NCBI GenBank assembly: GCA_035948415.1
Contig: DASZJD010000009.1
Span: 1-64,000, forward strand
From: Acidimicrobiia bacterium
GTDB taxonomy: Bacteria > Actinomycetota > Acidimicrobiia > IMCC26256 > PALSA-555
Direction of reading: 5' to 3'
DNA length: 64,000 nt
Part shown: positions 1-64,000 of the stretch, piece after piece
Layout: every line of letters starts with the position of its first letter
Numbering within the stretch: the first letter of the stretch is position 1
Notes under the pieces: generated by a model
Told to the model about the DNA's origin: nothing
Seen by the model: the letters and a program-made list of their open reading frames with translations, nothing else
Databases searched by the model: none
Program-made: the position numbers and the translations under genes

Positions 1-552
1 CTCCCGGACGATCTTCGCCATGGCGGCGATGTCGTCGGGCGACGCCGGCTCGTTGTGCGCGCCCCGGTCGCCCATGACGTAGCCGCGGACGGCGCCGTGG
101 GGGACCTGGGTGGCGACGTCGAGGGCCAGCGGCTGGGCGTCCAGGAAGTCGAGGAACTCGGGGAACGTCTCCCAGCCCCAGCGCATGCCGGCCGCCAGCG
201 CCGTCCCCGGGATGTCCTCGACGCCCTCCATGAGCCCGATGAGCCAGTCGCGGCGCGCCGGGCGCGCCGGCGCGAAGCCCACCCCGCAGTTGCCCATGAC
301 GATCGTCGTCACCCCGTGCCACGACGAGGGGGCGAGCGTGGGATCCCACGTCACCTGGCCGTCGTAGTGGGTGTGGACGTCGACGAAGCCGGGGGTGACG
401 ACGCAGCCGGTGGCGTCGAGCACGGCGGCGGCCTCGGCGTCGACCCGGCCGACGGCGGTGATGCGGCCGTCGTCGACGGCCACGTCCCCCGGTCGCGGCG
501 CCCCGCCGGTGCCGTCCACGATCGTGCCTCCGCGGACCACCAGGTCGTGCAT
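1..552 (-). CDS. N-acyl-D-amino-acid deacylase / amidohydrolase family protein (5' part, runs off left edge)
   Basis: The first 184 codons of a minus-strand gene are present; the 3' part lies beyond position 1. The N-terminus (MHDLVVRGGTIVDGTG) and the motif FVDVHTHYDGQ are typical of D-aminoacylase/dihydroorotase-like metal-dependent amidohydrolases, where the HxH pair binds metal at the start of a TIM barrel. The following GVTTIVMGNCGVGFAP block is characteristic of the N-acyl-D-amino-acid deacylase branch. The ATG at 552 has a purine-rich SD (GGGGAGA) just upstream. It is divergent from the P450 gene and appears to share an overlapping promoter with it at 588-597. Substrate is unknown; family assignment is firm. 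Confidence 0.85.
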   Translation of the reverse strand, partial: MHDLVVRGGTIVDGTGGAPRPGDVAVDDGRITAVGRVDAEAAAVLDATGCVVTPGFVDVHTHYDGQVTWDPTLAPSSWHGVTTIVMGNCGVGFAPARPARRDWLIGLMEGVEDIPGTALAAGMRWGWETFPEFLDFLDAQPLALDVATQVPHGAVRGYVMGDRGAHNEPASPDDIAAMAKIVRE

Positions 553-587
553 CGCTCTCCCCGCGTCGTGGACGGCCGTCCGGCCAG

Positions 588-597
588 ATCGTAACGT
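588..597. promoter_or_regulatory. Divergent overlapping -10 boxes between amidohydrolase and P450
   Basis: TAACGT (592-597) reads rightwards to the P450 gene and TACGAT (complement of 588-593) reads leftwards to the amidohydrolase; the two share the central TA at 592-593. Predicted starts leave leaders of about 30 nt on each side, and each leader contains an SD (GAGGAGG at 626-632; GGGGAGA on the minus strand). No -35 was identified. Inferred from sequence only. Confidence 0.45.
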
Positions 598-637
598 GTT
601 CCAGTCTGGCCCGGCTGGGCCGACCGAGGAGGACGCT

Positions 638-1855
638 GTGAGTGCAACGACGCTGACCGACGTCGATCTCGCCAACCTCGACACGTTCGTGGCCGGCGTC
701 CCGCACGACATGTTCGACCTGCTCCGCCGCGACGCGCCCGCCTACTTCCACCCGGAGCCCGACGGCCCCGGGTTCTGGTGCGTCGTGCGCTACCCCGACC
801 TCCAGCAGCTGAGCCACGACTGGTCGGACTACTCGAGCGAGTCGGGCATCACGCTCTTCGAGGTCGACGACGAGCAGCTCGAGCAGCAGCGGATGATGAT
901 GCTGATGATGGACCCGCCGCGGCACACGAAGCTGCGGCTGCTCGTGAACAAGGGCTTCACGCCCCGCGTCGTCGGCCGGCTCCACGACCGGATCCGGGAG
1001 GTGGCGGTCGACATCATCGAGCGCGTGGCGCCCCGCGGCGAGAGCGACTTCGTCGTCGACGTCGCCGCCGAGCTGCCCCTCCAGGTCATCGCCGAGATGA
1101 TGGGCGTCCCGCAGGCGGACCGTCACAAGGTGTTCGAGTGGAGCAACCGGCTCATCGGCTCCGAGGACCCGGAGTACGCGGTGACCGCCGAGGACGCCAT
1201 GGGCGCGGCGACCGAGATGTTCTCGTACGCCAACGACCTCGCGACCGACAAGCGCGCCCACCCGAGCGACGACATCGTGAGCACCCTGCTCGCCGCCGAG
1301 GTGGAGGGCGAGCGCCTCACCGACCTCGAGTTCGACCTCTTCTTCGAGCTGCTCGCGGTGGCCGGGAACGAGACGACGCGCAACCTGATCTCGCACGGCA
1401 TGCTGGCGCTCGTCGAGCACCCGGACCAGCGCCAGCTGCTCCTCCACGACCGGTCGCTGCTGCCGTCGGCGGTCGACGAGATGCTCCGCTACGCGTCGCC
1501 GGTCATGTACATGCGCCGGACGGCCCGGCGCGACCTCGAGCTGCACGGCGAGACGATCCGGGCCGGCGACAAGGTCGCGCTGTGGTACATCGCCGCCAAC
1601 CACGACCCGGCCGTGTTCGAGGACCCCCACCGCTTCGACGTCCGGCGCCAGCCCAACGAGTACCTGGCCTTCGGCGGCGGGGGCCCGCACTTCTGCCTCG
1701 GCGCCCACCTCGCCAAGCTGGAGATCACGGTGATGTTCGAGGAGCTGCTGGCGCGGCTGCCCGACATCGAGCTCGCCGGGCCGGTCGAGCGGCTCCGCTC
1801 GAACTTCATCAACGGCATCAAGCACATGCCGGTCACGTTCTCGCCCGCGGGGTAG
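638..1855 (+). CDS. Cytochrome P450, CYP124/CYP125-like
   Basis: A 405-residue bacterial class I P450. Hallmarks are the I-helix AGNETT (from residue 242), the K-helix ExxR (E281-R284) and the heme loop FGGGGPHFCLG with the thiolate ligand C353. The C-terminal third (YMRRTARRDLEL, GDKVALWYIAANHD, INGIKHMPVTF) resembles CYP124, an omega-hydroxylase of methyl-branched lipids and sterol side chains in mycobacteria; CYP125/142 are close relatives. GTG 638 is chosen because of the SD GAGGAGG at 626-632; the frame stays open upstream but without a better start. No ferredoxin or reductase gene is adjacent. A phosphotransferase follows after 31 nt. The substrate is inferred only as a lipid or steroid chain. 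Confidence 0.9.
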   Translation: MSATTLTDVDLANLDTFVAGVPHDMFDLLRRDAPAYFHPEPDGPGFWCVVRYPDLQQLSHDWSDYSSESGITLFEVDDEQLEQQRMMMLMMDPPRHTKLRLLVNKGFTPRVVGRLHDRIREVAVDIIERVAPRGESDFVVDVAAELPLQVIAEMMGVPQADRHKVFEWSNRLIGSEDPEYAVTAEDAMGAATEMFSYANDLATDKRAHPSDDIVSTLLAAEVEGERLTDLEFDLFFELLAVAGNETTRNLISHGMLALVEHPDQRQLLLHDRSLLPSAVDEMLRYASPVMYMRRTARRDLELHGETIRAGDKVALWYIAANHDPAVFEDPHRFDVRRQPNEYLAFGGGGPHFCLGAHLAKLEITVMFEELLARLPDIELAGPVERLRSNFINGIKHMPVTFSPAG

Positions 1856-1886
1856 CGGCCGTCGACGGCGCTCGGACGACGCCCGC

Positions 1887-2954
1887 GTGGGTGCTCCCGG
1901 ACCGGGCGTCGGGCCGCTGACCGACCCGCCCGGCCTCGACCGCGACCGCGTCACGGCGTGGCTGCGCGACCGCGTCGACGCGGCGCCGCCGCTGCGCTTC
2001 TCGCTCGTGCCGGCGGGCGGCTCGAACCTCACCTACCGCGTGGACGACGCCGCCGGGCACCGGTGGGCCCTGCGCCGTCCCCCGGTGGCCGCCGTGCTCG
2101 AGACCGCGCACGACGTCACCCGAGAGTGGCGGATCCTCGAGGCGCTCGGGCGGCACACCGACGTGCCGGTGCCGCCGACGGTCGCCTACTGCGGCGACGC
2201 CGACGTGACCGGCGCGCCCTTCTACCTGATGCGCTTCGTGGACGGGCGGGTCCTCCGCACCGAGGCCGACGCGTCGACGCTGACGCCGGGCGCGGCCGAG
2301 ACTGCCACCGACTCGCTCGTCGACGCGCAGGTCGCGCTCCACGCCGTCGACCCGGACGCCGTCGGCCTCGGCGACCTGACCCGCCACCGCCACGACTACG
2401 TCGCCCGACAGCTCCACCGGTGGCGGGCCCAGGTCGAGCGGGCGAAGGTCCGCGAGCTGCCGCGCCTCGACGACCTCCACGATCGGCTGGCGGCGACGGT
2501 CCCGCCGGCGGCGGGCCCCCCGTCCCTCGTCCACGGCGACTACCGCTTCGACAACACCATCCTCGGGGACGACCACCGGATCGTCGCCGTCCTCGACTGG
2601 GAGCTGGGCACGATCGGCGACCCCGTGGCCGACTGCTGCTGGAGCCTCCTGTACTGGGTCGACCCCGGGGACCCGGCGCCGTTCCTCCCCGCCGCGCCGA
2701 CGCTGGCGCCGGCCCTCCCCCGCCGCGCCGAGGTGGCGCGCCGCTACGCCGCCCGCTCCGGGCGCGACCTCGACGCGCTCCCGTGGTTCACGGTGTTCGG
2801 GTACTGGAAGATGGCCTGCATCGTCGAGGGCGTCTACACCCGACGCCGCCGGGGCAGTCGGGGCGGCGCCGCCAGCCAGGACCTGGCCTCGATCGCGGAC
2901 CGGGTCGTCGCGCTGCTCGACCGTGCCACCGAACTGGCGTCTGGCGTCTGTTAG
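1887..2954 (+). CDS. Phosphotransferase family protein (APH fold)
   Basis: A 355-residue kinase-like protein of the aminoglycoside phosphotransferase superfamily, in the group often found next to acyl-CoA dehydrogenases (COG3173-like). Visible: an N-lobe glycine loop (GGSNLTYRV), the catalytic loop HGDYRFDN with its Asp and Asn, and the metal-binding DWE followed by IGDPVADCCW. It probably transfers phosphate from ATP to a small-molecule hydroxyl rather than conferring antibiotic resistance. GTG 1887 is the only plausible start in frame and lacks a clear SD, so the N-terminus is uncertain. It lies 31 nt after the P450 and is probably co-transcribed. Confidence 0.8.
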   Translation: MGAPGPGVGPLTDPPGLDRDRVTAWLRDRVDAAPPLRFSLVPAGGSNLTYRVDDAAGHRWALRRPPVAAVLETAHDVTREWRILEALGRHTDVPVPPTVAYCGDADVTGAPFYLMRFVDGRVLRTEADASTLTPGAAETATDSLVDAQVALHAVDPDAVGLGDLTRHRHDYVARQLHRWRAQVERAKVRELPRLDDLHDRLAATVPPAAGPPSLVHGDYRFDNTILGDDHRIVAVLDWELGTIGDPVADCCWSLLYWVDPGDPAPFLPAAPTLAPALPRRAEVARRYAARSGRDLDALPWFTVFGYWKMACIVEGVYTRRRRGSRGGAASQDLASIADRVVALLDRATELASGVC

Positions 2955-2987
2955 ACCGGTCGCGACGCCGCCGCACCGGGGAGCACC

Positions 2988-4397
2988 GTGGACCGCAGGT
3001 CAGTCATCGTGGCCGGTGTGCTGGCGGGCGTGCTCGCCGCCGCGCTCGGCGTCGGCATCGCCCTGAGCAGCGGCGGCGGCGGGCAGTCGGTCCGGACGCC
3101 CTCCGGCTCTGCGACCACCACGTCCTCGGCGAGCGTCGCCACGACCACGACGACGGCCACGACCACGACGATCGTCCCGCCGAAGACGGTCCCCACCCTC
3201 CCCCCGCCCACGGTGGTGATCCAGCCCGGGTCGTCGACGACCGCGGCGCCGACCACCCCGACGACCGTCCCCGGCGGCAGCGACATCGGGATCACCGCCC
3301 GCGAGGTCCGCGTGGCCGTCATCGCCGACGACATCGCGGTGGCCCGCGGGGTCCAGGCCTGGGCGCAGGCCGTCAACCAGGCCGGCGGGCTGGCGGGGCG
3401 GAGCCTGCGGGTCGAGGTGCGGCTGGTCACGAGCCCGGCCGGCTACGCCGCCGCCGTCACCGCCGCGTGCGCCACCGACTTCGCCGTCGTCGGGTCGAGC
3501 TCCCAGTTCGACGGCCAGAGCGACGCGCTGTCGTGCGGCGTCCCGGAGCTCGCCACCCGCATCTTCGACGTCGCCCACCGCAGCCGCCCGAACGCGTACG
3601 CGGCCATTCCCGCCGTGGCCGGGCTGGAGCGGGTCGGCGCGTTCAAGCGGATCCTCGCCACGACGAAGGGCTGCTGCCGGCAGTCCGTGCTCGTCCCCGC
3701 CACCGAGCCGGGCCGCGCCGCGACGCAGCAGTCGCTGCGGGCGGCGGTCGAGGTCGGCTTCACGACCGCAGGGACGCCCGACGTCGGGCCGGGCGCCGAC
3801 TACGCCGGCCTCGTGCGCGACCTCGTCGCCCAGCAGGCGACGTTCGCCCGCAGCGGCCTCGGCGCCGGCTCGACGGTCCAGCTGCGCCAGGCCGCGGCCG
3901 CGAACCCGGGCTCGCGGATCGTGAAGGCCTGGTACTGCGACGCCAGCTGCGACGACCCGAGCTTCCTCGCCGCCGGCGGCGCCGCGGTCGAGGGCCAGCT
4001 CGTCGACGTGGGCCTGAACCCACTCCTCGACCAGCACCGCATCCCGACGATGGCGGCCTACGTCCGGGCGGCGAAGCGCCTCGGGACGCCGACCACGCTC
4101 GCCGGCCTCGAGTCCTACAGCGCCGGCCTGCTCTTCGAGCGGGTGGCCCGACAGGTCGTCGCCGCCAACGGCACCAACGGCCTGACCCGGGTCCGGCTCC
4201 TCGGTGCCGTCGCCGGCGTGCACGACTTCGATGCCGGCGGGATCCTCGGCATCACCGACGTCGCCGGCCGCCAGCCGACGGGCTGCTTCGCGCTGCTGCG
4301 GGTCCACAATGGCCACTTCGTGCGCTCGTTCCCCGTCGAGCCCGCCGGGCTCGACTGCGGGACCCAGAACCTGCGCACGGTCCCGACGGGAGGCTGA
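2988..4397 (+). CDS. Membrane-anchored ABC-type substrate-binding protein (Peripla_BP_6-like)
   Basis: A 469-residue protein with one N-terminal hydrophobic segment (about residues 7-27), a Ser/Thr/Pro-rich linker (about 30-95), then a type I periplasmic-binding fold starting at DIGITAREVRVAVI. There is no lipobox cysteine, so it is probably tethered by its uncleaved N-terminus. The domain resembles LivK-like receptors for amino acids, amides or aromatic compounds. GTG 2988 has a GGGGAG SD. The SDR downstream overlaps its stop by 1 nt (TGATG), implying an operon. No permease is adjacent; it may serve one of the Liv-type importers elsewhere in the window or act as a sensor. The ligand is unknown. 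Confidence 0.8.
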   Translation: MDRRSVIVAGVLAGVLAAALGVGIALSSGGGGQSVRTPSGSATTTSSASVATTTTTATTTTIVPPKTVPTLPPPTVVIQPGSSTTAAPTTPTTVPGGSDIGITAREVRVAVIADDIAVARGVQAWAQAVNQAGGLAGRSLRVEVRLVTSPAGYAAAVTAACATDFAVVGSSSQFDGQSDALSCGVPELATRIFDVAHRSRPNAYAAIPAVAGLERVGAFKRILATTKGCCRQSVLVPATEPGRAATQQSLRAAVEVGFTTAGTPDVGPGADYAGLVRDLVAQQATFARSGLGAGSTVQLRQAAAANPGSRIVKAWYCDASCDDPSFLAAGGAAVEGQLVDVGLNPLLDQHRIPTMAAYVRAAKRLGTPTTLAGLESYSAGLLFERVARQVVAANGTNGLTRVRLLGAVAGVHDFDAGGILGITDVAGRQPTGCFALLRVHNGHFVRSFPVEPAGLDCGTQNLRTVPTGG

Positions 4398-5212
4398 TGG
4401 CACCGTTTCGATACGACGACCAGCGGGTCGTGATCTCCGGCGCGTCCTCGGGGATGGGGGCGGCGACGGCCGCCATGCTCGTCGACGCCGGCGCCGAGGT
4501 GTACGCCCTCGACGTCCGCGAGGTGACGGTCCCGGTCGCCAAGGCCTTCGAGACCGACGTCGGCGACGCGGCCGCGGTCGACCGGGCGCTCGCCGCCATC
4601 GGCCCGCCGGTCCACAAGCTCTTCAACGTGGCCGGCGTGCCGCAGACGCACCCGCCCGAGCGGGTGTTCGCGGTGAACTTCCTCGGCTTGCGCCACCTCA
4701 CCGAGCAGGCGGTGGCGCTGATGCCCGAGGGCGGCGCGGTGGCGAGCGTGGCGTCGCTGGCGGGCATGGGATGGTCGGAGCACCTCGCCGCGATCAACGA
4801 GGTCCTTGACCTGCCGGACCTCGATGCCGGCCGCGACTGGGCCGCCGCCCACCTCGCCGGCCTCGGTGACCCGTACTTCTTCTCGAAGGAGTGCGTGATC
4901 GTGTACACGTTCCGCGAGGCGCCCCGGCTCAACCGGACGCGCGACATCCGCATCAACTGCGTGAGCCCCGGTCCCGTCGACTCGCCGATGATGGTGGACT
5001 TCCGCGCCGCGCTGTCGTCGGCGACCATCGACTGGACCGCGACGCAGGCGAACGGGCGGCTGGGCCGGCCGGAGGAGATGGCGCCGCCGCTCCTCTTCCT
5101 GAACAGCGACGAGGCCAGCTACGTGAGCGGCCACAACCTGCTCGTCGACGCCGGCTTCACGGCCGCGATGACGACGGGCCAGGTCGACTTCGCGACCCTG
5201 CCCTCGACCTGA
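4397..5212 (+). CDS. SDR, 3-alpha-hydroxysteroid / coniferyl-alcohol dehydrogenase-like
   Basis: A 271-residue SDR with the cofactor motif GASSGMG (about 14-20), NVAG in place of the usual NNAG, and active-site YFFSK. An insertion of about 35 residues separates the catalytic Ser segment (SVASLAG) from YxxxK. That lid-like insertion is typical of the 3-alpha-HSD/coniferyl-alcohol dehydrogenase subgroup. The ATG overlaps the TGA of the SBP gene by one base, indicating translational coupling. It is convergent with the aldo-keto reductase gene, with only 7 nt between them. Likely oxidises a secondary alcohol on a steroid or aromatic; the substrate is inferred from the subfamily. Confidence 0.85.
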   Translation: MAPFRYDDQRVVISGASSGMGAATAAMLVDAGAEVYALDVREVTVPVAKAFETDVGDAAAVDRALAAIGPPVHKLFNVAGVPQTHPPERVFAVNFLGLRHLTEQAVALMPEGGAVASVASLAGMGWSEHLAAINEVLDLPDLDAGRDWAAAHLAGLGDPYFFSKECVIVYTFREAPRLNRTRDIRINCVSPGPVDSPMMVDFRAALSSATIDWTATQANGRLGRPEEMAPPLLFLNSDEASYVSGHNLLVDAGFTAAMTTGQVDFATLPST

Positions 5213-5219
5213 GCCGCGG

Positions 5220-6254
5220 TCAGCGGGGACGCCGGCGGCTGGACCGGGACAGCCCGGGCGGCCGCCACGGGTCGCCGTCGCCAATGTCGGTCCCGGGCGG
5301 GACCACGGCGTCGATGGCGTCGAGCGTCGACTCGTCGAGCCGGAGGTCGTGACCGGCCAGGGCGTCCTCGAGCTGGTCCATCGTGCGGGGTCCGATGATC
5401 GCCGAGGTGACGGCCGGATGCTCGAGCACGAAGGCGTGCGCGAGGTGGGTGAGCGACACCCCCGCGTCGGCGGCGACGGCGCGGACCTGCTCGACGACGT
5501 CGAGCCGCTGCTCGTGGGCCTGGCGCTGCCGCTCGTCGTCGAGGCGGCCGGCGCCGAACCCGCGGGCGAGGCGCGAGCCCTCCGGCGGTGGCTGCCCCCG
5601 CCGGTAGCGGCCGGTCAGCAGCCCGCCGGCGAGCGGGCTCCACGGGATGACGCCGATGCCGTAGCGGGCGCAGGTGGGCAGGACCGCCCGCTCGATGCCG
5701 CGCCGGAGCACCGAGTACGGCGGCTGCTCGCACACGAACCGCTCCCGTCCCCGTCGCTCGGCCGCCCACTGGGCCTCGACGACGTACTCGGCCGGGAACG
5801 TCGAGTGGCCGAGGTAGCGGACCTTGCCCTGGTGGACGAGGTCGCTGAGCGCGCCGAGGGTGTCGTCGATGTCGGTGGCGTCGTCGGGGCGGTGGATCTG
5901 GTACAGGTCGAGGTAGTCGGTGTCGAGGCGCTCGAGGCTGCGCTCGACCTCCTGGAGGATCCACCGCCGCGAGCCGCCGCGGCGGTTCGGTTCGGCCCCC
6001 ATCGGGGCGAAGAACTTCGTGGCCAGGACGACGTCGTCGCGCCGACCCTTCAGGGCCCGCCCCACGATCTCCTCCGACTCCCCGGCCGAGTACACGTCGG
6101 CGGTGTCGACGAAGTTGACGCCGGCGTCCAGGGCGCGGTGGATGATGCGCACGCAGTCGTCGTGGTCGGGGTTCCCCCACGCCCCGAACATCATCGCCCC
6201 GAGGCAGTAGGAGCTGACCTGCACCCCCGTCCGACCGAGCGTCCGCAGCTCCAT
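5220..6254 (-). CDS. Aldo/keto reductase
   Basis: A 344-residue NADP(H)-dependent aldo-keto reductase with the catalytic tetrad visible: D50, Y55, K80 and H121 (in NFVDTADVY, LATKFF and YQIHRP). It has the YdjG/YhdN-like bacterial length and C-terminal cofactor-binding residues (AIIGPRTMDQLEDAL). The C-terminal tail is Arg-rich (SRSSRRRPR). The ATG at 6254 follows directly after a perfect 9-bp inverted repeat (6255-6276) that contains a TAAGGT -10-like box, so the transcript may be leaderless and operator-controlled. The carbonyl substrate is unknown. Confidence 0.9.
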   Translation of the reverse strand: MELRTLGRTGVQVSSYCLGAMMFGAWGNPDHDDCVRIIHRALDAGVNFVDTADVYSAGESEEIVGRALKGRRDDVVLATKFFAPMGAEPNRRGGSRRWILQEVERSLERLDTDYLDLYQIHRPDDATDIDDTLGALSDLVHQGKVRYLGHSTFPAEYVVEAQWAAERRGRERFVCEQPPYSVLRRGIERAVLPTCARYGIGVIPWSPLAGGLLTGRYRRGQPPPEGSRLARGFGAGRLDDERQRQAHEQRLDVVEQVRAVAADAGVSLTHLAHAFVLEHPAVTSAIIGPRTMDQLEDALAGHDLRLDESTLDAIDAVVPPGTDIGDGDPWRPPGLSRSSRRRPR

Positions 6255-6276
6255 CCGCCCACCTTAGGGTGGGCGG
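6255..6276 (-). promoter_or_regulatory. Perfect palindrome overlapping the -10 box of the aldo-keto reductase gene
   Basis: The 9-bp arms (6255-6263 and 6268-6276) are exact reverse complements around TTAG. On the minus strand TAAGGT (complement of 6261-6266) sits 6 nt before the ATG, the spacing of a leaderless actinobacterial promoter. A repressor bound to this dyad would cover the -10 box. The operator role is an inference; a hairpin role is less likely if the transcript starts at the ATG. Confidence 0.4.
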
Positions 6277-6303
6277 CGATCCGACGGCAGCCCGTGCCGT
6301 CGG

Positions 6304-7833
<1,530 letters not shown>

Positions 7834-7944
7834 CGCGCACCCCCAGTCGGTCGACCGCGCGCGGCGGATCGCCTCGGGGACGACCCGCCTCGAGGGACGG
7901 TAGTCGGTAAGGTCGGCGAGCCGAGCGGGGCGAGCGGAGGCGTG

Positions 7945-9255
7945 ATGCGGACCGGTTGGGGGGCCGTCCTCGCGACGGCGACGCTGCTGGCGGCGGGAAC
8001 GCCTGCCGTCGCGCGCGCCGCCGCGCCGACGAGCCGGCCCGGCGTCATCCAGGTCCCGGGCGGCGCGCCGACCGTCCAACGCGCCGTCGACGCGGCCAAG
8101 CCCGGCACGCTGATCCTCCTCGCGCCCGGCGTGTACCACGAGGCGGTCACGGTCGGGCGCGCCCATCGCGACATCGTGATCCGAGGCGAGGACCGAGCCC
8201 GGACGGTCGTCGACTGTGGCTTCGCCGCCGACCTCAACCACCGCGACGGCTTCAAGGTCCTCGCCGACGGCGTCGCGATCGAGAACCTGACCGCGCAGAA
8301 CTGCACCGGCAACGGGTTCCTCTGGCAGGGCGTCCGGGGCTACCGGGGCTCGTACCTGACCGCGATCCGCAACGGCGACTACGGGGTCTACGCCTTCGCC
8401 TCGACCCGCGGCGTGTGGGACCACGACTTCGCCATGGGGAGCCCCGACGCCGGCTTTTACATCGGCCAGTGCTACCCGTGCCACGCCGTCATCACCGACG
8501 TCGACTCCGAGTGGAACGGGCTCGGCTACTCCGGGACCAACTCGGGCGGGGACCTGCTCATCGTCCGGTCCCGCTTCCACGACAACCGGTCCGGCGTCGT
8601 GCCGAACAGCGGGAGCGGGGAGGCGAACCCGCCGGAGCGGGCCACGACGATCGTCGGGAACGCCGTCTACTCGAACAGCAACCGCGCCACCGCGGCCATC
8701 GACATCGCCGCGGTGGCGACCGGCACGGGCATCCTCCTCGCCGGGGGGGACGACAACCTCGTGGAGCGGAACCTCGTCTACCACCACGACCTCGCGGGGA
8801 TCTCGGTCGTCCCGCTCCCCGAGCAGGTCCTCCAGCCCGGCCCGAAGGCCCAGAACTTCGACGCTCACCGCAACCGCGTGATCGGCAACGTGGTCCGCAC
8901 CAGCAACTTCGACCTGGTCCTGGTGAGCACGATCAACTCGGCCACCGACGCGGGCGCCAACTGCTTCTCCGCCAACGCGCACGCGACGAGCATCCCGAGC
9001 GACCTCGAGCAGGTGGCCCCGTGCGCCGGGCCGGCCTCGGGCCGGTTCCAGACCGACCTCGGCCGGTTCGCGGCGCTGCTCAGCTCGTCGACCGCGACCC
9101 CGCCCGACTTCCGGGCCGTGTCGCTGCCGTCCCCCCCGCTCCTGCCGAACCTCCCGAACCCGCGCCACGCGCCCGTCCGTCCCGCGACGAACGAGCCGTC
9201 GCTGCGCGTGGCGCTCAGCCAGGTGGCCGTCCCGGCGCCACCGACACCCGGGTAG
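7945..9255 (+). CDS. Secreted right-handed beta-helix protein
   Basis: A 436-residue protein with a signal peptide (about 1-30, ending near ARAAA). It then shows a pectate-lyase-like N-cap (VPGGAPTVQRAVDAAKPGTLILLAPGVY) and a parallel beta-helix body with repeated N-rich turns (NRVIGN, GNAVYSN, RNLVYHHD). Proteins of this shape bind or cleave polysaccharides, but no catalytic set is recognised. Several cysteines (QCYPCH and others) may form disulfides. The C-terminal 50 residues are Pro/Ser-rich. ATG 7945 is preferred over the GTG immediately before it because GGAGG (7936-7940) is correctly spaced; TAAGGT at 7908-7913 is a candidate -10. Confidence 0.75.
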   Translation: MRTGWGAVLATATLLAAGTPAVARAAAPTSRPGVIQVPGGAPTVQRAVDAAKPGTLILLAPGVYHEAVTVGRAHRDIVIRGEDRARTVVDCGFAADLNHRDGFKVLADGVAIENLTAQNCTGNGFLWQGVRGYRGSYLTAIRNGDYGVYAFASTRGVWDHDFAMGSPDAGFYIGQCYPCHAVITDVDSEWNGLGYSGTNSGGDLLIVRSRFHDNRSGVVPNSGSGEANPPERATTIVGNAVYSNSNRATAAIDIAAVATGTGILLAGGDDNLVERNLVYHHDLAGISVVPLPEQVLQPGPKAQNFDAHRNRVIGNVVRTSNFDLVLVSTINSATDAGANCFSANAHATSIPSDLEQVAPCAGPASGRFQTDLGRFAALLSSSTATPPDFRAVSLPSPPLLPNLPNPRHAPVRPATNEPSLRVALSQVAVPAPPTPG

Positions 9256-9262
9256 GCCGGCC

Positions 9263-9284
9263 CGCGGCCGAGCCAGTGGCCGCG
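9263..9284. terminator. Hairpin between convergent genes
   Basis: CGCGGCC (9263-9269) and GGCCGCG (9278-9284) form a 7-bp stem with an 8-nt loop in the 31-bp gap between the convergent beta-helix and epoxide hydrolase genes. There is no T-run. It could serve transcripts from both sides. Confidence 0.35.
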
Positions 9285-9286
9285 AG

Positions 9287-10399
9287 TCAGGCGACGGAGG
9301 CGAAGAAGGCGCGCAGGTCGTCGACGAAGAGGTCGGGGACCTCCATCGCCGCGAAGTGGCCGCCGCGGGGCAGCTCGGCCCAGCGCGTCACCCGGTATCG
9401 ACGCTCGACCCACGCCCGCGGCGGACGCGTGACCTCGCCGGGATACAGCGCGATTCCGGTCGGGACCTCCACCCGGGCCTGCGGGAGCGCCGCCCGTCCC
9501 GCCTGGCGCATCTCCCAATACAGGCGGGTCGACGAGGTGGCGGTGCGGGTGACCCAGTAGAGCGTCACGTTGTCGAGCAGCCGGTCGGCGGAGAACGAGG
9601 CCAGGACGTCGTCGCCGTCCGACCAGCCCCGGAACTTCTCGACGATCCACGCGCAGAGGCCGACGGGCGAGTCCTCGAGCCCGTAGCCGAGCGACTGGGG
9701 CCGGGTGCCCTGGATCTCCTGGTAGCCGGCGCCGTCGCGCCGCCACTCGGCGAGCGCGGCGAGCGCCCGCTCCTCCTCGGCGGTCGGGGCCGGGCCCTCC
9801 GCGGGCCGGGGCGCGACCACGAAGTTGAGGTGGAGGCCGGCCACCCGCGCCGGCGCCAGGTCGGCCACGTTGGCGGTGACCAGCGAGCCCCAGTCGCCGC
9901 CCTAGGCGCCGTAGCGGTCGTAGCCGAGCGCCGCCATCAGCTCGACGAACGCGGCTGCGATGCGGCGCGGGTGCCACCCGCGCTCGCGGGTCGGGCCGGA
10001 GAAGCCGTAGCCGGGCAGCGACGGGGCCACGACGTGGAACGTCTCGGTCAGCGCCGGGAGCGCGTCGAGGAACTCGACGACCGAGCCGGGCCAGCCGTGG
10101 ACGAGGAGCAGCGGCAGCGCGTCGGGTGACGAGGATCGGGCGTGCACGGCGTGGATCGGCTGCCCGTCGATCGACGCCCGCACGTGGTCGTACCGGTTCA
10201 GCTCCGCCTCGAGGCGGCTCCAGTCGTAGCCGTCGCGCCAGTAGCTGACGAGCTCGGTGAGGAAGCCGAGCTCGGTGCCCTGGTCCCAGCCGATGCCCGA
10301 GACCTGGTTGGGCAGCCGGGCCCGGGCCAGCCGCCCGCGCAGGTCGGCGAGGGTCTCGTCCGCGACCGCGACCCGGAACGGCTCCACGGCGAGGGGCAT
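9287..10399 (-). pseudogene. Epoxide hydrolase (EHN + alpha/beta hydrolase) interrupted by one in-frame amber codon
   Basis: A 370-codon reading frame that is intact except for TAG at codon 166 (9904-9902). Before the stop: the EHN domain and the oxyanion motif HGWPGS. Directly after it: GGDWG with the nucleophile (would be D169), then a full hydrolase C-terminus with GGHFAAME near the end. The paralogue 1 kb upstream reads YVAQGGDWG where this gene reads YGA-stop-GGDWG, so the amber codon replaces a CAG Gln by one C-to-T change. No frameshift or other damage is seen. The start ATG overlaps the upstream SDR stop by 1 nt. It could be a recent pseudogene, a sequencing error or a readthrough site. 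Confidence 0.8.
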
Positions 10400-11241
10400 C
10401 AGTCGAACTGCGCCGTCGGTGGCATGCTCCGGGCGAGGAGCGCGTCGTACCGCGCGCGGACGAGCGGCTCGTAGCCGTCGGTGGTGGGGATCCAGAACTG
10501 GCCGGCGCGAACGGCGTCGAAGACGATGGCCGCGACCTCGTCGGGGTGCCGACCCCCGCTGCTCGTCTGCTCCTTGAGGACCTGGGCCACGAAGTAGTGG
10601 TCGGCGGCGGTGACCTCGCTCGGCGGCTCGTCCGGCCGGTTCCGCGTCGAGTCGGCGATCCGGGTGTCGACGAGGCCGGGGACGAGGCACGACACCCCGA
10701 TCGAGGCGCCCTGCGCCCGCAGATCGTGCGCGAGGCACTCGGTGAGGGCGGCGGCGGCGAACTTCGACACGACGTACGGGCCGCTGTACGCGACGCTGAT
10801 GAGCCCCGCCATGGACGCCGTGTTCACGATGTGGGCGTCGGCGTCCTGCTCGAGCATGCGGGGCACGAAGGCGCGGATGCCGTGCAGGATCCCCCACACG
10901 TTGACGCCCATGACCCAGTCCCAGTCGGCTTGGGTCCGCTGCCACACCACGCCGGCCTGGAACACGCCGGCGTTGTTGCAGAGCAGGTGGACGGCGCCGA
11001 AGCGCTCGTACGCGGCGTCGGCGAGTCCCCGTACGTCGGACTCGCGGCTGACGTCGGCGCGGATCCCGATCGCCGCCGCGCCGAGGCCGGCGACCTCGGC
11101 CACCGCGGCCTCGAGCGCGGGGCCCTCGACGTCGGCGAGCACGACACGCATCCCCTCCCGCGCGGCGTGCCGGGCGAGGCCGAGTCCGATGCCGCTCGCC
11201 GCCCCGGTCACGACCGCGACGCGCCCGTCGAACCGGTCCAT
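10399..11241 (-). CDS. SDR family oxidoreductase
   Basis: A 280-residue classical SDR: TGAASGIG cofactor loop (about 12-19), NNAG, catalytic Ser in NTASMAG, and YVVSK. The C-terminal extension after residue 230 (FDAVRAGQFWIPTTDGYEPLVRARYDALL) resembles SDRs of actinobacterial lipid/steroid catabolism. It is the third gene of a four-gene minus-strand operon alternating SDR and epoxide hydrolase. Its start abuts the upstream hydrolase stop with no gap, and its TGA overlaps the next ATG. It probably oxidises the diol or alcohol produced by the neighbouring hydrolases (inference from context). Confidence 0.85.
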   Translation of the reverse strand: MDRFDGRVAVVTGAASGIGLGLARHAAREGMRVVLADVEGPALEAAVAEVAGLGAAAIGIRADVSRESDVRGLADAAYERFGAVHLLCNNAGVFQAGVVWQRTQADWDWVMGVNVWGILHGIRAFVPRMLEQDADAHIVNTASMAGLISVAYSGPYVVSKFAAAALTECLAHDLRAQGASIGVSCLVPGLVDTRIADSTRNRPDEPPSEVTAADHYFVAQVLKEQTSSGGRHPDEVAAIVFDAVRAGQFWIPTTDGYEPLVRARYDALLARSMPPTAQFD

Positions 11242-12393
11242 TCAGCGCCGCGGGCGGAAGCACGCCCGGACGTCGTCCACGAACAGCTGGGGCTCCTCCA
11301 TGGCCGCGAAGTGCCCGCCCCGGGGCATGTCGGCGAAGTGGACGAGGTTGTACTGCCGCTCGGCCCAGCGCCGGGAGCTCGAGATGAGCTCCTTCGGGTA
11401 GCGGGCGTACCCGGTCGGCGTCTCCACCCGAGCGCCGAAGGGCAGGGCCCCCGATCGCAGGGCCCGGTCGAACTCGGCGTAGAACCGCACCGACGAGGTC
11501 GGGGTCCCGGTGACCCAGTACAGCATGACGTTGTCGAGCAGCTGGTCCTTCGTGAACGACCGCTCGATGTCGCCGTCACAGTCGGACCAGGCTCGGAACT
11601 TCTCCACGATCCAGGCGCAGAGGCCGGCCGGCGAATCTTCGAGGGCGAAGCCGAGCGTGTGCGGCCGCGTCGACTGGATCCGGAAGTAGCCGCCCTCGCC
11701 GTCCATCATCCGGGCGAGCCCGTCGAGCCCGGCCTGCTCGTCCGGGGTGTACGTGGCGGGGTCGGTGTCGCCGGGGTCGGGGAAGAGCATGTTGAGGTGG
11801 ATGCCCGCCACGTGGCCCGGGTCCGCCAGCGCGAGCTGGCTCGTCACGAAGGCGCCCCAGTCGCCGCCCTGGGCGACGTACCGGTCGTAGCCGAGGCGCG
11901 CCATGAGCTCCGACCACGCACGGGCCACGCGGGCCGGGTGCCAGCCGCGCTCGTGCGTGGGTCCCGAGAAGGCGTAGCCCGGCAGCGACGGGGCGACGAC
12001 GTGGAAGGCGTCGGCCGGGTCGGCGCCGTGGCCGGCGGGGTCGTGCAGCGGGCCGAGCACGTCGAGGAACTCGACGACGGAGCCGGGCCAGCCGTGGGTG
12101 ATGAGGAGCGGGAGGGCGTCCGCGGCCGGCGACCGGGCGTGGACGAAGTGGATGCGCTGGCCGTCGATCTCGGTGGTCGCGTGCGGCAGCTCGTTGAGGC
12201 GTGCCTCGCGCGCCCGCCAGTCGTACCCGTGACGCCAGTAGGCCACCAGGTCCCGGAGGTAGACGTCGTCGGTGCCGTAGTCCCACCCCGCGTCAGGGAT
12301 CGGCGCCGGGTAGCGCGTGTGCTCGAGTCGACGACCGAGGTCCTCGAGCACGGCGTCGGGGACCTGCACCCGGAACTCGTCGACGCTCGCCAC
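11242..12393 (-). CDS. Epoxide hydrolase (EHN domain + alpha/beta hydrolase)
   Basis: A 383-residue microsomal-type epoxide hydrolase. N-terminal EHN domain (about 5-110), oxyanion motif HGWPGS, nucleophile D178 in GGDWG, a lid with conserved tyrosines, and the C-terminal GGHFAAME segment containing the catalytic His. Such enzymes open epoxides to vicinal diols via an ester intermediate. Its GTG start lies 1 nt after the stop of the upstream SDR, so translation is probably coupled. It is paralogous to the interrupted gene at 9287-10399, and together with the adjacent SDRs forms a duplicated SDR-hydrolase pair. Confidence 0.9.
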   Translation of the reverse strand: MASVDEFRVQVPDAVLEDLGRRLEHTRYPAPIPDAGWDYGTDDVYLRDLVAYWRHGYDWRAREARLNELPHATTEIDGQRIHFVHARSPAADALPLLITHGWPGSVVEFLDVLGPLHDPAGHGADPADAFHVVAPSLPGYAFSGPTHERGWHPARVARAWSELMARLGYDRYVAQGGDWGAFVTSQLALADPGHVAGIHLNMLFPDPGDTDPATYTPDEQAGLDGLARMMDGEGGYFRIQSTRPHTLGFALEDSPAGLCAWIVEKFRAWSDCDGDIERSFTKDQLLDNVMLYWVTGTPTSSVRFYAEFDRALRSGALPFGARVETPTGYARYPKELISSSRRWAERQYNLVHFADMPRGGHFAAMEEPQLFVDDVRACFRPRR

Positions 12394-12394
12394 G

Positions 12395-13288
12395 TCAGAG
12401 GCGGAGGGCGAAGCCGTCGCGGATCGGCTCGCGCTCGTCGAAGTAGGGCTTGAGGGCGGCGTCGACCTGCTCCGGTGTCCAGCGGTCCTCGACGCGGAAC
12501 TGCCGGGCGATGGTCGGTCCCGCGAGGACGTTGATCTGGCGGCCCCAGACGACGAACACCTGCCCCGACACCCGGGCTGCGTCGGGGGACGCGAGGTACG
12601 CCACGAGCGGCGACACGTTCTCGGGTGCGAACACCTCGAAGTCCCCCTCGGTGACGTCGAAGCCGCCGAGGGGCTCGGTCATCTGGGTGAGCGCGCGGGG
12701 GGCGATGGCGTTGGCGGTGACGCCGTGCCGGGCCATCCCGTTGGCAGTGCTGAGCGTGAGCTGGATGATCCCGCCCTTGGCCGCTGCGTAGTTCGGCTGG
12801 CCGGCGCTGCCGACCAGGCCGGCCTCCGAGGTCGTGTTCACGATCCGGCCGTAGACGGGGCCGCCTGATTCCTTCGACTGGGCCCGCCAGTGCTCCACCG
12901 CGTGGCGGGTCGGACAGAAGTGGCCCTTCAGGTGGACGCGGATCACCGCGTCCCACTCGTCCTCGCTCATGTTGAAGATCATGCGGTCGCGCAGGATCCC
13001 GGCGTTGTTGACGAGGACGTCGAGGCTCCCCCAGGTGTCGATGGCGAGCCGCACGAGCTTGCCGCTGTCGTCCCAGCTCGACACGTCGCCGGCGTGGGCG
13101 AGTGCGGCACCGCCGCTCGCCTCGATCTCCGCCGCGACCTCCTCGGCGGGGTTGTCGCTCCCGGGCGGCGCGTAGTCGTTCACGACGACGCGGGCTCCCT
13201 CCGCGGCCAGCGCGAGCGCGTGGGACCGTCCGAGGCCCCGTCCGGCCCCGGTGACGATCGCGACCCTTCCGTCCAGCATCCTCGGCAT
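12395..13288 (-). CDS. SDR, 17-beta-HSD4/MFE-2-like dehydrogenase
   Basis: A 297-residue SDR opening with GRVAIVTGAGRGLGRSHALALAAEGARVVVND, the signature of the hydroxyacyl-CoA/17-beta-HSD type 4 dehydrogenase group. NNAG, Ser in NTTSEAG and YAAAK are all present. The C-terminal region (EDRWTPEQVDAALKP) is also typical of that group. It leads the four-gene operon. The ATG has an AGGAGG SD about 10 nt upstream, and TAGAGT (complement of 13323-13328) is a candidate -10. Likely acts on a 3-hydroxyacyl-CoA or ring hydroxyl; this is inferred. Confidence 0.85.
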   Translation of the reverse strand: MPRMLDGRVAIVTGAGRGLGRSHALALAAEGARVVVNDYAPPGSDNPAEEVAAEIEASGGAALAHAGDVSSWDDSGKLVRLAIDTWGSLDVLVNNAGILRDRMIFNMSEDEWDAVIRVHLKGHFCPTRHAVEHWRAQSKESGGPVYGRIVNTTSEAGLVGSAGQPNYAAAKGGIIQLTLSTANGMARHGVTANAIAPRALTQMTEPLGGFDVTEGDFEVFAPENVSPLVAYLASPDAARVSGQVFVVWGRQINVLAGPTIARQFRVEDRWTPEQVDAALKPYFDEREPIRDGFALRL

Positions 13289-13424
13289 GCGCGGCTGACC
13301 TCCTGTGCCGTCGCGGCCGCGGGACTCTAACGCCCCGGTCGCCTCGGCGACCCGGGCGCGCGCCGCGCCGGCCGGTGGTACCGACGCGGGCGAAGGCGTC
13401 GAGGAGTCGGGCGACGCCGCGCTC

Positions 13425-13430
13425 TAACGT
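13425..13430 (+). promoter_or_regulatory. Leaderless -10 box (TAACGT) for the SDR at 13439
   Basis: TAACGT ends 8 nt before the GTG start and there is no SD, which fits a leaderless transcript beginning at or next to the start codon. Confidence 0.45.
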
Positions 13431-13438
13431 TCTCGGTC

Positions 13439-14266
13439 GTGACTCGGCGCGTCGCCCTCGTGACCGGTGCGAGCCGCGGCATCGGCAAGGCCACGGCGCT
13501 GGCCCTCGCCGATCACGGCCTCGACGTCGCGGTGACCGCCCGCACCGTCCGGGAAGGCGAGGGCGTGGACGACTCGGACACGGCCGGCCGGTCGGTGCCC
13601 GGCAGCCTCGAGACGACGGCCGCGCTCGTCGAGGCCCGGGATGTCCGTGCCCTCCCCGTCCCGATGGACCTCCTCGACCGGTCGTCGCTCGCCGCCGCGG
13701 TCGACCGCACGCTCGAGGGCCTGGGGCGGATCGACGTGCTCGTGAACAACGCCGTCCACACCGGCCCGGGGAGCATGCTGCGCGTCGAGGACACGACCGT
13801 CGAGATGCTGGAGACGAAGCTGGCGGCCAACGTCGTGAGCCAGTTCGTGCTCGTGCGGACGGTGCTGCCGCACATGCTGGAGCGGGGCGACGGGACGATC
13901 GTGGACGTCACGTCGACCGTGGCGATCAGCGACCCGGCGGCACCGGCGGGCGAGGGCGGATGGGGCGCCGCGTACGCGATGTCGAAGGGCGCCTTCCATC
14001 GGCTCGTCGGCATCCTGGCCGTCGAGTACCCGCAGCTGCGGTTCCACAACGTTGACCCGGGCTACGTCGTCACCGAGCGCATGGAGGCCAACGCCCGCGC
14101 CCTCGGCCTCGAGGGGGTCTATCCGGGTGCCCCGCCGTCGGTGCCGGCGAGCGTCATCGCGTGGCTGGCGACGGCGCCGGAGGCCGCCGAGCTGTCGGGC
14201 CAGACCATCTCGGCCCAGCGGTTCGCGAAGGAGCGCGGCCTCCATCCGCCGTGGTGGCGGCGATAG
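13439..14266 (+). CDS. SDR family oxidoreductase
   Basis: A 275-residue SDR with TGASRGIG (about 9-16), NNAVHTGPG in place of NNAG, and YAMSK. It differs from neighbouring SDRs by an insertion after beta-2 (EGEGVDDSDTAGRSVPGSLETT) and by a long stretch between the Ser (DVTSTVA) and Tyr motifs. The C-terminus ends in an aromatic/basic tail. GTG 13439 is preceded by a leaderless-type TAACGT box. It is divergent from the SDR-epoxide hydrolase operon across 150 bp, suggesting related control. Substrate unknown. Confidence 0.85.
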   Translation: MTRRVALVTGASRGIGKATALALADHGLDVAVTARTVREGEGVDDSDTAGRSVPGSLETTAALVEARDVRALPVPMDLLDRSSLAAAVDRTLEGLGRIDVLVNNAVHTGPGSMLRVEDTTVEMLETKLAANVVSQFVLVRTVLPHMLERGDGTIVDVTSTVAISDPAAPAGEGGWGAAYAMSKGAFHRLVGILAVEYPQLRFHNVDPGYVVTERMEANARALGLEGVYPGAPPSVPASVIAWLATAPEAAELSGQTISAQRFAKERGLHPPWWRR

Positions 14267-14478
14267 CCGCGCCAGCGATGGGCCTCGCCGACGGTGGCAG
14301 CTGATCTCGGGAGTCGCGACGACGCCCGGGCGACGGTCCTCGGAGATCTCGGCGTACCCCCTCCTGGGCCCGAGGGGGCCGAGCCAACGTTCGAGCGCCG
14401 TCGCGAGGGACGGTCGCGCGATGGGTCACGAGTCGGGGACGGTGGGTCGACCCGCTCGGGGGTGCCGATCCTCCTCGC

Positions 14479-15204
14479 TCAGCTCGTGACGGCGCGCGTC
14501 GGGAGGCCCAGCGCGGCCTGCAGTCTCGTGACCGAGGCTCCGAGGACCGCCGGCAGCGTCACGGTGATCGGGCTGGTGTCGTTCTCAAAGTCGAAGGTGT
14601 CGAGCGCGCGCCCGACGCGGACGATGACGAGCTTCACGTACAGCGACTGCGAGATGCCCCGAGCTGTGAACGTGACGGTGAGCGCAATCGCCGTCTGGTC
14701 GTCGCCGGCCGTGACACCTGAGCTCGCGGGCTCGGAGACGACGGCGAGGTGCTGGACCGACGAGGACAGGCCTTTCTTCGCGAGTTCGGCTCCGATCGCG
14801 TTTTTGAGGAGCTGCTGCAGGCAGTTGCTCAACGCGGTGCCCTTCGCCGCCGTGAACGGCTTGAGGGCGTGCGCGACGTCCGGGTAGACGACGACGCCGT
14901 TGTCGACGGTCACCCTCCCATCCGTGAAATCGGACCGCGAGTCAGCGTGGGTCCCGGTCTTGCTGTTCGCCAGCAGCACCTCGAATTGCCGGCAGACCGG
15001 GATCTTCGAGAAGATGCTGCTCGGAAAGGAGCTGCTCGGGCTCCGCGGCTTCGGTGCCCAGCCGTTCGGAAAGTCTTGGAGCGTCAGGACGCCTGCCTGC
15101 GCGACGCCCTTGTCCGGGTTCGAGGCCGCCGACGCCGCTCCCCCGGTGATCGCGAGGCCCGCGACCAGCGACACCCAGACCGCCATCGCTCCGGTTCGTC
15201 GCAT
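14479..15204 (-). CDS. Secreted protein of unknown function
   Basis: A 241-residue protein with a clear signal peptide (MRRTGAMAVWVSLVAGLAITGGAASA). The mature part starts with a motif common in actinobacterial secreted proteins (VLTLQDFPNGWA). It contains two cysteines (VCRQF, NCLQQ) that could pair, and a C-terminal beta-rich region. No catalytic motif is recognised. ATG 15204 is chosen over the longer frame (to 15273) because it starts the signal peptide and has a GGGGGG SD four bases upstream; MAVWV at 15186 is an alternative. Codon use is less GC-extreme than its neighbours. The 212 bp on its 3' side (14267-14478) show nothing recognisable. Confidence 0.6.
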   Translation of the reverse strand: MRRTGAMAVWVSLVAGLAITGGAASAASNPDKGVAQAGVLTLQDFPNGWAPKPRSPSSSFPSSIFSKIPVCRQFEVLLANSKTGTHADSRSDFTDGRVTVDNGVVVYPDVAHALKPFTAAKGTALSNCLQQLLKNAIGAELAKKGLSSSVQHLAVVSEPASSGVTAGDDQTAIALTVTFTARGISQSLYVKLVIVRVGRALDTFDFENDTSPITVTLPAVLGASVTRLQAALGLPTRAVTS

Positions 15205-15375
15205 CCGCCCCCCACTTCCCACACGGTGACCAGCTGCCACTTCGTTCTCGATGATCGGCGCGTCACTTCGCATCCTGTACTCAGGAGTCCGCCGTCGGCA
15301 ACGCAGTCACAACTAGGTCGAAGCCCAATTCGGGCGCTTCGCGGCACGGGCTCGGTCTGGGCCCCTGGTGCCAGT

Positions 15376-16305
15376 TCAGGTGATGGCGAGAGCGTTGGGC
15401 GGGGATCCGATGCCGCCGGGGAGTCGCAGTGGCGCGCTCGTGAACAAGAACTCGTAGATCGCCCGCCGCGCGCAGTCCTCGGCCAGGGCGTCGAGGTCGA
15501 AGAACTCGCCGAGCGGGATCCCGAGGAGCGCGAGCACGCGCGCATGCACGGTGTCGTCGAATCCCCCGCCGTGCGGCAGCGCCGCCGAGACCGGGAGCGG
15601 CTCGACGGCCGGGTTGTCGACCGCGAGGGCGGCGACCTCGTGGTCCCACAGCCAGGCCGCGAGGTCCGGCCCGGGCCCGAGGCCCGGGGTTCGAAGGTCC
15701 TCGAACGAGCGGCTGGCGGTCGAGACCGCCGCTCGGCCGGCGGCGTCGAGGTCGCGGTACCAGGAGAGCCAGCCGACGCGGACGCAGCAGACGTCGCCGG
15801 CCTGGACCTCGACGCCCTGCGCGGCCGCGGTCTCGTCGAGCAGAGCCGGCGTCACCACGAAGGGCTCGTCGCCCGGGATCGGCCGTTGTCGAGCCACGTC
15901 GAGGAGCACGCCCCGGCCGACGATGCCGTCCTCGGACCACGCCAGGATGCCGGGGGCGGCGCGCACCTGATCGGCGGTGCGACCCCCGAAGAACCCGTTG
16001 GAGTGGGCGATGTGGCCGAGCCCGTCCCACTGGGTCGAGGCCTGCGGGAAGAAGTTGTCGAGCTTGTCGTCGAGGACGTTGGCGCGCAGGTTGAAGACCT
16101 CGTGGCGCATGGCCTGACGCCCGAAGAACGGCGGGTCGGGGACGTCGAGCGGCAGGTCGAGCGGGAACCGGATCCCGCGCCGCACCAGCGTTGCCGCCGT
16201 CCGCGCCCGTTCCGGCGTGAGCGACGACAGCGACCCGACGTCGGGATCCAGGAGGTGCCAGGCGCAGCCGTCGGGAAGCTCCCGATACCGGGGGCGGACG
16301 CTCAC
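15376..16305 (-). CDS. Cyclase family protein (kynurenine formamidase-like)
   Basis: A 309-residue protein of the metal-dependent cyclase/formamidase fold. The metal-binding region reads STQWDGLGHIAH, the actinobacterial variant of the family's HxGTHxDxPxH signature, and a second conserved block is AALPHGGGFDDTVHARVL. Members hydrolyse cyclic or N-formyl amides or act in polyketide and aromatic pathways. The GTG at 16305 overlaps the stop of the upstream dioxygenase gene (GTGA), indicating translational coupling as the third gene of an LLM-PhyH-cyclase operon. The exact reaction is not known. Confidence 0.8.
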   Translation of the reverse strand: MSVRPRYRELPDGCAWHLLDPDVGSLSSLTPERARTAATLVRRGIRFPLDLPLDVPDPPFFGRQAMRHEVFNLRANVLDDKLDNFFPQASTQWDGLGHIAHSNGFFGGRTADQVRAAPGILAWSEDGIVGRGVLLDVARQRPIPGDEPFVVTPALLDETAAAQGVEVQAGDVCCVRVGWLSWYRDLDAAGRAAVSTASRSFEDLRTPGLGPGPDLAAWLWDHEVAALAVDNPAVEPLPVSAALPHGGGFDDTVHARVLALLGIPLGEFFDLDALAEDCARRAIYEFLFTSAPLRLPGGIGSPPNALAIT

Positions 16306-17483
16306 CGCCCGGCTTTCACCTCGTCGACCGAGCGGACCCGGGCGTCCCGCTCGAAGAGCACGTCGTTGTACCCGCGGCCGGGGCCGACGTACGCGACCGT
16401 CTCCGGCCGCACGTAGCTCGCGTAGAGCGCCCGCCGCCCCGGACCTGAGCCGGTCGGCGGCGGCGCCGCGTGCAGCACGTGCGGATCGTGCACGGTCACG
16501 TCGCCAGGCTCCGTGTCGACCGCGACCACGGGCAGGCGCGCCGCCGCGGACTCCTGGAGCTGGTGGCACGACGTGCCCTGCGAGCCGGCCAGGAACCGGA
16601 GCTGGCCCGCGTCGGCGGTGGCGGCGTCGAGCTGGACGCCGATCTGGACGCCCGGGCAGATGACCGGGTGGCCGCCCAGCCCGCAGTCCTGGTGCCAGGG
16701 CAGGTCGGCGAGGCCCTCGACCGCCCCCGGCTGCTTGATGACCGCGGCGAACCCGTCGAGGCAGTCGAGCGTCGGCACCAGCCCTTCAGGGCCGAGGCCG
16801 GCGAGGCGCCGGATGCGATCGTCGTCGACGAGGGCCGCGATCCGCGCCGACGCGAGCGTCGTGTAGGTCACTCGGCAGCACACCTCGTCCCCGTCCGCGC
16901 GCGTCGCCCACCAGGAACGCCCGTCGCCGGGCCGGGCCGCGTCCACGAGCCGCTCGACCTCCGCGACGAGCTCGTCCACCTCGGCCGGCGCGAACACGCC
17001 ACGCAGGTGCACGAACCCGGTCTGGCGGAAGAAGCCGGGCCAGTCGTCGTCGGCCAGCGCGAACGAGCGCACCAGCGGGTCGGGAAGCTCCGCCGTGTCG
17101 GCGTCGTAGACGGGCCGGCCGTGGAACAGCGCGCGCACGGCCGGCTCCCATCGGGCCAGGTCGTCGAAGCTGCCGCGCGGGAAGGACACCTGGCTCGCGT
17201 AGAGGAGCCCGAAGCAGGTCCGGAGCTCGTTGGCGTAGTCGGACCACGCCGGCGCATCCAGCTCGGCGACGGTGGCCGCCTCGGCGTCCCCGGGCACGAG
17301 GTCGACCGTCTCCGCGCCGGGGACGTACGTCCAGGACGCGCCGCCGGCGAGGCGGAACGCCAACGGTGCCGCGCCGCGCAGGTCCCGGGCCGCCAGCCGG
17401 CCGTGGCCGGCGGCGATGCGACGCGGGAGCTCCTCCTCGTGGAAGCGGTCGAAGTCGACGGGCTCGAAGCGCAGCTCGGTCAT
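16302..17483 (-). CDS. Phytanoyl-CoA dioxygenase (PhyH) family protein
   Basis: A 393-residue Fe(II)/2-oxoglutarate dioxygenase. The facial triad is visible as H264xD266 in PWHQDCG and a distal H338 in VHDPHVLHAA; an Arg near ASYVRPE probably binds 2-oxoglutarate. The first 190 residues (EEELPRRIAAG, LAFRLAGGASWTY) form an N-terminal domain not found in short PhyH proteins. The ATG overlaps the stop of the LLM oxidoreductase gene (ATGA), and its own TGA overlaps the next GTG. Probably hydroxylates a small acyl or cyclic compound; substrate unknown. Confidence 0.85.
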   Translation of the reverse strand: MTELRFEPVDFDRFHEEELPRRIAAGHGRLAARDLRGAAPLAFRLAGGASWTYVPGAETVDLVPGDAEAATVAELDAPAWSDYANELRTCFGLLYASQVSFPRGSFDDLARWEPAVRALFHGRPVYDADTAELPDPLVRSFALADDDWPGFFRQTGFVHLRGVFAPAEVDELVAEVERLVDAARPGDGRSWWATRADGDEVCCRVTYTTLASARIAALVDDDRIRRLAGLGPEGLVPTLDCLDGFAAVIKQPGAVEGLADLPWHQDCGLGGHPVICPGVQIGVQLDAATADAGQLRFLAGSQGTSCHQLQESAAARLPVVAVDTEPGDVTVHDPHVLHAAPPPTGSGPGRRALYASYVRPETVAYVGPGRGYNDVLFERDARVRSVDEVKAGR

Positions 17484-18469
17484 GACGCCGGGCGCAGACG
17501 CGGGAGCACGGCGCGCTCGAAGAGCTCGATCGACGTCCAGCCCAGCTCGGGGGGGATGCCGCCCATCAGCGGGTGCAGGAGCACCGACCCGTCGGCGTCG
17601 GCGGCGAGGGCGACGCACTCGTCGGGTGTGAGCACCTGGTACACGCCGCTGGCCCGGACGTCCTGCCACGTCGTCGCCCCGGCGACGTCGACCGCGGAGC
17701 GCTGGGGGCCCTCCTGCCAGGACTCGTAGGTCTGGGCGTCGAAGAGGGCGTGGGGTCCGATCTCGGCCCAGGCCTTATCGGGGTCCTCGGCCACGAAGAC
17801 GAAGCCCGGTCCTGCCGGCAGGGAGCAGAACCCGGTGTCGAACCCGACGGCCGCACTCTCCTCGGCGTAGATCTCGGCCAGGCGCGGGTCGCCGACGGCG
17901 GGGAAGAACCCAGAGCGCAGCCGCGCCGCCCGCCGGGCGGCCACCTCGGTGGAGCCGCCGAGCATGATCATCGGCCCGCCCGGCGTGGCCGGCGTCGGCG
18001 TCACGACGATCTCGCGACCCCGCCAGGTGAACGGCTCCCCGGTCCACGCTCGGCGCAGCACGTCGACGGTCTCTTCCACGAGCCGGCCCCGCTCGGCCCG
18101 CTCGACGCCGGCCATCGCGAACTCGACGCTGCGATACCCGGCGCCGAGGACGAGGCTGACCCGGCCCGGCGCGGACAGGTCGAGCACGACCAGCTGCTCG
18201 GCCAGCCGGACGGGGTCGTGCAGCGGCGCGAGGACGGCGGCGACGTTGAGGCCGATGCGCGAGGTGCGGCCGAGCATCGCGCCGGCCAGCGTGAGGGGCG
18301 CGGGAAGGTAGCCGTCGGGCGCGCCGTGGTGCTCCGAGAGGATGACGAAGTCGAGCCCGACGCCGTCGGCCCAGGCCGCCATGTCGAGGGCGGCTTCGTA
18401 CTGACGGGCGTGGGTCGTCGGCGCGAAGTCGGGGACCCGGAGGTCGAAGCGCAGCCCGAGCATCGCCAT
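17480..18469 (-). CDS. LLM-class flavin/F420-dependent oxidoreductase
   Basis: A 329-residue luciferase-like TIM-barrel protein: GLRFDLRVPDFAP, AAWADGVGLDFVILSEHHG, LGRTSRIGLNVAAVL, GAGYRSVEF and the IMLGGSTE motif are typical. In actinobacteria many such proteins use F420 rather than FMN; the sequence alone does not decide. The start at ATG 18469 has GGGAGG nine bases upstream. It leads an operon with PhyH and cyclase-family genes whose ends overlap by 4 nt. A role in oxidising or reducing a xenobiotic or lipid is inferred. Confidence 0.85.
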   Translation of the reverse strand: MAMLGLRFDLRVPDFAPTTHARQYEAALDMAAWADGVGLDFVILSEHHGAPDGYLPAPLTLAGAMLGRTSRIGLNVAAVLAPLHDPVRLAEQLVVLDLSAPGRVSLVLGAGYRSVEFAMAGVERAERGRLVEETVDVLRRAWTGEPFTWRGREIVVTPTPATPGGPMIMLGGSTEVAARRAARLRSGFFPAVGDPRLAEIYAEESAAVGFDTGFCSLPAGPGFVFVAEDPDKAWAEIGPHALFDAQTYESWQEGPQRSAVDVAGATTWQDVRASGVYQVLTPDECVALAADADGSVLLHPLMGGIPPELGWTSIELFERAVLPRLRPAS

Positions 18470-18575
18470 CGTCGCTTGCCTCCCGGCCTCGGGGCGCATC
18501 GACGCCGCGGACGACGCCCTCGACGGGCGGATGATAGAGGGTGGCGCGGTTTCCGAGCGCGGGCGTCGGCGGCGT

Positions 18576-18612
18576 GCCGCGGTCCCGGCCCGGGGGCGGC
18601 CGGGACCGCGGC
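18576..18612 (-). terminator. 15-bp perfect inverted repeat after the glucosaminidase gene
   Basis: Arms 18576-18590 and 18598-18612 are exact reverse complements with a 7-nt loop (CGGGGGC). The hairpin starts 7 nt beyond the stop of the minus-strand glucosaminidase gene and precedes the next minus-strand operon. There is no U-tract, as is common for GC-rich actinobacterial terminators. Confidence 0.5.
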
Positions 18613-18619
18613 CCTGCCC

Positions 18620-19801
18620 CTATCCTCCGCCTTGCGCGAACGCGACCATTGCGTTGAAGACGTGGATGACCTTCCCGGAGTAGTTCGGGTCGGTCGCCCA
18701 GTTGCCGTGCCCCATGTCCTTCCAGGTCGGGGCCCAACCCTTGGCGAAGAAGGTGTCGAAGTTCGTCGCCGCCGTGGTCGGGTCCGGCCCGTACCAGAAC
18801 GGCGACGGCGGGTGGTGCAGCCTGGCCGCCCGAGACGACGAGTCGGCGTAGTTCAGCAGGTGCTGGATCTGGGCCCGGATCCCGTCGCGCGGCGTCGGGA
18901 ACGAGGTGCCGTTCCTGCAGCTGTCGCACCAGCCCATCCCGGCGTAGTTGTTCGCGGGTGCCGCCTCAAAGCCGCCGGTCTCGACGACGGCCTGGGCGAA
19001 GGCGAAGTCCCCACGCACGCCTTCGTCGTTGCCCTCCTGGATGTACAGCTGGGCCAGGGCGTCGACGCTGGTCTCGATGTGCGGGTGGTAGCCCTGGGAG
19101 CGGATCCATCCGCCCATCTGCGCCGCGGTGAGCACCGACGGTCCCTGGATCGGCTCGCGGCCGGCGGCGCGGAGGGCGCCGAGCTCCTTGGCCCGCTGCA
19201 GGGCGACGTTGGCGTCGGCGACCCGCTGGTTCATCAGCGCCTGCTCGGCCTGCGCCTGGACCGCCAGCTGGTCGAGCTGGGCCTGCTCGGCTTGGAGCGC
19301 GCCCTGCTCGTGCTGCAGCTGGCCCTCGGTCTGGGCCAGCTGGACCTGGATCGCGGCGAGCTGGTCGGCATGCGCGTGGTCGACGCGCGCCGCGTCCTCG
19401 GCGAGGACCCGGCGGCGCACCTGGTCGAGGGAGGGGTCGGGCACGAGGGCGTCGTACTGGCCGAGCGGTCCGTGGGCCGTGTAGAGCGCCGCCGCCCGTT
19501 GCCGCAGGACGGCCCGCAGCTGGTCCTCCTGCGCCTTCAGGATCGGGATCTGCGCCTGGAGCTGGGCGATCCGGGCCTGGTTGGCGGCCAGCTGCGCCTG
19601 CACGGCCGCCCGCTGCTGGTTCGTCGCCGCGACCTTGTCGGCGGCCGCGTGCGCGTCGGCCTGGGTCTGCTGGAGGCTGGCGAGCGCCTGCGCGACGACC
19701 GGGTCCTGCGTCTGGGCCGCGACGTGCGTCGCCGCCACCGACACCGCCAGCAGCCCGACGGTGAGCGCGGCGACCCATCCCGTCGGGCGTCGGAGCGGCA
19801 C
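18620..19801 (-). CDS. Secreted coiled-coil protein with glucosaminidase-like peptidoglycan hydrolase domain
   Basis: A 393-residue protein: hydrophobic signal/anchor (about 5-30, WVAALTVGLLAVSVAATHVAAQ), a Gln/Ala-rich coiled coil (about 35-190) and a C-terminal mannosyl-glycoprotein endo-beta-N-acetylglucosaminidase (LytG/FlgJ-type) domain. The domain carries the probable catalytic Glu in FAFAQAVVETGGF and the NNYAGMGWCDSC segment. The architecture matches cell-wall hydrolases whose coiled coil controls activity, as in NlpC/EnvC-like systems. GTG 19801 is chosen because the signal peptide begins there and TAACCT lies 8 nt upstream. Followed by a strong hairpin. Confidence 0.8.
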   Translation of the reverse strand: MPLRRPTGWVAALTVGLLAVSVAATHVAAQTQDPVVAQALASLQQTQADAHAAADKVAATNQQRAAVQAQLAANQARIAQLQAQIPILKAQEDQLRAVLRQRAAALYTAHGPLGQYDALVPDPSLDQVRRRVLAEDAARVDHAHADQLAAIQVQLAQTEGQLQHEQGALQAEQAQLDQLAVQAQAEQALMNQRVADANVALQRAKELGALRAAGREPIQGPSVLTAAQMGGWIRSQGYHPHIETSVDALAQLYIQEGNDEGVRGDFAFAQAVVETGGFEAAPANNYAGMGWCDSCRNGTSFPTPRDGIRAQIQHLLNYADSSSRAARLHHPPSPFWYGPDPTTAATNFDTFFAKGWAPTWKDMGHGNWATDPNYSGKVIHVFNAMVAFAQGGG

Positions 19802-19809
19802 GGCGGCAC

Positions 19810-19815
19810 AGGTTA
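19810..19815 (-). promoter_or_regulatory. Leaderless -10 box (TAACCT) for the glucosaminidase gene
   Basis: On the minus strand TAACCT lies 8 nt before GTG 19801 with no SD, consistent with a leaderless start. The remainder of the 275-bp gap (to 20076) shows nothing else recognisable. Confidence 0.4.
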
Positions 19816-20076
19816 GGGAATCAGCCGCCACATCAGCAACAGAGGCCTCACCGGCGTGGGCTCGCGGTGGCCGCGGCCCTCGCGCCCGCACTGCCCGCTC
19901 GATGTCCGGCCGCGGCCGGGCCGGGCTCGCCGTCTCCGCCCGGCCCCCGGAGGCGGTCCTGGTCCCGGCTCGGCTGGGCGCGCGCGTGGCGGGCGGGGAC
20001 GGGACCGGCGCGCCGGGAGGAACCGGTCGGACGCGCGCTCGGCTCGACGGTCGGCGTCAGGCCGACCGGGTCGTCC

Positions 20077-21273
20077 TCAGTCGAGCGGCAAGGACAGCAT
20101 CCGGATCGCGTTGCCGCGCATGATCTTGTAGATGGCGTCCTCGTCGAGGTTCTTCGTGAGCCGCTCGGCGACCTCGCGGGTGTGCGGCCACGTCGAGTCG
20201 GAGTGCGGGTAGTCGGTCTCGAAGGTGATGTTGTCGACGCCGACCTCCTCGAGCGAGTCGAGGCCGTGCGCGTCGTCGAAGAAGCAGCCGTAGACGTGCT
20301 CCCGGTAGTACTGGCTCGGCGGCTTGCGGACCTTGCTCTCGAGGCCGGCCCAGGCGCGGTTCTGCTCCCAGACGACGTCGGCGCGTTCGAGGATGTACGG
20401 GATCCAGCCGATCTGGCCCTCGGAGTACGCGATCTGCAGGCGCGGGTGCTTCTCGAAGACGCCCGACATCAGGAAGTCGACCATCGACATCGCTGCGTTC
20501 ATGTACGTGAGCGTGGAGCTGACCCCGGCGGGGGCGTCCGCGGACGTCGACGGCATCCTCGACGACGAGCCGATGTGCATGCACACGACGGTGTCGGTCT
20601 CGGCGCAGGCGCCGAAGAACGGGTCCCAGTACCCGTCCGCGTCATGGACGGACGGCAGTCCGAGGAACGGGGGGATCTCGGTGAAGCACACGGCGTGGCC
20701 GCCGCGACCGGCGCTGCGTCGCACCTCGCGGGCGGCGAGCTCGGCGTCCCAGAGCGGGATGAGCGGCAGCGGGATCAGCCGTCCACCGGACGGGCCGCAC
20801 CACTCGTCGAACATCCAGTCGTTGTACGCCTGCACGCAGAGGAGCGCGAGGTCCTTGTCGTCAGCCTCGAGGAAGGTCTGACCGCAGAAGCGGGGGAAGG
20901 TGGGGAACGAGAGGCTCGCCTCGGTCCAGTTGGCGTCCATGTCCTCGAGCCGGGCCTTGGGGTCGAAGCAGCCGGGGCGCATCTCGTCGAAGGTGATGGC
21001 GGTGACCTTCACCTCGTCGCGGTCGAACCCCACCGCCGCGGACAGCCGCGTCAGCGGATAGACGAGGTCCTCGTAGAGCCACCAGTCGCACATGGGGCCG
21101 TCGGTGCCGGGCGCGTAGCTGAACTTGCCGCCCACGAACGTCATCTCCCCGAGTGGGGCGCGCATCGTGCGCGGGCCGATGTCCCGGTACTTCGCCGGCA
21201 GCCGGTCCTGCCAGACGCCGGGGGGCTCGACGACGTGGTCGTCCACCGAGACGACCTTCGGGAATTCGGCCAT
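20077..21273 (-). CDS. Amidohydrolase-2 family metal-dependent hydrolase
   Basis: A 398-residue TIM-barrel amidohydrolase of the ACMSD/PF04909 type. The N-terminal metal motif appears as SVDDHVVEPP (usual DxHxxxP), with a later MHIGSSS for the barrel His and ETDYPHSDSTWP near the C-terminus providing the catalytic Asp. Members decarboxylate or hydrolyse aromatic and lipid-derived acids; actinobacteria carry many paralogues near acyl-CoA and SDR genes. The ATG at 21273 is preceded by TATGCT at leaderless spacing. Substrate unknown. Confidence 0.85.
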   Translation of the reverse strand: MAEFPKVVSVDDHVVEPPGVWQDRLPAKYRDIGPRTMRAPLGEMTFVGGKFSYAPGTDGPMCDWWLYEDLVYPLTRLSAAVGFDRDEVKVTAITFDEMRPGCFDPKARLEDMDANWTEASLSFPTFPRFCGQTFLEADDKDLALLCVQAYNDWMFDEWCGPSGGRLIPLPLIPLWDAELAAREVRRSAGRGGHAVCFTEIPPFLGLPSVHDADGYWDPFFGACAETDTVVCMHIGSSSRMPSTSADAPAGVSSTLTYMNAAMSMVDFLMSGVFEKHPRLQIAYSEGQIGWIPYILERADVVWEQNRAWAGLESKVRKPPSQYYREHVYGCFFDDAHGLDSLEEVGVDNITFETDYPHSDSTWPHTREVAERLTKNLDEDAIYKIMRGNAIRMLSLPLD

Positions 21274-21279
21274 ACGTCG

Positions 21280-21285
21280 AGCATA
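21280..21285 (-). promoter_or_regulatory. Leaderless -10 box (TATGCT) for the amidohydrolase gene
   Basis: TATGCT (minus strand) ends 6 nt before ATG 21273 and there is no SD, consistent with a leaderless transcript. Confidence 0.5.
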
Positions 21286-21479
21286 GGCCGGTCCCGTCCG
21301 CCACCAGCGGGGGGTCGCGACGCCAGCGCCGCGCCGCTCGGTCGCGTCCCAGGGAGCCGTGAGCGACGCGGACGGCGGCCCGCCGCGCCCGTCGGGGTCG
21401 CGTGCCCGTGACCGGCAGCCGGCGCGGACGCCTCGACCTCACCGCCGGTCCGGGCGCTCGGGGCGGAGGGAGGCCCGGG

Positions 21480-22301
21480 TCACGCCCAGCCGCGGGGGCG
21501 GACGGTCCGGCCCCGGTTCCAGATCACGACCAGCCCGACGATCGCCAGCAGGGCGCCGATGACGGCGAGCACGACCGTCTGCTGCACGAACGAGCGCGTG
21601 ACCGTGTCATACCCGGCGAGGAACGCGGCCCGTTGCGTCGGGGTCCCCGTCTGCTGCTCGAGCAGCGACCGCCCCGGCTTCACGACCGCGACGAGTCCGA
21701 GCGCCAGCACCGTCGTCGCGGCGCCGATCGCGATGCACACGCTCCCCCGGCGTCGGGCCGCCACGAGGGCGCCGGCGAGAGCCACGAGGGCGAGGATCGG
21801 GACCGCGACCGCCGCGCCCTGGACGACCTGGACCCCCTCCCAGACCGCCGGCGCGTCTCGTCGGCGCAGCACCGTCACCGGCGCCAGCGTGAGGCCCGGC
21901 GGGATCCGGCTCGCGACCGTCGGCGGCAGCTGGGCGCGGACCGCGGGCAGGAGCGGGTTCACGTCGAGCTGCAGCGGATCGTGGCCCTGCCGGAGCTGGT
22001 CGTGGGTGCTGGCCAGCACGTCGTCGAGAGCGGGGCGCACGGCCGGCGACGCCAGCACACGCGCGACCACCGGGCGCAGCACCACCTCCCGCCCCGCGAG
22101 CCCGGGCGCCGAACCCGCGAGCGCGCTGACGACGCGCTCGGCGAGCGCGTCGCGCACCGCCGACCGGTCCAGCACCTGCTCCCCGAGACGCACGAACGGC
22201 GTGGTCCCGGCGACCTCGCGCTCGACCCACACGCCGAGGTCGGCGAAGGGCACCAGCAGCACGGCGAGCACCGCGAGGAGGACGGCCAGGGTCGTGCGCA
22301 T
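21480..22301 (-). CDS. Membrane protein of unknown function (four TM segments)
   Basis: A 273-residue protein with an N-terminal TM (MRTTLAVLLAVLAVLLVPFADLG), an extracytoplasmic domain of about 130 residues rich in Val/Ala/Pro (LPPTVASRIPPGLTL), then three further hydrophobic segments ending with AVIGALLAIVGLVVIW. The layout resembles actinobacterial integral membrane proteins in which a folded outer domain is held between TM1 and TM2. No catalytic motif seen. Start chosen at ATG 22301, where the first TM begins; a GTG seven codons upstream is possible. Divergent from the dienoyl-CoA-reductase-like SDR across 43 bp. Confidence 0.6.
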   Translation of the reverse strand: MRTTLAVLLAVLAVLLVPFADLGVWVEREVAGTTPFVRLGEQVLDRSAVRDALAERVVSALAGSAPGLAGREVVLRPVVARVLASPAVRPALDDVLASTHDQLRQGHDPLQLDVNPLLPAVRAQLPPTVASRIPPGLTLAPVTVLRRRDAPAVWEGVQVVQGAAVAVPILALVALAGALVAARRRGSVCIAIGAATTVLALGLVAVVKPGRSLLEQQTGTPTQRAAFLAGYDTVTRSFVQQTVVLAVIGALLAIVGLVVIWNRGRTVRPRGWA

Positions 22302-22310
22302 GAGCGCCGT

Positions 22311-22317
22311 TAGTGTG
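22311..22317. promoter_or_regulatory. Divergent overlapping -10 boxes between membrane protein and SDR
   Basis: TAGTGT (22311-22316) points right, giving a leader of about 20 nt with SD CGGAGG (22335-22340) before ATG 22345. CACACT (complement of 22312-22317) points left towards ATG 22301. The two boxes are almost superimposed. Inferred from sequence. Confidence 0.35.
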
Positions 22318-22344
22318 TCCACCCCCGCCCCGCCCGGAGGCATC

Positions 22345-23220
22345 ATGCCGCTGCCCGCGCCGCCCCCCGAGGGCTCGACCCCCCTGCCGGCCGGCACCTA
22401 CACGGGTCAGACGGTGATCGTCACCGGCGGCGGCACCGGGCTCGGCCGGGCGATCGCGGTCGAGTTCGCTCGGCTCGGGGCCTCGGTGGCCGTCGCCAGC
22501 CGCGACGAGGGGCACCGCACCGCGGGTGTCGCCGCGGTGGCCGCGGCGGGCGGGCGGGGCTTCGGGGTCGCGTGCGACGTGCGCGAGCCGACGCAGCTGG
22601 CGGCCGCGTTCGATGCCGTCGAGGCCGAGCTCGGACCGGTGGACGTCCTCGTCAACAACGCCGCCGGCAACTTCCCGGTGCCCGCCGAGGACCTCAGCCC
22701 GAACGGTTGGCGCGCCGTGACGCAGATCGTCCTCGACGGCACGTTCTTCGGGTGCCGCGAGCTCGGGCGTCGGCGCATCGCCGACCAGCGGCCGGCGTGC
22801 ATCGTGAACGTGGGCGCCGCTTACGCCTGGACCGGCGGCCCCGGCTTCGCGCACTCGGCCGCGGCCAAGGCCGGGGTCAAGAACCTCACCGAGACCCTGG
22901 CCGTCGAGTGGGGGCCGTACGGGATCCGGGTGAACGGGCTGGTGCCGGGGCTGTTCCCCCACGAGGACGAGGCCGAGCACATCACGGCGGGCGTGCCTGG
23001 CCGCGGTCAGGCCGAGGACCGCCGGACGCCCGCGCACCGCGTCGGTCACCCCCGCGAGCTGGGTTGGGCCGCCGTCTACCTGTGCTCGCCCTGGGCCAGC
23101 TACGTGACCGGGCACACCCTGGTCGTCGACGGGGCCAACTGGCAGCGGCGCCACCTCCTGATGCCCGAGTTCGCCCCGATCCGCGAGCAGCTCGGGCGCG
23201 GCCCGTTCGCGTCCGCCTGA
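22345..23220 (+). CDS. 2,4-dienoyl-CoA reductase-like SDR
   Basis: A 291-residue SDR with TGGGTGLG, NNAAGNF and HSAAAKAGV in place of the canonical YxxxK. NNAAGNF plus HSAAAKAG is the hallmark of animal and bacterial 2,4-dienoyl-CoA reductases of the SDR type, which use a displaced Tyr and the Lys. It would reduce dienoyl-CoA intermediates of unsaturated fatty-acid degradation using NADPH. ATG 22345 has SD CGGAGG at 22335-22340. The enoyl-CoA hydratase gene follows after 35 nt, supporting a beta-oxidation role. Confidence 0.85.
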   Translation: MPLPAPPPEGSTPLPAGTYTGQTVIVTGGGTGLGRAIAVEFARLGASVAVASRDEGHRTAGVAAVAAAGGRGFGVACDVREPTQLAAAFDAVEAELGPVDVLVNNAAGNFPVPAEDLSPNGWRAVTQIVLDGTFFGCRELGRRRIADQRPACIVNVGAAYAWTGGPGFAHSAAAKAGVKNLTETLAVEWGPYGIRVNGLVPGLFPHEDEAEHITAGVPGRGQAEDRRTPAHRVGHPRELGWAAVYLCSPWASYVTGHTLVVDGANWQRRHLLMPEFAPIREQLGRGPFASA

Positions 23221-23255
23221 CCGAGGCTCGAGGCCCAGACCGTCGAGGAGGAACC

Positions 23256-24062
23256 GTGACGGAGCCGGAGTTCGTGACGCTCGACGTCGAGCCGCCGCTC
23301 GCGATCATCACCCTGGCCCGACCCGAGAAGCTGAACGCGTGGTCCTGGGCGTCGGCCCGACAGCTCGCCGCCCGAGCCGACGAGCTGCGGTTCGACGACC
23401 GCGTCCGCGCCGTGCTGCTCCGCGCCGACGGCCGGGCGTTCTGCGCCGGCGTGGACCTCGGCATGCCGGAAGACCGCGTCACCGGGCGCTCCCCCGCCGA
23501 GAAGACCCGCAACTACTACGAGCGCTTCCGGTGGGTCCACGAGCGGTTCCACGTGCTCGCCAACCTGCCGCAGCCAGTGGTCGTCGCCGTGCACGGCTAC
23601 TGCCTCGGCGCCGGCCTCGAGATCGCCATGATGGGAGACATCCGCGTCGCGTCCGACGACGCCATGTTCGCGCTCCCCGAATCGGGCGTTGGGGTCGGGA
23701 TCGATTCCGGTGGTGACCTCCGCCTGGTGACCGAGATCGGCGCCGGGTGGACGCGTCTGCTCGCCTACACCGGCCGTCGTATCGACGCCGCGACCGCGTT
23801 GCGGCTCGGCATCGTCCAGGAAGTCGTGCCCGCCGACGGGCTGCTCGCCCACGCACGCGCGCTGTGCGACGAGATCGCGGGGAAGGCCCCGCTGGCCGTT
23901 CAGGCCATCAAGCGGACGATCAACTTCTGGTCTGAACGCGGGATGGCCGAAGCGATGCGGTTCGTCGCGATGAGCTCGGCGCCGAACTTTGTCTCCGACG
24001 ATATGGCGGAGGGGTACCAGGCGATGGCCGAACGCCGCGAGGTCCGCTTCGAAGGCAAATGA
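23256..24062 (+). CDS. Enoyl-CoA hydratase/isomerase family protein
   Basis: A 268-residue crotonase-fold protein. The oxyanion-hole motif is GRAFCAGVDL. Both potential catalytic acids are kept: Glu in GAGLEIAMMGDIR and Glu in ALPESGVGVG. It therefore could hydrate 2-enoyl-CoA to 3-hydroxyacyl-CoA, though isomerase activity cannot be excluded. GTG 23256 has a strong SD (GAGGAGGAA, 23245-23253). It sits 35 nt after the dienoyl-CoA-reductase-like SDR and is probably co-transcribed. It converges on the LivHMF gene, with a hairpin between. Confidence 0.9.
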   Translation: MTEPEFVTLDVEPPLAIITLARPEKLNAWSWASARQLAARADELRFDDRVRAVLLRADGRAFCAGVDLGMPEDRVTGRSPAEKTRNYYERFRWVHERFHVLANLPQPVVVAVHGYCLGAGLEIAMMGDIRVASDDAMFALPESGVGVGIDSGGDLRLVTEIGAGWTRLLAYTGRRIDAATALRLGIVQEVVPADGLLAHARALCDEIAGKAPLAVQAIKRTINFWSERGMAEAMRFVAMSSAPNFVSDDMAEGYQAMAERREVRFEGK

Positions 24063-24067
24063 CCTCG

Positions 24068-24101
24068 GGCCCGGCTGGGGCTGACGCCCGCCGGCCGGGC
24101 C
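24068..24101. terminator. Hairpin between convergent enoyl-CoA hydratase and LivHMF genes
   Basis: GGCCCGGC (24068-24075) pairs with GCCGGGCC (24094-24101), an 8-bp stem; the loop contains a smaller GGGC/GCCC pairing. It lies just after the hydratase stop and just after the LivHMF stop on the other strand, so it could be bidirectional. No T-run. Confidence 0.4.
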
Positions 24102-24111
24102 TGGCCGTCAG

Positions 24112-27018
24112 TCAGTCGCTGATGCCGAGGTAGGTCGACGCGAGCCGCTCCTCGTCGGCCTCTTCGCGCGAACCGACCCAGACGATCCGACCCAACGCCA
24201 TGAACGCCACGACGTCGGCCAGTGCCATCACCTCGTGGGCCTTTTCCTCGACGAGCATGATCGCCGCTCCGAGTTCGCGGAGCTCCCGCAACGCCCGGAT
24301 GACCTCCTGGGCGGCGAGCGGCGCGAGCCCCAGCGTGGGCTCGTCGGCGATGAAGACCTTCGGCGGACGAGCCAGCGCCGGCGCCAGGCTAAGCATCTGC
24401 TGCTCGCCGCCCGAGAGCAGCCCGGCCGTTTGGCGTCGCCGCTCGCCGAGGATCGGAAAGCGGGCATAGGCGATCTCGCGCTCCTCCCCTCCCCGCAGCA
24501 GCATGCGTAAGTTCTCCTCGACGGTGAGGTCCGGGAAGATCCCCCGCGCCTCAGGGACCAGGAGGAGCCCGCGCCGTTCCCGTTCGTGCGGCGCGAGCTC
24601 CGTGACATCCTCGCCCGCGATGAGCACCCGGCCCTCGGTCGGGGTGACCAGGCCCGACGCGACCGAGCACAGCGTCGACTTGCCGGCGCCGTTGGCGCCG
24701 AGCAGCGCGAGGACCGAGTGCTCGGACACGGTGACGTCGACGCCGTGCAAGACCTCGGCGCCGCCGTAACCGGCGACCACACCCTCGATCGTCAGGGGGG
24801 CGGACGAGCCGGCTGGTGTTGGAGACTGTCGCGTGACGGACGCCGTCGGCTCGGCGGAGGGCGCGGGCTCGGCGTGCAGCTGCTCCTCGGCGACGCCAAT
24901 CCGGGCCTTCCGTTCACGGTTGACGCGCCGCTCAAGGCGCTGGTGCCCGACGAGCGCGAGCAGCCCATCGGGGTTCTGGGCGAGGTTGATCGCCCCAAGC
25001 CCGAACAAGATCGGGACGAAGGTCGACGCGGTGGTCAGCTCGCCGAACGCGCCGGTCAAGAAGTCGTGGCCGATCCAGGTGAAGATCACGGCGGTCCCGG
25101 TGTACGACAAGCCGGCGAGCAGCGCCCCGCCGGGCCGGCGGACCCCGAACACCACCGCCACCGCAAGCCAGATCAGCCCGGTCAGCGGCACCGCGTTGGT
25201 GTTCGTCGCGGCGCCGTTGACCATGCCGAGCATGACACCACCGAGACCCGCGATTCCGGCCGACACCGCGAAGATCAGCACCTTCGTCCGCTCCGGGGAC
25301 ATCCCGGACGTGCGGGCCGCGACCTCGCTGCTCCGCACGGCGAGCATCGCCCGTCCCGACGCGGAGCGGAGGAGGCTGTGGATGACGAGGGTGGCCAGCC
25401 CGAACAGCACGAGCATGAGGACGATCTGCTCGGACGGCTTGGAGAAGTCGAGGTGATTCGTCGCGCCGGGCACCAGCAGCCGGTTGAGCCAGTTCAGACC
25501 CGGGATGTCGAGGGATGGCGCGTTGATCGTCCATCCGAACGAGCCGTGGCTGATGGCTTCGGTTCCGAACGGGACGAGCGCGGCGAAGAACGCGAACGCG
25601 AACGTCGCCAACGCAAGCGCGACAGCCCCCAGGCGCAGCACTGGGAGCGCGATGAGCGCCCCGAGCGTCGCGGCCACGAGGATCGCGACCACCGCCGCAA
25701 AAAGGAAGTTCAGATGGCCGTGACGAGCGACGAACGGCGCGTTGATTCCCCAGTCGCGGTTCAGAGCCCACCCGGCCGCGAACCCTCCCGCGGTCACGAA
25801 GGTCGCCTGCGCCAGGCTCACCATGCCACCCAGCCCCGTCACGACCACGAAGGAGAGGAAGATCAGGCCAAAGACGAGGCCCTTGGCGATGATGCTCTGC
25901 TCGTAGGTGTCGGCCTGGAGCCACGATGCGTTGAACCATTGGAGGGAGAACGCGGCGAGCACCAACACGGCGACGGCCCACGGGAGCCGTCGACGCCACC
26001 GTGGGAGACCCGATCGATGGTCCCGCGGAGGGGCCTGGTCGGCAGCGACGCCCGCCTCTCGTCGTCGGTCGCGGGCGACGAAGTAGAGGATGATCAAGGT
26101 GAGCAGGAACGGAATCGAGCTTCGGAAGCCGCTCAGCCGATTGAGGAAGCCCGGGAGGAAGCTGTCGCCATAGCCGGCGACGAGGTCCTGAACGACGCCG
26201 AGTCCGAGCCCGGCCGCGAACGCGATGGGGATCGACCGCAGACCTCCCGCGGCGACCGCGCCCAGCGACCCGAACACCACGAGCGTGAAGATCGTCGAGT
26301 CGAGCTGGAACAACGGCGCGATCAGGACGCCGCCGAGGCCCGCGAGCAGCATCGTCAAGATCCACGCGGTGGCCGACGCCCGACCTGGGTTCACGCCGCG
26401 TAGGGAGGCGAGACTGGGCCGGTCGACAACCGCGCGCATCTCGAGGCCGACGCGGGTTCGTCGGACGACGTACCAGAGGACGAAGGCCGCGACCGCGGCG
26501 GCGGCGAACACCGCCAGTTGGTCGCTGTCGAGGTGGACGCTGCGGAGTCCGAGCCAGCCGAATCGGAACACGCGCGGGGGCGCAGGTCCGATCCCGGGGG
26601 CGATGCCACCGGTGGAGCTCGTGTCGGACACCTTCGGAAGCGTGAGTCCGAGCACGGTGTCGCCGAGGGTCTCGACGAGCCAGATGGCCAGGTTCGGCAG
26701 TGCGACCAGCAGGCCGATCGTCCCGACGATGCGCGCATAGACCGGCGCTGAGGCCAGGCGGCGCAACAGGATTCGGTCGAGCGACAAGCCCATGAGCGGG
26801 GCGAAGACCAGCACGGCGAGGATCGCAGCCGGGACGATGGGGATGTGCTGCCCGGAGTGCAGCTGGTAGTAGACGTACGCGGTCGTGAAGGCGACCGCGC
26901 CGTGCGCGAAGTTGAAGATGCCCGAGGTCTGGTAGGTGAGCACCAACCCGGACGCCATGATGGCGTAGATCCCGCCGGTGACCGTGCCGGACAGCAGCAG
27001 GTTCAGGAACTTCTGCAC
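24112..27018 (-). CDS. Branched-chain amino acid-type ABC importer, LivH-LivM-LivF fusion
   Basis: A 968-residue fusion of two permeases and one ATPase. Residues about 1-310 form a LivH permease (LNLLLSGTVTGGIYAIMASGLVLTY). About 330-680 form a LivM permease (GLGGMVSLAQATFVTAGGFAAG). After a Pro/Ala linker, about 725-968 form a LivF ATPase with Walker A GANGAGKST (774-782), signature LSGGEQQM, Walker B VFIADEPTLG. The switch region reads LVEEKAHE, the LivF-type variant. The SBP and LivG genes lie immediately upstream on the same strand, completing an importer for branched-chain amino acids or related acids/amides. The reading frame is continuous, so the fusion is seen directly. Confidence 0.9.
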   Translation of the reverse strand: MQKFLNLLLSGTVTGGIYAIMASGLVLTYQTSGIFNFAHGAVAFTTAYVYYQLHSGQHIPIVPAAILAVLVFAPLMGLSLDRILLRRLASAPVYARIVGTIGLLVALPNLAIWLVETLGDTVLGLTLPKVSDTSSTGGIAPGIGPAPPRVFRFGWLGLRSVHLDSDQLAVFAAAAVAAFVLWYVVRRTRVGLEMRAVVDRPSLASLRGVNPGRASATAWILTMLLAGLGGVLIAPLFQLDSTIFTLVVFGSLGAVAAGGLRSIPIAFAAGLGLGVVQDLVAGYGDSFLPGFLNRLSGFRSSIPFLLTLIILYFVARDRRREAGVAADQAPPRDHRSGLPRWRRRLPWAVAVLVLAAFSLQWFNASWLQADTYEQSIIAKGLVFGLIFLSFVVVTGLGGMVSLAQATFVTAGGFAAGWALNRDWGINAPFVARHGHLNFLFAAVVAILVAATLGALIALPVLRLGAVALALATFAFAFFAALVPFGTEAISHGSFGWTINAPSLDIPGLNWLNRLLVPGATNHLDFSKPSEQIVLMLVLFGLATLVIHSLLRSASGRAMLAVRSSEVAARTSGMSPERTKVLIFAVSAGIAGLGGVMLGMVNGAATNTNAVPLTGLIWLAVAVVFGVRRPGGALLAGLSYTGTAVIFTWIGHDFLTGAFGELTTASTFVPILFGLGAINLAQNPDGLLALVGHQRLERRVNRERKARIGVAEEQLHAEPAPSAEPTASVTRQSPTPAGSSAPLTIEGVVAGYGGAEVLHGVDVTVSEHSVLALLGANGAGKSTLCSVASGLVTPTEGRVLIAGEDVTELAPHERERRGLLLVPEARGIFPDLTVEENLRMLLRGGEEREIAYARFPILGERRRQTAGLLSGGEQQMLSLAPALARPPKVFIADEPTLGLAPLAAQEVIRALRELRELGAAIMLVEEKAHEVMALADVVAFMALGRIVWVGSREEADEERLASTYLGISD

Positions 27019-27126
27019 CGGTGGCCTCTCATCACCGACATCGCCACGGCGAACTTCTCGGTGACGGCCTGGCGGTGGCGAGCGAGCGTCACCTCTCGCC
27101 CACCACCGCCTCGATCCGTCAGATGC

Positions 27127-28401
27127 CTAGTACTTGATCGTCTTACCGGTCTTGGAGTTGACGTCCTGGTAGCAGGCGTACGGCACCACGATGCTGTACT
27201 TCGTGCCGTCGCTCTGCGTCAGCAGACCGCACGGTGCACCCAGGGTCTGCGCCGCGGGGTACTTCGTGGGTCCGACAATCCCGGGGACCTGGTAGGTCAT
27301 GGATCCCATGGCTTTCGCGAGTCCCTCGGGCGTCAGGTTCTTGCCCGCCTTCTTCAGCGCGGCGACGAACGCGTCGGCCGAGAAGTACGCAGCCAAGACT
27401 GCCTGCGTGATCGGCGCAGATCCGGCGACGGCCTTGATGTCGCTCGTGATCCTCTGCATCGTCGCATTGGCCGTGTCCTCGGGCAGGTCGAACTGCGTGA
27501 AGACGGTCTCACCCTTGGCGGCCGAGACCAGACGCGGGTCGTACGTGACGGCGTTCGTGAGGAGGCCCTGGAACCCCGCTGCCAGCAAGCCGTTGGAGAG
27601 CTTGAGCACGTTGCCGTACGCCGTGGTCACGAACACGACGTCGGGCGGTTTGCCCGCGTTGCTCGTCATTAGAGCGTTGACGTACGGCGACACGTCGCCT
27701 GGCGGTGGGTTCGCGGGGACCGGGTTCTTCTGGTAGACGACCTTGAAGCCAGCGAGCTTGGCCTGCTCGCCGATCACGAGCGCACCGGTCTTGCCGGTGT
27801 CGAGGTCCTCAGCGATGACGGCCGCGGTCTTCCCCTTGGCCCCACCTGGACTGCCGTGTGCCTTGAAATACGCGCTGGCGAGCGCACCCCAGGTCGTCCC
27901 GGTGGTCGGGATCGACGGCGGCGGAACGATGCAGCCGGTGAAGCCAAACGCGTAGGGGTTCTTGCAGAACCCGGCGTCGATACCCCAGCCGAAGAACGGC
28001 ACGTGCTGCTGGGTGAGGAAGGTCGAGGCCTGCAAGACAGGCGTCAGGGTCGGCACGACCGCGAACACTTGATCCTGCTGGACGAGGCGCTGGGCCTCGG
28101 TCAGGTCGGTGTTCGGATCGCTCTTGTCGTTGGCGGTCTCGACGTAGTTGATCTTGCGCCCGAAGACGCCACCTTTGTTGTTCTCGACCTGGAACCGTGC
28201 CGTGGTACCGATCTTTAGCTCGTCGGCTGTGAAGTTCGGTCCCGCGCCGATCCCCGCAACATTGATCGATGTTGCGGTCACACCTCGGGCATCGGTCTGG
28301 GACCGTGCCCCGGCAGTCTCGGTGGCCACGATTCCGGTCGACGCGAATGCGCCGACCACCGCGGCCACCGCACTAGCGGCAACCCACCTTCTTCGTTTCA
28401 C
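27127..28401 (-). CDS. ABC-type branched-chain amino acid substrate-binding protein (LivK-like)
   Basis: A 424-residue Peripla_BP_6-type receptor with a signal peptide (RRRWVAASAVAAVVGAFASTGIV) and no lipobox. The mature domain begins near ADELKIGTTARFQVENNKGG, the usual N-lobe start. Cysteines at FCKNPYAFGFTGC, APCGLL and YACYQ may form disulfides. GTG 28401 has a GGGGGAA SD. It lies between LivG and LivHMF on the minus strand with gaps of about 47 and 108 nt, so it is the receptor of that importer. Ligand could be an amino acid, amide or aromatic acid; not determinable here. Confidence 0.88.
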   Translation of the reverse strand: MKRRRWVAASAVAAVVGAFASTGIVATETAGARSQTDARGVTATSINVAGIGAGPNFTADELKIGTTARFQVENNKGGVFGRKINYVETANDKSDPNTDLTEAQRLVQQDQVFAVVPTLTPVLQASTFLTQQHVPFFGWGIDAGFCKNPYAFGFTGCIVPPPSIPTTGTTWGALASAYFKAHGSPGGAKGKTAAVIAEDLDTGKTGALVIGEQAKLAGFKVVYQKNPVPANPPPGDVSPYVNALMTSNAGKPPDVVFVTTAYGNVLKLSNGLLAAGFQGLLTNAVTYDPRLVSAAKGETVFTQFDLPEDTANATMQRITSDIKAVAGSAPITQAVLAAYFSADAFVAALKKAGKNLTPEGLAKAMGSMTYQVPGIVGPTKYPAAQTLGAPCGLLTQSDGTKYSIVVPYACYQDVNSKTGKTIKY

Positions 28402-28448
28402 CGGTTCCCCCTTGTTGGTATCTCATTGCAGAACTTTTGGTGCTCGCC

Positions 28449-29267
28449 TCAGTCGTCACCCAGGTAGGCGGCACGGACCGCCGGGTTCGCCCGGATCTGC
28501 TCGGGCCGGCCCTCCGCGAGCAGTTCTCCCAGATGCATCACCACGATGCGGTCGCATTGGCGCATCACGAACCCGACGTCGTGCTCGACCAGCAAGACGG
28601 CGCACGATTCGTGGGCCCGGATGTCCTGGATTCGCTCGCCGAGGCGTGCGGCTTCGGTCTCGTCCAATCCAGACGTGGGCTCGTCGAGGAGCAACACCCG
28701 AGGGGCGTCCACGATGGCTCTCGCCAGCTCCACCATGCGCCCGAGCCCGATGGGCAGCGACCCTGCGGTTTCGTGCCGGACGGGCGTCAGGCCGCAGAGG
28801 TCGGTGACATGCGCGACGCGGGCCCGTCGCTCCTTCTCCCGCGTCAACCGCGTCGGGAAGGAGACGAGATCGGCTGCGAGGCCGCCCCCGCCGCTGCGCC
28901 ATTCGAGCGCGGCGAGGACGTTGTCTTCCACACTGAGCCATCCAAACGTCTGCACCCGCTGGAACGTGCGCCGCAGCCCGAGCCGGGCTCGACGCACCGC
29001 GGAGAGCCCGGTGATCTCGCGACCGTCGAGCTCGACTCGACCCGCGTCGGGGAGCCGGATTCCGGAGATGACATCGAAGAGCGTTGTCTTCCCAGCGCCG
29101 TTGGGGCCGATCAGGCCCCGGACCTCGCCGGCGTCGAGACGCAGGCTCACCTCCTGCAGCGCGGTGATGCCTCCGAAGCGGACGGTGATGTCGGAGAGCG
29201 CTAACGCGGGGTGGGATTCACTCCCATCACGATGCGTCGTATCGATCGCGCCCTGCACGGTCGTCAC
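28449..29267 (-). CDS. ABC transporter ATP-binding protein (LivG-like)
   Basis: A 272-residue ATPase with Walker A GPNGAGKTT, a divergent signature (LPIGLGRMVELARAI replacing LSGGQ), Walker B VLLLDEPTSG, D-loop SGLDE and H-loop LLVEHDV, all characteristic of LivG. It energises the neighbouring LivHMF permease fusion with the LivF domain as partner. GTG 29267 is chosen because GGGGGAG lies 8 nt upstream and the ABC domain begins soon after. The frame stays open to an SD-preceded ATG at 29582, whose extra 105 residues are not ABC-like. Confidence 0.85.
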   Translation of the reverse strand: MTTVQGAIDTTHRDGSESHPALALSDITVRFGGITALQEVSLRLDAGEVRGLIGPNGAGKTTLFDVISGIRLPDAGRVELDGREITGLSAVRRARLGLRRTFQRVQTFGWLSVEDNVLAALEWRSGGGGLAADLVSFPTRLTREKERRARVAHVTDLCGLTPVRHETAGSLPIGLGRMVELARAIVDAPRVLLLDEPTSGLDETEAARLGERIQDIRAHESCAVLLVEHDVGFVMRQCDRIVVMHLGELLAEGRPEQIRANPAVRAAYLGDD

Positions 29268-29846
29268 GCCCGGCACTCCCCCTGTCGCGCGATCTGACGG
29301 TATATCAGCCCATGGCGTCCGGGAGCGTTCACTCCCGTCCGGCCCCATCACGAAACGGCAGGTCAGCGCCCATCGCGCCGGGCACAGACGGACCGGCGCG
29401 GGCTCAGAAAAGAAGATCGCGTCGACCCTCTTGCCGTCGCCCATGTCCTTGCCCCTTTGCCCCGGCCGTGTTGCCCTGCCGGCGTAGAAGCAGCCCCGCG
29501 ACAGCGATGGCGCCGTCTTGGTGGTGGCCGGGGTCGCGAGCACCGCCAAGATCCCAGCAACGGTGACGCCAAGGCTCTTCATTGCTCGACCCCCATTTGA
29601 CGGGGTGACGCTCGTACGGCGTGTTCGAGCGGGCCCTGGCTACCTACGGGCCGACGACCATGCCTCGGGGCATTCCGCTGCCGGCTGAATCCAGCAGAGC
29701 GGCGCCGGGGGCGCGCCATCGGCACCCACGTGCCTCGGGAGCCGCCTGGTGGTGGGGCGATCGTCTCTGTGCTGTGGGGACGCCTACCGAAGCCACAACC
29801 GGGACGGGGCAGTCAAGCGCCGAGGACGAGACGCCGACCTACTGAC
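29268..29846. other. Long region without an assigned gene
   Basis: This 579-bp stretch separates livG from the next gene. On the minus strand the livG frame remains open to an ATG at 29582 that has a GGGGG SD and encodes a hydrophobic start (MKSLGVTVAGILAVLAT), which may be a remnant of a secreted protein or an alternative start. No repeats, RNA genes or clear promoter were identified. Confidence 0.4.
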
Positions 29847-30530
29847 GTGGAGCTGCGTCGGCGGCTGCGTACGGATGACGTCCGGCCCGACGGTGGTGCC
29901 CGATGGTCCCGTCGCCGGGTGGTCATGATCGCCCTGCTGGCGTCCATAGGCGTCGCAGCGGGTCTCGGTCTCGCTGCCTGGGGCGACCAGACGATCCGGG
30001 GAACAAACGGAGTCGTGGTGTCAGAGACCCCTCACTATTCGACGCTCACGACGACAACCACTCCGGCGGTGACCAGCGTCGGAGCGAGCACGTCCTCTCT
30101 CCCGCCCGCGTCGACCGCGCACGTCACGGCACCGAAGGCGGCGGGTGGAGGTACCCACAACTCGACCCGGCCGGTCCCGCCACCCCCTCCGCCGCCGCCA
30201 CCCCCGCCCGACCCGGGCGGGCCAGCCGTGGCGCTTGCCCAAGCTGCGGACTGCGTCCAGACCTGGGACATGAACCAGCTCGTGGCGAGCGTGCAGGCAC
30301 CCGCGGGGCTGGCGGGGGTCGCGCTGGTCGCCGCTCACTCAAGCGACGGGACGGTCTTCAACGGCGCCATGGACGGCGACGGGGCCACCTACCGAGCCGA
30401 CATCGGTCCTTTTAGCGACTATCCGGATCCCCAGACCGTGACCTGGACCGTCACCGTCACCGACGCCGCGGGGCGCACCACCCAGGCCGCCAAACAGTTC
30501 TCGGTCTCATCGGAGCCCTGCTCGCCCTAA
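29847..30530 (+). CDS. Single-pass membrane protein with poly-Pro linker and Ig-like C-terminal domain
   Basis: A 227-residue protein: a basic cytosolic N-terminus, one TM (about 28-50, VVMIALLASIGVAAGLGLAAWG), a Ser/Thr-rich then poly-proline linker (11 consecutive Pro, near residue 115), and a C-terminal domain of about 95 residues. That domain has two cysteines and a beta-rich pattern ending VTWTVTVTDAAGRTTQAAKQFSV, like a bacterial Ig/PKD fold. It is probably displayed on the outer face of the membrane. No enzyme motif. The GTG start is chosen just before the TM; the longer frame to 29730 is less coding-like. Function unknown. Confidence 0.55.
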   Translation: MELRRRLRTDDVRPDGGARWSRRRVVMIALLASIGVAAGLGLAAWGDQTIRGTNGVVVSETPHYSTLTTTTTPAVTSVGASTSSLPPASTAHVTAPKAAGGGTHNSTRPVPPPPPPPPPPPDPGGPAVALAQAADCVQTWDMNQLVASVQAPAGLAGVALVAAHSSDGTVFNGAMDGDGATYRADIGPFSDYPDPQTVTWTVTVTDAAGRTTQAAKQFSVSSEPCSP

Positions 30531-30826
30531 CCAAGACCGCGGCGTCGATACGGCCCCGTGCACTCCGGCTTGACGAGCCGCCATTGGCGTCGAGGTCGCG
30601 GTGGCGAGCGGTGTCGCAGTCGTGGACGACGGCGGCCCGGACGCAGTCCCTGGCGCCCGACCGGCCCCCGACCCGACCCGGCAGGCGAGCGGCCGGTCAG
30701 CGGGCGTTCAGAACGAGCCGCGCCGCCGGCGGGGACGCCGTCGAGGTCGGACCGGAGCCCCGCGCCGGCCGTCTGGTCTGAAAGCCCGGTCTTGGTACTC
30801 GACCGCAGCGCGATCGGACGTCATGC
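30531..30826. other. Non-coding or degraded stretch
   Basis: No convincing gene in about 300 bp between the Ig-like membrane protein and the small frame at 30827. Open frames here have atypical Arg/Pro-rich composition and look non-coding. No hairpin, repeat or RNA gene was recognised. Confidence 0.35.
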
Positions 30827-30982
30827 TTGAGGCCCGCGCCCGAAGTCGGACCGGCCGCCGAGCGTTACTGGGCCGGCAGCAGCAAAGACCTCGCCGACGA
30901 CTTCGTGCAGCACGTCCCTAGCACCCACGGGCTCACCGAGGACGGGTTAGGCATGCCCGATCAAGAACGCGGCCGGCGTTGA
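30827..30982 (+). other. Possible 51-codon ORF or 3' gene remnant
   Basis: From a TTG at 30827 the frame encodes 51 residues with well-behaved composition (AERYWAGSSKDLADDFVQHV) and mostly G/C third positions, ending in TGA that overlaps the TTG start of the next gene (TTGA). The frame is closed upstream by TGA at 30779-30781, and there is no SD at the TTG. It looks like the C-terminus of a decayed gene or a small coupled ORF. I do not recognise the family. Confidence 0.25.
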
Positions 30983-31530
30983 CCCCGCTGGCCCAGCAGC
31001 TCGGCCGAGCGGCCAGGTCGCTCTGGACCCGCCGGCCCCGGAGACGACCGGCGTTCGCCGCCAGGCGGGCGAGCCGGTCCGACCGAATCGACCCGTTGGT
31101 CCTCGCCGCCGCGGTCGTGGTCGCCGCGTTGATCCCCGCCGGGGCGTTCCTCCTGATCCGCGGGTCGGGCGACGCCGGGCCGAGGACCATCGCCAACACG
31201 CCCGACGTCACCGCGCGGTCACCGACGACGTCGGCGTCGCGGCAAAGCGCCACGACCGCAGCGCCGACGACGACGTCGACTCCGTCGTCTACCCCGGCGA
31301 CATCGTCCGCCCCGAAGCCATCCCGCCGCCCGGCCACCGTCCTGGGTCCGGCGGGCCCCGGGAGCCCGCCCTCGCCCGGGACCCGGCCCTGCTCGGCGTC
31401 CGTCTCCCCAGCCCAGACGCCCACGACCATCACGATCCCGTTTCCGACGACGACGAGCACCGCCACGACAGCGCCACCTTCCAGCACCACGCCGCCGGCA
31501 CCGGCGCCCCCCGGACCCTGCGGTCCATAG
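30979..31530 (+). CDS. Membrane-anchored Ser/Thr/Pro-rich protein
   Basis: A 183-residue protein with an Arg-rich cytosolic start, one TM (about 40-62, VLAAAVVVAALIPAGAFLLI) and an outer tail that is almost entirely low-complexity Thr/Ser/Pro/Ala, with a single C-terminal Cys. No folded domain follows. It may be a wall-spanning stalk or a truncated version of tethered proteins such as the one at 29847. The TTG start overlaps the stop of the preceding short frame; support for translation is only compositional. Function unknown. Confidence 0.4.
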   Translation: MTPLAQQLGRAARSLWTRRPRRRPAFAARRASRSDRIDPLVLAAAVVVAALIPAGAFLLIRGSGDAGPRTIANTPDVTARSPTTSASRQSATTAAPTTTSTPSSTPATSSAPKPSRRPATVLGPAGPGSPPSPGTRPCSASVSPAQTPTTITIPFPTTTSTATTAPPSSTTPPAPAPPGPCGP

Positions 31531-31681
31531 CGGGTCGCAGCCGCGACTGGCAGCGAGGTCGGTCCGCGGATCCCAGGGATCGCGCGTGGGGGTCGAGCCG
31601 ACGCGGGTCAGGGCGCCGGCCGCCGTGCGGGCGCGCGCTCCGCCTGCTTGGCGCGACCACCGCGACCCCCGACGGAACGGC

Positions 31682-32209
31682 TCAGGAGCCGGTGGCGTCC
31701 ACCCGTTCGACCAGCGCGGGGGCGAGCTGGTGGAGCAGGTGGTGGATGTCGCGGGCGCACGCCTCGAACTCGGGCAGGTCACCGCCAGCCGGGTCGTCGA
31801 CGTCCTCCCACGGCTCCAGGGCTACCGTCTCCAGCCCCAGGCCGGCCACGCGCTCGGCGAAGGATCCAGGGCCCACGGGCAGATCCCGGGCCAGCCGGCG
31901 CAGCGTCCCGGTCCGGGCCGCGGCCTCAGGATGGGTGCGACGAACGTAGGCGACGTGCTCGCGCGCCAGCCCGACCACCAGGTCGGCGCTCGCCACATGC
32001 GGGTCGCGGAGCTGTGTGCTCCGGTGCCCGGGCGCGGTCACGTCGAGGCCGGCCAGTGCCTCGCGAGTCCGCCAGCTCATTGGCATCCCCTCGACGACGT
32101 GCGTCCCCGCGGTCGTGATCTCGACGTCGTCGAGGTGCGCCGCGAGGATGGCGCCGGCCATGACCGAGCGAGCGGCGTTGCCGGTGCAGACGAAGACGAC
32201 GTGGGGCAC
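31682..32209 (-). CDS. Low-molecular-weight protein-tyrosine phosphatase family protein
   Basis: A 175-residue protein opening with VVFVCTGNAARSVMAG, the C(X)5R phosphate loop (C8, R14) of low-molecular-weight tyrosine phosphatases and ArsC-type reductases. The expected general-acid segment appears as WEDVDDPAGGD. It lacks the extra cysteines of thioredoxin-coupled arsenate reductases, which favours phosphatase activity. Start is a GTG at 32209. The 3' end faces the S/T/P-rich gene across about 150 bp with no gene. Confidence 0.85.
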   Translation of the reverse strand: MPHVVFVCTGNAARSVMAGAILAAHLDDVEITTAGTHVVEGMPMSWRTREALAGLDVTAPGHRSTQLRDPHVASADLVVGLAREHVAYVRRTHPEAAARTGTLRRLARDLPVGPGSFAERVAGLGLETVALEPWEDVDDPAGGDLPEFEACARDIHHLLHQLAPALVERVDATGS

Positions 32210-32255
32210 GGTCTCTGCGGCCTGGCGGACGGCGCGCCCTACGCCGCCGGGCTCG

Positions 32256-33005
32256 TCATACCCGCATGATCTGGCCGCCGTCGACGTTCAGCACGTGACC
32301 GGTCACCCACCGCGCCTCGTCTGACAGGAGGAACAGGCACGCGTCGGCCATGTCCTCCGGCGTCCCCATGCGCGCCAGCGGCATGGTCGCTAGCAGCTGG
32401 TCGATGATCTCCTTCGGCACCGTGGTTCTCGTCGCCTCGGTGTCGGTCGGGCCCGGCGCGATCGCGTTGACGCGGATCCCCATGGGCCCGAGCTCCCGGG
32501 CGAAGGACTGCGTGATCCCGTGGATGGCGAGCTTGGCGATCCCGTAGTACCCGGCCCCCATCCACGCCGCGGTCGAGGACTGGTTGACGATCGCACCGCC
32601 GCCGCGCTCGGCCATCGATGCGAACACGGCCCGCGTGCAGAGCACGGCCCCGGTCATGTTCACGGCCATGAACTTGTTCCAGTACTCCATCGGCATGTTC
32701 GTGAGCCCGTACAGCTCCATGCCTCCATAGATCGCGGCGTTGTTGACCAGGTAGTCGACGCCCCCGAAGGCCTCGACGGCGGCGGCGCCCATCGCGATCG
32801 TCGAGTCCTCGCTCGACACGTCGGTCGGGACGGCGACGGCAGTGCCGCCGGCCTGCTCGATCTCCTTCGCGACCCGCTCGCCGGCCTCGGCGTCGAGCTC
32901 CGCCACCACTACACGGCCACCCTCCCGTGCGATCGACTTGGCGTACTCCTCCCCGATGCCGCGCCCGGCGCCGGTCACCACCGCCACCTTCTCGTCGAAG
33001 CGCAT
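32256..33005 (-). CDS. SDR family oxidoreductase (3-oxoacyl reductase-like)
   Basis: A 249-residue classical SDR: TGAGRGIG, NNAA, NQSSTAAW catalytic Ser, YYGIAK (Tyr and Lys), and the C-terminal GHVLNVDGG typical of FabG-like enzymes. It was probably recruited to oxidise or reduce a small alcohol or ketone. ATG 33005 has a GAGGAGG SD. It is followed by the phosphatase gene after about 46 nt on the same strand. Confidence 0.88.
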   Translation of the reverse strand: MRFDEKVAVVTGAGRGIGEEYAKSIAREGGRVVVAELDAEAGERVAKEIEQAGGTAVAVPTDVSSEDSTIAMGAAAVEAFGGVDYLVNNAAIYGGMELYGLTNMPMEYWNKFMAVNMTGAVLCTRAVFASMAERGGGAIVNQSSTAAWMGAGYYGIAKLAIHGITQSFARELGPMGIRVNAIAPGPTDTEATRTTVPKEIIDQLLATMPLARMGTPEDMADACLFLLSDEARWVTGHVLNVDGGQIMRV

Positions 33006-33096
33006 GGGAGCCCTCCTCCTCGCCGTCGCCTGACCCTATCGAGCCGACGTCGACAGCGCGCCCGCTCGGTTCGGGGTTGCCGGCGGCGCGGGTCGA

Positions 33097-33891
33097 TCAG
33101 GCCGACCCGCAGAGGGTGGGCACCTGACTCGGGCGCTGCCCGGTGACGGAGCACAGCACGCTGGCCGTGCCCTCCCCGATTCGCCCGTCCCGGAAGCCGA
33201 CCCGGAACGTCGCGTCGAAGCCCTTGAGGTCGGCTCGGAGGCTGCCGTCCAGCTCGAACGTCTTCACGTGGGCGTCCGGCACGTTGGCGGCGGTGAGCAT
33301 CAGTGACGTCCCGTTCAGCCGGCCCGTGACGGTTCCGAAGGCGTCGGTCTGCATCGTGACCGGCGCGTTCGGGGTGCTGAGGATGACGGTCCCGTCGATG
33401 TGGCGCACGCCCTTCGCGCCACCGCCGAACAGGTCGCCGGTGAGGTTCAAGGTCACGTGCAGCGTCCCCGCGGTCGGGTCGATCCGCACCTCAAGCGACG
33501 CCGAACCGGTGGTGTTGAACGTCGTGTTCGTGAAGGTCCCGACATAGAGCCCGTCGTACTGCTGGGCCAAAACGACGACGGGGTTCGACGAGCGGGGAAC
33601 CGCGCTCGTTGCCGGTGGCGCCGAGGTGACGGTCGTCGGGACCGTCGATGCCGCGACGTGCGTCCGGTGCGCGGCCGGCGTGGCGCGATGGCTGTCGCTG
33701 CCCAGGGCGAGGACCGTGGCGACGATCCCAGCCCCGACGACGGCGGTCGCCGCGATCCCCGCGGCCACCAGCCGACGGCGGCGGCGGCGGCGCCGGGCCA
33801 CGCGAGCGCCGATCGCCGGCGGCGCGCCGGACGGGGGCCGCGGTCCGCTCGGGTCGGGCTCGGGCACGGGACGATCGCGCTCGTCCGGCAC
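33097..33891 (-). CDS. Single-pass membrane protein with extracytoplasmic beta-rich domain
   Basis: A 264-residue protein: Pro-rich cytosolic N-terminus, a run of eight Arg before one TM (about 43-63, LVAAGIAATAVVGAGIVATVLAL), a Ser/Thr/Pro linker, and an outer domain of about 170 residues rich in beta-strand patterns (GTFTNTTFNTTGSASLEVRID, VTLNLTGDLFGGG). Two Cys near the C-terminus may pair. It resembles actinobacterial hypothetical proteins tethered to the membrane. GTG 33891 is supported by TACGCT at leaderless spacing. Function unknown. Confidence 0.6.
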   Translation of the reverse strand: MPDERDRPVPEPDPSGPRPPSGAPPAIGARVARRRRRRRRLVAAGIAATAVVGAGIVATVLALGSDSHRATPAAHRTHVAASTVPTTVTSAPPATSAVPRSSNPVVVLAQQYDGLYVGTFTNTTFNTTGSASLEVRIDPTAGTLHVTLNLTGDLFGGGAKGVRHIDGTVILSTPNAPVTMQTDAFGTVTGRLNGTSLMLTAANVPDAHVKTFELDGSLRADLKGFDATFRVGFRDGRIGEGTASVLCSVTGQRPSQVPTLCGSA

Positions 33892-33897
33892 GATCGG

Positions 33898-33903
33898 AGC
33901 GTA
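33898..33903 (-). promoter_or_regulatory. Leaderless -10 box (TACGCT) for the tethered membrane protein
   Basis: TACGCT on the minus strand lies 6 nt before GTG 33891; no SD is present. Confidence 0.4.
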
Positions 33904-34022
33904 ACGGCCGCGTCCGAGCCCGACGTGGTCCGCACCGACCGCCGGCTGGCACACCGGCGCGGCGGCGGTCAGGATCGGAGTCCCGCCAGCCGCGGCTGGG
34001 GGCCCACGAAGGAGGGCGGTCG

Positions 34023-34940
34023 GTGGAGGTGCTGCGAACCCCCGACGAGCGCTTCGCGCGCCTCCCGGACTTCCCGTTCGAGCCCCGCTACGTCGACGTC
34101 CCGGACGGAAGCGGTGGCTCGCTGCGGGTGCACTACATCGACGAGGGACCGCGCCGCACGCCGCCGGTCCTCCTGATGCACGGCGAGCCGTCGTGGTCGT
34201 TCCTCTACCGGAAGATGATCCCCGTCCTCGTGGAAGCGGGCCTTCGCGCCGTCGCCCCCGACCTGGTCGGCTGCGGCCGGTCCGACAAGCCGGTGTCCCG
34301 CGACGACTACACGTACCAGCGCCATGTCGACTGGATGGCGGCGTTCCTCGAGTCGGTGGACCTGACCGGTGCGACGCTCGTGGGTCAGGACTGGGGCGGG
34401 CTGATCGGCCTCCGTCTCGTCGCCGAGCAGCCCGAGCGCTTCGCTCGGGTGGTGGCCGCCAACACGTTCCTCCCGACGGGCGAACGCGACCCGGGGGATG
34501 CCTTCCGCGCCTGGCAGCGGTTCTCGCAGGAGACGCCGGTGTTCGATGTCGGGCGGATCGTGAACCGCGGCTGCACGACCGACCTGGACGCCGAGGTGAT
34601 CGCCGCCTACGACGCGCCGTTCCCGAGCGAGGAGTTCAAGGCCGGGGTCCGACAGTTCCCCCTCCTCGTGCCCACGACCCCGGACGATCCGGCTTCGCTC
34701 GCGAACCGTCGGGCCTGGTCCGCGCTGCGCGCGTGGACCAAGCCCTTCCTCACCGCCTTCAGCGACCAGGACCCGGTCACCGCCGGCGCCGACCGCGTGC
34801 TCCGAGCCGAGATCCCGGGCTGTCAGGGCCAGCCGCACACGACCATCGAAGGCGCGGGTCACTTCCTCCAGGAGGACCGCGGCGAGCAGCTCGCTGCGGT
34901 CGTGGCGGCATTCGTCGGCATGCCGCCCGACGCCGCCTGA
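34023..34940 (+). CDS. Haloalkane dehalogenase-like alpha/beta hydrolase
   Basis: A 305-residue protein with the full haloalkane dehalogenase set: oxyanion motif HGEPSW (H53), nucleophile D123 followed by the halide-binding W124 (VGQDWGG), catalytic acid D250 in FSDQDPVT, and base H280 in GAGHFLQED. The arrangement matches subfamily HLD-I (DhlA/DhmA-like), which releases halide from haloalkanes to give alcohols. GTG 34023 has AAGGAGGG at 34009-34015. It lies 35 nt upstream of a four-domain Liv importer that has its own promoter box. Epoxide or fluoroacetate hydrolase relatives are possible alternatives. Confidence 0.85.
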   Translation: MEVLRTPDERFARLPDFPFEPRYVDVPDGSGGSLRVHYIDEGPRRTPPVLLMHGEPSWSFLYRKMIPVLVEAGLRAVAPDLVGCGRSDKPVSRDDYTYQRHVDWMAAFLESVDLTGATLVGQDWGGLIGLRLVAEQPERFARVVAANTFLPTGERDPGDAFRAWQRFSQETPVFDVGRIVNRGCTTDLDAEVIAAYDAPFPSEEFKAGVRQFPLLVPTTPDDPASLANRRAWSALRAWTKPFLTAFSDQDPVTAGADRVLRAEIPGCQGQPHTTIEGAGHFLQEDRGEQLAAVVAAFVGMPPDAA

Positions 34941-34961
34941 CCCGATCGAGGAGCCGATCCG

Positions 34962-34967
34962 TAGACT
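34962..34967 (+). promoter_or_regulatory. Leaderless -10 box (TAGACT) for the LivHMFG fusion
   Basis: TAGACT lies 8 nt before GTG 34976 without an SD and supports that start. It sits between the dehalogenase stop and the importer gene, so the importer can be expressed independently. Confidence 0.5.
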
Positions 34968-34975
34968 CCCGCGCC

Positions 34976-37900
34976 GTGATCGCGGCCCGCCGAGTTGGTC
35001 CCGCGATCCTCGCGATCGTGATCGACGCCGCCGTCGGGCGGTACCTCCCGGGCGGCGTGGTGGTGCGAGGCGCGGTCGTCGTGCTGCTGGCGATCGTGGC
35101 GCTGGCCCTGGCGCCGCGCCGTTGGGATCCGGTGATCGTCGGGCTGGCGGTGGTGGCGTTCGCGACCGCGGCGTGGCACGTGCCCGGCGGCGTCCTGGTG
35201 CAGGGCATGATCATCGGCGCGCTGACGTCGCTGCTGGCGTTGGGCCTGGCGCTGGTCTGGCGGGCCAACCGGGTCATCAACTTCGCCGCCGGAGACCTCG
35301 GGGCCGTGCCGGCCACGCTCGCCGTGCTCTTGACCATCAGCACCGTGGCCGCGAGCTGGTGGCTGGCCCTCGCCGCCGGGCTCGTGATGGCGCTGGTCGT
35401 CGGCGCGGCGGTCGAGCTGCTCCTGGTCCGGCGGTTCGCGAGGTCGCCACGGCTCGTGCTCAGCGTGGCCACGATCGGGATCGCCCAGGTCCTGGCGGCC
35501 GGCTCCCTCCTCCTCCCGCGCTACTTCACGGTCCGGACCGGCACGATCCCGCAGCCCTTCAACCTGCACCTGACGATCGACCCGATCGTGTTCGGCGGCG
35601 CCGACATCGTCGCGGTCGCCACCGTGCCGCTCGTCCTCGTCGGGCTGGCCCTCTTCCTGCGGCGCAGCGACGTCGGGATCGCCGTCCGCGCCGGGGCCGA
35701 CCGGGCCGACCGGGCCGCGTCGCTCGGCGTCCCCATCCGCCGGCTCCAGACCGTGGTCTGGGTCCTGGCCGCGGTGCTCGGGTTCCTCGCCGTGTTCCTC
35801 CGGTCGTCGATCCTCGGCCCGCCGATCGGGCAGGTCCCGGCGGGCGGCATCGGGCCGGCGGTGCTCGGGCCGGCGCTGCTCCTGCGGGCGCTCGCCGCGG
35901 CCGTCGTCGGGCGTATGGAGCGGCTCCCCACCGTGGTCGGCGCCGCGGTGGTGCTCGGCATCGTCGAGCAGTCGGTCGTGTGGCACTGGCACGAGCAGGC
36001 GTACGTCGACCCGGTGCTGTTCATCATCGTCGTCGTGGGCGTCCTGGCGACCGGCGGGACGTCGATCGGGCGCGTCCGCGAGGGAGAGGTCTCGACGTGG
36101 CAGGCCGCCCGCGAGGTCCGCCCGGTCCCGCGCGAGCTCCGTCGCCTGCCCGAGGTGCGCGTCGCGAGGGCGGTGCTCGCGGTCGGCGTCGCCGCCCTGC
36201 TCCTGGCCGTGCCCGCGTTCCTCTCCGCCAGCAAGCTGGGCCTGGCCGCGGCGATCCTCATCTTCGGCATCATCGGCGTGTCCCTCGTGGTGCTCACCGG
36301 CTGGGCCGGTCAGGTGAGCCTCGGCCAGGTCGCGTTCGTCGGGATCGGCGCCGCGGTCTCGGGCGCGATCACGGCGCGGCTCGGGTGGGATCTCGCGTTC
36401 GGGCTGCTCCTGGCCGGTCTCGTCGGCGCCGCCGTCGCCGTGGTGGTGGGCCTGCCCGCGATCCGCCGGCGCGGACTGACCCTGGCCGTCACCTCGCTCG
36501 CGTTCGCGCTCATGACGTCCGACTACCTCTTGAACCGAACCTTCTTCGGCGAGGGCACGACGATCAACTGGCTGCCGGCGACCCGGATCACCCGTCCGCC
36601 CCTGTTCGGGGCGATCGCCATCGACACCGACACTCGCTTCTACTACCTCTGCCTGGTCGGGCTCGCGGTCGCGGTCGCGATGGCGTACGGGGTTCGGCGG
36701 AGCCGCACCGGGCGGGCGATCATCGCCATGCGCGAGAACGAGCGGGCGGCCGAGGCGTTCGGAGTGAGCGTCCGCCGCCTCACCGTCTTCGCCCTGGCGT
36801 TCTCGGGGTTCCTCGCCGCGTTCGCGGGCGCGCTCTTCGTGTACCAGCAGTCGGGCCTGGATCCGAGCCCCTACCAGCCGGCGGCCAGCCTCGAGGTCTT
36901 CGCGATGACCGTCATCGGCGGGCTGGGATCCATCCCGGGCGCGGTGATCGGCGCCACGTACGTGCGCGGCGTCGACTACTTCCTGGCGTCGCAGTGGCAG
37001 ATCCTGGCGACTGGGGTGGGCCTGCTCGCGGTCCTGCTCGTCCTGCCTGGGGGTCTCGGCGCCGCCCTCGCCGACGCCCGCGACGCCCTGCTCCGTCGCG
37101 TCGCCGCCCGCCGCTCGCTCGCCATCGGCTCGTTCACCGACGAGACCCCGGAGGTGGGCGACGCGCCCCCGGCGGCGGCGGGGCTCGCCGCCGCGCCCCG
37201 CCGCGACGACCGCCGGCTCCGACTCGTCGTCGACGCCGTCGACGTCCGCTATGACGGCGTCCAGGTGCTGTTCGGCGCGCACCTCGAGGTCGCGGCCGGC
37301 GAGATCGTCGCCCTGCTCGGCACCAACGGCGCTGGGAAGTCCACGCTCGTGCGGGCCGCGGCCGGCCTCGTCCCGTGCGACCACGGCGAGGTGCGGCTGG
37401 ACGGCGAGGACCTGACCCGGCTGCGCGCCGATCAGATCGCGCATCGCGGCGTGGCAACCATGCCGGGCGGCGCCGCGACGTTCCCGTCCCTCACCGTCGC
37501 CGAGCATCTGCGGCTCGCGGCCTGGACCTTGCGGCACCGACCCGACGAGGCGCGCGCGGCGCGGGCCGCGGCCCTCGACCACTTTCCGATGTTGCGAGAG
37601 CGCCTGGCGGAGACCGCGGGGAACCTCAGCGGTGGCCAGCAGCAGATGCTGGCGCTGGCGATGGCGCTGGTCGGCTCGCCGCGCGTCCTGCTCATCGACG
37701 AGCTGTCGCTCGGGCTGGCGCCGGCGGTGGTGGCGTCGCTGCTCGACGTCGTCCGGGCCGTCGCCGCGGCCGGCACCGCCGTCGTGATCGTCGAGCAGTC
37801 GGCCGAGCTGGCCCTCTCGTTCGCCGACCGAGCCTCGTTCATGGAGAAGGGCCGCATCCGCTTCGAGGGGCCGTGCGACGAGCTGCGCGGCCGGCCCGAC

Positions 37901-38815
37901 CTGCTCCGGTCGGTGTTCCTCGCCGGCATCTCGGTCACGGGCGTCGCCGCTCGCGCCGCCGCGCCGGCGGCGCCCCGCGACGGGCACCGCCTCGAGGTGC
38001 GAGGGCTCACGAAGCACTTCGGCGGCATCGTCGCCCTCGACGACGTCTCCTTCACGGTCGAGCCGGCCGAGGTCGTCGGGATCCTCGGGCCGAACGGCGC
38101 CGGCAAGACCACCCTCTTCGACGTCGTCAGCGGGTTCGAGCGACCGGAGCACGGGTCGGTCGCGCTCGTCGCCGCCGACGGGCGTCGCGTCGACCTGGTC
38201 CACCGCAGCCCGTCGGGTCGCGCCCGCGAGGGCCTCGGGCGCTCCTTCCAGGACGCCCGCCTGTTCCCGGCCCTCACCGTCGCCGAGACGATCGCGGTGG
38301 CGCTCGAGGATTCGATCGAGGTACGCGATCCCGTCGCCGCCGCGCTGTGGCTGCCCGCCGTGGCCACCTCCGAGCGCGACGCCCGTGATCGGGTCGACGA
38401 GCTCCTCGAGCTGTTCCGCCTCGGGGGCTTCGCCGACAAGTTCGTGCGCGAGCTCTCGACCGGCAGCCGACGGATCGTGGATCTGGCCGCCGTCGCGGCG
38501 CAGCACCCCGACGTCCTGCTGCTCGACGAGCCCTCGAGCGGCATCGCGCAGAAGGAAGCCGACGAGCTCGCGCCCCTCCTGCTCCGGGTCCGCGACGACC
38601 TCGGCGCCAGCCTCGTGGTCATCGAGCACGACCTGCCCTTCCTGCGTCGGGTGGCGAGCCGTTGGGTCGCCCTCGACCTCGGCGCGGTCATCGCCACCGG
38701 CAGCCCCGACGAGGTGACGGCCGATCCGGCGGTCGTCGCCGCGTACCTCGGCCGCGACCGGGGCCAGACCCGCGACCCCGAGCCGATCTCGACCGACCGA
38801 GGCCCGGAGCGGTGA
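34976..38815 (+). CDS. Four-domain ABC importer: LivH-LivM-LivF-LivG single-chain fusion
   Basis: A 1,279-residue protein. Order: N-terminal extension with two hydrophobic segments (1-70); LivH permease (about 73-360, RANRVINFAAGDLG); LivM permease (about 400-690, GWAGQVSLGQVAFVGIG); LivF ATPase (about 750-985: Walker A GTNGAGKST at 782-790, signature LSGGQQQ, Walker B VLLIDELSLG, switch VIVEQS); LivG ATPase (about 1,000-1,260: Walker A GPNGAGKTT near 1,038, signature LSTGSRR, Walker B VLLLDEPSSG, H-loop IEHD). The whole import machine except the receptor is one chain, with one copy of each module. The receptor is probably the anchored SBP at 39183. The frame is uninterrupted. A long open frame on the opposite strand is a shadow. 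Confidence 0.92.
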   Translation: MIAARRVGPAILAIVIDAAVGRYLPGGVVVRGAVVVLLAIVALALAPRRWDPVIVGLAVVAFATAAWHVPGGVLVQGMIIGALTSLLALGLALVWRANRVINFAAGDLGAVPATLAVLLTISTVAASWWLALAAGLVMALVVGAAVELLLVRRFARSPRLVLSVATIGIAQVLAAGSLLLPRYFTVRTGTIPQPFNLHLTIDPIVFGGADIVAVATVPLVLVGLALFLRRSDVGIAVRAGADRADRAASLGVPIRRLQTVVWVLAAVLGFLAVFLRSSILGPPIGQVPAGGIGPAVLGPALLLRALAAAVVGRMERLPTVVGAAVVLGIVEQSVVWHWHEQAYVDPVLFIIVVVGVLATGGTSIGRVREGEVSTWQAAREVRPVPRELRRLPEVRVARAVLAVGVAALLLAVPAFLSASKLGLAAAILIFGIIGVSLVVLTGWAGQVSLGQVAFVGIGAAVSGAITARLGWDLAFGLLLAGLVGAAVAVVVGLPAIRRRGLTLAVTSLAFALMTSDYLLNRTFFGEGTTINWLPATRITRPPLFGAIAIDTDTRFYYLCLVGLAVAVAMAYGVRRSRTGRAIIAMRENERAAEAFGVSVRRLTVFALAFSGFLAAFAGALFVYQQSGLDPSPYQPAASLEVFAMTVIGGLGSIPGAVIGATYVRGVDYFLASQWQILATGVGLLAVLLVLPGGLGAALADARDALLRRVAARRSLAIGSFTDETPEVGDAPPAAAGLAAAPRRDDRRLRLVVDAVDVRYDGVQVLFGAHLEVAAGEIVALLGTNGAGKSTLVRAAAGLVPCDHGEVRLDGEDLTRLRADQIAHRGVATMPGGAATFPSLTVAEHLRLAAWTLRHRPDEARAARAAALDHFPMLRERLAETAGNLSGGQQQMLALAMALVGSPRVLLIDELSLGLAPAVVASLLDVVRAVAAAGTAVVIVEQSAELALSFADRASFMEKGRIRFEGPCDELRGRPDLLRSVFLAGISVTGVAARAAAPAAPRDGHRLEVRGLTKHFGGIVALDDVSFTVEPAEVVGILGPNGAGKTTLFDVVSGFERPEHGSVALVAADGRRVDLVHRSPSGRAREGLGRSFQDARLFPALTVAETIAVALEDSIEVRDPVAAALWLPAVATSERDARDRVDELLELFRLGGFADKFVRELSTGSRRIVDLAAVAAQHPDVLLLDEPSSGIAQKEADELAPLLLRVRDDLGASLVVIEHDLPFLRRVASRWVALDLGAVIATGSPDEVTADPAVVAAYLGRDRGQTRDPEPISTDRGPER

Positions 38816-38986
38816 CCACGCGGCGACGTCCCGCGCCGACGCTGGCCTGACGCTGCCGACGGACGCGGCCGTGCTAGCCCGTAGGCACGACCGACGCCGC
38901 GGGTCCATGGCTCGCGCCACCGCCGACGGGACCGGACCGACCTGCCGAGGAGTGACGGAGCCGACCTTGCGGGTACACCAGCCCTC
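38816..38986. other. Intergenic region after the LivHMFG fusion
   Basis: Together with the doubtful small frame that follows, this leaves about 370 bp between the importer and its SBP. No hairpin with a T-run, repeat or convincing -10 box was recognised. Confidence 0.3.
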
Positions 38987-39190
38987 ATGAACGAACTGCA
39001 GCCGGACCGGCCGCGGGTGACGGCGTCCATCGTCGCCCGCCGCGGCGGGGCTCCCGCACCTCCGGGCGCCTGGAAGCGGCCGCCGACGCCGGACCCACGC
39101 CGCCCCGACCGTTCCGGCGCGGTGACCCGCCTCGCCCCGCGCCCGGCCCGGGACGCGACGCCGGCCGACCCCTCGCGCCGCCGTGGCTGA
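38987..39190 (+). CDS. Doubtful 67-residue ORF overlapping the SBP start
   Basis: From ATG 38987 a Pro/Arg-rich frame runs to a TGA that overlaps the first 8 nt of the SBP gene. There is no SD and no recognisable domain. If translated it could couple translation to the SBP; it may equally be a chance frame in GC-rich DNA. Confidence 0.2.
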   Translation: MNELQPDRPRVTASIVARRGGAPAPPGAWKRPPTPDPRRPDRSGAVTRLAPRPARDATPADPSRRRG

Positions 39191-40880
39191 GGCGCGCCGA
39201 CGGGGGGGCCCGTCCCGGCGCACCATCCTGACCCGGTACCTGCCGATCGTCGCGGTGGTCGCCGTGATCGGGATCGTCGCCGCGGTGGTCAGCAGCGGCG
39301 GCGGGGGCGGGAAGTCGACGACGACGACCGCTCCGACCAAGGGCCTGCCCCTGACGTTCGACGAGGCCCAGGCACGCGGCGTGCACGTGAACTGGGGGCC
39401 GAAGTGCGACACGAGCACCGGCCGGGTGGCCGTCCCGCTGTCGTACGCGCCGCCGTGCATCCAGCCGCGGAACGGCGGCAACAACGGCGGCGCGACGGCG
39501 CCCGGCGTGACCGCGGACACGATCACGATCGCCCTCTACCAGTCGCAGCCCGACCCGTTGGCGGAGGCGGCGCTCCAGCAGAGCGGCAGCGACGAGAGCC
39601 TGGCCGCCGAGGCGCGCACCGTGCAGGCGTATGTCGACTTCTTCCAGTCGCACTACGAGACCTACGGCCGCCGGATCCGCGTCGTCCCGATCCGGGCCAG
39701 CGGCACGCCCGACGACGACGTCTCGGCCAAGGCCGACGCCGACCGGGTGGCGAACGAGGTGCACGCGTTCGCGTCGTTCGGGGGACCGAGCCTGACCAGC
39801 GCCTACGCCGACGAGCTGGCGTCGAAGGGCGTCCTCTGCCTCGGCGAGTGCGTGCTCGCCGAGACGAGCTCGTTCCTCCAGTCGCGCGCCCCCTACGTGT
39901 GGCCGTCCCTCGCCGCGCCGGACCAGGCCGCCCTCCCCTGGGCCCAGTTCGTGACCAGCCAGCTCAGCGGCCGCCCCGCCGCCCACGCCGGCGACCCGAA
40001 GCTCCGCGCCCAGCGGCGGGTCTTCGGCGACGTGCGCTTCGACGACGGCACCGGGATCTTCGACGCGACGTACAAGCAGTTCGCCCACACGCTGGCCGCG
40101 AAGCACACGAAGATCGCGGTGGACCTCAAGTACCAGCTCGACCTCACCCAGGCCCAGGCGATCTCGCGGACGCTCATCGCGTCGCTGAAGACGGCCCACG
40201 TGACCACCGTGTTCGTGGCCGCCGACCCGGTCTTCCCCCAGTTCCTCACCAAGGAGGCGACCGCCCAGGGCTACTTCCCGGAGTGGGTCGTGCTCGGCTA
40301 CGCGTACACCGACACCGCCGTGTTCGGCCGCCAGTACGACCAGCGGCAGTGGGCCCACGCCTTCGGCGTCTCGCTGCTCCCGGCCCGCACCGACGACTCC
40401 GTCGACCAGCTGGCCACCATCTTGAGCTGGCAGACGGGCCGCCCGCCCGAAGCGAAGACGTTCCGGGTCCTCGTCCAGGCGCCCCTGATCTTCTTCACGG
40501 GCGTGCACCTGGCCGGGCCGCACCTCACCGCGGCCAGCTTCCGCGACGGCCTCTTCCGCTATCCCGCCACCCGGCCGCTCGTGCCGACGCTGCTGCACAC
40601 GTCGTGGGGCCGCCACGGGATCTGGCCCGGCACCGACTACACGTGGGGCGACGACCTCACCGTGATCTGGTGGGACCCGAACGTCAGCGGCCCGGACGAG
40701 GTCGGCAACCAGGGTCGCGGGCTCTACCGCTACGCGCTCGCCGGCCGCCGCTACCTCCCCGGGCAGTGGCCAGCCGACGTCGGCCTCTTCGACGTGGGGC
40801 ACTCGATCACGGTGCTCCACGCCCTCAGCGGCGACGAGCGTCCGCCGAGCTACCCGTCGCCAGCCTCAGGGACCCGCTGA
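39183..40880 (+). CDS. Membrane-anchored ABC-type substrate-binding protein
   Basis: A 565-residue SBP: basic N-terminus, one TM (about 18-40, YLPIVAVVAVIGIVAAVVSS), a Gly/Ser/Thr linker, then an enlarged type I periplasmic-binding domain (starts near TADTITIALYQSQPDPL). It has paired cysteines (CDTS/PPCIQP and LCLGEC). There is no lipobox, so it stays tethered by its N-terminus. The domain is about 100 residues longer than usual LivK. It lies about 370 bp downstream of the LivHMFG fusion on the same strand and is the best candidate receptor. GTG 39183 lacks an SD. Its 3' end overlaps the convergent acetyltransferase gene by 31 bp. Confidence 0.82.
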   Translation: MAEARRRGGPSRRTILTRYLPIVAVVAVIGIVAAVVSSGGGGGKSTTTTAPTKGLPLTFDEAQARGVHVNWGPKCDTSTGRVAVPLSYAPPCIQPRNGGNNGGATAPGVTADTITIALYQSQPDPLAEAALQQSGSDESLAAEARTVQAYVDFFQSHYETYGRRIRVVPIRASGTPDDDVSAKADADRVANEVHAFASFGGPSLTSAYADELASKGVLCLGECVLAETSSFLQSRAPYVWPSLAAPDQAALPWAQFVTSQLSGRPAAHAGDPKLRAQRRVFGDVRFDDGTGIFDATYKQFAHTLAAKHTKIAVDLKYQLDLTQAQAISRTLIASLKTAHVTTVFVAADPVFPQFLTKEATAQGYFPEWVVLGYAYTDTAVFGRQYDQRQWAHAFGVSLLPARTDDSVDQLATILSWQTGRPPEAKTFRVLVQAPLIFFTGVHLAGPHLTAASFRDGLFRYPATRPLVPTLLHTSWGRHGIWPGTDYTWGDDLTVIWWDPNVSGPDEVGNQGRGLYRYALAGRRYLPGQWPADVGLFDVGHSITVLHALSGDERPPSYPSPASGTR

Positions 40881-41527
40881 TCGGTCGCGTCGCGCACCAC
40901 GCGGGCGGGGTTGCCGACGGCCACGCTGAAGTCGGGCAAGGCGCCGGTCACGACGGACCCGGCGCCGACGACGACGTGGCGGCCGACCGTGGCGCCCGGG
41001 AGCACGATGGTGCCGTGCCCGAGCCAGGACCCCGCGCCGATGCGGACGGGCTGGGGCGGCGCGAACTGCTGGCCGATCGGCGCGGTCGGGTCCTGGTAGC
41101 CGTGGTTGGCGTCGGTGATGTACACGTGGTGCCCGGTGAAGACGTCGTCGCCGATGTCGATGCGCTCGTGCCCGACGATCCCGCTGCCCTTCCCGATGAG
41201 ACAGCGGTCCCCGATCGACACCACCGCCGCGCCCCCGAGCTCCTGGGTCGGTGACACGCCCGCCGACAGCGTGGCGTAGGGGCCGACCACCGTGGCGGCG
41301 CCGAGCTCGATGTAGCGCTCGCCGAACAGCGCCGCCACCGGGAAGCAGATCGCGCTCCCGGCGCCGAAGGCGCGGAAGCGGCGGGCCCGGGCGCTGTCGG
41401 GCCGGATCGTGGCCCAGTCGGTGAGGAGCTCCCACGCCGCGTCGAGCAGGTCCCCGACGAGCCGACGCCCCCGCGACGGGTGGGCCGGCCGCGGGGCCCC
41501 GTCTCCCGCTCGGTCCGGGGTGGTCAC
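40850..41527 (-). CDS. Acyltransferase with left-handed beta-helix (hexapeptide repeats)
   Basis: A 225-residue protein whose middle and C-terminal parts are hexapeptide repeats (VVGPYATLSAGV, IVGHERIDIGDD, GTIVLPGATVGRHVVVGAGSVVTG) with the acceptor-site His in TGHHVYITDANHGY. It is typical of maltose O-acetyltransferase/NodL or colanic-acid acyltransferases. Probably transfers an acetyl group to a sugar or small molecule as a trimer. The GTG start overlaps the stop of a 62-residue membrane protein gene (GTGA). Its last 31 bp overlap the 3' end of the convergent SBP gene. Confidence 0.85.
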   Translation of the reverse strand: MTTPDRAGDGAPRPAHPSRGRRLVGDLLDAAWELLTDWATIRPDSARARRFRAFGAGSAICFPVAALFGERYIELGAATVVGPYATLSAGVSPTQELGGAAVVSIGDRCLIGKGSGIVGHERIDIGDDVFTGHHVYITDANHGYQDPTAPIGQQFAPPQPVRIGAGSWLGHGTIVLPGATVGRHVVVGAGSVVTGALPDFSVAVGNPARVVRDATDQRVPEAGDG

Positions 41528-41712
41528 CGCTGCCAGCCCTGCGGCCGCAGCCGCTGCTCGCGGGCCGCGGCGCGCAGGCGCCGGAACATGACGGCGACGC
41601 CGACGATCGCCAGCACGCCGAGGGTCACCACCGCGGCGACGAGCACCGGCGGCCACGTGGGATCCATCCGCTCGGCCGCCGCGCCGAGCGGGACGGCGAC
41701 GGCGGCGAGCAT
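41524..41712 (-). CDS. Small two-TM membrane protein
   Basis: A 62-residue protein with two hydrophobic segments (LAAVAVPLGAAA; VLVAAVVTLGVLAIVGVAVMF) and a basic C-terminal tail (RRLRAAAREQRLRP). ATG 41712 is preceded by TACAGT at leaderless spacing. The stop overlaps the acetyltransferase GTG, implying a two-gene operon. It may be an accessory membrane subunit or chance small protein; no family recognised. Confidence 0.5.
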   Translation of the reverse strand: MLAAVAVPLGAAAERMDPTWPPVLVAAVVTLGVLAIVGVAVMFRRLRAAAREQRLRPQGWQR

Positions 41713-41718
41713 GGCCGG

Positions 41719-41724
41719 ACTGTA
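41719..41724 (-). promoter_or_regulatory. Leaderless -10 box (TACAGT) for the small membrane protein
   Basis: TACAGT on the minus strand lies exactly 6 nt before ATG 41712, with no SD; supports the short start for this small gene. Confidence 0.45.
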
Positions 41725-41806
41725 GGCGGCCGGTCCGCTCGGGCCGCGCGGTCCCTTGTCGGGAGCGCCGCGCCCGGGCAGGATGCTCGCGAACCGGAGG
41801 GGGGCG

Positions 41807-42382
41807 ATGGCGGCATCGGCACCGGTCAGGGCCGGCGTCTCGACGACCACGAAGCTGCTGGTCATCCTGGTGGCGGGCGCCGCGGTGTCGGTGGCGCTCG
41901 GCGTCTACGCCAACGAGCACACCGCCACCGGGGAGCGGCCGTACACCCTCTTCTTCAGCGGGACCATCCAGCTCAAGGTCTGGTTCGCGACCGCAGCCGT
42001 GGCGCTGGCGTGCGTACAGCTGCTCCTCGCCGCCCGGCTCTACGACAAGATCTCGATCCCCCGCCGCGCCCCGGCGTGGCTCGGCGACGCGCACCGCCTC
42101 GTCGGCACGTTCACGTTCGCGCTGACGCTGCCGGTCGCCTACGCGTGTCTGTGGGCGCTGGGCTTCCAGTCGGGCAGCACCCGGGTGCTGCTCCACGGCC
42201 TCCTCGGCTGCGTCTTCTACGGGGCCTTCGCCGTCAAGGTGCTCGTCGTCCGGACCCGCGGGCTGCCAGGCTGGGCCATCCCGGTGGCCGGCGGGCTCCT
42301 GTTCGCCGCGCTCGTCGGGCTCTTCCTGACCAGCAGCGTCTGGTTCTTCACGTCGTCGTCCGCGGCCCGGCCGATGTTCTGA
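41807..42382 (+). CDS. DUF6529-like integral membrane protein
   Basis: A 191-residue protein with about four or five TM segments (KLLVILVAGAAVSVALGVYA; LKVWFATAAVALACVQLLLA; LVGTFTFALTLPVAYACLWAL; HGLLGCVFYGAFAVKVLVV; VAGGLLFAALVGLFLTSSVWFF). Conserved His (DAHRLVG, LLHGLLG) face what could be a heme- or quinone-like site. I associate it with the DUF6529 family, which occurs next to c-type cytochromes in actinobacteria; that match is from memory. ATG 41807 has GGAGG 6 nt upstream. The cytochrome c gene starts 1 nt after its stop, so the two almost certainly work together in electron transfer. Confidence 0.7.
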   Translation: MAASAPVRAGVSTTTKLLVILVAGAAVSVALGVYANEHTATGERPYTLFFSGTIQLKVWFATAAVALACVQLLLAARLYDKISIPRRAPAWLGDAHRLVGTFTFALTLPVAYACLWALGFQSGSTRVLLHGLLGCVFYGAFAVKVLVVRTRGLPGWAIPVAGGLLFAALVGLFLTSSVWFFTSSSAARPMF

Positions 42383-42383
42383 C

Positions 42384-42725
42384 GTGTTCCGCTGGGTCGT
42401 CAACGCCGCCGAGACGCTCGCCGCCGTGGGGGTCGTCGTGGTCGTGGTCTTCCTGTTCGCCAACGAGCCCGGCACGGCCAGCGCGGGCTCGCCGGGGGCG
42501 CGCATCTTCCAGGCCGACTGCGCCAGCTGCCACGGCGCCAGCGGGGAGGGGGTCGTCGGGCCCCGGCTGGCCGGTGGCGTGGTCGTCCGCCGCTTCCCGA
42601 ACGAGGCCGACCAGATCGCCTTCGTCGCCGCCGGGCGAGGCGCGATGCCCGCCTTCGGGGCAACCCTCAGCCCGGTCGAGCTCCGGCAGGTCGTCGACTA
42701 CACGCGCACGGGGCTCGGCAAGTAG
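42384..42725 (+). CDS. Membrane-anchored c-type cytochrome
   Basis: A 113-residue class I cytochrome c: N-terminal TM anchor (about 9-26), then heme-binding C46-A-S-C49-H50 and the distal ligand M88 in GAMPAFG. The heme domain is short, like cbb3-type or alcohol-dehydrogenase-associated cytochromes. The GTG start lies 1 nt after the stop of the DUF6529-like gene, and the next GTG follows its TAG directly. Together they form a compact redox operon. The oxidase or dehydrogenase partner is not in the window. Confidence 0.88.
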   Translation: MFRWVVNAAETLAAVGVVVVVVFLFANEPGTASAGSPGARIFQADCASCHGASGEGVVGPRLAGGVVVRRFPNEADQIAFVAAGRGAMPAFGATLSPVELRQVVDYTRTGLGK

Positions 42726-43775
42726 GTGTTCGCGCCGGCGCCGATCCGCATCGGGTTGCTCTTCGACTTCCCGCAGCGCGACGGCGGTGACGACTTCGAG
42801 GCGTCCCTGCGACGCGGCGTCGATGAGGTCGCCGGCGAGGGTCGCCTCGACCGCGACGTCGAGTTCCTGCGGGTCGAGGCGACCGGCCTGCCGATCGGCA
42901 CCGAGCACGCCCTCGTCGGCGGGTTCCGCGACCTGGACGCCGCCGGCTGCCTGGCGGTCGTCGGCCCCTCGATCAGCGACAACGGCCTCGTGGTCGCCCC
43001 GCTGGCCGACGCCGCCGGCCTCTCGTGCCTCAACTACACCGGCGGCGAGCGCACCCGGGGCCGCTGCGGCTTCCACTACCAGGTGGGGTCGCTCGAGGAG
43101 GAGCCGGTCGTGCTGGCCCAGCGGCTGGCGGCACGGGGCCTGCGGCGCCCGGCGGTCGTCTTCGACCGCTCGCCGGTGGGACGCCGCTACGCCGAGTGCT
43201 TCGACGCCGCCACGACCGGCGCCGGGCTCGAGCTGGCCGGGACGGCCGGCATCTCCCCGGTCGCCGAGCAGGTCACCGCGACCCTCGAGCGACTGCGCGC
43301 GCTCGAGCCCGACGCCCTCGTGTACCTCGGGCTCGGCGTGTCGTCCCATCCGGTGGCGGTCGGGCTCGCCGAGCTGGCCTGGGGCGTCCCGGTCGTCGCC
43401 AACTCGGCCCTGCTGTTCGGCTACCTCCGACCCGACTGGCGCGACGCCTGGGCGGGCTGGGAGTACGTGGACGTGGTCGCCGACGACAACGAGCGCCGGC
43501 GCCAGCTCGCCGCCCGGGCCTCCGCGGCCGCCGCCGGGCCGATGGGCTGCGCCGCCCTCGACATGGGCCGGCTCGTCGCCGAGGCGGTCGTGCGCGCCGA
43601 CCACCTGACGCGCGCCGGGCTCCGCGACGGCTTCGAGCGGGTGAAGCGCCTCCCCGCCACCTGCGGGCGGGACGGCACGACGATGGGCTTCGGGCACTTC
43701 GACCACGGGGCCCTGCACGGCGACTACCTCGTGCTCCGCACCTGGGACGGCGGCCGGAGCGTCCAGGTCGACTAG
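42726..43775 (+). CDS. SBP-fold (Peripla_BP_6-like) protein without a signal peptide
   Basis: A 349-residue protein with the type I periplasmic-binding fold from its very start (IRIGLLFDFPQRDGGDDFEASLRRGVDE), and family landmarks CLAVVGPSISDNGL and VFDRSPVGRRYAECF. There is no signal peptide, TM or lipobox, so it is predicted cytosolic unless the true start lies upstream, which the tight packing (GTG directly after the cytochrome TAG) argues against. Cytosolic SBP-fold proteins can act as ligand sensors, as AmiC does. Its operon with a cytochrome c and a DUF6529-like protein is unusual. Ligand unknown. Confidence 0.75.
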   Translation: MFAPAPIRIGLLFDFPQRDGGDDFEASLRRGVDEVAGEGRLDRDVEFLRVEATGLPIGTEHALVGGFRDLDAAGCLAVVGPSISDNGLVVAPLADAAGLSCLNYTGGERTRGRCGFHYQVGSLEEEPVVLAQRLAARGLRRPAVVFDRSPVGRRYAECFDAATTGAGLELAGTAGISPVAEQVTATLERLRALEPDALVYLGLGVSSHPVAVGLAELAWGVPVVANSALLFGYLRPDWRDAWAGWEYVDVVADDNERRRQLAARASAAAAGPMGCAALDMGRLVAEAVVRADHLTRAGLRDGFERVKRLPATCGRDGTTMGFGHFDHGALHGDYLVLRTWDGGRSVQVD

Positions 43776-43842
43776 CCCGCTCGGGCGTCACACCCCCGTG
43801 GTCTGCTCGGCCGGGTCCCCGGACCGACCGAGGGCCGAGAAT

Positions 43843-43848
43843 TACACT
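43843..43848 (+). promoter_or_regulatory. Candidate -10 box (TACACT) for the 56-residue CxxC protein
   Basis: TACACT lies about 24 nt before ATG 43872, with SD GGGAGGG (43860-43866) between them; consistent with a short-leader transcript. Confidence 0.45.
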
Positions 43849-43871
43849 GCTGTCATTCAGGGAGGGACGCC

Positions 43872-44042
43872 ATGGACGCCACCGGCACCGTGATCACGAC
43901 GGCCGAGCCCGCGGCCCCGGTTCGCTGGGAGCCGTGCGCCGAGCCCCGCCTCGGCGAGGCGGTCGGCACCTGTTCCTCCTGCGGCTGGCCCGTCGACGAC
44001 CACGGCGCCGAGCGGCTGGCCGCCCCGCCCCGCGCCGCCTGA
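43872..44042 (+). CDS. Small CxxC protein (56 residues)
   Basis: A short gene with a strong SD (GGGAGGG, 5 nt spacing) and a TACACT -10 box. The protein contains W-E-P-C (C22) and T-C-S-S-C-G-W-P (C34, C37), a zinc-ribbon knuckle plus a third Cys, and a His at 44 that could complete a metal site. It could be a small regulator or a redox protein. The gene is short but its codon use and signals support it. It converges on Ku, with 9 nt between stops. Confidence 0.6.
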   Translation: MDATGTVITTAEPAAPVRWEPCAEPRLGEAVGTCSSCGWPVDDHGAERLAAPPRAA

Positions 44043-44051
44043 GGCCTCGCC

Positions 44052-44906
44052 TCAGGCCGACTTCCGCGACCGGGGGGCGCGCTTCTTCGCCGGCGCGCCC
44101 CGCTCGGCCCCGGCGGCCGCCGCCTCGGGCGCCCCGGCTCGGGCCAGGCTCGCCTCCAGCGCCGCCATGAGGTCGACGACCTTGCCCGGCTCCTCGACCG
44201 TCGGCTCGGCCACGATCTCCTCGCCGGCGGCCTTCCGCCGGATGACCTCCAGGAGCTGCTCCCGGTACTCGTCGTGATACCGCTCGGGCTCGAAGTGGCC
44301 CGACAGGGCCTCGATGAGCTGGCGGGCCATCGCCACCTCGCGCTCGCTCGGGTCCGCCGGCGCCGCGTCCTCGGGGATCAGCCCGCTGCGCGCCTGCACC
44401 TCGTCGGCGTAGCGCATGGTCTCGAGGCAGAGGATCCCGTCCAGCGGCCGGATGGCGACGAGGCTCTCCTTCGAGCGGATGACGACGCGGCCGATCGCCA
44501 CCTTGTGCAGCTCGCTCATCGCCTCCACGAGCAGCCGGTACGGCTTCAAGGCGGCGGCGTCGGGCGCCAGGTAGTAGGGCTGCTCGAAGTAGAGGGGGTC
44601 GATCTCCTCGAGGTCGACGAAGTCCTCGATCTCGATCATCCGGCTCGCCTTCGGGGCCAGCGCCCGCATCTCCTCGTCGTCCACGACCACGTACTGGCCC
44701 GGCGAGATCTCGTAGCCCTTGCGGATCCGCTCGTTCGGCACCTCGTCGCCCGTCGCCTCCGACACCTTCCGGTAGCGGATGCGGGCGTTCGTCCCGTCCT
44801 CGAGCTGGTTGAACCGCACGTCCTGGCTCTTGGTGGCCGAGACCACCCGAACCGGGACCGCGACGAGCCCGAAGCTGATGCTGCCTGTCCAGATCGCGCT
44901 TGGCAC
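44052..44906 (-). CDS. ku: Ku protein (bacterial NHEJ)
   Basis: A 284-residue bacterial Ku. The N-terminus (IWTGSISFGLVAVPVRVVSAT) and central motifs (IEIEDFVDLEEIDPLYFEQPYYLAP) are characteristic. The C-terminal tail is Ala/Lys/Arg-rich (AKKRAPRSRKSA), as in Ku proteins that recruit LigD and bind DNA. Ku homodimers thread onto broken DNA ends for non-homologous end joining. GTG 44906 is 19 nt from the divergent polymerase-domain start, and the promoters overlap. No ligase domain is present in the window. Confidence 0.95.
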   Translation of the reverse strand: MPSAIWTGSISFGLVAVPVRVVSATKSQDVRFNQLEDGTNARIRYRKVSEATGDEVPNERIRKGYEISPGQYVVVDDEEMRALAPKASRMIEIEDFVDLEEIDPLYFEQPYYLAPDAAALKPYRLLVEAMSELHKVAIGRVVIRSKESLVAIRPLDGILCLETMRYADEVQARSGLIPEDAAPADPSEREVAMARQLIEALSGHFEPERYHDEYREQLLEVIRRKAAGEEIVAEPTVEEPGKVVDLMAALEASLARAGAPEAAAAGAERGAPAKKRAPRSRKSA

Positions 44907-44911
44907 CCCAC

Positions 44912-44918
44912 TAGGTTC
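44912..44918. promoter_or_regulatory. Overlapping divergent leaderless -10 boxes of ku and ligD-pol
   Basis: TAGGTT (44912-44917) ends 8 nt before GTG 44926 on the plus strand. GAACCT (complement of 44913-44918) ends 6 nt before GTG 44906 on the minus strand. The whole intergenic space is 19 bp and neither gene has an SD, so both transcripts are probably leaderless and the two promoters must compete. Confidence 0.45.
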
Positions 44919-44925
44919 GCAGAGC

Positions 44926-45834
44926 GTGCCGGCCGGATCCAAAGCGGTCATCGACGTGGCGGGCCGCCGGCTGACCCTCTCGAACCTGGAGAAGGTCCTC
45001 TACCCGGCGGCGGGGTTCACGAAGGCGGGGGTGATCGACTACTACGTCCGGGTCGCGCCGACGATGCTCCCCCACCTGGCCGGCCGGGCCGTCACCATGG
45101 TCCGCTTCCCCAACGGCGTCGACGGCGGGTCCTTCTTCGAGAAGCGCTGCCCGTCCCACGCCCCGGCCTGGGTCCGCCGAGCCCCCTCGGAGGGGGACCT
45201 CGTGGCCTGCGTCGTCGACGACGCGCCGACGCTGGTCTGGACCGCGAACCTGGCCGCGCTCGAGCTCCACACCCTCCAGGCCCGGGTCGACGACCCCGAC
45301 CATCCCACCTCCATGGTCTTCGACCTCGACCCCGGCCCCCCCGCCGACGTGCTGGCCTGCTGCCGGGTGGCGCTGGACCTCCGGGACACGCTCGAGCGCC
45401 TCGGGCTCGCGAGCGTGGTGAAGACGTCGGGGAACAAGGGCCTGCACCTCGCCGTGCCCGTCCGCGGCGCCACCGCCGACGCGACGAAGACCTTCGCCCG
45501 GAGCCTCGGCCAGCTCCTGGCGGCGCAGGCACCGGACCGCGTGACCGTGGTGATGGCGAAGGAGCAGCGGGCCAACCGGGTCTTCGTCGACTGGAGCCAG
45601 AACGACCGGCACAAGACCACCGTGTGCGCCTACTCCCTCCGGGCGCAGCCGCGGCCGATGGTGTCGACGCCGGTCGCCTGGGACGAGATCTCGGACGCCC
45701 TCGATCGCGGCGACCCGGCCGCGCTCAGCTTCGAGGCCCCCGACGTCCTGACCCGGATCGATCGGCTCGGCGACCCCTACGCCGCGAACCTCGACACCGA
45801 CCAGCCCCTCCCGAGGCCGGTCAGCAGCGAGTGA
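44926..45834 (+). CDS. LigD-type polymerase (PolDom) standalone protein
   Basis: A 302-residue archaeo-eukaryotic-primase-like polymerase domain as in LigD. Motifs: LTLSNLEKVLYP N-terminus, catalytic DLD (D133, D135) in VFDLDPGP, the KTSGNKGLHLAVPV segment and VDWSQN. It fills and templates ends during non-homologous end joining and can add ribonucleotides. It is separate from any ligase or nuclease domain, which are fused in many LigD proteins. Divergent from ku with 19 nt between them. An SDR gene overlaps its stop by 4 nt (GTGA). Confidence 0.92.
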   Translation: MPAGSKAVIDVAGRRLTLSNLEKVLYPAAGFTKAGVIDYYVRVAPTMLPHLAGRAVTMVRFPNGVDGGSFFEKRCPSHAPAWVRRAPSEGDLVACVVDDAPTLVWTANLAALELHTLQARVDDPDHPTSMVFDLDPGPPADVLACCRVALDLRDTLERLGLASVVKTSGNKGLHLAVPVRGATADATKTFARSLGQLLAAQAPDRVTVVMAKEQRANRVFVDWSQNDRHKTTVCAYSLRAQPRPMVSTPVAWDEISDALDRGDPAALSFEAPDVLTRIDRLGDPYAANLDTDQPLPRPVSSE

Positions 45835-46670
45835 CGCGAGCGCGCCCCGAGCCTGTGGCGATGGACCTGCGAGGCAAGGTCGCGATCGTGACCGGCGCCA
45901 GCCGCGGCGTCGGCGCCGCCACCGCCGTCGCGCTCGGCGCCCTCGGCGCGCGCGTCGCCTGCGCGGCGCGCGCCACCGACGCCTCGCCGCTGCGGCTCCC
46001 CGGCACGATCGACGCCACCGTCCGCCGCGTCGTCGAGGCCGGCGGCGAGGCCATCGCGGTGCCGACGAACCTCGCCCGCGACGAGGACGTCGAGGCGATG
46101 GTGGCCGCGACCACCGACGCCTTCGGGGGCGTCGACGTCCTCGTGAACAACGCCGCGATCACGTTCCCCGGTGACCTCGGGATCGAGCTGAAGCGGTTCG
46201 ACCTCGTGCTGAACGTCGACCTGCGCGCCCCGCTGCTCGCCATCCGCGCCGTGGTCCCGTCCATGCGGGCGCGCGGCGGGGGACGAATCCTCAACGTGTC
46301 GTCGGCGGCCGCCCTCAACTACATCCCCGGGCTCATGGCCTACGGGATGGCGAAGCTGGCCCTCGAGCACCTGACGGTGTCCGCCGCGGCCCAGCTGCGC
46401 GAGGCCGGCATCGCCGTCAACACCTTCCGGATCGACGTCCCGGTGGCGAGCGAGGGCTTCGTCGCCAACGCCCCCGAGCTCGACCACTCCGACTGGGAGC
46501 CCTCCGAGGTCGCCGCCGAGGGCATCGTCTGGATGCTCGGGCAGCCCGACTCGTACACCGGCAACAACGTCGGCATGGCGCGCCTTCGGGCCGACGAGGG
46601 GATCATGGGCGGCGGCGGGCGGGCCCCGACGGGCGGGCTCGTCGTCGAGAACCCGATGCGGCTGCCCTAG
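45831..46670 (+). CDS. SDR family oxidoreductase
   Basis: A 279-residue SDR with TGASRGVG, NNAA, NVSSAAA catalytic Ser and YGMAK. The C-terminal part (GIVWMLGQPDSYTGNNVGM) is typical of a subgroup of actinobacterial SDRs. The GTG at 45831 overlaps the polymerase-domain stop (GTGA), suggesting coupling; ATG 45861 (MDLRGKVAIVTG), a more standard SDR N-terminus, is the alternative start. Its link to DNA repair is probably only positional. Confidence 0.85.
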   Translation: MTRARPEPVAMDLRGKVAIVTGASRGVGAATAVALGALGARVACAARATDASPLRLPGTIDATVRRVVEAGGEAIAVPTNLARDEDVEAMVAATTDAFGGVDVLVNNAAITFPGDLGIELKRFDLVLNVDLRAPLLAIRAVVPSMRARGGGRILNVSSAAALNYIPGLMAYGMAKLALEHLTVSAAAQLREAGIAVNTFRIDVPVASEGFVANAPELDHSDWEPSEVAAEGIVWMLGQPDSYTGNNVGMARLRADEGIMGGGGRAPTGGLVVENPMRLP

Positions 46671-46711
46671 CCGCGCCGCGGCGTTGCCGCGAGCCCCGCC
46701 AGGCCCCCTCC

Positions 46712-46717
46712 TACATT
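46712..46717 (+). promoter_or_regulatory. Leaderless -10 box (TACATT) for the metallohydrolase gene
   Basis: TACATT ends 8 nt before ATG 46726 and no SD is present. Confidence 0.45.
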
Positions 46718-46725
46718 GAGCGTCG

Positions 46726-47388
46726 ATGCCGCCGCGACCACCCCGCGACTCGCAGCGCGCCCGCGTCTACCGGGCCGAGCTGCCGCTGGCGGCCAGCCCC
46801 CTGCCGGGCCTCGCCGCCTGCGCCCGCTTCGCCGACCGCGTCGTCGGCACGCTGTGGTGGCACGCCCGCTTCCCGGAGCTCACCCTCGAGCGGCTGCCCC
46901 GGCTGCGGCCCGGTTCCGGGGCCCGCACCGCCTTCTTCAGCGAGACCGACGACGGGCTCGCCATCACGCTGCCGCGCCGCTACCGCACGAAGGGCATCCT
47001 GCTCCACGAGCTGGCGCACTGGGCGCTGCACGACCAGCCCGACCTGCCGACGCACGGCGCCACCTTCGCCCGCCTCGTGCTCGACGCCACCGACGAGTTC
47101 TGCGGGCCCGAGCGGGCCCGGGCGCTGGCCGACGCCTACCGGTCCGAGCGGGTGCGGATCGGCGCGCCCCCGCGCCAGGGCCCGGACGGCCGCTGGCGCT
47201 ACGGCTGGGACGAGCGCCTCCGCCTCGCCGTGGGCCGCCGGCTCGCCGTGCACGTCGACGGCGACGCGCCGATTCGGGGCGTGCTGGAGACCACCGAGCA
47301 GCGCGGCGCGACGCTCGTCCTGCGCGACCGTGACGGCACGCGGCGCGTCGACACCGCGGCCGTCTGGGCCGTGGAGCGGGCCCGGTAG
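46726..47388 (+). CDS. HExxH putative metallohydrolase (TIGR04338/Rv0185-like)
   Basis: A 220-residue protein with a zinc-binding HELAH (H94, E95, H98) and a candidate third ligand H110 in THGATFARLVL, spaced as in an actinobacterial family of uncharacterised metallohydrolases (TIGR04338/Rv0185-like, from memory). The region after the site (DEFCGPERARALADAY) also fits that family. A C-terminal extension of about 75 residues (GWDERLRLAVGRRLAVHVDGD...) could be a small beta domain. No signal peptide, so cytosolic. Start supported by TACATT. A CDF transporter follows after 9 nt. Confidence 0.7.
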   Translation: MPPRPPRDSQRARVYRAELPLAASPLPGLAACARFADRVVGTLWWHARFPELTLERLPRLRPGSGARTAFFSETDDGLAITLPRRYRTKGILLHELAHWALHDQPDLPTHGATFARLVLDATDEFCGPERARALADAYRSERVRIGAPPRQGPDGRWRYGWDERLRLAVGRRLAVHVDGDAPIRGVLETTEQRGATLVLRDRDGTRRVDTAAVWAVERAR

Positions 47389-47391
47389 CCT
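47386..47391 (+). promoter_or_regulatory. Leaderless -10 box (TAGCCT) overlapping the upstream stop codon
   Basis: TAGCCT includes the TAG stop of the metallohydrolase gene and ends 6 nt before GTG 47398, so the CDF gene can have its own leaderless transcript despite the 9-nt gap. Confidence 0.4.
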
Positions 47392-47397
47392 GCGCGC

Positions 47398-48315
47398 GTG
47401 CAGGAGGCCAGCCGGCGGGCGGTGCTGGCCGCGCTCCTGGCCAACCTCGGCATCGCGGTCGCGAAGTTCGCCGCCTTCGCGCTCACGGGAGCCACCGCGC
47501 TGCTCGCCGAGGCCATCCACTCGGTCGCCGACTCCGGCAACGAGGCACTCCTCGCGCTGGGGGGCCGGCGGTCGCGGCGCGAGCCGACCGCCGAGCACCC
47601 GTTCGGCTACGCCCGCGAGCGGTACTTCTACGCGTTCGTCGTCGCGCTCGTCCTCTTCTCGCTCGGGTCCCTGTTCGCGATCTACGAGGGCGTCGACCGC
47701 CTCGCGCACCCCAGCGACGTCGGGAGCCCGGTCGTGGGCTTCGCCGTGCTGGGCTTCGCGTTCGTGCTCGAGAGCCTCTCCCTGCGCACCGCGACCCGGG
47801 CGGCCAGGGGGCAGCGCGGCGACGCCAGCTGGTGGCGGTTCATCCGCACGACGAAGGCACCCGAGCTGCCCGTGGTGCTCCTCGAGGACTTCGCCGGCCT
47901 CGTCGGGCTGCTGCTCGCCGCGCTCGGGCTGACCCTCACCGTGGCCACCGGCGACCCGGCCTACGACGCCGCCGCCAGCGTCGCCATCGGGGCCCTGCTC
48001 GGCGTCATCGCGGCGCTGCTGGCGGTGGAGACCCAGAGCCTCCTCATCGGCGAGGCCGCCTCCCCGGCGGACCAGGCCGCGATCCGGGCCGCCATCGTGA
48101 CCAGCCCCGACATCGACCGCCTGATCCACCTCCGCACCCAGCACCTCGGGCCCGAGGACCTGCTGGTGGCGGCGAAGATCGACCTGGCCCCGCGCGCCGA
48201 CCGCGACACCGCCCGCGCCATCGACCGGGTCGAGGCCCGCATCCGGGCCCGGGTCCCGCACGCCCGCGTCATCTACCTCGAGCCCGACGAGTACCGCCGC
48301 CGCGACGGCACCTAG
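47398..48315 (+). CDS. Cation diffusion facilitator (CDF) transporter
   Basis: A 305-residue CDF protein with about six TM segments and a C-terminal cytosolic domain of about 85 residues. Metal-site residues: H41 and D45 in TM2 (HSVAD) and an acidic pair E163-D164 in TM5 (LLEDFAGLVGL). The LLED pattern matches the ZnT9/TMEM163-like branch rather than the canonical HxxxD of ZitB/YiiP, so metal and direction are uncertain (Zn or Mn likely). Charged loop EPTAEHPFGYARERYFYAF is a family landmark. GTG 47398 has a TAGCCT box overlapping the previous stop. Confidence 0.85.
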   Translation: MQEASRRAVLAALLANLGIAVAKFAAFALTGATALLAEAIHSVADSGNEALLALGGRRSRREPTAEHPFGYARERYFYAFVVALVLFSLGSLFAIYEGVDRLAHPSDVGSPVVGFAVLGFAFVLESLSLRTATRAARGQRGDASWWRFIRTTKAPELPVVLLEDFAGLVGLLLAALGLTLTVATGDPAYDAAASVAIGALLGVIAALLAVETQSLLIGEAASPADQAAIRAAIVTSPDIDRLIHLRTQHLGPEDLLVAAKIDLAPRADRDTARAIDRVEARIRARVPHARVIYLEPDEYRRRDGT

Positions 48316-48346
48316 CGAGCCGCCCCTTCGGTGCTGGGGCCGACGG

Positions 48347-48859
48347 TCAGCGGCCCGGCCCGACCGGCCCGCCGTCGAAGGTCCAGCGGGTCGGCGAGCC
48401 GACGAAGTCGGCCTCGGTGAGCCCGAACGCCCGCCGCGGGCGGAGCTGGAAGCAGACGTTCTCGGTGAAGAACTCGACCGAGTAGCTCGTCTCGTACTTC
48501 CGGTTGACCGCGTCGGCGAACGCCGCGATCGAGTCGGCGTCGTCGACCCGAGCCACGGCTCCCTCGACGATGACCGGCTCGAGGGCGTTGTCGGTGGTGA
48601 TGACCGCCTGCGGGTTGCGCTCGAGGTTCCGCGTCTTCCGGGCCCTCCCGCCGGCGCTGAACCACACCGCGTCGGACCACCAGACGCCCCACACCGGCGT
48701 CACGTGCGGTCGCCCGTCGGGCCACACGGTGGCGAGCCAGTAGTCGTGCGACGCCGCGAGCCGCTCGGTCGCCCACGACCACGGCAGGAGGCCCGTCCCG
48801 ACGTCGGCGGCGGCGATCCCGTAGTCGGGCATGTGGGGACGGCTGGCGTGCGGCTCCAT
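48347..48859 (-). CDS. Pyridoxamine 5'-phosphate oxidase family protein (split-barrel flavin/F420 fold)
   Basis: A 170-residue protein with the split beta-barrel of the PNPOx superfamily: YWLATVWPDGRPHVTPVWGVWW is the N-terminal cofactor-binding strand pair, and GRARKTRNLERNPQAVITTD is the next landmark. In actinobacteria such proteins bind FMN, F420 or heme. ATG 48859 has a GGGAGGA SD six bases away. Substrate unknown. It faces the CDF gene across about 31 bp and is divergent from the MmcQ/YjbR-like gene. Confidence 0.85.
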   Translation of the reverse strand: MEPHASRPHMPDYGIAAADVGTGLLPWSWATERLAASHDYWLATVWPDGRPHVTPVWGVWWSDAVWFSAGGRARKTRNLERNPQAVITTDNALEPVIVEGAVARVDDADSIAAFADAVNRKYETSYSVEFFTENVCFQLRPRRAFGLTEADFVGSPTRWTFDGGPVGPGR

Positions 48860-48914
48860 GGCGGTCCTCCCGGCCGTCCCGATGATGCTCCAGTCGGGGC
48901 GACGCCGGGTCGGC

Positions 48915-48920
48915 CAGAAT
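48915..48920 (+). promoter_or_regulatory. Leaderless -10-like box (CAGAAT) for the MmcQ/YjbR-like gene
   Basis: CAGAAT lies 6 nt before GTG 48927 with no SD; it deviates from TANNNT at the first position. Confidence 0.3.
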
Positions 48921-48926
48921 CGGGCC

Positions 48927-49349
48927 GTGACCCCGGACCCGCTGCCTCGGCTCCGACGGCTCTGCCTGGCCCTGCCGGAGACGACGGAGCGACTCAGCCA
49001 CGGCGAGCCCACCTGGTTCGTGGGCGGCCGCACGACGTTCGTCATGTACGCGGACCACCACCACGACGATCGGGTCGCCTGCTGGTGTGCTGCGCCGGCC
49101 GGCGCCCAGCGCGCCCGAGTCGCCGAGGACCCTCACCGGTTCTTCGCCCCGCCGTACGTCGGAGGGCGCGGCTGGGTCGGCGTGTGGCTCGATGTGCCGG
49201 TCAACTGGGACCAGATGGCCGACCTGGTGGCCGACGCGTACCAGACCGTCGCCCCCAAGCGGCTGGTGGCGGCGCTCGACCGTCGAGGCCCCGCGACGCC
49301 GGCTCCCGCCGGGCGCGAGCGGCCGCGCAGGAGCGGAGGACGGCGATGA
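48927..49349 (+). CDS. MmcQ/YjbR family protein
   Basis: A 140-residue protein with the family hallmarks LCLALPETTERLSHGEPTWFVGGRTTFVMY and a conserved Trp region (VGVWLDVPVNWDQMADLVADAY). Members are small, probably DNA-binding, single-domain proteins of uncertain role. The Arg/Pro-rich C-terminal tail is dispensable-looking. GTG 48927 is chosen where the conserved domain begins. The next gene overlaps its stop (ATGA). Confidence 0.8.
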   Translation: MTPDPLPRLRRLCLALPETTERLSHGEPTWFVGGRTTFVMYADHHHDDRVACWCAAPAGAQRARVAEDPHRFFAPPYVGGRGWVGVWLDVPVNWDQMADLVADAYQTVAPKRLVAALDRRGPATPAPAGRERPRRSGGRR

Positions 49350-49597
49350 AGAAGCTGGCCGACTACGGCGCCGACGACCACCCCGCCGACGACCCGGAGC
49401 GGGCCCGGCTCGCCTGGGCCGTGGCCGCGCTCGACGACTGCGACGGCTGCGAGGCCGAGCGGGTGGAGCTGACGCTCGAGGAGATGGCGCGGCCGGGCAC
49501 CGGGCTCGTGGCGCACCTGGCGCCGTCGACGGCGCGTCGGGTCCGCGCCGCGCTGCGGGCCGCGCTCCAGGACATGGGGGAGGACCCCGGCCCGTAG
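49346..49597 (+). CDS. Small helical protein of unknown function
   Basis: An 83-residue acidic/alanine-rich protein predicted mostly helical, with a CDGC motif (DDCDGCEAERVEL) that may bind metal or form a disulfide. The ATG overlaps the MmcQ/YjbR stop (ATGA) and has SD GGAGGA, so it is translationally coupled and real. Convergent with the kinase-like gene, 9 nt apart. Family not recognised. Confidence 0.6.
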   Translation: MKKLADYGADDHPADDPERARLAWAVAALDDCDGCEAERVELTLEEMARPGTGLVAHLAPSTARRVRAALRAALQDMGEDPGP

Positions 49598-49606
49598 CCG
49601 GGCGGG

Positions 49607-50653
49607 CTAGAGCGGCGGGGCGAAGGCGTCGAGCGACGCGATGGCCTGGAGGCTCCGGTCGAGCAGGGCCCGGCACACCTCGACGTGGCGGGCGTCCTCG
49701 ATCGTCAGCGCGCCGGCGGCGATGACCGGGTAGGCGAACCCGAGGGCGGCCCCGTAGCGGTACATCTCCCACGCCCACTCGGGTGGGGCCTCGACGCCCA
49801 GCTCGGCGAGGTCGGCCACGTAGGTGTGGAACGCGGCCTCGTAGCCGGCGCGGTCGTCGACGTTCAGGCTCTGGGTCACCAGGTAGGCGAGGTCGCGGGG
49901 CCCGACCGAGCGGTCGACGAGCTGCCAGTCGACCGCGACCACCTCCCCGTCCGGGGTGAAGAACAGGTTGTCGAGCCGCCAGTCCGCGTGCGCGAGCACG
50001 AGCGGCGGCTCGGACAGCTTCGCGAACAACGCGGGGATGCGCGCCGGGAACTCGTCGCCGAAGCGTCGCACCGCGGGGGTGATCGCGTCGGGGAACAGCT
50101 CCTGGAACCGGGGCCACGCCAGCTCGTAGGCCATCGCGACCGCGCCGGGATACGGATCGTCGCAGAGGCGGGGCAGCCACTCGACCTCGGCCAAGGCCGG
50201 GTCGTCCCAGAAGCAGGCGTGGAGCCGCGCCAGCGTGCGGATCGCCGGCCGCGCCTCGCTGACGGTGCAGCCCGCGACCTGGTCGAAGGCCCGGCCCCGC
50301 GGTGCGACGTCCTCGAGGAGGAGCACCGTGTCCTGGGTCGCGGGGTCGTGGGCGGCGTAGTGGCACGCGGGGTGCCCGATCGCCGTGCGGCCAGACAGCT
50401 CGGTGTAGAACCCGACCTCACGCCCGTACATGTTCAAGACCGTGGCCACGAAGCGGGTCTCGTCGGTCGGGGCGGCCAGCTTGGCGATCAGGACGCTCGA
50501 CCCGTCCGGCCCGGCAAGCTCGACGCGGAAGAGCTGGCCGACGAGGCCGACGCCGACGCCGAGCGGCGTCGACTCGACGCTGGTGATCCTCCGCCCGAGG
50601 GCCTCGGTGCACCAGGCGGGGGTGAGGTCCGCCGCCGTCCGCGGGATGCTCAT
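49607..50653 (-). CDS. Phosphotransferase family protein (EcKL/CHK kinase-like)
   Basis: A 348-residue APH-fold kinase. N-lobe Gly-rich loop (GVGVGLVGQLFRVEL), Lys in VLIAKLAAP, the helix-C region EVGFYTEL, catalytic HADWRLDN and the metal site VDWQ. The pattern resembles the CHK/EcKL kinases that phosphorylate steroids or choline-like substrates rather than antibiotics. ATG 50653 overlaps the stop of the SDR upstream (ATGA), so the two are in one operon. Substrate not known. Confidence 0.8.
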   Translation of the reverse strand: MSIPRTAADLTPAWCTEALGRRITSVESTPLGVGVGLVGQLFRVELAGPDGSSVLIAKLAAPTDETRFVATVLNMYGREVGFYTELSGRTAIGHPACHYAAHDPATQDTVLLLEDVAPRGRAFDQVAGCTVSEARPAIRTLARLHACFWDDPALAEVEWLPRLCDDPYPGAVAMAYELAWPRFQELFPDAITPAVRRFGDEFPARIPALFAKLSEPPLVLAHADWRLDNLFFTPDGEVVAVDWQLVDRSVGPRDLAYLVTQSLNVDDRAGYEAAFHTYVADLAELGVEAPPEWAWEMYRYGAALGFAYPVIAAGALTIEDARHVEVCRALLDRSLQAIASLDAFAPPL

Positions 50654-51435
50654 TCGGCGTCGACGCCCGCGAGCAGCCACTCGGTCAGGCGGCGCGGCGT
50701 CTCGACGAGCATCGGGAACAGCGCGTCTCGGCGGGGCAGCCGCACGTGCCGGCGCCGACGCTCGATGGCGTGGACGAGCGCGTCGGCGACGTCGTCCATG
50801 TCCAGGTCCAGGGCCAGGTGCAGCGAGGCGAGGCGCGCCAGCGCCCGTCGGGTCGGCTCGTGCCCGCGCAGGCTCTCCATCATCGTGCCCGTGACCGGGC
50901 CGATCTCGGCCAGGGTGGTCGTGATCGGCGTCCCCTTCAGCTCGGCGCGCAGCGAGGCCGTGAAGTGGCTGAGGCCCGCCTTCGAGGTGGCGTAGGGGAC
51001 GAGCCCGGGCAGCGCGTTCGTGCCGGCGATCGACGACACGTTCACGATGTGGCCGCGGCCGCGCTCCCGCATCCGCGGGATCACCGCCCGGCAGAGCAGC
51101 ATCGGCGCCAGCAGGTTGACGGTGACCAGCGCCTGGATCCGGTCCGGCGCCAGGTCGGTGAACGAGCCGGTGAGGTCGAGGCCGGCGTTGTTGACGAGGA
51201 TGTCGACGGGCCCCCGCGTCGCGATCTGGTGCACGAGCGGGTCGATCGTGTCGAGGTCGGCGAGGTCGGCCGGGTAGGCGGCGCCGCCGAGGTCGGCGGC
51301 GAGCTTCGCCAGCGGCTCGGCCGAGCGGGCGACGAGCGCGAGGTCCGCGCCGCGCGCCGCGAGGCGGGTGGCGAGCGTCGCGCCGAGGCCACGCGAGGCG
51401 CCGGTGACGACGACGCGGGAGCCGGCGACGTTCAG
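50650..51435 (-). CDS. SDR family oxidoreductase with a probable CTG start
   Basis: A 261-residue SDR: TGASRGLG, NNAGLD, NVSSIAG and YATSK, with a C-terminal region typical of bacterial SDRs acting on lipids (LVHAIERRRRHVRLPRRDALFP). No ATG, GTG or TTG exists in frame between the predicted promoter TATAGT (complement of 51560-51565) and the conserved fold. The codon at the expected N-terminus is CTG (51435-51433), with GGGGGG 7 nt upstream. A CTG start is therefore proposed. Operon with the downstream kinase. Confidence 0.8.
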   Translation of the reverse strand: MNVAGSRVVVTGASRGLGATLATRLAARGADLALVARSAEPLAKLAADLGGAAYPADLADLDTIDPLVHQIATRGPVDILVNNAGLDLTGSFTDLAPDRIQALVTVNLLAPMLLCRAVIPRMRERGRGHIVNVSSIAGTNALPGLVPYATSKAGLSHFTASLRAELKGTPITTTLAEIGPVTGTMMESLRGHEPTRRALARLASLHLALDLDMDDVADALVHAIERRRRHVRLPRRDALFPMLVETPRRLTEWLLAGVDAE

Positions 51436-51559
51436 GTCCGTGCCCCCCGGCGGCGACGGGCGACGCTCGGCCCGCGCTTCGAGTCCCCCCGCACCCGAAC
51501 CCTCCCCCTCGGCGCCGCGTCCTGCGTGCTTCGTGCCGCGGAGCGTGGCGCGCGGCCCG

Positions 51560-51565
51560 ACTATA
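51560..51565 (-). promoter_or_regulatory. Candidate -10 box (TATAGT) for the SDR-kinase operon
   Basis: TATAGT on the minus strand is a near-consensus -10, rare in this GC-rich sequence. It would give a leader of about 115 nt before the proposed CTG start. It lies in the 167-bp gap after the gamma-carbonic anhydrase gene. Confidence 0.5.
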
Positions 51566-51602
51566 TCGGCGCGGGGAATCGGCGCCGGGCCGGCGCGTGG
51601 TG

Positions 51603-52133
51603 CTAGCGGCCGGGCCCGTCGAGTCGCCGCAGCTCGGCGGCGTAGCGGCGGCCGTTGCGCACGTAGTTCGCCGCGTTCGGCTCGATCATGTCGGGCGTGA
51701 CCGCGTCGAGGCGCAGCGTGGCGGGCACGCCGAGCGCCATCGCCCGGGAGGGCACCTCCATGTCGTTCGGCACGAGGGCGCTGGCGCCGACCAGCGCGTG
51801 GGTGCGGACGGTCGCCCGGTGGAGGACCACCGAGTTGGTGCCGACGAGCGCCCGGTCCTCGACCGTGCAGCACTCGAGGTGGGCGAGGTGGCCGATGACA
51901 CAGTCGTCGCCGATCACGGTGGGCAGCTCGGCCGTGCAGTGGATCACCGTCCCGTCCTGGATCGAGGTCCGGGCCCCGATGCGGATCCAGCCGTAGTCGC
52001 CGCGCAGGACCGCCTGCGGCCAGACCGTCGAGCCCGGCCCGATCGTCACGCTCCCGATGACGGTGGCGTCGGGATGGACCCACGCCTCCGGGTCCACGTC
52101 GGGCACGGCGTCACCGAGCGCGTAGATGGCCAC
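51603..52133 (-). CDS. Gamma-carbonic anhydrase family protein
   Basis: A 176-residue left-handed beta-helix protein of the gamma-carbonic anhydrase/YrdA/PaaY group. Hexapeptide repeats run through most of the length (VIGSVTIGPGSTVWPQAVLRGD, IGARTSIQDGTVIHCT). The usual zinc set is GHxxxLHGC; here it reads IGHLAHLECC, so a His is replaced by Glu and another His appears three residues earlier. This variant is common in actinobacterial members, so metal binding may be retained by a different residue or lost. GTG 52133 has TACCTT at leaderless spacing. Divergent from the PhyH gene (23 bp). Confidence 0.88.
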   Translation of the reverse strand: MAIYALGDAVPDVDPEAWVHPDATVIGSVTIGPGSTVWPQAVLRGDYGWIRIGARTSIQDGTVIHCTAELPTVIGDDCVIGHLAHLECCTVEDRALVGTNSVVLHRATVRTHALVGASALVPNDMEVPSRAMALGVPATLRLDAVTPDMIEPNAANYVRNGRRYAAELRRLDGPGR

Positions 52134-52140
52134 GGCGCTG

Positions 52141-52150
52141 AAGGTAGCCT
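52141..52150. promoter_or_regulatory. Overlapping divergent leaderless -10 boxes (gamma-CA and PhyH)
   Basis: TAGCCT (52145-52150) ends 6 nt before GTG 52157 on the plus strand, and TACCTT (complement of 52141-52146) ends 7 nt before GTG 52133 on the minus strand. They share the central TA at 52145-52146. Both genes lack an SD. Confidence 0.5.
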
Positions 52151-52156
52151 CGGGTC

Positions 52157-52969
52157 GTGCTCGACACCCTCTCCGTCGACGAGCACGTCGCCGCCATCGA
52201 CCGTGACGGCTACGCGATCCTCGAGGGCGCCATCGAGCCCGAGCTCGTCGACGCGCTCACCGCCGACCTGGCTCGCCTCGAGGACTGCTTCCAGGTCCAG
52301 CCGTCCGACAACAGCTTCGAGGGTTCCCGAACCGTTCGCATCTACAACCTGCTCGCCTTCGGCAAGCTCTACGAGGCCATCCCCGTGCACGAGCACGTGC
52401 TGCCCATCGTGGAGCGAGTCCTCGACCCGGGCTGCCTCGTGTCCTCGCTCTCGTCGATCGCCATCCTCCCCGGCGAGACCGCCCAGCCGATCCACGCCGA
52501 CGACCAGCTGATCCCGCTCCCGAAGCCGCACGTGCCGACCGTGTGCAACACCATGTGGGCCCTCACCGACTTCACCGAGCGCAACGGCGCCACGCGCATC
52601 GTCCCGGGGACGCACACCGCCGACCACTCCCCCGACTACGGCGCGCCCTACGACTCGATCGCGGCGGAGATGCCGAAGGGGAGCGTGCTGGTGTGGCACG
52701 GCAGCCTCTGGCACGGCGGCGGCGGCAACCAGACCGACGAGCGCCGGGTCGGGATCGCCATGAACTACTGCGCGGGCTGGATCCGCCAGCAGGAGAACCA
52801 GCAGCTCGGCATCCCCCGGGACGTCGCCGCGGGCTTCTCGCCGCGACTCCGCCGTCTGGTCGGCTACGGCATCTACACCGGGCTCATCGGCCACATCGAC
52901 AAGCACGACCCGGTCGAGATGCTCGGCGAGGCGCCGGCCGACGACCCGATGGTGTGGGACCAGATCTGA
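52157..52969 (+). CDS. Phytanoyl-CoA dioxygenase (PhyH) family protein
   Basis: A 270-residue Fe(II)/2-oxoglutarate dioxygenase. Fe ligands: HxD in IHADDQ and a distal His in WHGSLWHGGGGN; an Arg in ERRVGIAMNY is the likely 2-oxoglutarate anchor. It lacks the N-terminal extension seen in the paralogue at 16302. Members hydroxylate fatty-acyl-CoA or small secondary metabolites. GTG start with TAGCCT at leaderless spacing, divergent from gamma-carbonic anhydrase. Convergent with an SDR gene, 6 nt apart. Confidence 0.87.
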   Translation: MLDTLSVDEHVAAIDRDGYAILEGAIEPELVDALTADLARLEDCFQVQPSDNSFEGSRTVRIYNLLAFGKLYEAIPVHEHVLPIVERVLDPGCLVSSLSSIAILPGETAQPIHADDQLIPLPKPHVPTVCNTMWALTDFTERNGATRIVPGTHTADHSPDYGAPYDSIAAEMPKGSVLVWHGSLWHGGGGNQTDERRVGIAMNYCAGWIRQQENQQLGIPRDVAAGFSPRLRRLVGYGIYTGLIGHIDKHDPVEMLGEAPADDPMVWDQI

Positions 52970-52975
52970 CGCTGG

Positions 52976-53743
52976 TCACGTGACGACGGCGCCGCCGTCG
53001 ACCGCGAAGGCGTGACCGACGACGAACGAGGCGGCGTCGGAGAGCAGCCACACCATCGCCTGCGCGATCTCGTCGGGCCGGGCCAGGCGGCCGATCGGCG
53101 CCGACTGCGCCATCGCCCGCTCGATCGCGGGGTCGCCGCCCATGAAGCCCTCGAGCATCGGCGTGCGGGTGCTGCCCGGGCACACGGCGTTGATGCGGAT
53201 CCCGTCCTTTATGTACTCGAGCGCGGCGGCGCGGGTGAGGCCGACGACGCCGTGCTTGCTGGCGACGTAGGCCGGCAGCCCCGCGAACCCGACCAGTCCC
53301 GCCCCCGACGACGTGTTCACGATCGCGCCGCCACCCTGGGCGAGCATCGCCGGGATCTCGTGCTTGAGGCCCAGGAACACGCCGGTGAGGTTCAGGGCCA
53401 GGACCCGGTTCCAGTCGTCGAGCGAGTAGTCCGCGGTCGACGCCGACGGGCCGGTGGTGCCGGCGTTGTTGATCGCACCGTCGAGGCGACCGAAGGTGTC
53501 GAGGGCGACGGCCACGGCGGCGGCCACGTCGGGCTCCCGGGTCACGTCGGTGGGCTGGAAGGCGGCGTCGCCGCCCCCAGCCCGCACGTCGCGGACGACC
53601 GCCTCGCCGTGGGCGGCGTCGAGGTCGGCCACCACGACCCGGGCGCCGCGGTCGGCCAGCAGCCCCACCGCGGCGGCGCCGAGGCCGGACGCGCCGCCGG
53701 TGACGAGCACGACCTTGCCCTCGAACTCGGGCGCCTCGTCCAT
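52976..53743 (-). CDS. SDR family oxidoreductase
   Basis: A 255-residue SDR: TGGASGLG, NNAGTTGPS, NTSSGAG and YVASK, with C-terminal GHAFAVDGG. The pattern matches cyclopentanol/cyclohexanol or glucose dehydrogenase-like SDRs. ATG 53743 has a GGGGAG SD; TATGGT at 53772-53777 (minus strand) is a good -10 candidate. Divergent from the HTH-Pro-rich protein gene. Confidence 0.87.
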   Translation of the reverse strand: MDEAPEFEGKVVLVTGGASGLGAAAVGLLADRGARVVVADLDAAHGEAVVRDVRAGGGDAAFQPTDVTREPDVAAAVAVALDTFGRLDGAINNAGTTGPSASTADYSLDDWNRVLALNLTGVFLGLKHEIPAMLAQGGGAIVNTSSGAGLVGFAGLPAYVASKHGVVGLTRAAALEYIKDGIRINAVCPGSTRTPMLEGFMGGDPAIERAMAQSAPIGRLARPDEIAQAMVWLLSDAASFVVGHAFAVDGGAVVT

Positions 53744-53771
53744 CCGCTCCCCTCGCCGACGCCGGCGCCGG

Positions 53772-53777
53772 ACCATA
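53772..53777 (-). promoter_or_regulatory. Candidate -10 box (TATGGT) for the SDR
   Basis: TATGGT is near-consensus and would give a leader of about 20 nt containing a GGGGAG SD before ATG 53743. It lies in the divergent gap with the 53818 gene. Confidence 0.45.
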
Positions 53778-53817
53778 CGCCCTACAGCCTCGGCGCTCGC
53801 GCGCCGATACGCGTGCC

Positions 53818-55887
53818 ATGGCGAAGACCGCCGAGCGGAGCGGGTCGGACCAGCCCTCGCCGAAGGACGTCGGACGCCACCTCCGCCAGGTTCGGAAGCA
53901 GCAGGGCCTCTCTCGAGGGGTGGTGGCGCGGTCGGCCGGACTGACGCGCCGGGAGCTCGCCGCGTACGAGCGGGGGCGCGCCGAGGTGCCGGAGAGCGAC
54001 CTCTGGTGCCTGGCCGGGTCGTGCGGCGTCGAGGTCTCCGAGCTCCTCCCCCAGCGCGACTCGCTCCAGATCAGCCCCGACCTGGCGACGATCGGCGTCG
54101 GCGACACCATTCGCCGGCTGCGGGAGCCGGCCCAGCCCGACGGTCTCCTCCGCGAGTACCTGGCCATGATCTACGAGCTCCGGAGCCTCCCGCCTGGCAG
54201 CCGCGTCCCCCTCCGCGAGCCCGACCTCGCCGCGCTCGCCACCGCCCTCGGCGGCACCCCCGACGCCATCGAGCAGAAGCTGATCGAGCTGATCGGCGCC
54301 TCGCCCGACGAGGCCGCCCGCATCCGGGCGATGATCCTGCAGCCGCGGTCCCTGGCCAGCCCTGCGCCGACCCCCGCCGACCCCTACGCGGCGCTCCACA
54401 CCGACGAGGTGCCGCCGGCGGTCGAGCAGTTCTTCGCCAGCCCGGGTCCGACCGACCCCTTCGCCACCCCCGACGCCGGCGCGGCCCCAGCCGACCCGAA
54501 CGCCGTGAATCCGGACGCGTTCTGGCCTGGCTCCGCGCCGACGGCGCCCCCGACGGCCCCCCCGCCCGCGACCGGGCCGACGGCCGACCCGTTCGCCGCG
54601 CCCGCCCCCTTCTCGCCCGAGCCGGCCCCGGTGATCCCCGAGGTGCTGCGACCCCCCGCGCCCCCTCCCCCCGCGCCGGCCGAGCCGATGCCCACCGCCG
54701 CCCAGTGGCCCGCGCCGGAGCCGGTCGCCGGAGCCCCCTCGAACCCCTTCGAGGGCCCGGTGGACCCGCAGGCCGCCGCCGCCGCGACCCTGCGCGACCC
54801 GTTCGCGCCGCCGCCGGCCGAGGACCCGCTCGTCCCACCGCCGCTGCCCCCCGACCCGTTCGGGGTCCCGCCCGCCGCCGGCCAGTCGAGCCCCGGCGCC
54901 GCCATCGAGCCCCCGCCCGCTGCGCCCGCTCCGCCCGAGCCGCCGAGCGGCAACGGGCACGGCGTCGTGGTCGACGACCCCTTCGCCGACTCCGGCCCCG
55001 CCGAGCCGATCCCCGAGCCGATCGACCTCGGCGTCCAGGTCCTCGACGCCATCGTCGTCGACGACCCGATGAGCGCGCCGTCCCCGGCGCCGCCGGCGAC
55101 CGAGCTCGCGGCCCCGGAGCCCACCGAGGTCCGGGGCGACGACGTCGACGTGCTGACCCCCGGCCGCCCCGACGAGACCAGGCCGATCATCGGGCCGGCG
55201 AACCCGATCACCTGGAACGCGGGCACCGGCGCCCCCGCCGCGCCGGTCCCGGCGCCTCCGGCCGCCGCGCCGGAGCCCCTGGCCGCGGCGCCGGTCCCTG
55301 AGCCCCCGGCCGCCACGCCGGTGGACACCACGCCTCGGTTCGAGCGCGCGAGCGCCCGGTGGCAGATCGGCGGGATCTTCCCCGCCACCGCCATGGCCGA
55401 CGACGGGACCCTGGCGCTCCGCCGGGCCGACGCCCGCTGGGCGCTCACCGACCTCACCGCTCCCGGCGACTGCATCCTCGAGGCCGCGTTCGACTTCCGC
55501 GCCGGCTCCGGGTTCGGCGTCATCTTCCGCGGCTCGATCGACGAGGGCGAGCGCATCACGGGCTACTCCTTCGACGTCGACCCGATCGCCGGCGGCGGCG
55601 GCTACCTCGTGCGGCTTTGGGAGGGGAACCGGCAGCACTGGCGCCCCGTGGCCCAGGCGCCGGTCACCGACCCGGCGCTGCTGTACGGGCGCCACGTCGT
55701 GCGCATCACGCTGCGGGCCGACCAGCTGACCGTGGTCGTCGACGGCGACCAGGTGCTCGACGTGCCCGCGCTCAGCCGGGCCACCGTCGAGCTCGGCCGC
55801 GAGCCCTGCCGAGGCGACCGGGTCGGCGTGCAGGCCTGGTCCACGACCGAGGTCACAGTCGAGTCCTTCCGGGTCGCCAACCTCTGA
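53818..55887 (+). CDS. HTH protein with Pro-rich DPF-repeat linker and C-terminal beta-sandwich domain
   Basis: A 689-residue protein with no TM or signal. Residues about 16-78 form an XRE/Cro-type HTH (VRKQQGLSRGVVARSAGLTRRELAAYERG). About 90-175 form a helical segment. About 180-500 is a low-complexity Pro/Ala linker with five DPF motifs (D213, D257, D327, D346, D387), plus related NPFEGP and DPYAAL. About 505-689 form a LamG/DUF1080-like beta-sandwich (ILEAAFDFRAGSGFGVIFRG, VVDGDQVLDVP), a fold that usually binds glycans in secreted proteins. Combining a cytosolic HTH with a carbohydrate-like domain is unusual. ATG 53818 starts the HTH. Target DNA and ligand unknown. Confidence 0.7.
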   Translation: MAKTAERSGSDQPSPKDVGRHLRQVRKQQGLSRGVVARSAGLTRRELAAYERGRAEVPESDLWCLAGSCGVEVSELLPQRDSLQISPDLATIGVGDTIRRLREPAQPDGLLREYLAMIYELRSLPPGSRVPLREPDLAALATALGGTPDAIEQKLIELIGASPDEAARIRAMILQPRSLASPAPTPADPYAALHTDEVPPAVEQFFASPGPTDPFATPDAGAAPADPNAVNPDAFWPGSAPTAPPTAPPPATGPTADPFAAPAPFSPEPAPVIPEVLRPPAPPPPAPAEPMPTAAQWPAPEPVAGAPSNPFEGPVDPQAAAAATLRDPFAPPPAEDPLVPPPLPPDPFGVPPAAGQSSPGAAIEPPPAAPAPPEPPSGNGHGVVVDDPFADSGPAEPIPEPIDLGVQVLDAIVVDDPMSAPSPAPPATELAAPEPTEVRGDDVDVLTPGRPDETRPIIGPANPITWNAGTGAPAAPVPAPPAAAPEPLAAAPVPEPPAATPVDTTPRFERASARWQIGGIFPATAMADDGTLALRRADARWALTDLTAPGDCILEAAFDFRAGSGFGVIFRGSIDEGERITGYSFDVDPIAGGGGYLVRLWEGNRQHWRPVAQAPVTDPALLYGRHVVRITLRADQLTVVVDGDQVLDVPALSRATVELGREPCRGDRVGVQAWSTTEVTVESFRVANL

Positions 55888-55894
55888 GTCCCGA

Positions 55895-55912
55895 CCGGCG
55901 ACGCCTCGCCGG
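55895..55912 (+). terminator. Hairpin after the HTH-DPF protein gene
   Basis: CCGGCGA (55895-55901), loop CGCC, TCGCCGG (55906-55912): a 7-bp GC stem starting 8 nt after the TGA. No T-run. It lies in the 75-bp gap between the convergent genes. Confidence 0.35.
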
Positions 55913-55962
55913 GAGGAGCCGACCGCCGAGCCCGTGACCGTCGGCCTCGCCGCCAGCGCCGG

Positions 55963-56745
55963 TCAGCCGAAGGTCACGAGCGCCGAGGTGCGCACCTCGT
56001 CGTCGCAGGTGAGCCAGCAGGCCAGCCGCTCGCGGTCCGGCGCCGTCCGCAGCTCCACCGTCTCGCCGAGGTCGACGGCCACCCGGTACTCGATCTCGGC
56101 CCGAGCCAGCCGTCGTGGCGCGCGACGCGCCAGCTCGTCCTCGACCGCGGCCCACGACGCCGCGTTGTTCACGTGGTCCACGACGTCGACGTCGGTGACC
56201 CGCAGCGGCCACGGCCGACGGTCGCAGCCACGCGGCGGGGGCGGGTGCCGCAGCCGGCTCGTCACCCGACGCGTGCCGGCGGCGCCGCCGTACAGGTCGA
56301 AGAAGCGGTCCCGGATCGGCGCCGGCCGGCCGGCGTCGTCGACGTACACCCACAGCGCCACCGCCTCGGCGGCGACGCGGCCGTCCACGACGGCGATGGT
56401 GCGCCGCTCGGCGAAGCGGCGGCCGGCGCCGCTGCAGAAGGTGGTCAGCTCGACGTCGTCCTGGAACCGCGGCAGCTCGCCGAGGGCCAGGGCGAGCCGG
56501 CGCAAGACCCACACCCCGACGAGCCCGACCTCCTCGACGTCATCGTCGGCGACGTCCTGCAGGTAGCGGGCGAGGGCGTCGAGCCGGAGCCGGCCGCCGG
56601 CGGTCACGTCGCCGAGGCGGACGCGGCGCCGCCGGGTGACCCGGCGCCCGGCTTCCGGCAGCGGGAGGAACTCCTGCGGGTCGACGACGACCGACGGCGC
56701 CGCGGGCCGCCCGGTCGCGCGCACGTCACCGGCGGGCGTGGCCAC
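55963..56745 (-). CDS. Acyl-ACP thioesterase-like protein (double hot-dog)
   Basis: A 260-residue double hot-dog protein resembling plant-type FatA/FatB acyl-ACP thioesterases: an N-terminal half with RRVRLGDVTAGGRLRLDALARYLQDVADDD and a C-terminal half with VVDHVNNAASWAAVEDEL, the catalytic-region signature. It probably releases fatty acids from ACP or CoA. GTG 56745 lies 2 nt after the stop of the acyl-CoA dehydrogenase gene, so they are in one operon with the ArsC-like gene. Confidence 0.85.
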   Translation of the reverse strand: MATPAGDVRATGRPAAPSVVVDPQEFLPLPEAGRRVTRRRRVRLGDVTAGGRLRLDALARYLQDVADDDVEEVGLVGVWVLRRLALALGELPRFQDDVELTTFCSGAGRRFAERRTIAVVDGRVAAEAVALWVYVDDAGRPAPIRDRFFDLYGGAAGTRRVTSRLRHPPPPRGCDRRPWPLRVTDVDVVDHVNNAASWAAVEDELARRAPRRLARAEIEYRVAVDLGETVELRTAPDRERLACWLTCDDEVRTSALVTFG

Positions 56746-56747
56746 GG

Positions 56748-58022
56748 TCAGCCGCCCTGAGTGCCGACCTTGAGCTCGCGGAACGGCGTCTGCTTGTCGG
56801 GACCGGGCTCCTTCGGCAGCCCGAGGACCCGCTCGCCGATGATGTTCTTCTGGATCTCATCGGTGCCGCCGTAGATCGAGGGCGCCGGCGCGAAGAGCGT
56901 CATCGCCTGGGCCACGCCGCCGCCCGTCGTCTCGGGCCCCATCACCATGCCCTCGGGGCCGAGCACCTCGGGGCCGAGGTCACGGGCCAGGCGCGCCACC
57001 CGGCTCATGAGCAGCTTGGCGGTGTTGGCCTCCGGACCCGGGCCGCGCCCTGCGCTGCGCGCCGCCTTCACGCGCAGCGCGGTCATGCGGCCCACCTCGT
57101 TCAGGCTGTACAGCTCGGCCAGGCGCTGGCGCACGAGCGGGTCGTCGCGCCGCCCGAGCTTCTCGGCCAGGCCGCGCAGCAGGTCGAAGGCCTGGCCGAA
57201 GGCGGCGGGCTGGACCGCGCCGCTGCGGGCCACGCGCTCGGCGAGGTCCCCGGCGCGCTGCTCGAGCATGCCGCCCTTGCGGCCCGGGAAGGCGGCGCCG
57301 CCGGCGCCGCTGCCGCCGGTCCCGAGACCCGCCCGTTCGGCGGCGAGGGTGGTGTTGGCGACCGCCCAGCCCTGGTCGACGCCCCCGAGCACGGCGGCGT
57401 CGGGCACGCGGGCGTCGTCGAAGAACACCTCGCTGAACAGGGCCCGGCCGGTCATCTCGCGCAGCGGGCGCACCTCGACGCCGCGCTGGTGCATCGGGAA
57501 CAGGAAGTAGGTGATCCCTTGGTGCTTCGGGGCGTCCGGGTTCGTGCGGGCCAGCAGCATCCCGAGGTCCGCGATCGTCGCGCCCGATGTCCACACCTTC
57601 TGCCCGGTGATGACCCACTCGTCGCCGTCGCGCACCGCTCGAGCCTGCAGGCTGGCCAGGTCCGAGCCGGCGCCGGGCTCGCTGAAGAGCTGGCACCAGC
57701 CCTCCTCGCCGGTGACGATCGGCCGCAGGTAGCGGTCGCGCTGCTCGTCGGTGCCGTGGGCGAGGATCGTCGGCCCGGCGAGCAGCATCCCGAGCCCGGC
57801 CGGCGCCCCGATGGCGCCGGCGGCGCGGAGCTCGGCCGTCACGATCGGGACCAGCTCGCGCGGCAGGTCTCGGCCCAACCAGGCGCGGGGCCAGGTCGGC
57901 ACCGCCCAGCCGGCGTCGGCGAGGCGGGCCCACCACTCCCCCACGGTCAGGTCGGGGTCCCACGCCTCGTCGAGGAAGGCCCGGAGCTCGGCCCGGACGT
58001 CGTCCTCGCTGACCGCCGGCAT
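56748..58022 (-). CDS. Acyl-CoA dehydrogenase family protein
   Basis: A 424-residue acyl-CoA dehydrogenase. FAD-binding LFSEPGAGSDLASL and WVITGQKVWTSGA are the family signatures; NIIGERVLGLPKEPG is the C-terminal landmark, and the catalytic-base region falls in SIYGGTDEIQ. A Gly/Ala-rich inserted loop (GTGGSGAGGAAFPGRKGGM) is seen mid-chain. It belongs to the FadE-like group common in actinobacterial lipid and steroid degradation. The ATG overlaps the upstream ArsC-like stop by 1 nt (TGATG). Acyl substrate unknown. Confidence 0.9.
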   Translation of the reverse strand: MPAVSEDDVRAELRAFLDEAWDPDLTVGEWWARLADAGWAVPTWPRAWLGRDLPRELVPIVTAELRAAGAIGAPAGLGMLLAGPTILAHGTDEQRDRYLRPIVTGEEGWCQLFSEPGAGSDLASLQARAVRDGDEWVITGQKVWTSGATIADLGMLLARTNPDAPKHQGITYFLFPMHQRGVEVRPLREMTGRALFSEVFFDDARVPDAAVLGGVDQGWAVANTTLAAERAGLGTGGSGAGGAAFPGRKGGMLEQRAGDLAERVARSGAVQPAAFGQAFDLLRGLAEKLGRRDDPLVRQRLAELYSLNEVGRMTALRVKAARSAGRGPGPEANTAKLLMSRVARLARDLGPEVLGPEGMVMGPETTGGGVAQAMTLFAPAPSIYGGTDEIQKNIIGERVLGLPKEPGPDKQTPFRELKVGTQGG

Positions 58023-58390
58023 CAGCGTCGCCCCGGGTCGTCCAGGAGCTCGAGGACCCGTTCCGACGGTCGAGCGATGAGCCCGCGCTCGCCCCGGATG
58101 ACGACCGGCCGCTGCATGAGCTCCGGGTGCTCGAGCAGCAGCGTGACCACCGCGTCCCGGGTCCGGTACCCGTCGGGGTCGAGGCCCAGCTCCTGGAACC
58201 GGCCGTCGACGCGGACCAGGTCGGCGGGCGGCGGGGCGATCGTGTCGAGGATCCACTCGAGCGTCGCCCGGTCGGGTGGCGTCTGCAGATACTCGACGAC
58301 CTCGACGTCGGCGCCGCGCTCGGCAAGCAACTCCAGGGCGCCGCGGGACTTCGAGCACCGTGGGTTGTGGTACACGAGCAGGTCGCCCAC
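58022..58390 (-). CDS. ArsC/Spx-family thioredoxin-fold protein
   Basis: A 122-residue protein of the ArsC/YffB/Spx type: active-site Cys in HNPRCSKSRG and RPVVIRGERGLIARPSE, the Arg-rich segment that binds arsenate in ArsC. The C-terminal half fits ArsC (about 115-140 residues). Reductase of arsenate or another oxyanion is possible; in some species relatives act as regulators. GTG 58390 has a TACCCT box at leaderless spacing. It leads the operon with acyl-CoA dehydrogenase and thioesterase. Confidence 0.85.
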   Translation of the reverse strand: MGDLLVYHNPRCSKSRGALELLAERGADVEVVEYLQTPPDRATLEWILDTIAPPPADLVRVDGRFQELGLDPDGYRTRDAVVTLLLEHPELMQRPVVIRGERGLIARPSERVLELLDDPGRR

Positions 58391-58397
58391 GCCCCGC

Positions 58398-58407
58398 AGG
58401 GTACCGT
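58398..58407. promoter_or_regulatory. Overlapping divergent -10 boxes (ArsC-like and ferritin-like genes)
   Basis: TACCCT (complement of 58398-58403) ends 7 nt before GTG 58390. TACCGT (58402-58407) points to ATG 58443, whose leader carries a GGGAGC SD. The two share the central TA at 58402-58403. Confidence 0.5.
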
Positions 58408-58442
58408 TGCCCGGTCGGCGGCACGATCTTGGGAGCAGCCCG

Positions 58443-59576
58443 ATGAGCATCGACCACGCCGAGTTCCAGGCCCTCGGGCGCGACGACGTCAACGCCGTCG
58501 AGTCGATCCTGGCCGACGACGACGTGGACTTCGGCGTCGAGGCCCACGCCACCGCGGTCGGCGGCGACGCCGTCTTCACCTGGGACTACGACCGGAGCCG
58601 CCAGGGGCTCTCGAAGCTGTACGAGCGGGCGAAGACGTCGCAGTGGAACGGCGCCACCGACCTCGACTGGAGCACCGACGTGGACGTCGAGGCGGTCGCC
58701 CAGGAGATGTCACTCGCCATGGCCCCGCTGCGGCGCCTGCTCACCGACCTGCCCGGGTCGCCGCTCCAGAGCTGGGACGAGACCCACTGGAACCAGCTCG
58801 CCGTCGAGGCCTTCCGCTGGCGGATGAGCCAGTTCCTGCACGGCGAGCAGGGCGCGCTGGTCTGCACGGCCAAGATCGTCGAGACCGTCCCGTGGATCGA
58901 CGCCAAGTACTACGCGGCCACGCAGGTGATGGACGAGGCCCGCCACGTCGAGGTCTTCTCGCGCTACCTCGACAGCAAGCTCGGTGGCGGCTACCCGGTG
59001 AACCCGAACCTCCAGCTCCTCATCGACGACGTGATCCGCGACCACCGCTGGGACATGACGTACATGGGCATGCAGATCATGATCGAGGGGCTGGCCCTCG
59101 CCGCCTTCGGGTTCATGCACCAGGTGACCGCCGAGCCGCTGCTGAAGAAGCTGCTCCGCTACGTGCTGTCCGACGAGGCCCGCCACGTCGCCTTCGGCGT
59201 CCTGTCGCTGCAGGAGTACTACGCCGGGCTCGACGCCGCCGAGATCCGGGAGCGGCAGGAGTTCGCGTTCGAGGCCGCGCTCCGCATGCGCGACCGGCTG
59301 ATGATGCACACGGTGTGGGAGCGCTGCGGCATCGATCGGGAGACGATCACGCGGATGCTGTTCGAGGTCCGCCGGCCGGGCGTCAACCCGTTCCAGGCCT
59401 CGCTGTTCTCGAAGATCGTCCCGAACTGCAAGAAGCTTGGCCTCCTGGACGCCGGCGACGGCTGGCTGCGCGACCGGTTCACCGAGATCGGTGTCATCGA
59501 GTTCGAGCACGCGCCGGACACCGAGGTCGAGTACGAGCTGCTCGACGCCGTCGCCGCCGACCGCGCCTCGTCCTGA
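58443..59576 (+). CDS. Ferritin-like di-iron protein (AurF/R2-like)
   Basis: A 377-residue protein with four helices carrying a classic di-iron ligand set: E135 (GEQGAL), E165xxH168 (DEARHVEVF), E215 (IEGLALAAF) and E245xxH248 (DEARHVAFG). This matches the ferritin-like superfamily of AurF N-oxygenases and ribonucleotide-reductase R2-like oxidases; related actinobacterial proteins are annotated only as ferritin-like domain proteins. It likely activates O2. ATG 58443 has a GGGAGC SD; the promoter overlaps that of the divergent ArsC-like operon. Substrate unknown. Confidence 0.8.
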   Translation: MSIDHAEFQALGRDDVNAVESILADDDVDFGVEAHATAVGGDAVFTWDYDRSRQGLSKLYERAKTSQWNGATDLDWSTDVDVEAVAQEMSLAMAPLRRLLTDLPGSPLQSWDETHWNQLAVEAFRWRMSQFLHGEQGALVCTAKIVETVPWIDAKYYAATQVMDEARHVEVFSRYLDSKLGGGYPVNPNLQLLIDDVIRDHRWDMTYMGMQIMIEGLALAAFGFMHQVTAEPLLKKLLRYVLSDEARHVAFGVLSLQEYYAGLDAAEIRERQEFAFEAALRMRDRLMMHTVWERCGIDRETITRMLFEVRRPGVNPFQASLFSKIVPNCKKLGLLDAGDGWLRDRFTEIGVIEFEHAPDTEVEYELLDAVAADRASS

Positions 59577-59583
59577 CGGCCGC

Positions 59584-60315
59584 TCAGCCCAGCCGCAGCT
59601 GCGGCCGGCACACCGCGTCGTCGAGCAGCTCGAGGTAGCGGGCGCGGGGCACCTCGAGGGCGCCGAGCGTCGCCAGGTGCGGCGTGCACCACTGCACGTC
59701 GAAGAGGACCCCGCCGCCGGCGCCGAGCCGCTCGATCACGGCCGCCACCGCCACCTTCGAGGCGTCGCGAGCCCGGTGGAACATCGACTCGCCGGCGAAG
59801 AACCCGCCGACGGCCACGCCGTACAGGCCGCCGACGAGCAGCGGCGGGCCCTCGGCGGGCGGACCCCAGACCTCGACGCTGTGCGCCCACCCCAGGGTGT
59901 GCAGCCGCGCGTACGCGGCGATGAACTCCTCGTCGATCCAGCCGTTCGGGCGGGACGGGTCGGCGCAGCCGCGCATGACGGGCACGAAGGCGGTGTCGAC
60001 GGTCACGTCGTAGCGGCGCGCCGACCGGCGCAGCGACCGGGCGCCCCGCCAGCCCGCGATCGGGATCACGCCCCGCGGGTCGGGCGACCACCAGCCGAGC
60101 GGGCCGCCCTCCTCGAGGCGCATCGGGAACAGACCCTGCCCGTAGGCGGCCAGGAGCGTCCCGGGCTCGAGGTCAGCGCCGAGGGCCACGAGCTCCTCGG
60201 CGGCGCCGCGAGGGTCGGGCAGGGCCCAGCGGGTCGGTGACGGCGGGACCGGCGTGAGCGGCGGCCCGGTCAGGGGTGACCCCCGTCGCCGGAGGGGCGG
60301 GAGGCCCGGCCCCAC
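59584..60315 (-). CDS. aat: Leucyl/phenylalanyl-tRNA--protein transferase
   Basis: A 243-residue GNAT-related aminoacyl transferase that adds Leu or Phe to N-terminal Arg/Lys of proteins for ClpS/ClpAP degradation (N-end rule). Motifs: GLFPM, WWSPDPRGVIP, ADPSRPNGWIDEEFIAAY, GGLYGVAVGGFFAGESMF and the C-terminal QWCTPHLATLGA. The start is uncertain: GTG 60315 is used because no ATG is in frame; the core begins at about residue 28 (TRWALPDP). Convergent with the di-iron gene (7 nt). Downstream N-end-rule partners are not in the window. Confidence 0.9.
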   Translation of the reverse strand: MGPGLPPLRRRGSPLTGPPLTPVPPSPTRWALPDPRGAAEELVALGADLEPGTLLAAYGQGLFPMRLEEGGPLGWWSPDPRGVIPIAGWRGARSLRRSARRYDVTVDTAFVPVMRGCADPSRPNGWIDEEFIAAYARLHTLGWAHSVEVWGPPAEGPPLLVGGLYGVAVGGFFAGESMFHRARDASKVAVAAVIERLGAGGGVLFDVQWCTPHLATLGALEVPRARYLELLDDAVCRPQLRLG

Positions 60316-60514
60316 CCCGGCGCCGGCCGGGGCGGCGAGGCCCGGCGGTCCGTGGTGCTGCTCGTCATGGGGGGCTCCCGGGGGGCGGCGGGCCAACGAG
60401 CGTACCGGCGCGGACGTCGGCGGCGGCCGCGGCCGGCACTACCCTTGGGGTTTCCGCTCCACCCGGGTCCTGGCTCGTCGCGAGCCGGGGCCCCGAGCCT
60501 GGAGGCCCCCGCCG

Positions 60515-61501
60515 TTGATCCTGACCGTGCGCACGCGGGCGTGGGCGGGTCTCGGGATCGCCGCCGCCGTGGGCGCCCTCGCGCTGGCCCCGCCGGCCGG
60601 GGCCCAGACCGGCGGGGGGACCGGCGGCGACGCCAGCGTCCAGGCCCTCCGGGCCGAGGCCGACGCCGCCTCGGGCGCGTACTTCGGCGCCCTCAGCCGC
60701 TACGCCACGCTGCAGGGCGAGATCGCCGGTGTCGAGGCCCAGCTGCCCACCCTCCGGGCCGAGGAGGCGGCCGCGGTCCGGGCCGCCACCGGCCGGGCCG
60801 TGGCGGCGTACGAGAGCGCCGGCTCCCAGGAGCTCGGCGCCATCATCACGAGCGAGAGCGTGCTCGCCGCCGCCCGTCAGACCCAGTGGCTCCGGGTCCT
60901 GAACGCCCGGGAGGACCGGGTGCTCCTCGCGCTGCGGCGGGCCGACGACCGGCTGCGGGCCCGCGAGCGAACGCTGCGAGCCGAGCAGCAAAACGCCGCC
61001 GGCGCCCTGACGACCCTGCAGGCCCAGGGCCAGGTGCTCGAGGCCCGGCTCGGGGCGGCCCAGGCCCGCCAGAGCCAGCTCGTCGCCGCGGCCGCCTCGA
61101 CGGGCCCGAGCGCCCCCGCCGGGTCCACCGCGCCCCCGGCCGCGGGTCCGACCGGGCCGCCGACGGGCGGGACACCGGCGCCCGCGCCGGCGGCGCCGCC
61201 GGCCCCGAGCCCCGGGTACACCCCGACGCCCGGCGCGAACCCCCACCACGACGACCCGTTCCTGACCTGCATCCGGGCCCGAGAGAGCGGCGGCAACTAC
61301 CGGGCCTACAACCCCGCCGGGCCTTACATGGGCGCCTACCAGTTCCTGCAGGCGACCTGGGACGGCGCCGCCAACCACATCGGGCGGACCGCGCTCATCG
61401 GCGTCCGGCCCGACCAGGCGTCGCCGTTCGACCAGGACGACGTCGCCTGGGGCGCGTACCAGTGGCAGGGCGCCGGCCCGTGGGGCGGCCACTGCCCGTA
61501 G
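60515..61501 (+). CDS. Secreted transglycosylase-like (Rpf-type) protein with coiled coil
   Basis: A 328-residue protein: signal peptide (about 1-30, GLGIAAAVGALALAPPAGAQ), a coiled coil of about 150 residues (AEADAASGAYFGALSRYATLQGE), a Pro/Ala-rich linker, then a C-terminal transglycosylase-like domain starting FLTCIRARESGGNYRAYN. The Glu in RARESGG is the catalytic acid of lysozyme-like Rpf proteins that cleave peptidoglycan and promote resuscitation. TTG 60515 is chosen for the GGAGG SD at 60501-60505; GTG 60527 is the alternative. No c-di-AMP riboswitch was recognised upstream. Convergent with MOSC (1 nt apart). Confidence 0.82.
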   Translation: MILTVRTRAWAGLGIAAAVGALALAPPAGAQTGGGTGGDASVQALRAEADAASGAYFGALSRYATLQGEIAGVEAQLPTLRAEEAAAVRAATGRAVAAYESAGSQELGAIITSESVLAAARQTQWLRVLNAREDRVLLALRRADDRLRARERTLRAEQQNAAGALTTLQAQGQVLEARLGAAQARQSQLVAAAASTGPSAPAGSTAPPAAGPTGPPTGGTPAPAPAAPPAPSPGYTPTPGANPHHDDPFLTCIRARESGGNYRAYNPAGPYMGAYQFLQATWDGAANHIGRTALIGVRPDQASPFDQDDVAWGAYQWQGAGPWGGHCP

Positions 61502-61502
61502 C

Positions 61503-62027
61503 TCAGGGCAGCGCGACCTCGTCGCCGACCCGCAACCACCCGCCCTCGGTGACGCGGGCGCAGATCCCACCTCGCCGGGCGCCGAGGGCGCGGGTCATGC
61601 CCGCCTCGGTGATCGAGGCGATGTACCGGCACGGCGGGCGGGGCCGGTCGTAGGCGAGCTCGACGTCGCCGATCGTGAACGAGCGACCGGTCAGGTCGAC
61701 CAGGTCGAAGCCCCGGGTCACGAGGTTGCGCCGGTGCTCGCCGTGGTGGACCGCCACGCCGTACACGCGCGTCACCTCGTCGAGCACCTCGCCGGCGATG
61801 AGGGTCACCTGGCACTCGTCGAGGGGGCTCCAGTAGCCGGCGTGCTCGGCGTACCGGTCGCCGCGCAGCCCCGACCCGGCGACGGCCTCGACCGACTCGA
61901 CCGACCGCATCGGCGCGCCGCCGGCGTCGGTGACGAAGATCGCCTCCAGCCGCCCGACCGGCGTCGCCGGCGGCCGGGCGCGGGCGGCCCGACCGACCCG
62001 CGGGACCCACCGACGCGACAGTCGCAC
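61503..62027 (-). CDS. MOSC domain protein
   Basis: A 174-residue MOSC (Moco sulfurase C-terminal-like) protein: RSVESVEAVAGSGLRGDRYAEH is the N-terminal landmark and DRPRPPCRYI holds a conserved Cys. Such proteins bind molybdenum cofactor sulfur or act in nitrogenous-oxide reduction and detoxification. No molybdoenzyme gene is near. GTG 62027 lies 11 nt after the stop of the SDR upstream on the same strand, so the two are probably co-transcribed. Start is moderately certain. Confidence 0.85.
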   Translation of the reverse strand: MRLSRRWVPRVGRAARARPPATPVGRLEAIFVTDAGGAPMRSVESVEAVAGSGLRGDRYAEHAGYWSPLDECQVTLIAGEVLDEVTRVYGVAVHHGEHRRNLVTRGFDLVDLTGRSFTIGDVELAYDRPRPPCRYIASITEAGMTRALGARRGGICARVTEGGWLRVGDEVALP

Positions 62028-62038
62028 GGGTCGGGACG

Positions 62039-62860
62039 CTACGCGGCGCCGGTCCAGGCCGGCAGCATCGACAGCTGGAACGCCTCGTCCGACTGGCGGC
62101 GCCAGGCCTCGAGCATGCCGACCGACAAGGGGTCGCACCCGACCCGCAGCGGCGCGTCGTCGTCGAGGATGGCGTCGACGATCGCGCGCGCGGCGTCGCG
62201 CACCGACGTCACCATCGCCTCGATCCCCTGCCGGCCGGCGTGGTACCGCTCGGCCATTGCGCGGTACTCGGCGTGGTCGATCGCCTCGGGCGCGCGACCA
62301 GAGCCCTCGAACATCTCGGTGGCGATCGGGCCCGGCATGATCTCGAGCACGCGGATCCCGAAGGGCGCCAGCTCGGCGCGCAGGCTCTCCCCGATCGCGC
62401 TCACCGCGGCCTTGCTCGAGCGGTACGGGGCGTAGAAGGGCACCGGCGCCAGGATCGAGGACGAGGTGACGTTGCACACCACCCCGCCGCCGCTCGCCCG
62501 CAGCACCGGGATCGCCGGTCGCGTGACCTCGATGAGGCCGAACACGTTCGTCTCGTACATGTGCCGCCACAGCTCGAGCGGGGTGTCCTCGAAGGCGGGG
62601 TGCGGCGCCTCGACGCCGGCGTTGTTCACCAGCACCCGGAGGCCCGACGGCATGTGGAACGACGCCGGCGCGGTGACGTCGAGCCGCTCGATCCGGACCG
62701 ATCCGGCGGCGTCGTCCACCTCCTCGGGCAGGTCCCACCCCTTCGAGGGGTCGCGCATCGTGGCCACGACGTCGAAGCCCCGCCGGGCCAGCTCGACCGC
62801 GACCCCGCGCCCGATCCCACGGCCGGCCCCGGTGACGACGGCGATCCCCTGCGGCTCCAT
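62039..62860 (-). CDS. SDR family oxidoreductase
   Basis: A 273-residue SDR: TGAGRGIG, NNAGVEA, NVTSSSILA and YRSSK (Tyr, Lys). The long C-terminal region (AIDHAEYRAMAERYHAGRQGIEAMV) resembles retinol-dehydrogenase or KR-type SDRs of actinobacteria. ATG 62860 has a GAGGAGGGGG SD. Divergent from the DUF427 gene across 56 bp; -10 candidates overlap at 62904-62910. Substrate unknown. Confidence 0.87.
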   Translation of the reverse strand: MEPQGIAVVTGAGRGIGRGVAVELARRGFDVVATMRDPSKGWDLPEEVDDAAGSVRIERLDVTAPASFHMPSGLRVLVNNAGVEAPHPAFEDTPLELWRHMYETNVFGLIEVTRPAIPVLRASGGGVVCNVTSSSILAPVPFYAPYRSSKAAVSAIGESLRAELAPFGIRVLEIMPGPIATEMFEGSGRAPEAIDHAEYRAMAERYHAGRQGIEAMVTSVRDAARAIVDAILDDDAPLRVGCDPLSVGMLEAWRRQSDEAFQLSMLPAWTGAA

Positions 62861-62903
62861 GCCCCCTCCTCGTCTCGTGGGCGGGAAGTGTGACAGGTCG
62901 CCC

Positions 62904-62910
62904 TAGGCTC
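62904..62910. promoter_or_regulatory. Near-superimposed divergent -10 boxes (SDR and DUF427 genes)
   Basis: TAGGCT (62904-62909) ends 7 nt before GTG 62917 on the plus strand (leaderless). GAGCCT (complement of 62905-62910) is offset by one base and points to the SDR, whose transcript would carry an SD-containing leader. Confidence 0.4.
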
Positions 62911-62916
62911 GCCGCC

Positions 62917-63327
62917 GTGGAGGGCCATCGGATCACGCTGCACGACGACCCGCGGCGGGTGGAGGTGCTCGTCGACGGGACCCTGGTCGCGTCGTCGACC
63001 GACACCGTCGTGCTCGAGGAGACCGGCCTGCCGCCCCGGCACTACTTCCCGCGCGCCGACGTGCAGATGGACCGGCTCGAGGCCACCCCCACCGAGACCG
63101 TCTGCCCATTCAAGGGCCAGGCGTCGTACTGGTCGTTCCGAGGCCCGAGCGGCGAGCACCGGGACGTGGCGTGGGCCTACGAGCACCCGATCGACGCCGT
63201 CGCGCCGATCGCCGGACGCCTCTGCTTCTACGCCGAGCGGACCGAGCACCGGATCGACGGCGTGGCCCAGGCCCGGCCGGAGTCGCCGTGGAGCCCGGCC
63301 CCGGCGCGCGACGCCGCCGACGCCTGA
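62917..63327 (+). CDS. DUF427 family protein
   Basis: A 136-residue beta-rich protein of the DUF427 family: RVEVLVDGTLVASSTDTVVLEETGLPPRHYFPRADVQM and TVCPFKGQASYWSF are typical. These small proteins are widespread in actinobacteria and of unknown function. GTG 62917 has TAGGCT at leaderless spacing and lacks an SD. An AhpD-like gene follows after 23 nt. Confidence 0.88.
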   Translation: MEGHRITLHDDPRRVEVLVDGTLVASSTDTVVLEETGLPPRHYFPRADVQMDRLEATPTETVCPFKGQASYWSFRGPSGEHRDVAWAYEHPIDAVAPIAGRLCFYAERTEHRIDGVAQARPESPWSPAPARDAADA

Positions 63328-63350
63328 GGCCCGGCGCGAGACTGCCGGCG

Positions 63351-63845
63351 ATGCGCCCCCGCCTCGAGGTCCCGGACGGCCCGGGGGGTGCTCCCGTGCA
63401 GGTGTGGAACCTGCGGCCCGAGCTCCTGCCGACGGTGCAGGCCATGATCGATGGTCCCTACCACCGCAGCCGCCTCCCGGCTCGCGAGCGGGAGGCGGCC
63501 CGGATGCGGATCGCCCAGCTCAACGACTGCTCGATCTGCCGGGACTTCCGCGCCGGCTCCGCACGCGCCGGTGGCGCGACCGAGGACCTCTACGACCACG
63601 TCGCCGAGCCCGACGACGCCGCGTACACGCCGCGGGAGCGCCTCGCCATCGAGTTCGCGGAGCGCTTCGCGGTCGACCACCAGGGCATCGACGACGAGCT
63701 GTTCGAACGGCTCCGCGCCGCCTTCGCGGACGAGGAGATCCTCGACCTCGCGCTCTGCTGCGCGGTGTTCCTCGGCCTCGGTCGGCTGCTCGCGGTGCTC
63801 GGCATCGAAGCCGACGACGCGCTGGCCGCCGACCCCGCCCGCTGA
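63351..63845 (+). CDS. Carboxymuconolactone decarboxylase/AhpD-like protein
   Basis: A 164-residue protein of the CMD/AhpD family. The helical core contains a CxxC pair (NDCSICRDFRAGSARAGG), the redox dithiol of AhpD-type alkylhydroperoxidases. The spacing and following VAEPDDAAYTPRERLAIEFAERF match this family. ATG 63351 has GAGACT at leaderless spacing. It lies 23 nt after DUF427, so they may form an operon. Convergent with the SGNH hydrolase gene at the right edge. Confidence 0.85.
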   Translation: MRPRLEVPDGPGGAPVQVWNLRPELLPTVQAMIDGPYHRSRLPAREREAARMRIAQLNDCSICRDFRAGSARAGGATEDLYDHVAEPDDAAYTPRERLAIEFAERFAVDHQGIDDELFERLRAAFADEEILDLALCCAVFLGLGRLLAVLGIEADDALAADPAR

Positions 63846-63852
63846 GCCGCCG

Positions 63853-64000
63853 CTACCCCGTCGGGTCGAGGGGGAGCCCCAGCGCGGCGGCGAACGCCGC
63901 CGTCCAGTCCCGGTAGCCGCGCTCGCTGGGATGGAACTCGTCGGCGGCGAGCTTGCCCGCCCACGGCGACCCGGTGCGGGCCCAGACGTCGGCGACCACG
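63853..64000 (-). CDS. SGNH/GDSL hydrolase, 3' end (continues beyond right edge)
   Basis: About 48 codons of the C-terminus are visible: AADEFHPSERGYRDWTAAFAAAL followed by the stop at 63853-63855. The DxxHPS block is the catalytic Asp-His segment (block V) of SGNH-type lipases and esterases. The rest of the gene and its start lie to the right of the window. Activity as a lipase or esterase is inferred from the family. Confidence 0.7.
   Translation of the reverse strand, partial: VVADVWARTGSPWAGKLAADEFHPSERGYRDWTAAFAAALGLPLDPTG

Follow-up and report, generated by a model that had tools for sequence, protein, structure and literature searches.

Structure of the locus and of the four-in-one chain

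The window (the whole stretch of 64,000 nucleotides analysed here, from an Acidimicrobiia bacterium) carries a stop-free frame that runs from a GTG at 34976 to a TGA at 38815 and encodes 1,279 residues. As the sequence-only reading had proposed, its translation holds two permease and two ATPase domains in one uninterrupted frame: the Pfam families BPD_transp_2 and ABC_tran each match two stretches, with total scores of 175 and 197 bits, both permease stretches are above cut-off, and the C-terminal end matches the LivG-type domain BCA_ABC_TP_C. The proposed coordinates hold, and the proposed order LivH-LivM-LivF-LivG is borne out by the NCBIfam ranking of the two ATPases. Residues 750-983 score 288.8 bits with UrtE (cut-off 285.8) and also match LivF, and residues 1006-1260 match LivG as well as UrtD, the latter with 299.3 bits, below its equivalog cut-off of 304.1. 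The UrtE/LivF-type ATPase thus comes first and the UrtD/LivG-type second, giving the domain order H-M-F-G. The observation of a whole Liv-type importer in a single frame is therefore confirmed. The features of the locus are as follows.

34020..34940, + strand: haloalkane dehalogenase, 35 bp upstream of the four-in-one gene
34976..38815, + strand: four-in-one ABC importer chain H-M-F-G, 1,279 aa (translation, Pfam, NCBIfam, conservation)
34976..35179, + strand: N-terminal segment (alignment with the same-genus homologue)
35180..36061, + strand: LivH-like permease domain (H), residues 69-362 (Pfam, domain profiles)
36194..37087, + strand: LivM-like permease domain (M), residues 407-704 (Pfam, domain profiles)
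37088..37222, + strand: M-F linker, residues 705-749, resembling the tail of split H-M proteins and leading straight into F, without an MFS domain
37223..37933, + strand: LivF/UrtE-like ATPase (F), residues 750-986 (NCBIfam, motifs)
37934..37984, + strand: F-G linker
37985..38761, + strand: LivG/UrtD-like ATPase (G), residues 1004-1262 (NCBIfam, motifs)
39183..40880, + strand: substrate-binding protein (SBP), 565 aa, predicted N-terminal membrane anchor
41756..42725, + strand: DUF6529 membrane protein and cytochrome c, also present downstream in the same-genus genome

The gene is least securely defined at its start codon. The N-terminal motif VTTARRFGPAVLAI of the window chain aligns with a matching VIAARRVGPAILAI at the start of the same-genus homologue, and after its first ~14 residues the window chain has some 46 mostly hydrophobic residues that are absent from this homologue and are possibly an additional membrane helix.

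The SBP gene starts 367 bp downstream of the four-in-one gene, and the encoded protein begins with a basic segment followed by one hydrophobic stretch, in keeping with the anchored SBP previously placed about 370 bp away. A homologue of ~565 residues lies beside 58 of 61 cassettes (identities of 27-67%), and this linkage is the strongest evidence that the chain belongs to an importer; most of the cassette-linked SBPs that were read have an N-terminal hydrophobic anchor. The same-genus and same-family SBPs match Peripla_BP_6 weakly, and that of the window falls below the threshold.

Nothing observed here, the neighbours (dehalogenase, cytochrome c) included, supports a branched-chain amino acid (Leu, Ile or Val) as the ligand; the sequence-only reading had named only the importer type. 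The immediate surroundings of the four-in-one gene showed no urea genes. The haloalkane dehalogenase also neighbours the gene in the same-genus genome, and is missing from the other loci compared. The link of the DUF6529 protein and cytochrome c with the importer is one of association only. Right after the cytochrome c, a Peripla_BP_6 protein (42726-43775) in which neither a signal nor an anchor is obvious is possibly a cytoplasmic sensor. Further downstream (44052-45834), the 5' ends of divergent Ku (- strand) and LigD primase-polymerase (+ strand) ORFs overlap by 173 bp (44779-44951), and the start of one or the other may be called too early.

Conservation and distribution of the one-frame chain

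The same-genus homologue is also encoded in one frame (1,218 residues, 75% identity), as is a full-length homologue in another genus of the same family (65% identity). Comparison with the same-genus homologue gave dN/dS values of about 0.17 (H), 0.13 (M), 0.30 (F) and 0.24 (G), showing purifying selection on all four domains. The two linkers evolve faster, with dN/dS of 0.58 and 0.88 and identities of 0.43 and 0.29.

Surveys of the order (58 genomes) and of the class Acidimicrobiia (395 genomes), checked with domain profiles built for this analysis, found one-frame H-M-F-G chains in at least 27 of the 395 class genomes, from 17 families, and at least 42 distinct sequences were gathered. A scan of named genomes added Pseudofrankia sp. 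BMG5.36 (L109), the one four-in-one source identified as an isolate; the other sources include MAGs. The fusion is thus shared by many independent assemblies and one isolate. A phylum sample added a single full chain from outside the class (G428), and a plasmid search yielded no full four-in-one chain. The earlier description of such chains as rare is to be narrowed: they recur in this class and are nearly absent from the other classes sampled.

MFS-bearing relatives and the origin of the four-in-one chain

Most close relatives of the window system are encoded by two genes, one for an H-M protein of ~720 aa and a second for a protein of ~1,000-1,090 aa in which a domain of ~400 residues precedes F-G; the stop of the first gene overlaps the start of the second by 4 nt in 19 of 20 split loci. 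This additional domain scores above the Pfam cut-off for MFS_1, whether it stands in MFS-F-G, in MFS-F or in the five-in-one chain. The scores are 118 bits for L186 and L110 and 66-71 bits for P0005 and P0006, which are divergent, and a motif-A-like loop, ADR..R.R, is retained by the majority of members. By Pfam and by comparison of the linkers, the window chain has no MFS domain.

The genome of the window also encodes a five-in-one paralogue, H-M-MFS-F-G, of 1,728 residues in one frame (contig C115, L039:6374-11560), the only such chain found among the genomes surveyed. Its middle insert had been a candidate binding protein, which was ruled out when Pfam identified it as the MFS domain. In a same-genus genome, the counterpart of this chain is split into H-M and MFS-F-G. 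The neighbours of the five-in-one gene encode an amidohydrolase, an alpha/beta hydrolase, an AMP-ligase and two binding proteins. In a more distant group, found in several genomes of the class, an [MFS-F] protein is accompanied either by [H-M-G] or by separate [H-M] and [G] (square brackets enclose one protein). The plasmid search brought up the same arrangement in Embleya sp. NBC_00888, an actinomycete outside the class, where a complete replicon of 5.7 Mb carries [MFS-LivF] and then [H-M-G] (L220, L221). The split, five-in-one and [MFS-F] groups together show that the MFS-LivF fusion is widespread in these actinobacteria. It is possible, though we hold it with considerable doubt, that the MFS-bearing parent group is a hybrid transporter in which a Liv-type ABC importer works jointly with an MFS permease in one chain; the MFS module might, for example, transport the importer's substrate, or a related compound, independently of ATP, or regulate the ATPases. 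If so, the four-in-one lineages would repeatedly have dropped a secondary transporter, and both families could be tested as separable modules.

The window chain falls with those of G006, G005 and G018:C22 in all three trees, built from H-M, from F-G and from the concatenated domains. This group adjoins MFS-bearing split systems of the same order in the H-M tree and in the concatenated one, where the other large four-in-one clades lie farther away. The four-in-one state requires five changes on the concatenated tree, four of them forced by strong branches, and six when the outgroup is included. A single origin is rejected, since holding all four-in-one chains as one clade gave an AU p-value of 2e-53. 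When the tree is rooted with the [MFS-F][H-M-G] group as outgroup, the four-in-one state is derived and eight losses of the MFS domain are needed if regain is excluded. Formally, regain could still take the place of pure loss, and because some deep branches are weakly supported we speak of several losses rather than eight.

The linkers point in the same direction. Those of the four-in-one chains start with the tail of the split H-M proteins, which is VPSLLAD-like in many linkers and reads SFTDE in that of the window chain, and then pass directly into F; the helix that joins the MFS domain to F (W..AAAQ.E...R.QG.KLL), conserved in MFS-bearing forms, is gone. Because the H-M tail runs directly into F, excision of the MFS domain is indicated; as a physical event, we infer it. 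The ancestor would have been an operon [H-M][MFS-F-G] with genes overlapping by 4 nt, from which the whole MFS domain and the intervening stop would have been lost, joining the H-M tail in frame to F. Such a loss with joining would have occurred several times within the class. The domain termini at the joints would be cytoplasmic, and an MFS domain of ~12 helices could then be removed without a change in topology. An [H-M][F-G] pair without MFS (L112:5615-9645), in which the genes overlap by 4 nt, is possibly an intermediate state; since it is still unfused, loss and fusion can also be two steps. We consider the repeated loss of a fused MFS domain to be more interesting than the fusion alone.

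The reverse course, in which the four-in-one chain is ancestral, gained an MFS domain by insertion between M and F (once or more) and was split afterwards, could make an insertion intermediate of the five-in-one chain and would fit the midpoint-rooted tree, where one four-in-one clade is basal. However, the outgroup [MFS-F][H-M-G] already has a homologous MFS domain before F, all these MFS domains are homologous and sit at the same position, their tree broadly tracks that of H-M, and the four-in-one linkers resemble H-M tails, all of which make insertion unlikely. The reading we favour, and hold to be quite probable, is that the window encodes a complete single-chain Liv/Urt (hydrophobic-amino-acid-type) ABC importer that was derived from [H-M][MFS-F-G] by repeated MFS loss.

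The long frame might also be translated or processed into separate subunits, so that the fusion would be merely genetic. The variable linkers, with their low identity between the two same-genus chains, would suit this explanation, and their fast evolution leaves room for proteolytic processing. Internal starts, which the sequence-only reading had raised as an objection to its own proposal, are not frequent in the M-F linker: the sole in-frame start there is a GTG at 37154 without a convincing ribosome-binding site immediately upstream. As 42 sequences from several independent origins also retain the frame, we think separate subunits quite improbable. Independent assemblies from 17 families share the one-frame chain with the isolate, and all its domains are under selection, which leaves next to no room for an assembly or sequencing error that merged separate genes, even though the window comes from a draft genome of 133 contigs.

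ATPase asymmetry, proposed working and comparison with known transporters

The two ATPases of the window chain differ in their motifs. F has the Walker A sequence GTNGAGKST, the signature LSGGQ and a DE pair, with Gly as its Q-loop residue, where related Liv-type ATPases have Gln or Glu, and Gln as its switch residue. G has the Walker A sequence GPNGAGKTT, a Q-loop Gln, a switch His and the signature LSTGS. This asymmetry is conserved in both architectures, F carrying LSGG(E/Q) and G carrying LSTG(T/S)RR. The nucleotide-binding domains (NBDs) of ABC proteins dimerize head-to-tail, and such a dimer with these asymmetric motifs would have one canonical and one degenerate site.

An AlphaFold2 model of residues 68-1262 reached a pLDDT of 77.5 and a pTM of 0.74. 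Among the best PDB matches to the model are the fused ATPase pairs of M. tuberculosis DppABCD and OppABCD; the best matches listed include no solved Liv-type permease. We propose that H and M form the membrane pathway, with F and G pairing beneath it as a fixed heterodimer assembled in cis (Walker motifs, Gln Q-loop and His switch of G would face LSGGQ of F in the canonical ATP site, and F with its Gly Q-loop and Gln switch would face LSTGS/T of G in the degenerate site). The N-terminally anchored binding protein from the adjacent gene would deliver the substrate to the chain for transport.

The interpretation of a whole Liv-type importer in one chain is supported. Of the closest known systems, LivFGHM-J, the high-affinity branched-chain amino acid importer of the HAAT family, has the same two BPD_transp_2 and two ABC_tran domains, BCA_ABC_TP_C and a Peripla_BP_6-like SBP, the periplasmic-binding-protein type I partner expected of a HAAT-type importer. 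The window system differs from it in being one chain rather than four, in the Q-loop Gly of F and the LSTG(S/T) signature of G, and in its type of anchored 565-aa SBP, which Peripla_BP_6 matches weakly or not at all. In comparison with the urea importer UrtABCDE, its ATPases score best with UrtE (above cut-off) and UrtD (just below), and the window importer is fused. Like M. tuberculosis OppD/DppD and B. subtilis RbsA/NupO, the chain has a fused asymmetric ATPase pair, whereas in those systems only the ATPases are fused and the permeases are separate. Four-domain ABC exporters such as P-glycoprotein also unite all four core domains in one chain; these have an exporter fold, alternate as TMD-NBD-TMD-NBD and have no SBP, unlike the window chain with its order TMD-TMD-NBD-NBD. 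The extra domain of the relatives matches MFS_1 as MFS transporters do (PF07690), but is fused to an ABC ATPase.

It is unusual for an ABC importer to have its four domains in a single chain. A survey from 2024 described NBD fusion as relatively rare in prokaryotes and its purpose as unclear, and reported a degenerate site in B. subtilis fused NBD proteins (PMC11466899). None of the open-licence papers searched describes a Liv importer of the four-in-one kind or a fusion of MFS with Liv domains, an absence that is weak evidence, and automatically annotated databases may already contain these architectures. The orthologous series formed by [H-M-F-G], [H-M][MFS-F-G], [MFS-F][H-M-G], [H-M-MFS-F-G] and the MFS-less pair is well suited to asking how fusion affects assembly and stoichiometry, and why an MFS domain rides on an ABC ATPase, while a fixed chain would ease structural and mutational work on Liv-type importers.

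A second Liv system lies in the window on the - strand (24112-29582), with H-M-F fused in one chain of 968 aa; it also has an SBP of its own (27127-28401) and G as a separate protein (28449-29582). The same-genus genome has an H-M-F chain near its four-in-one gene too (L041:16859-19765).
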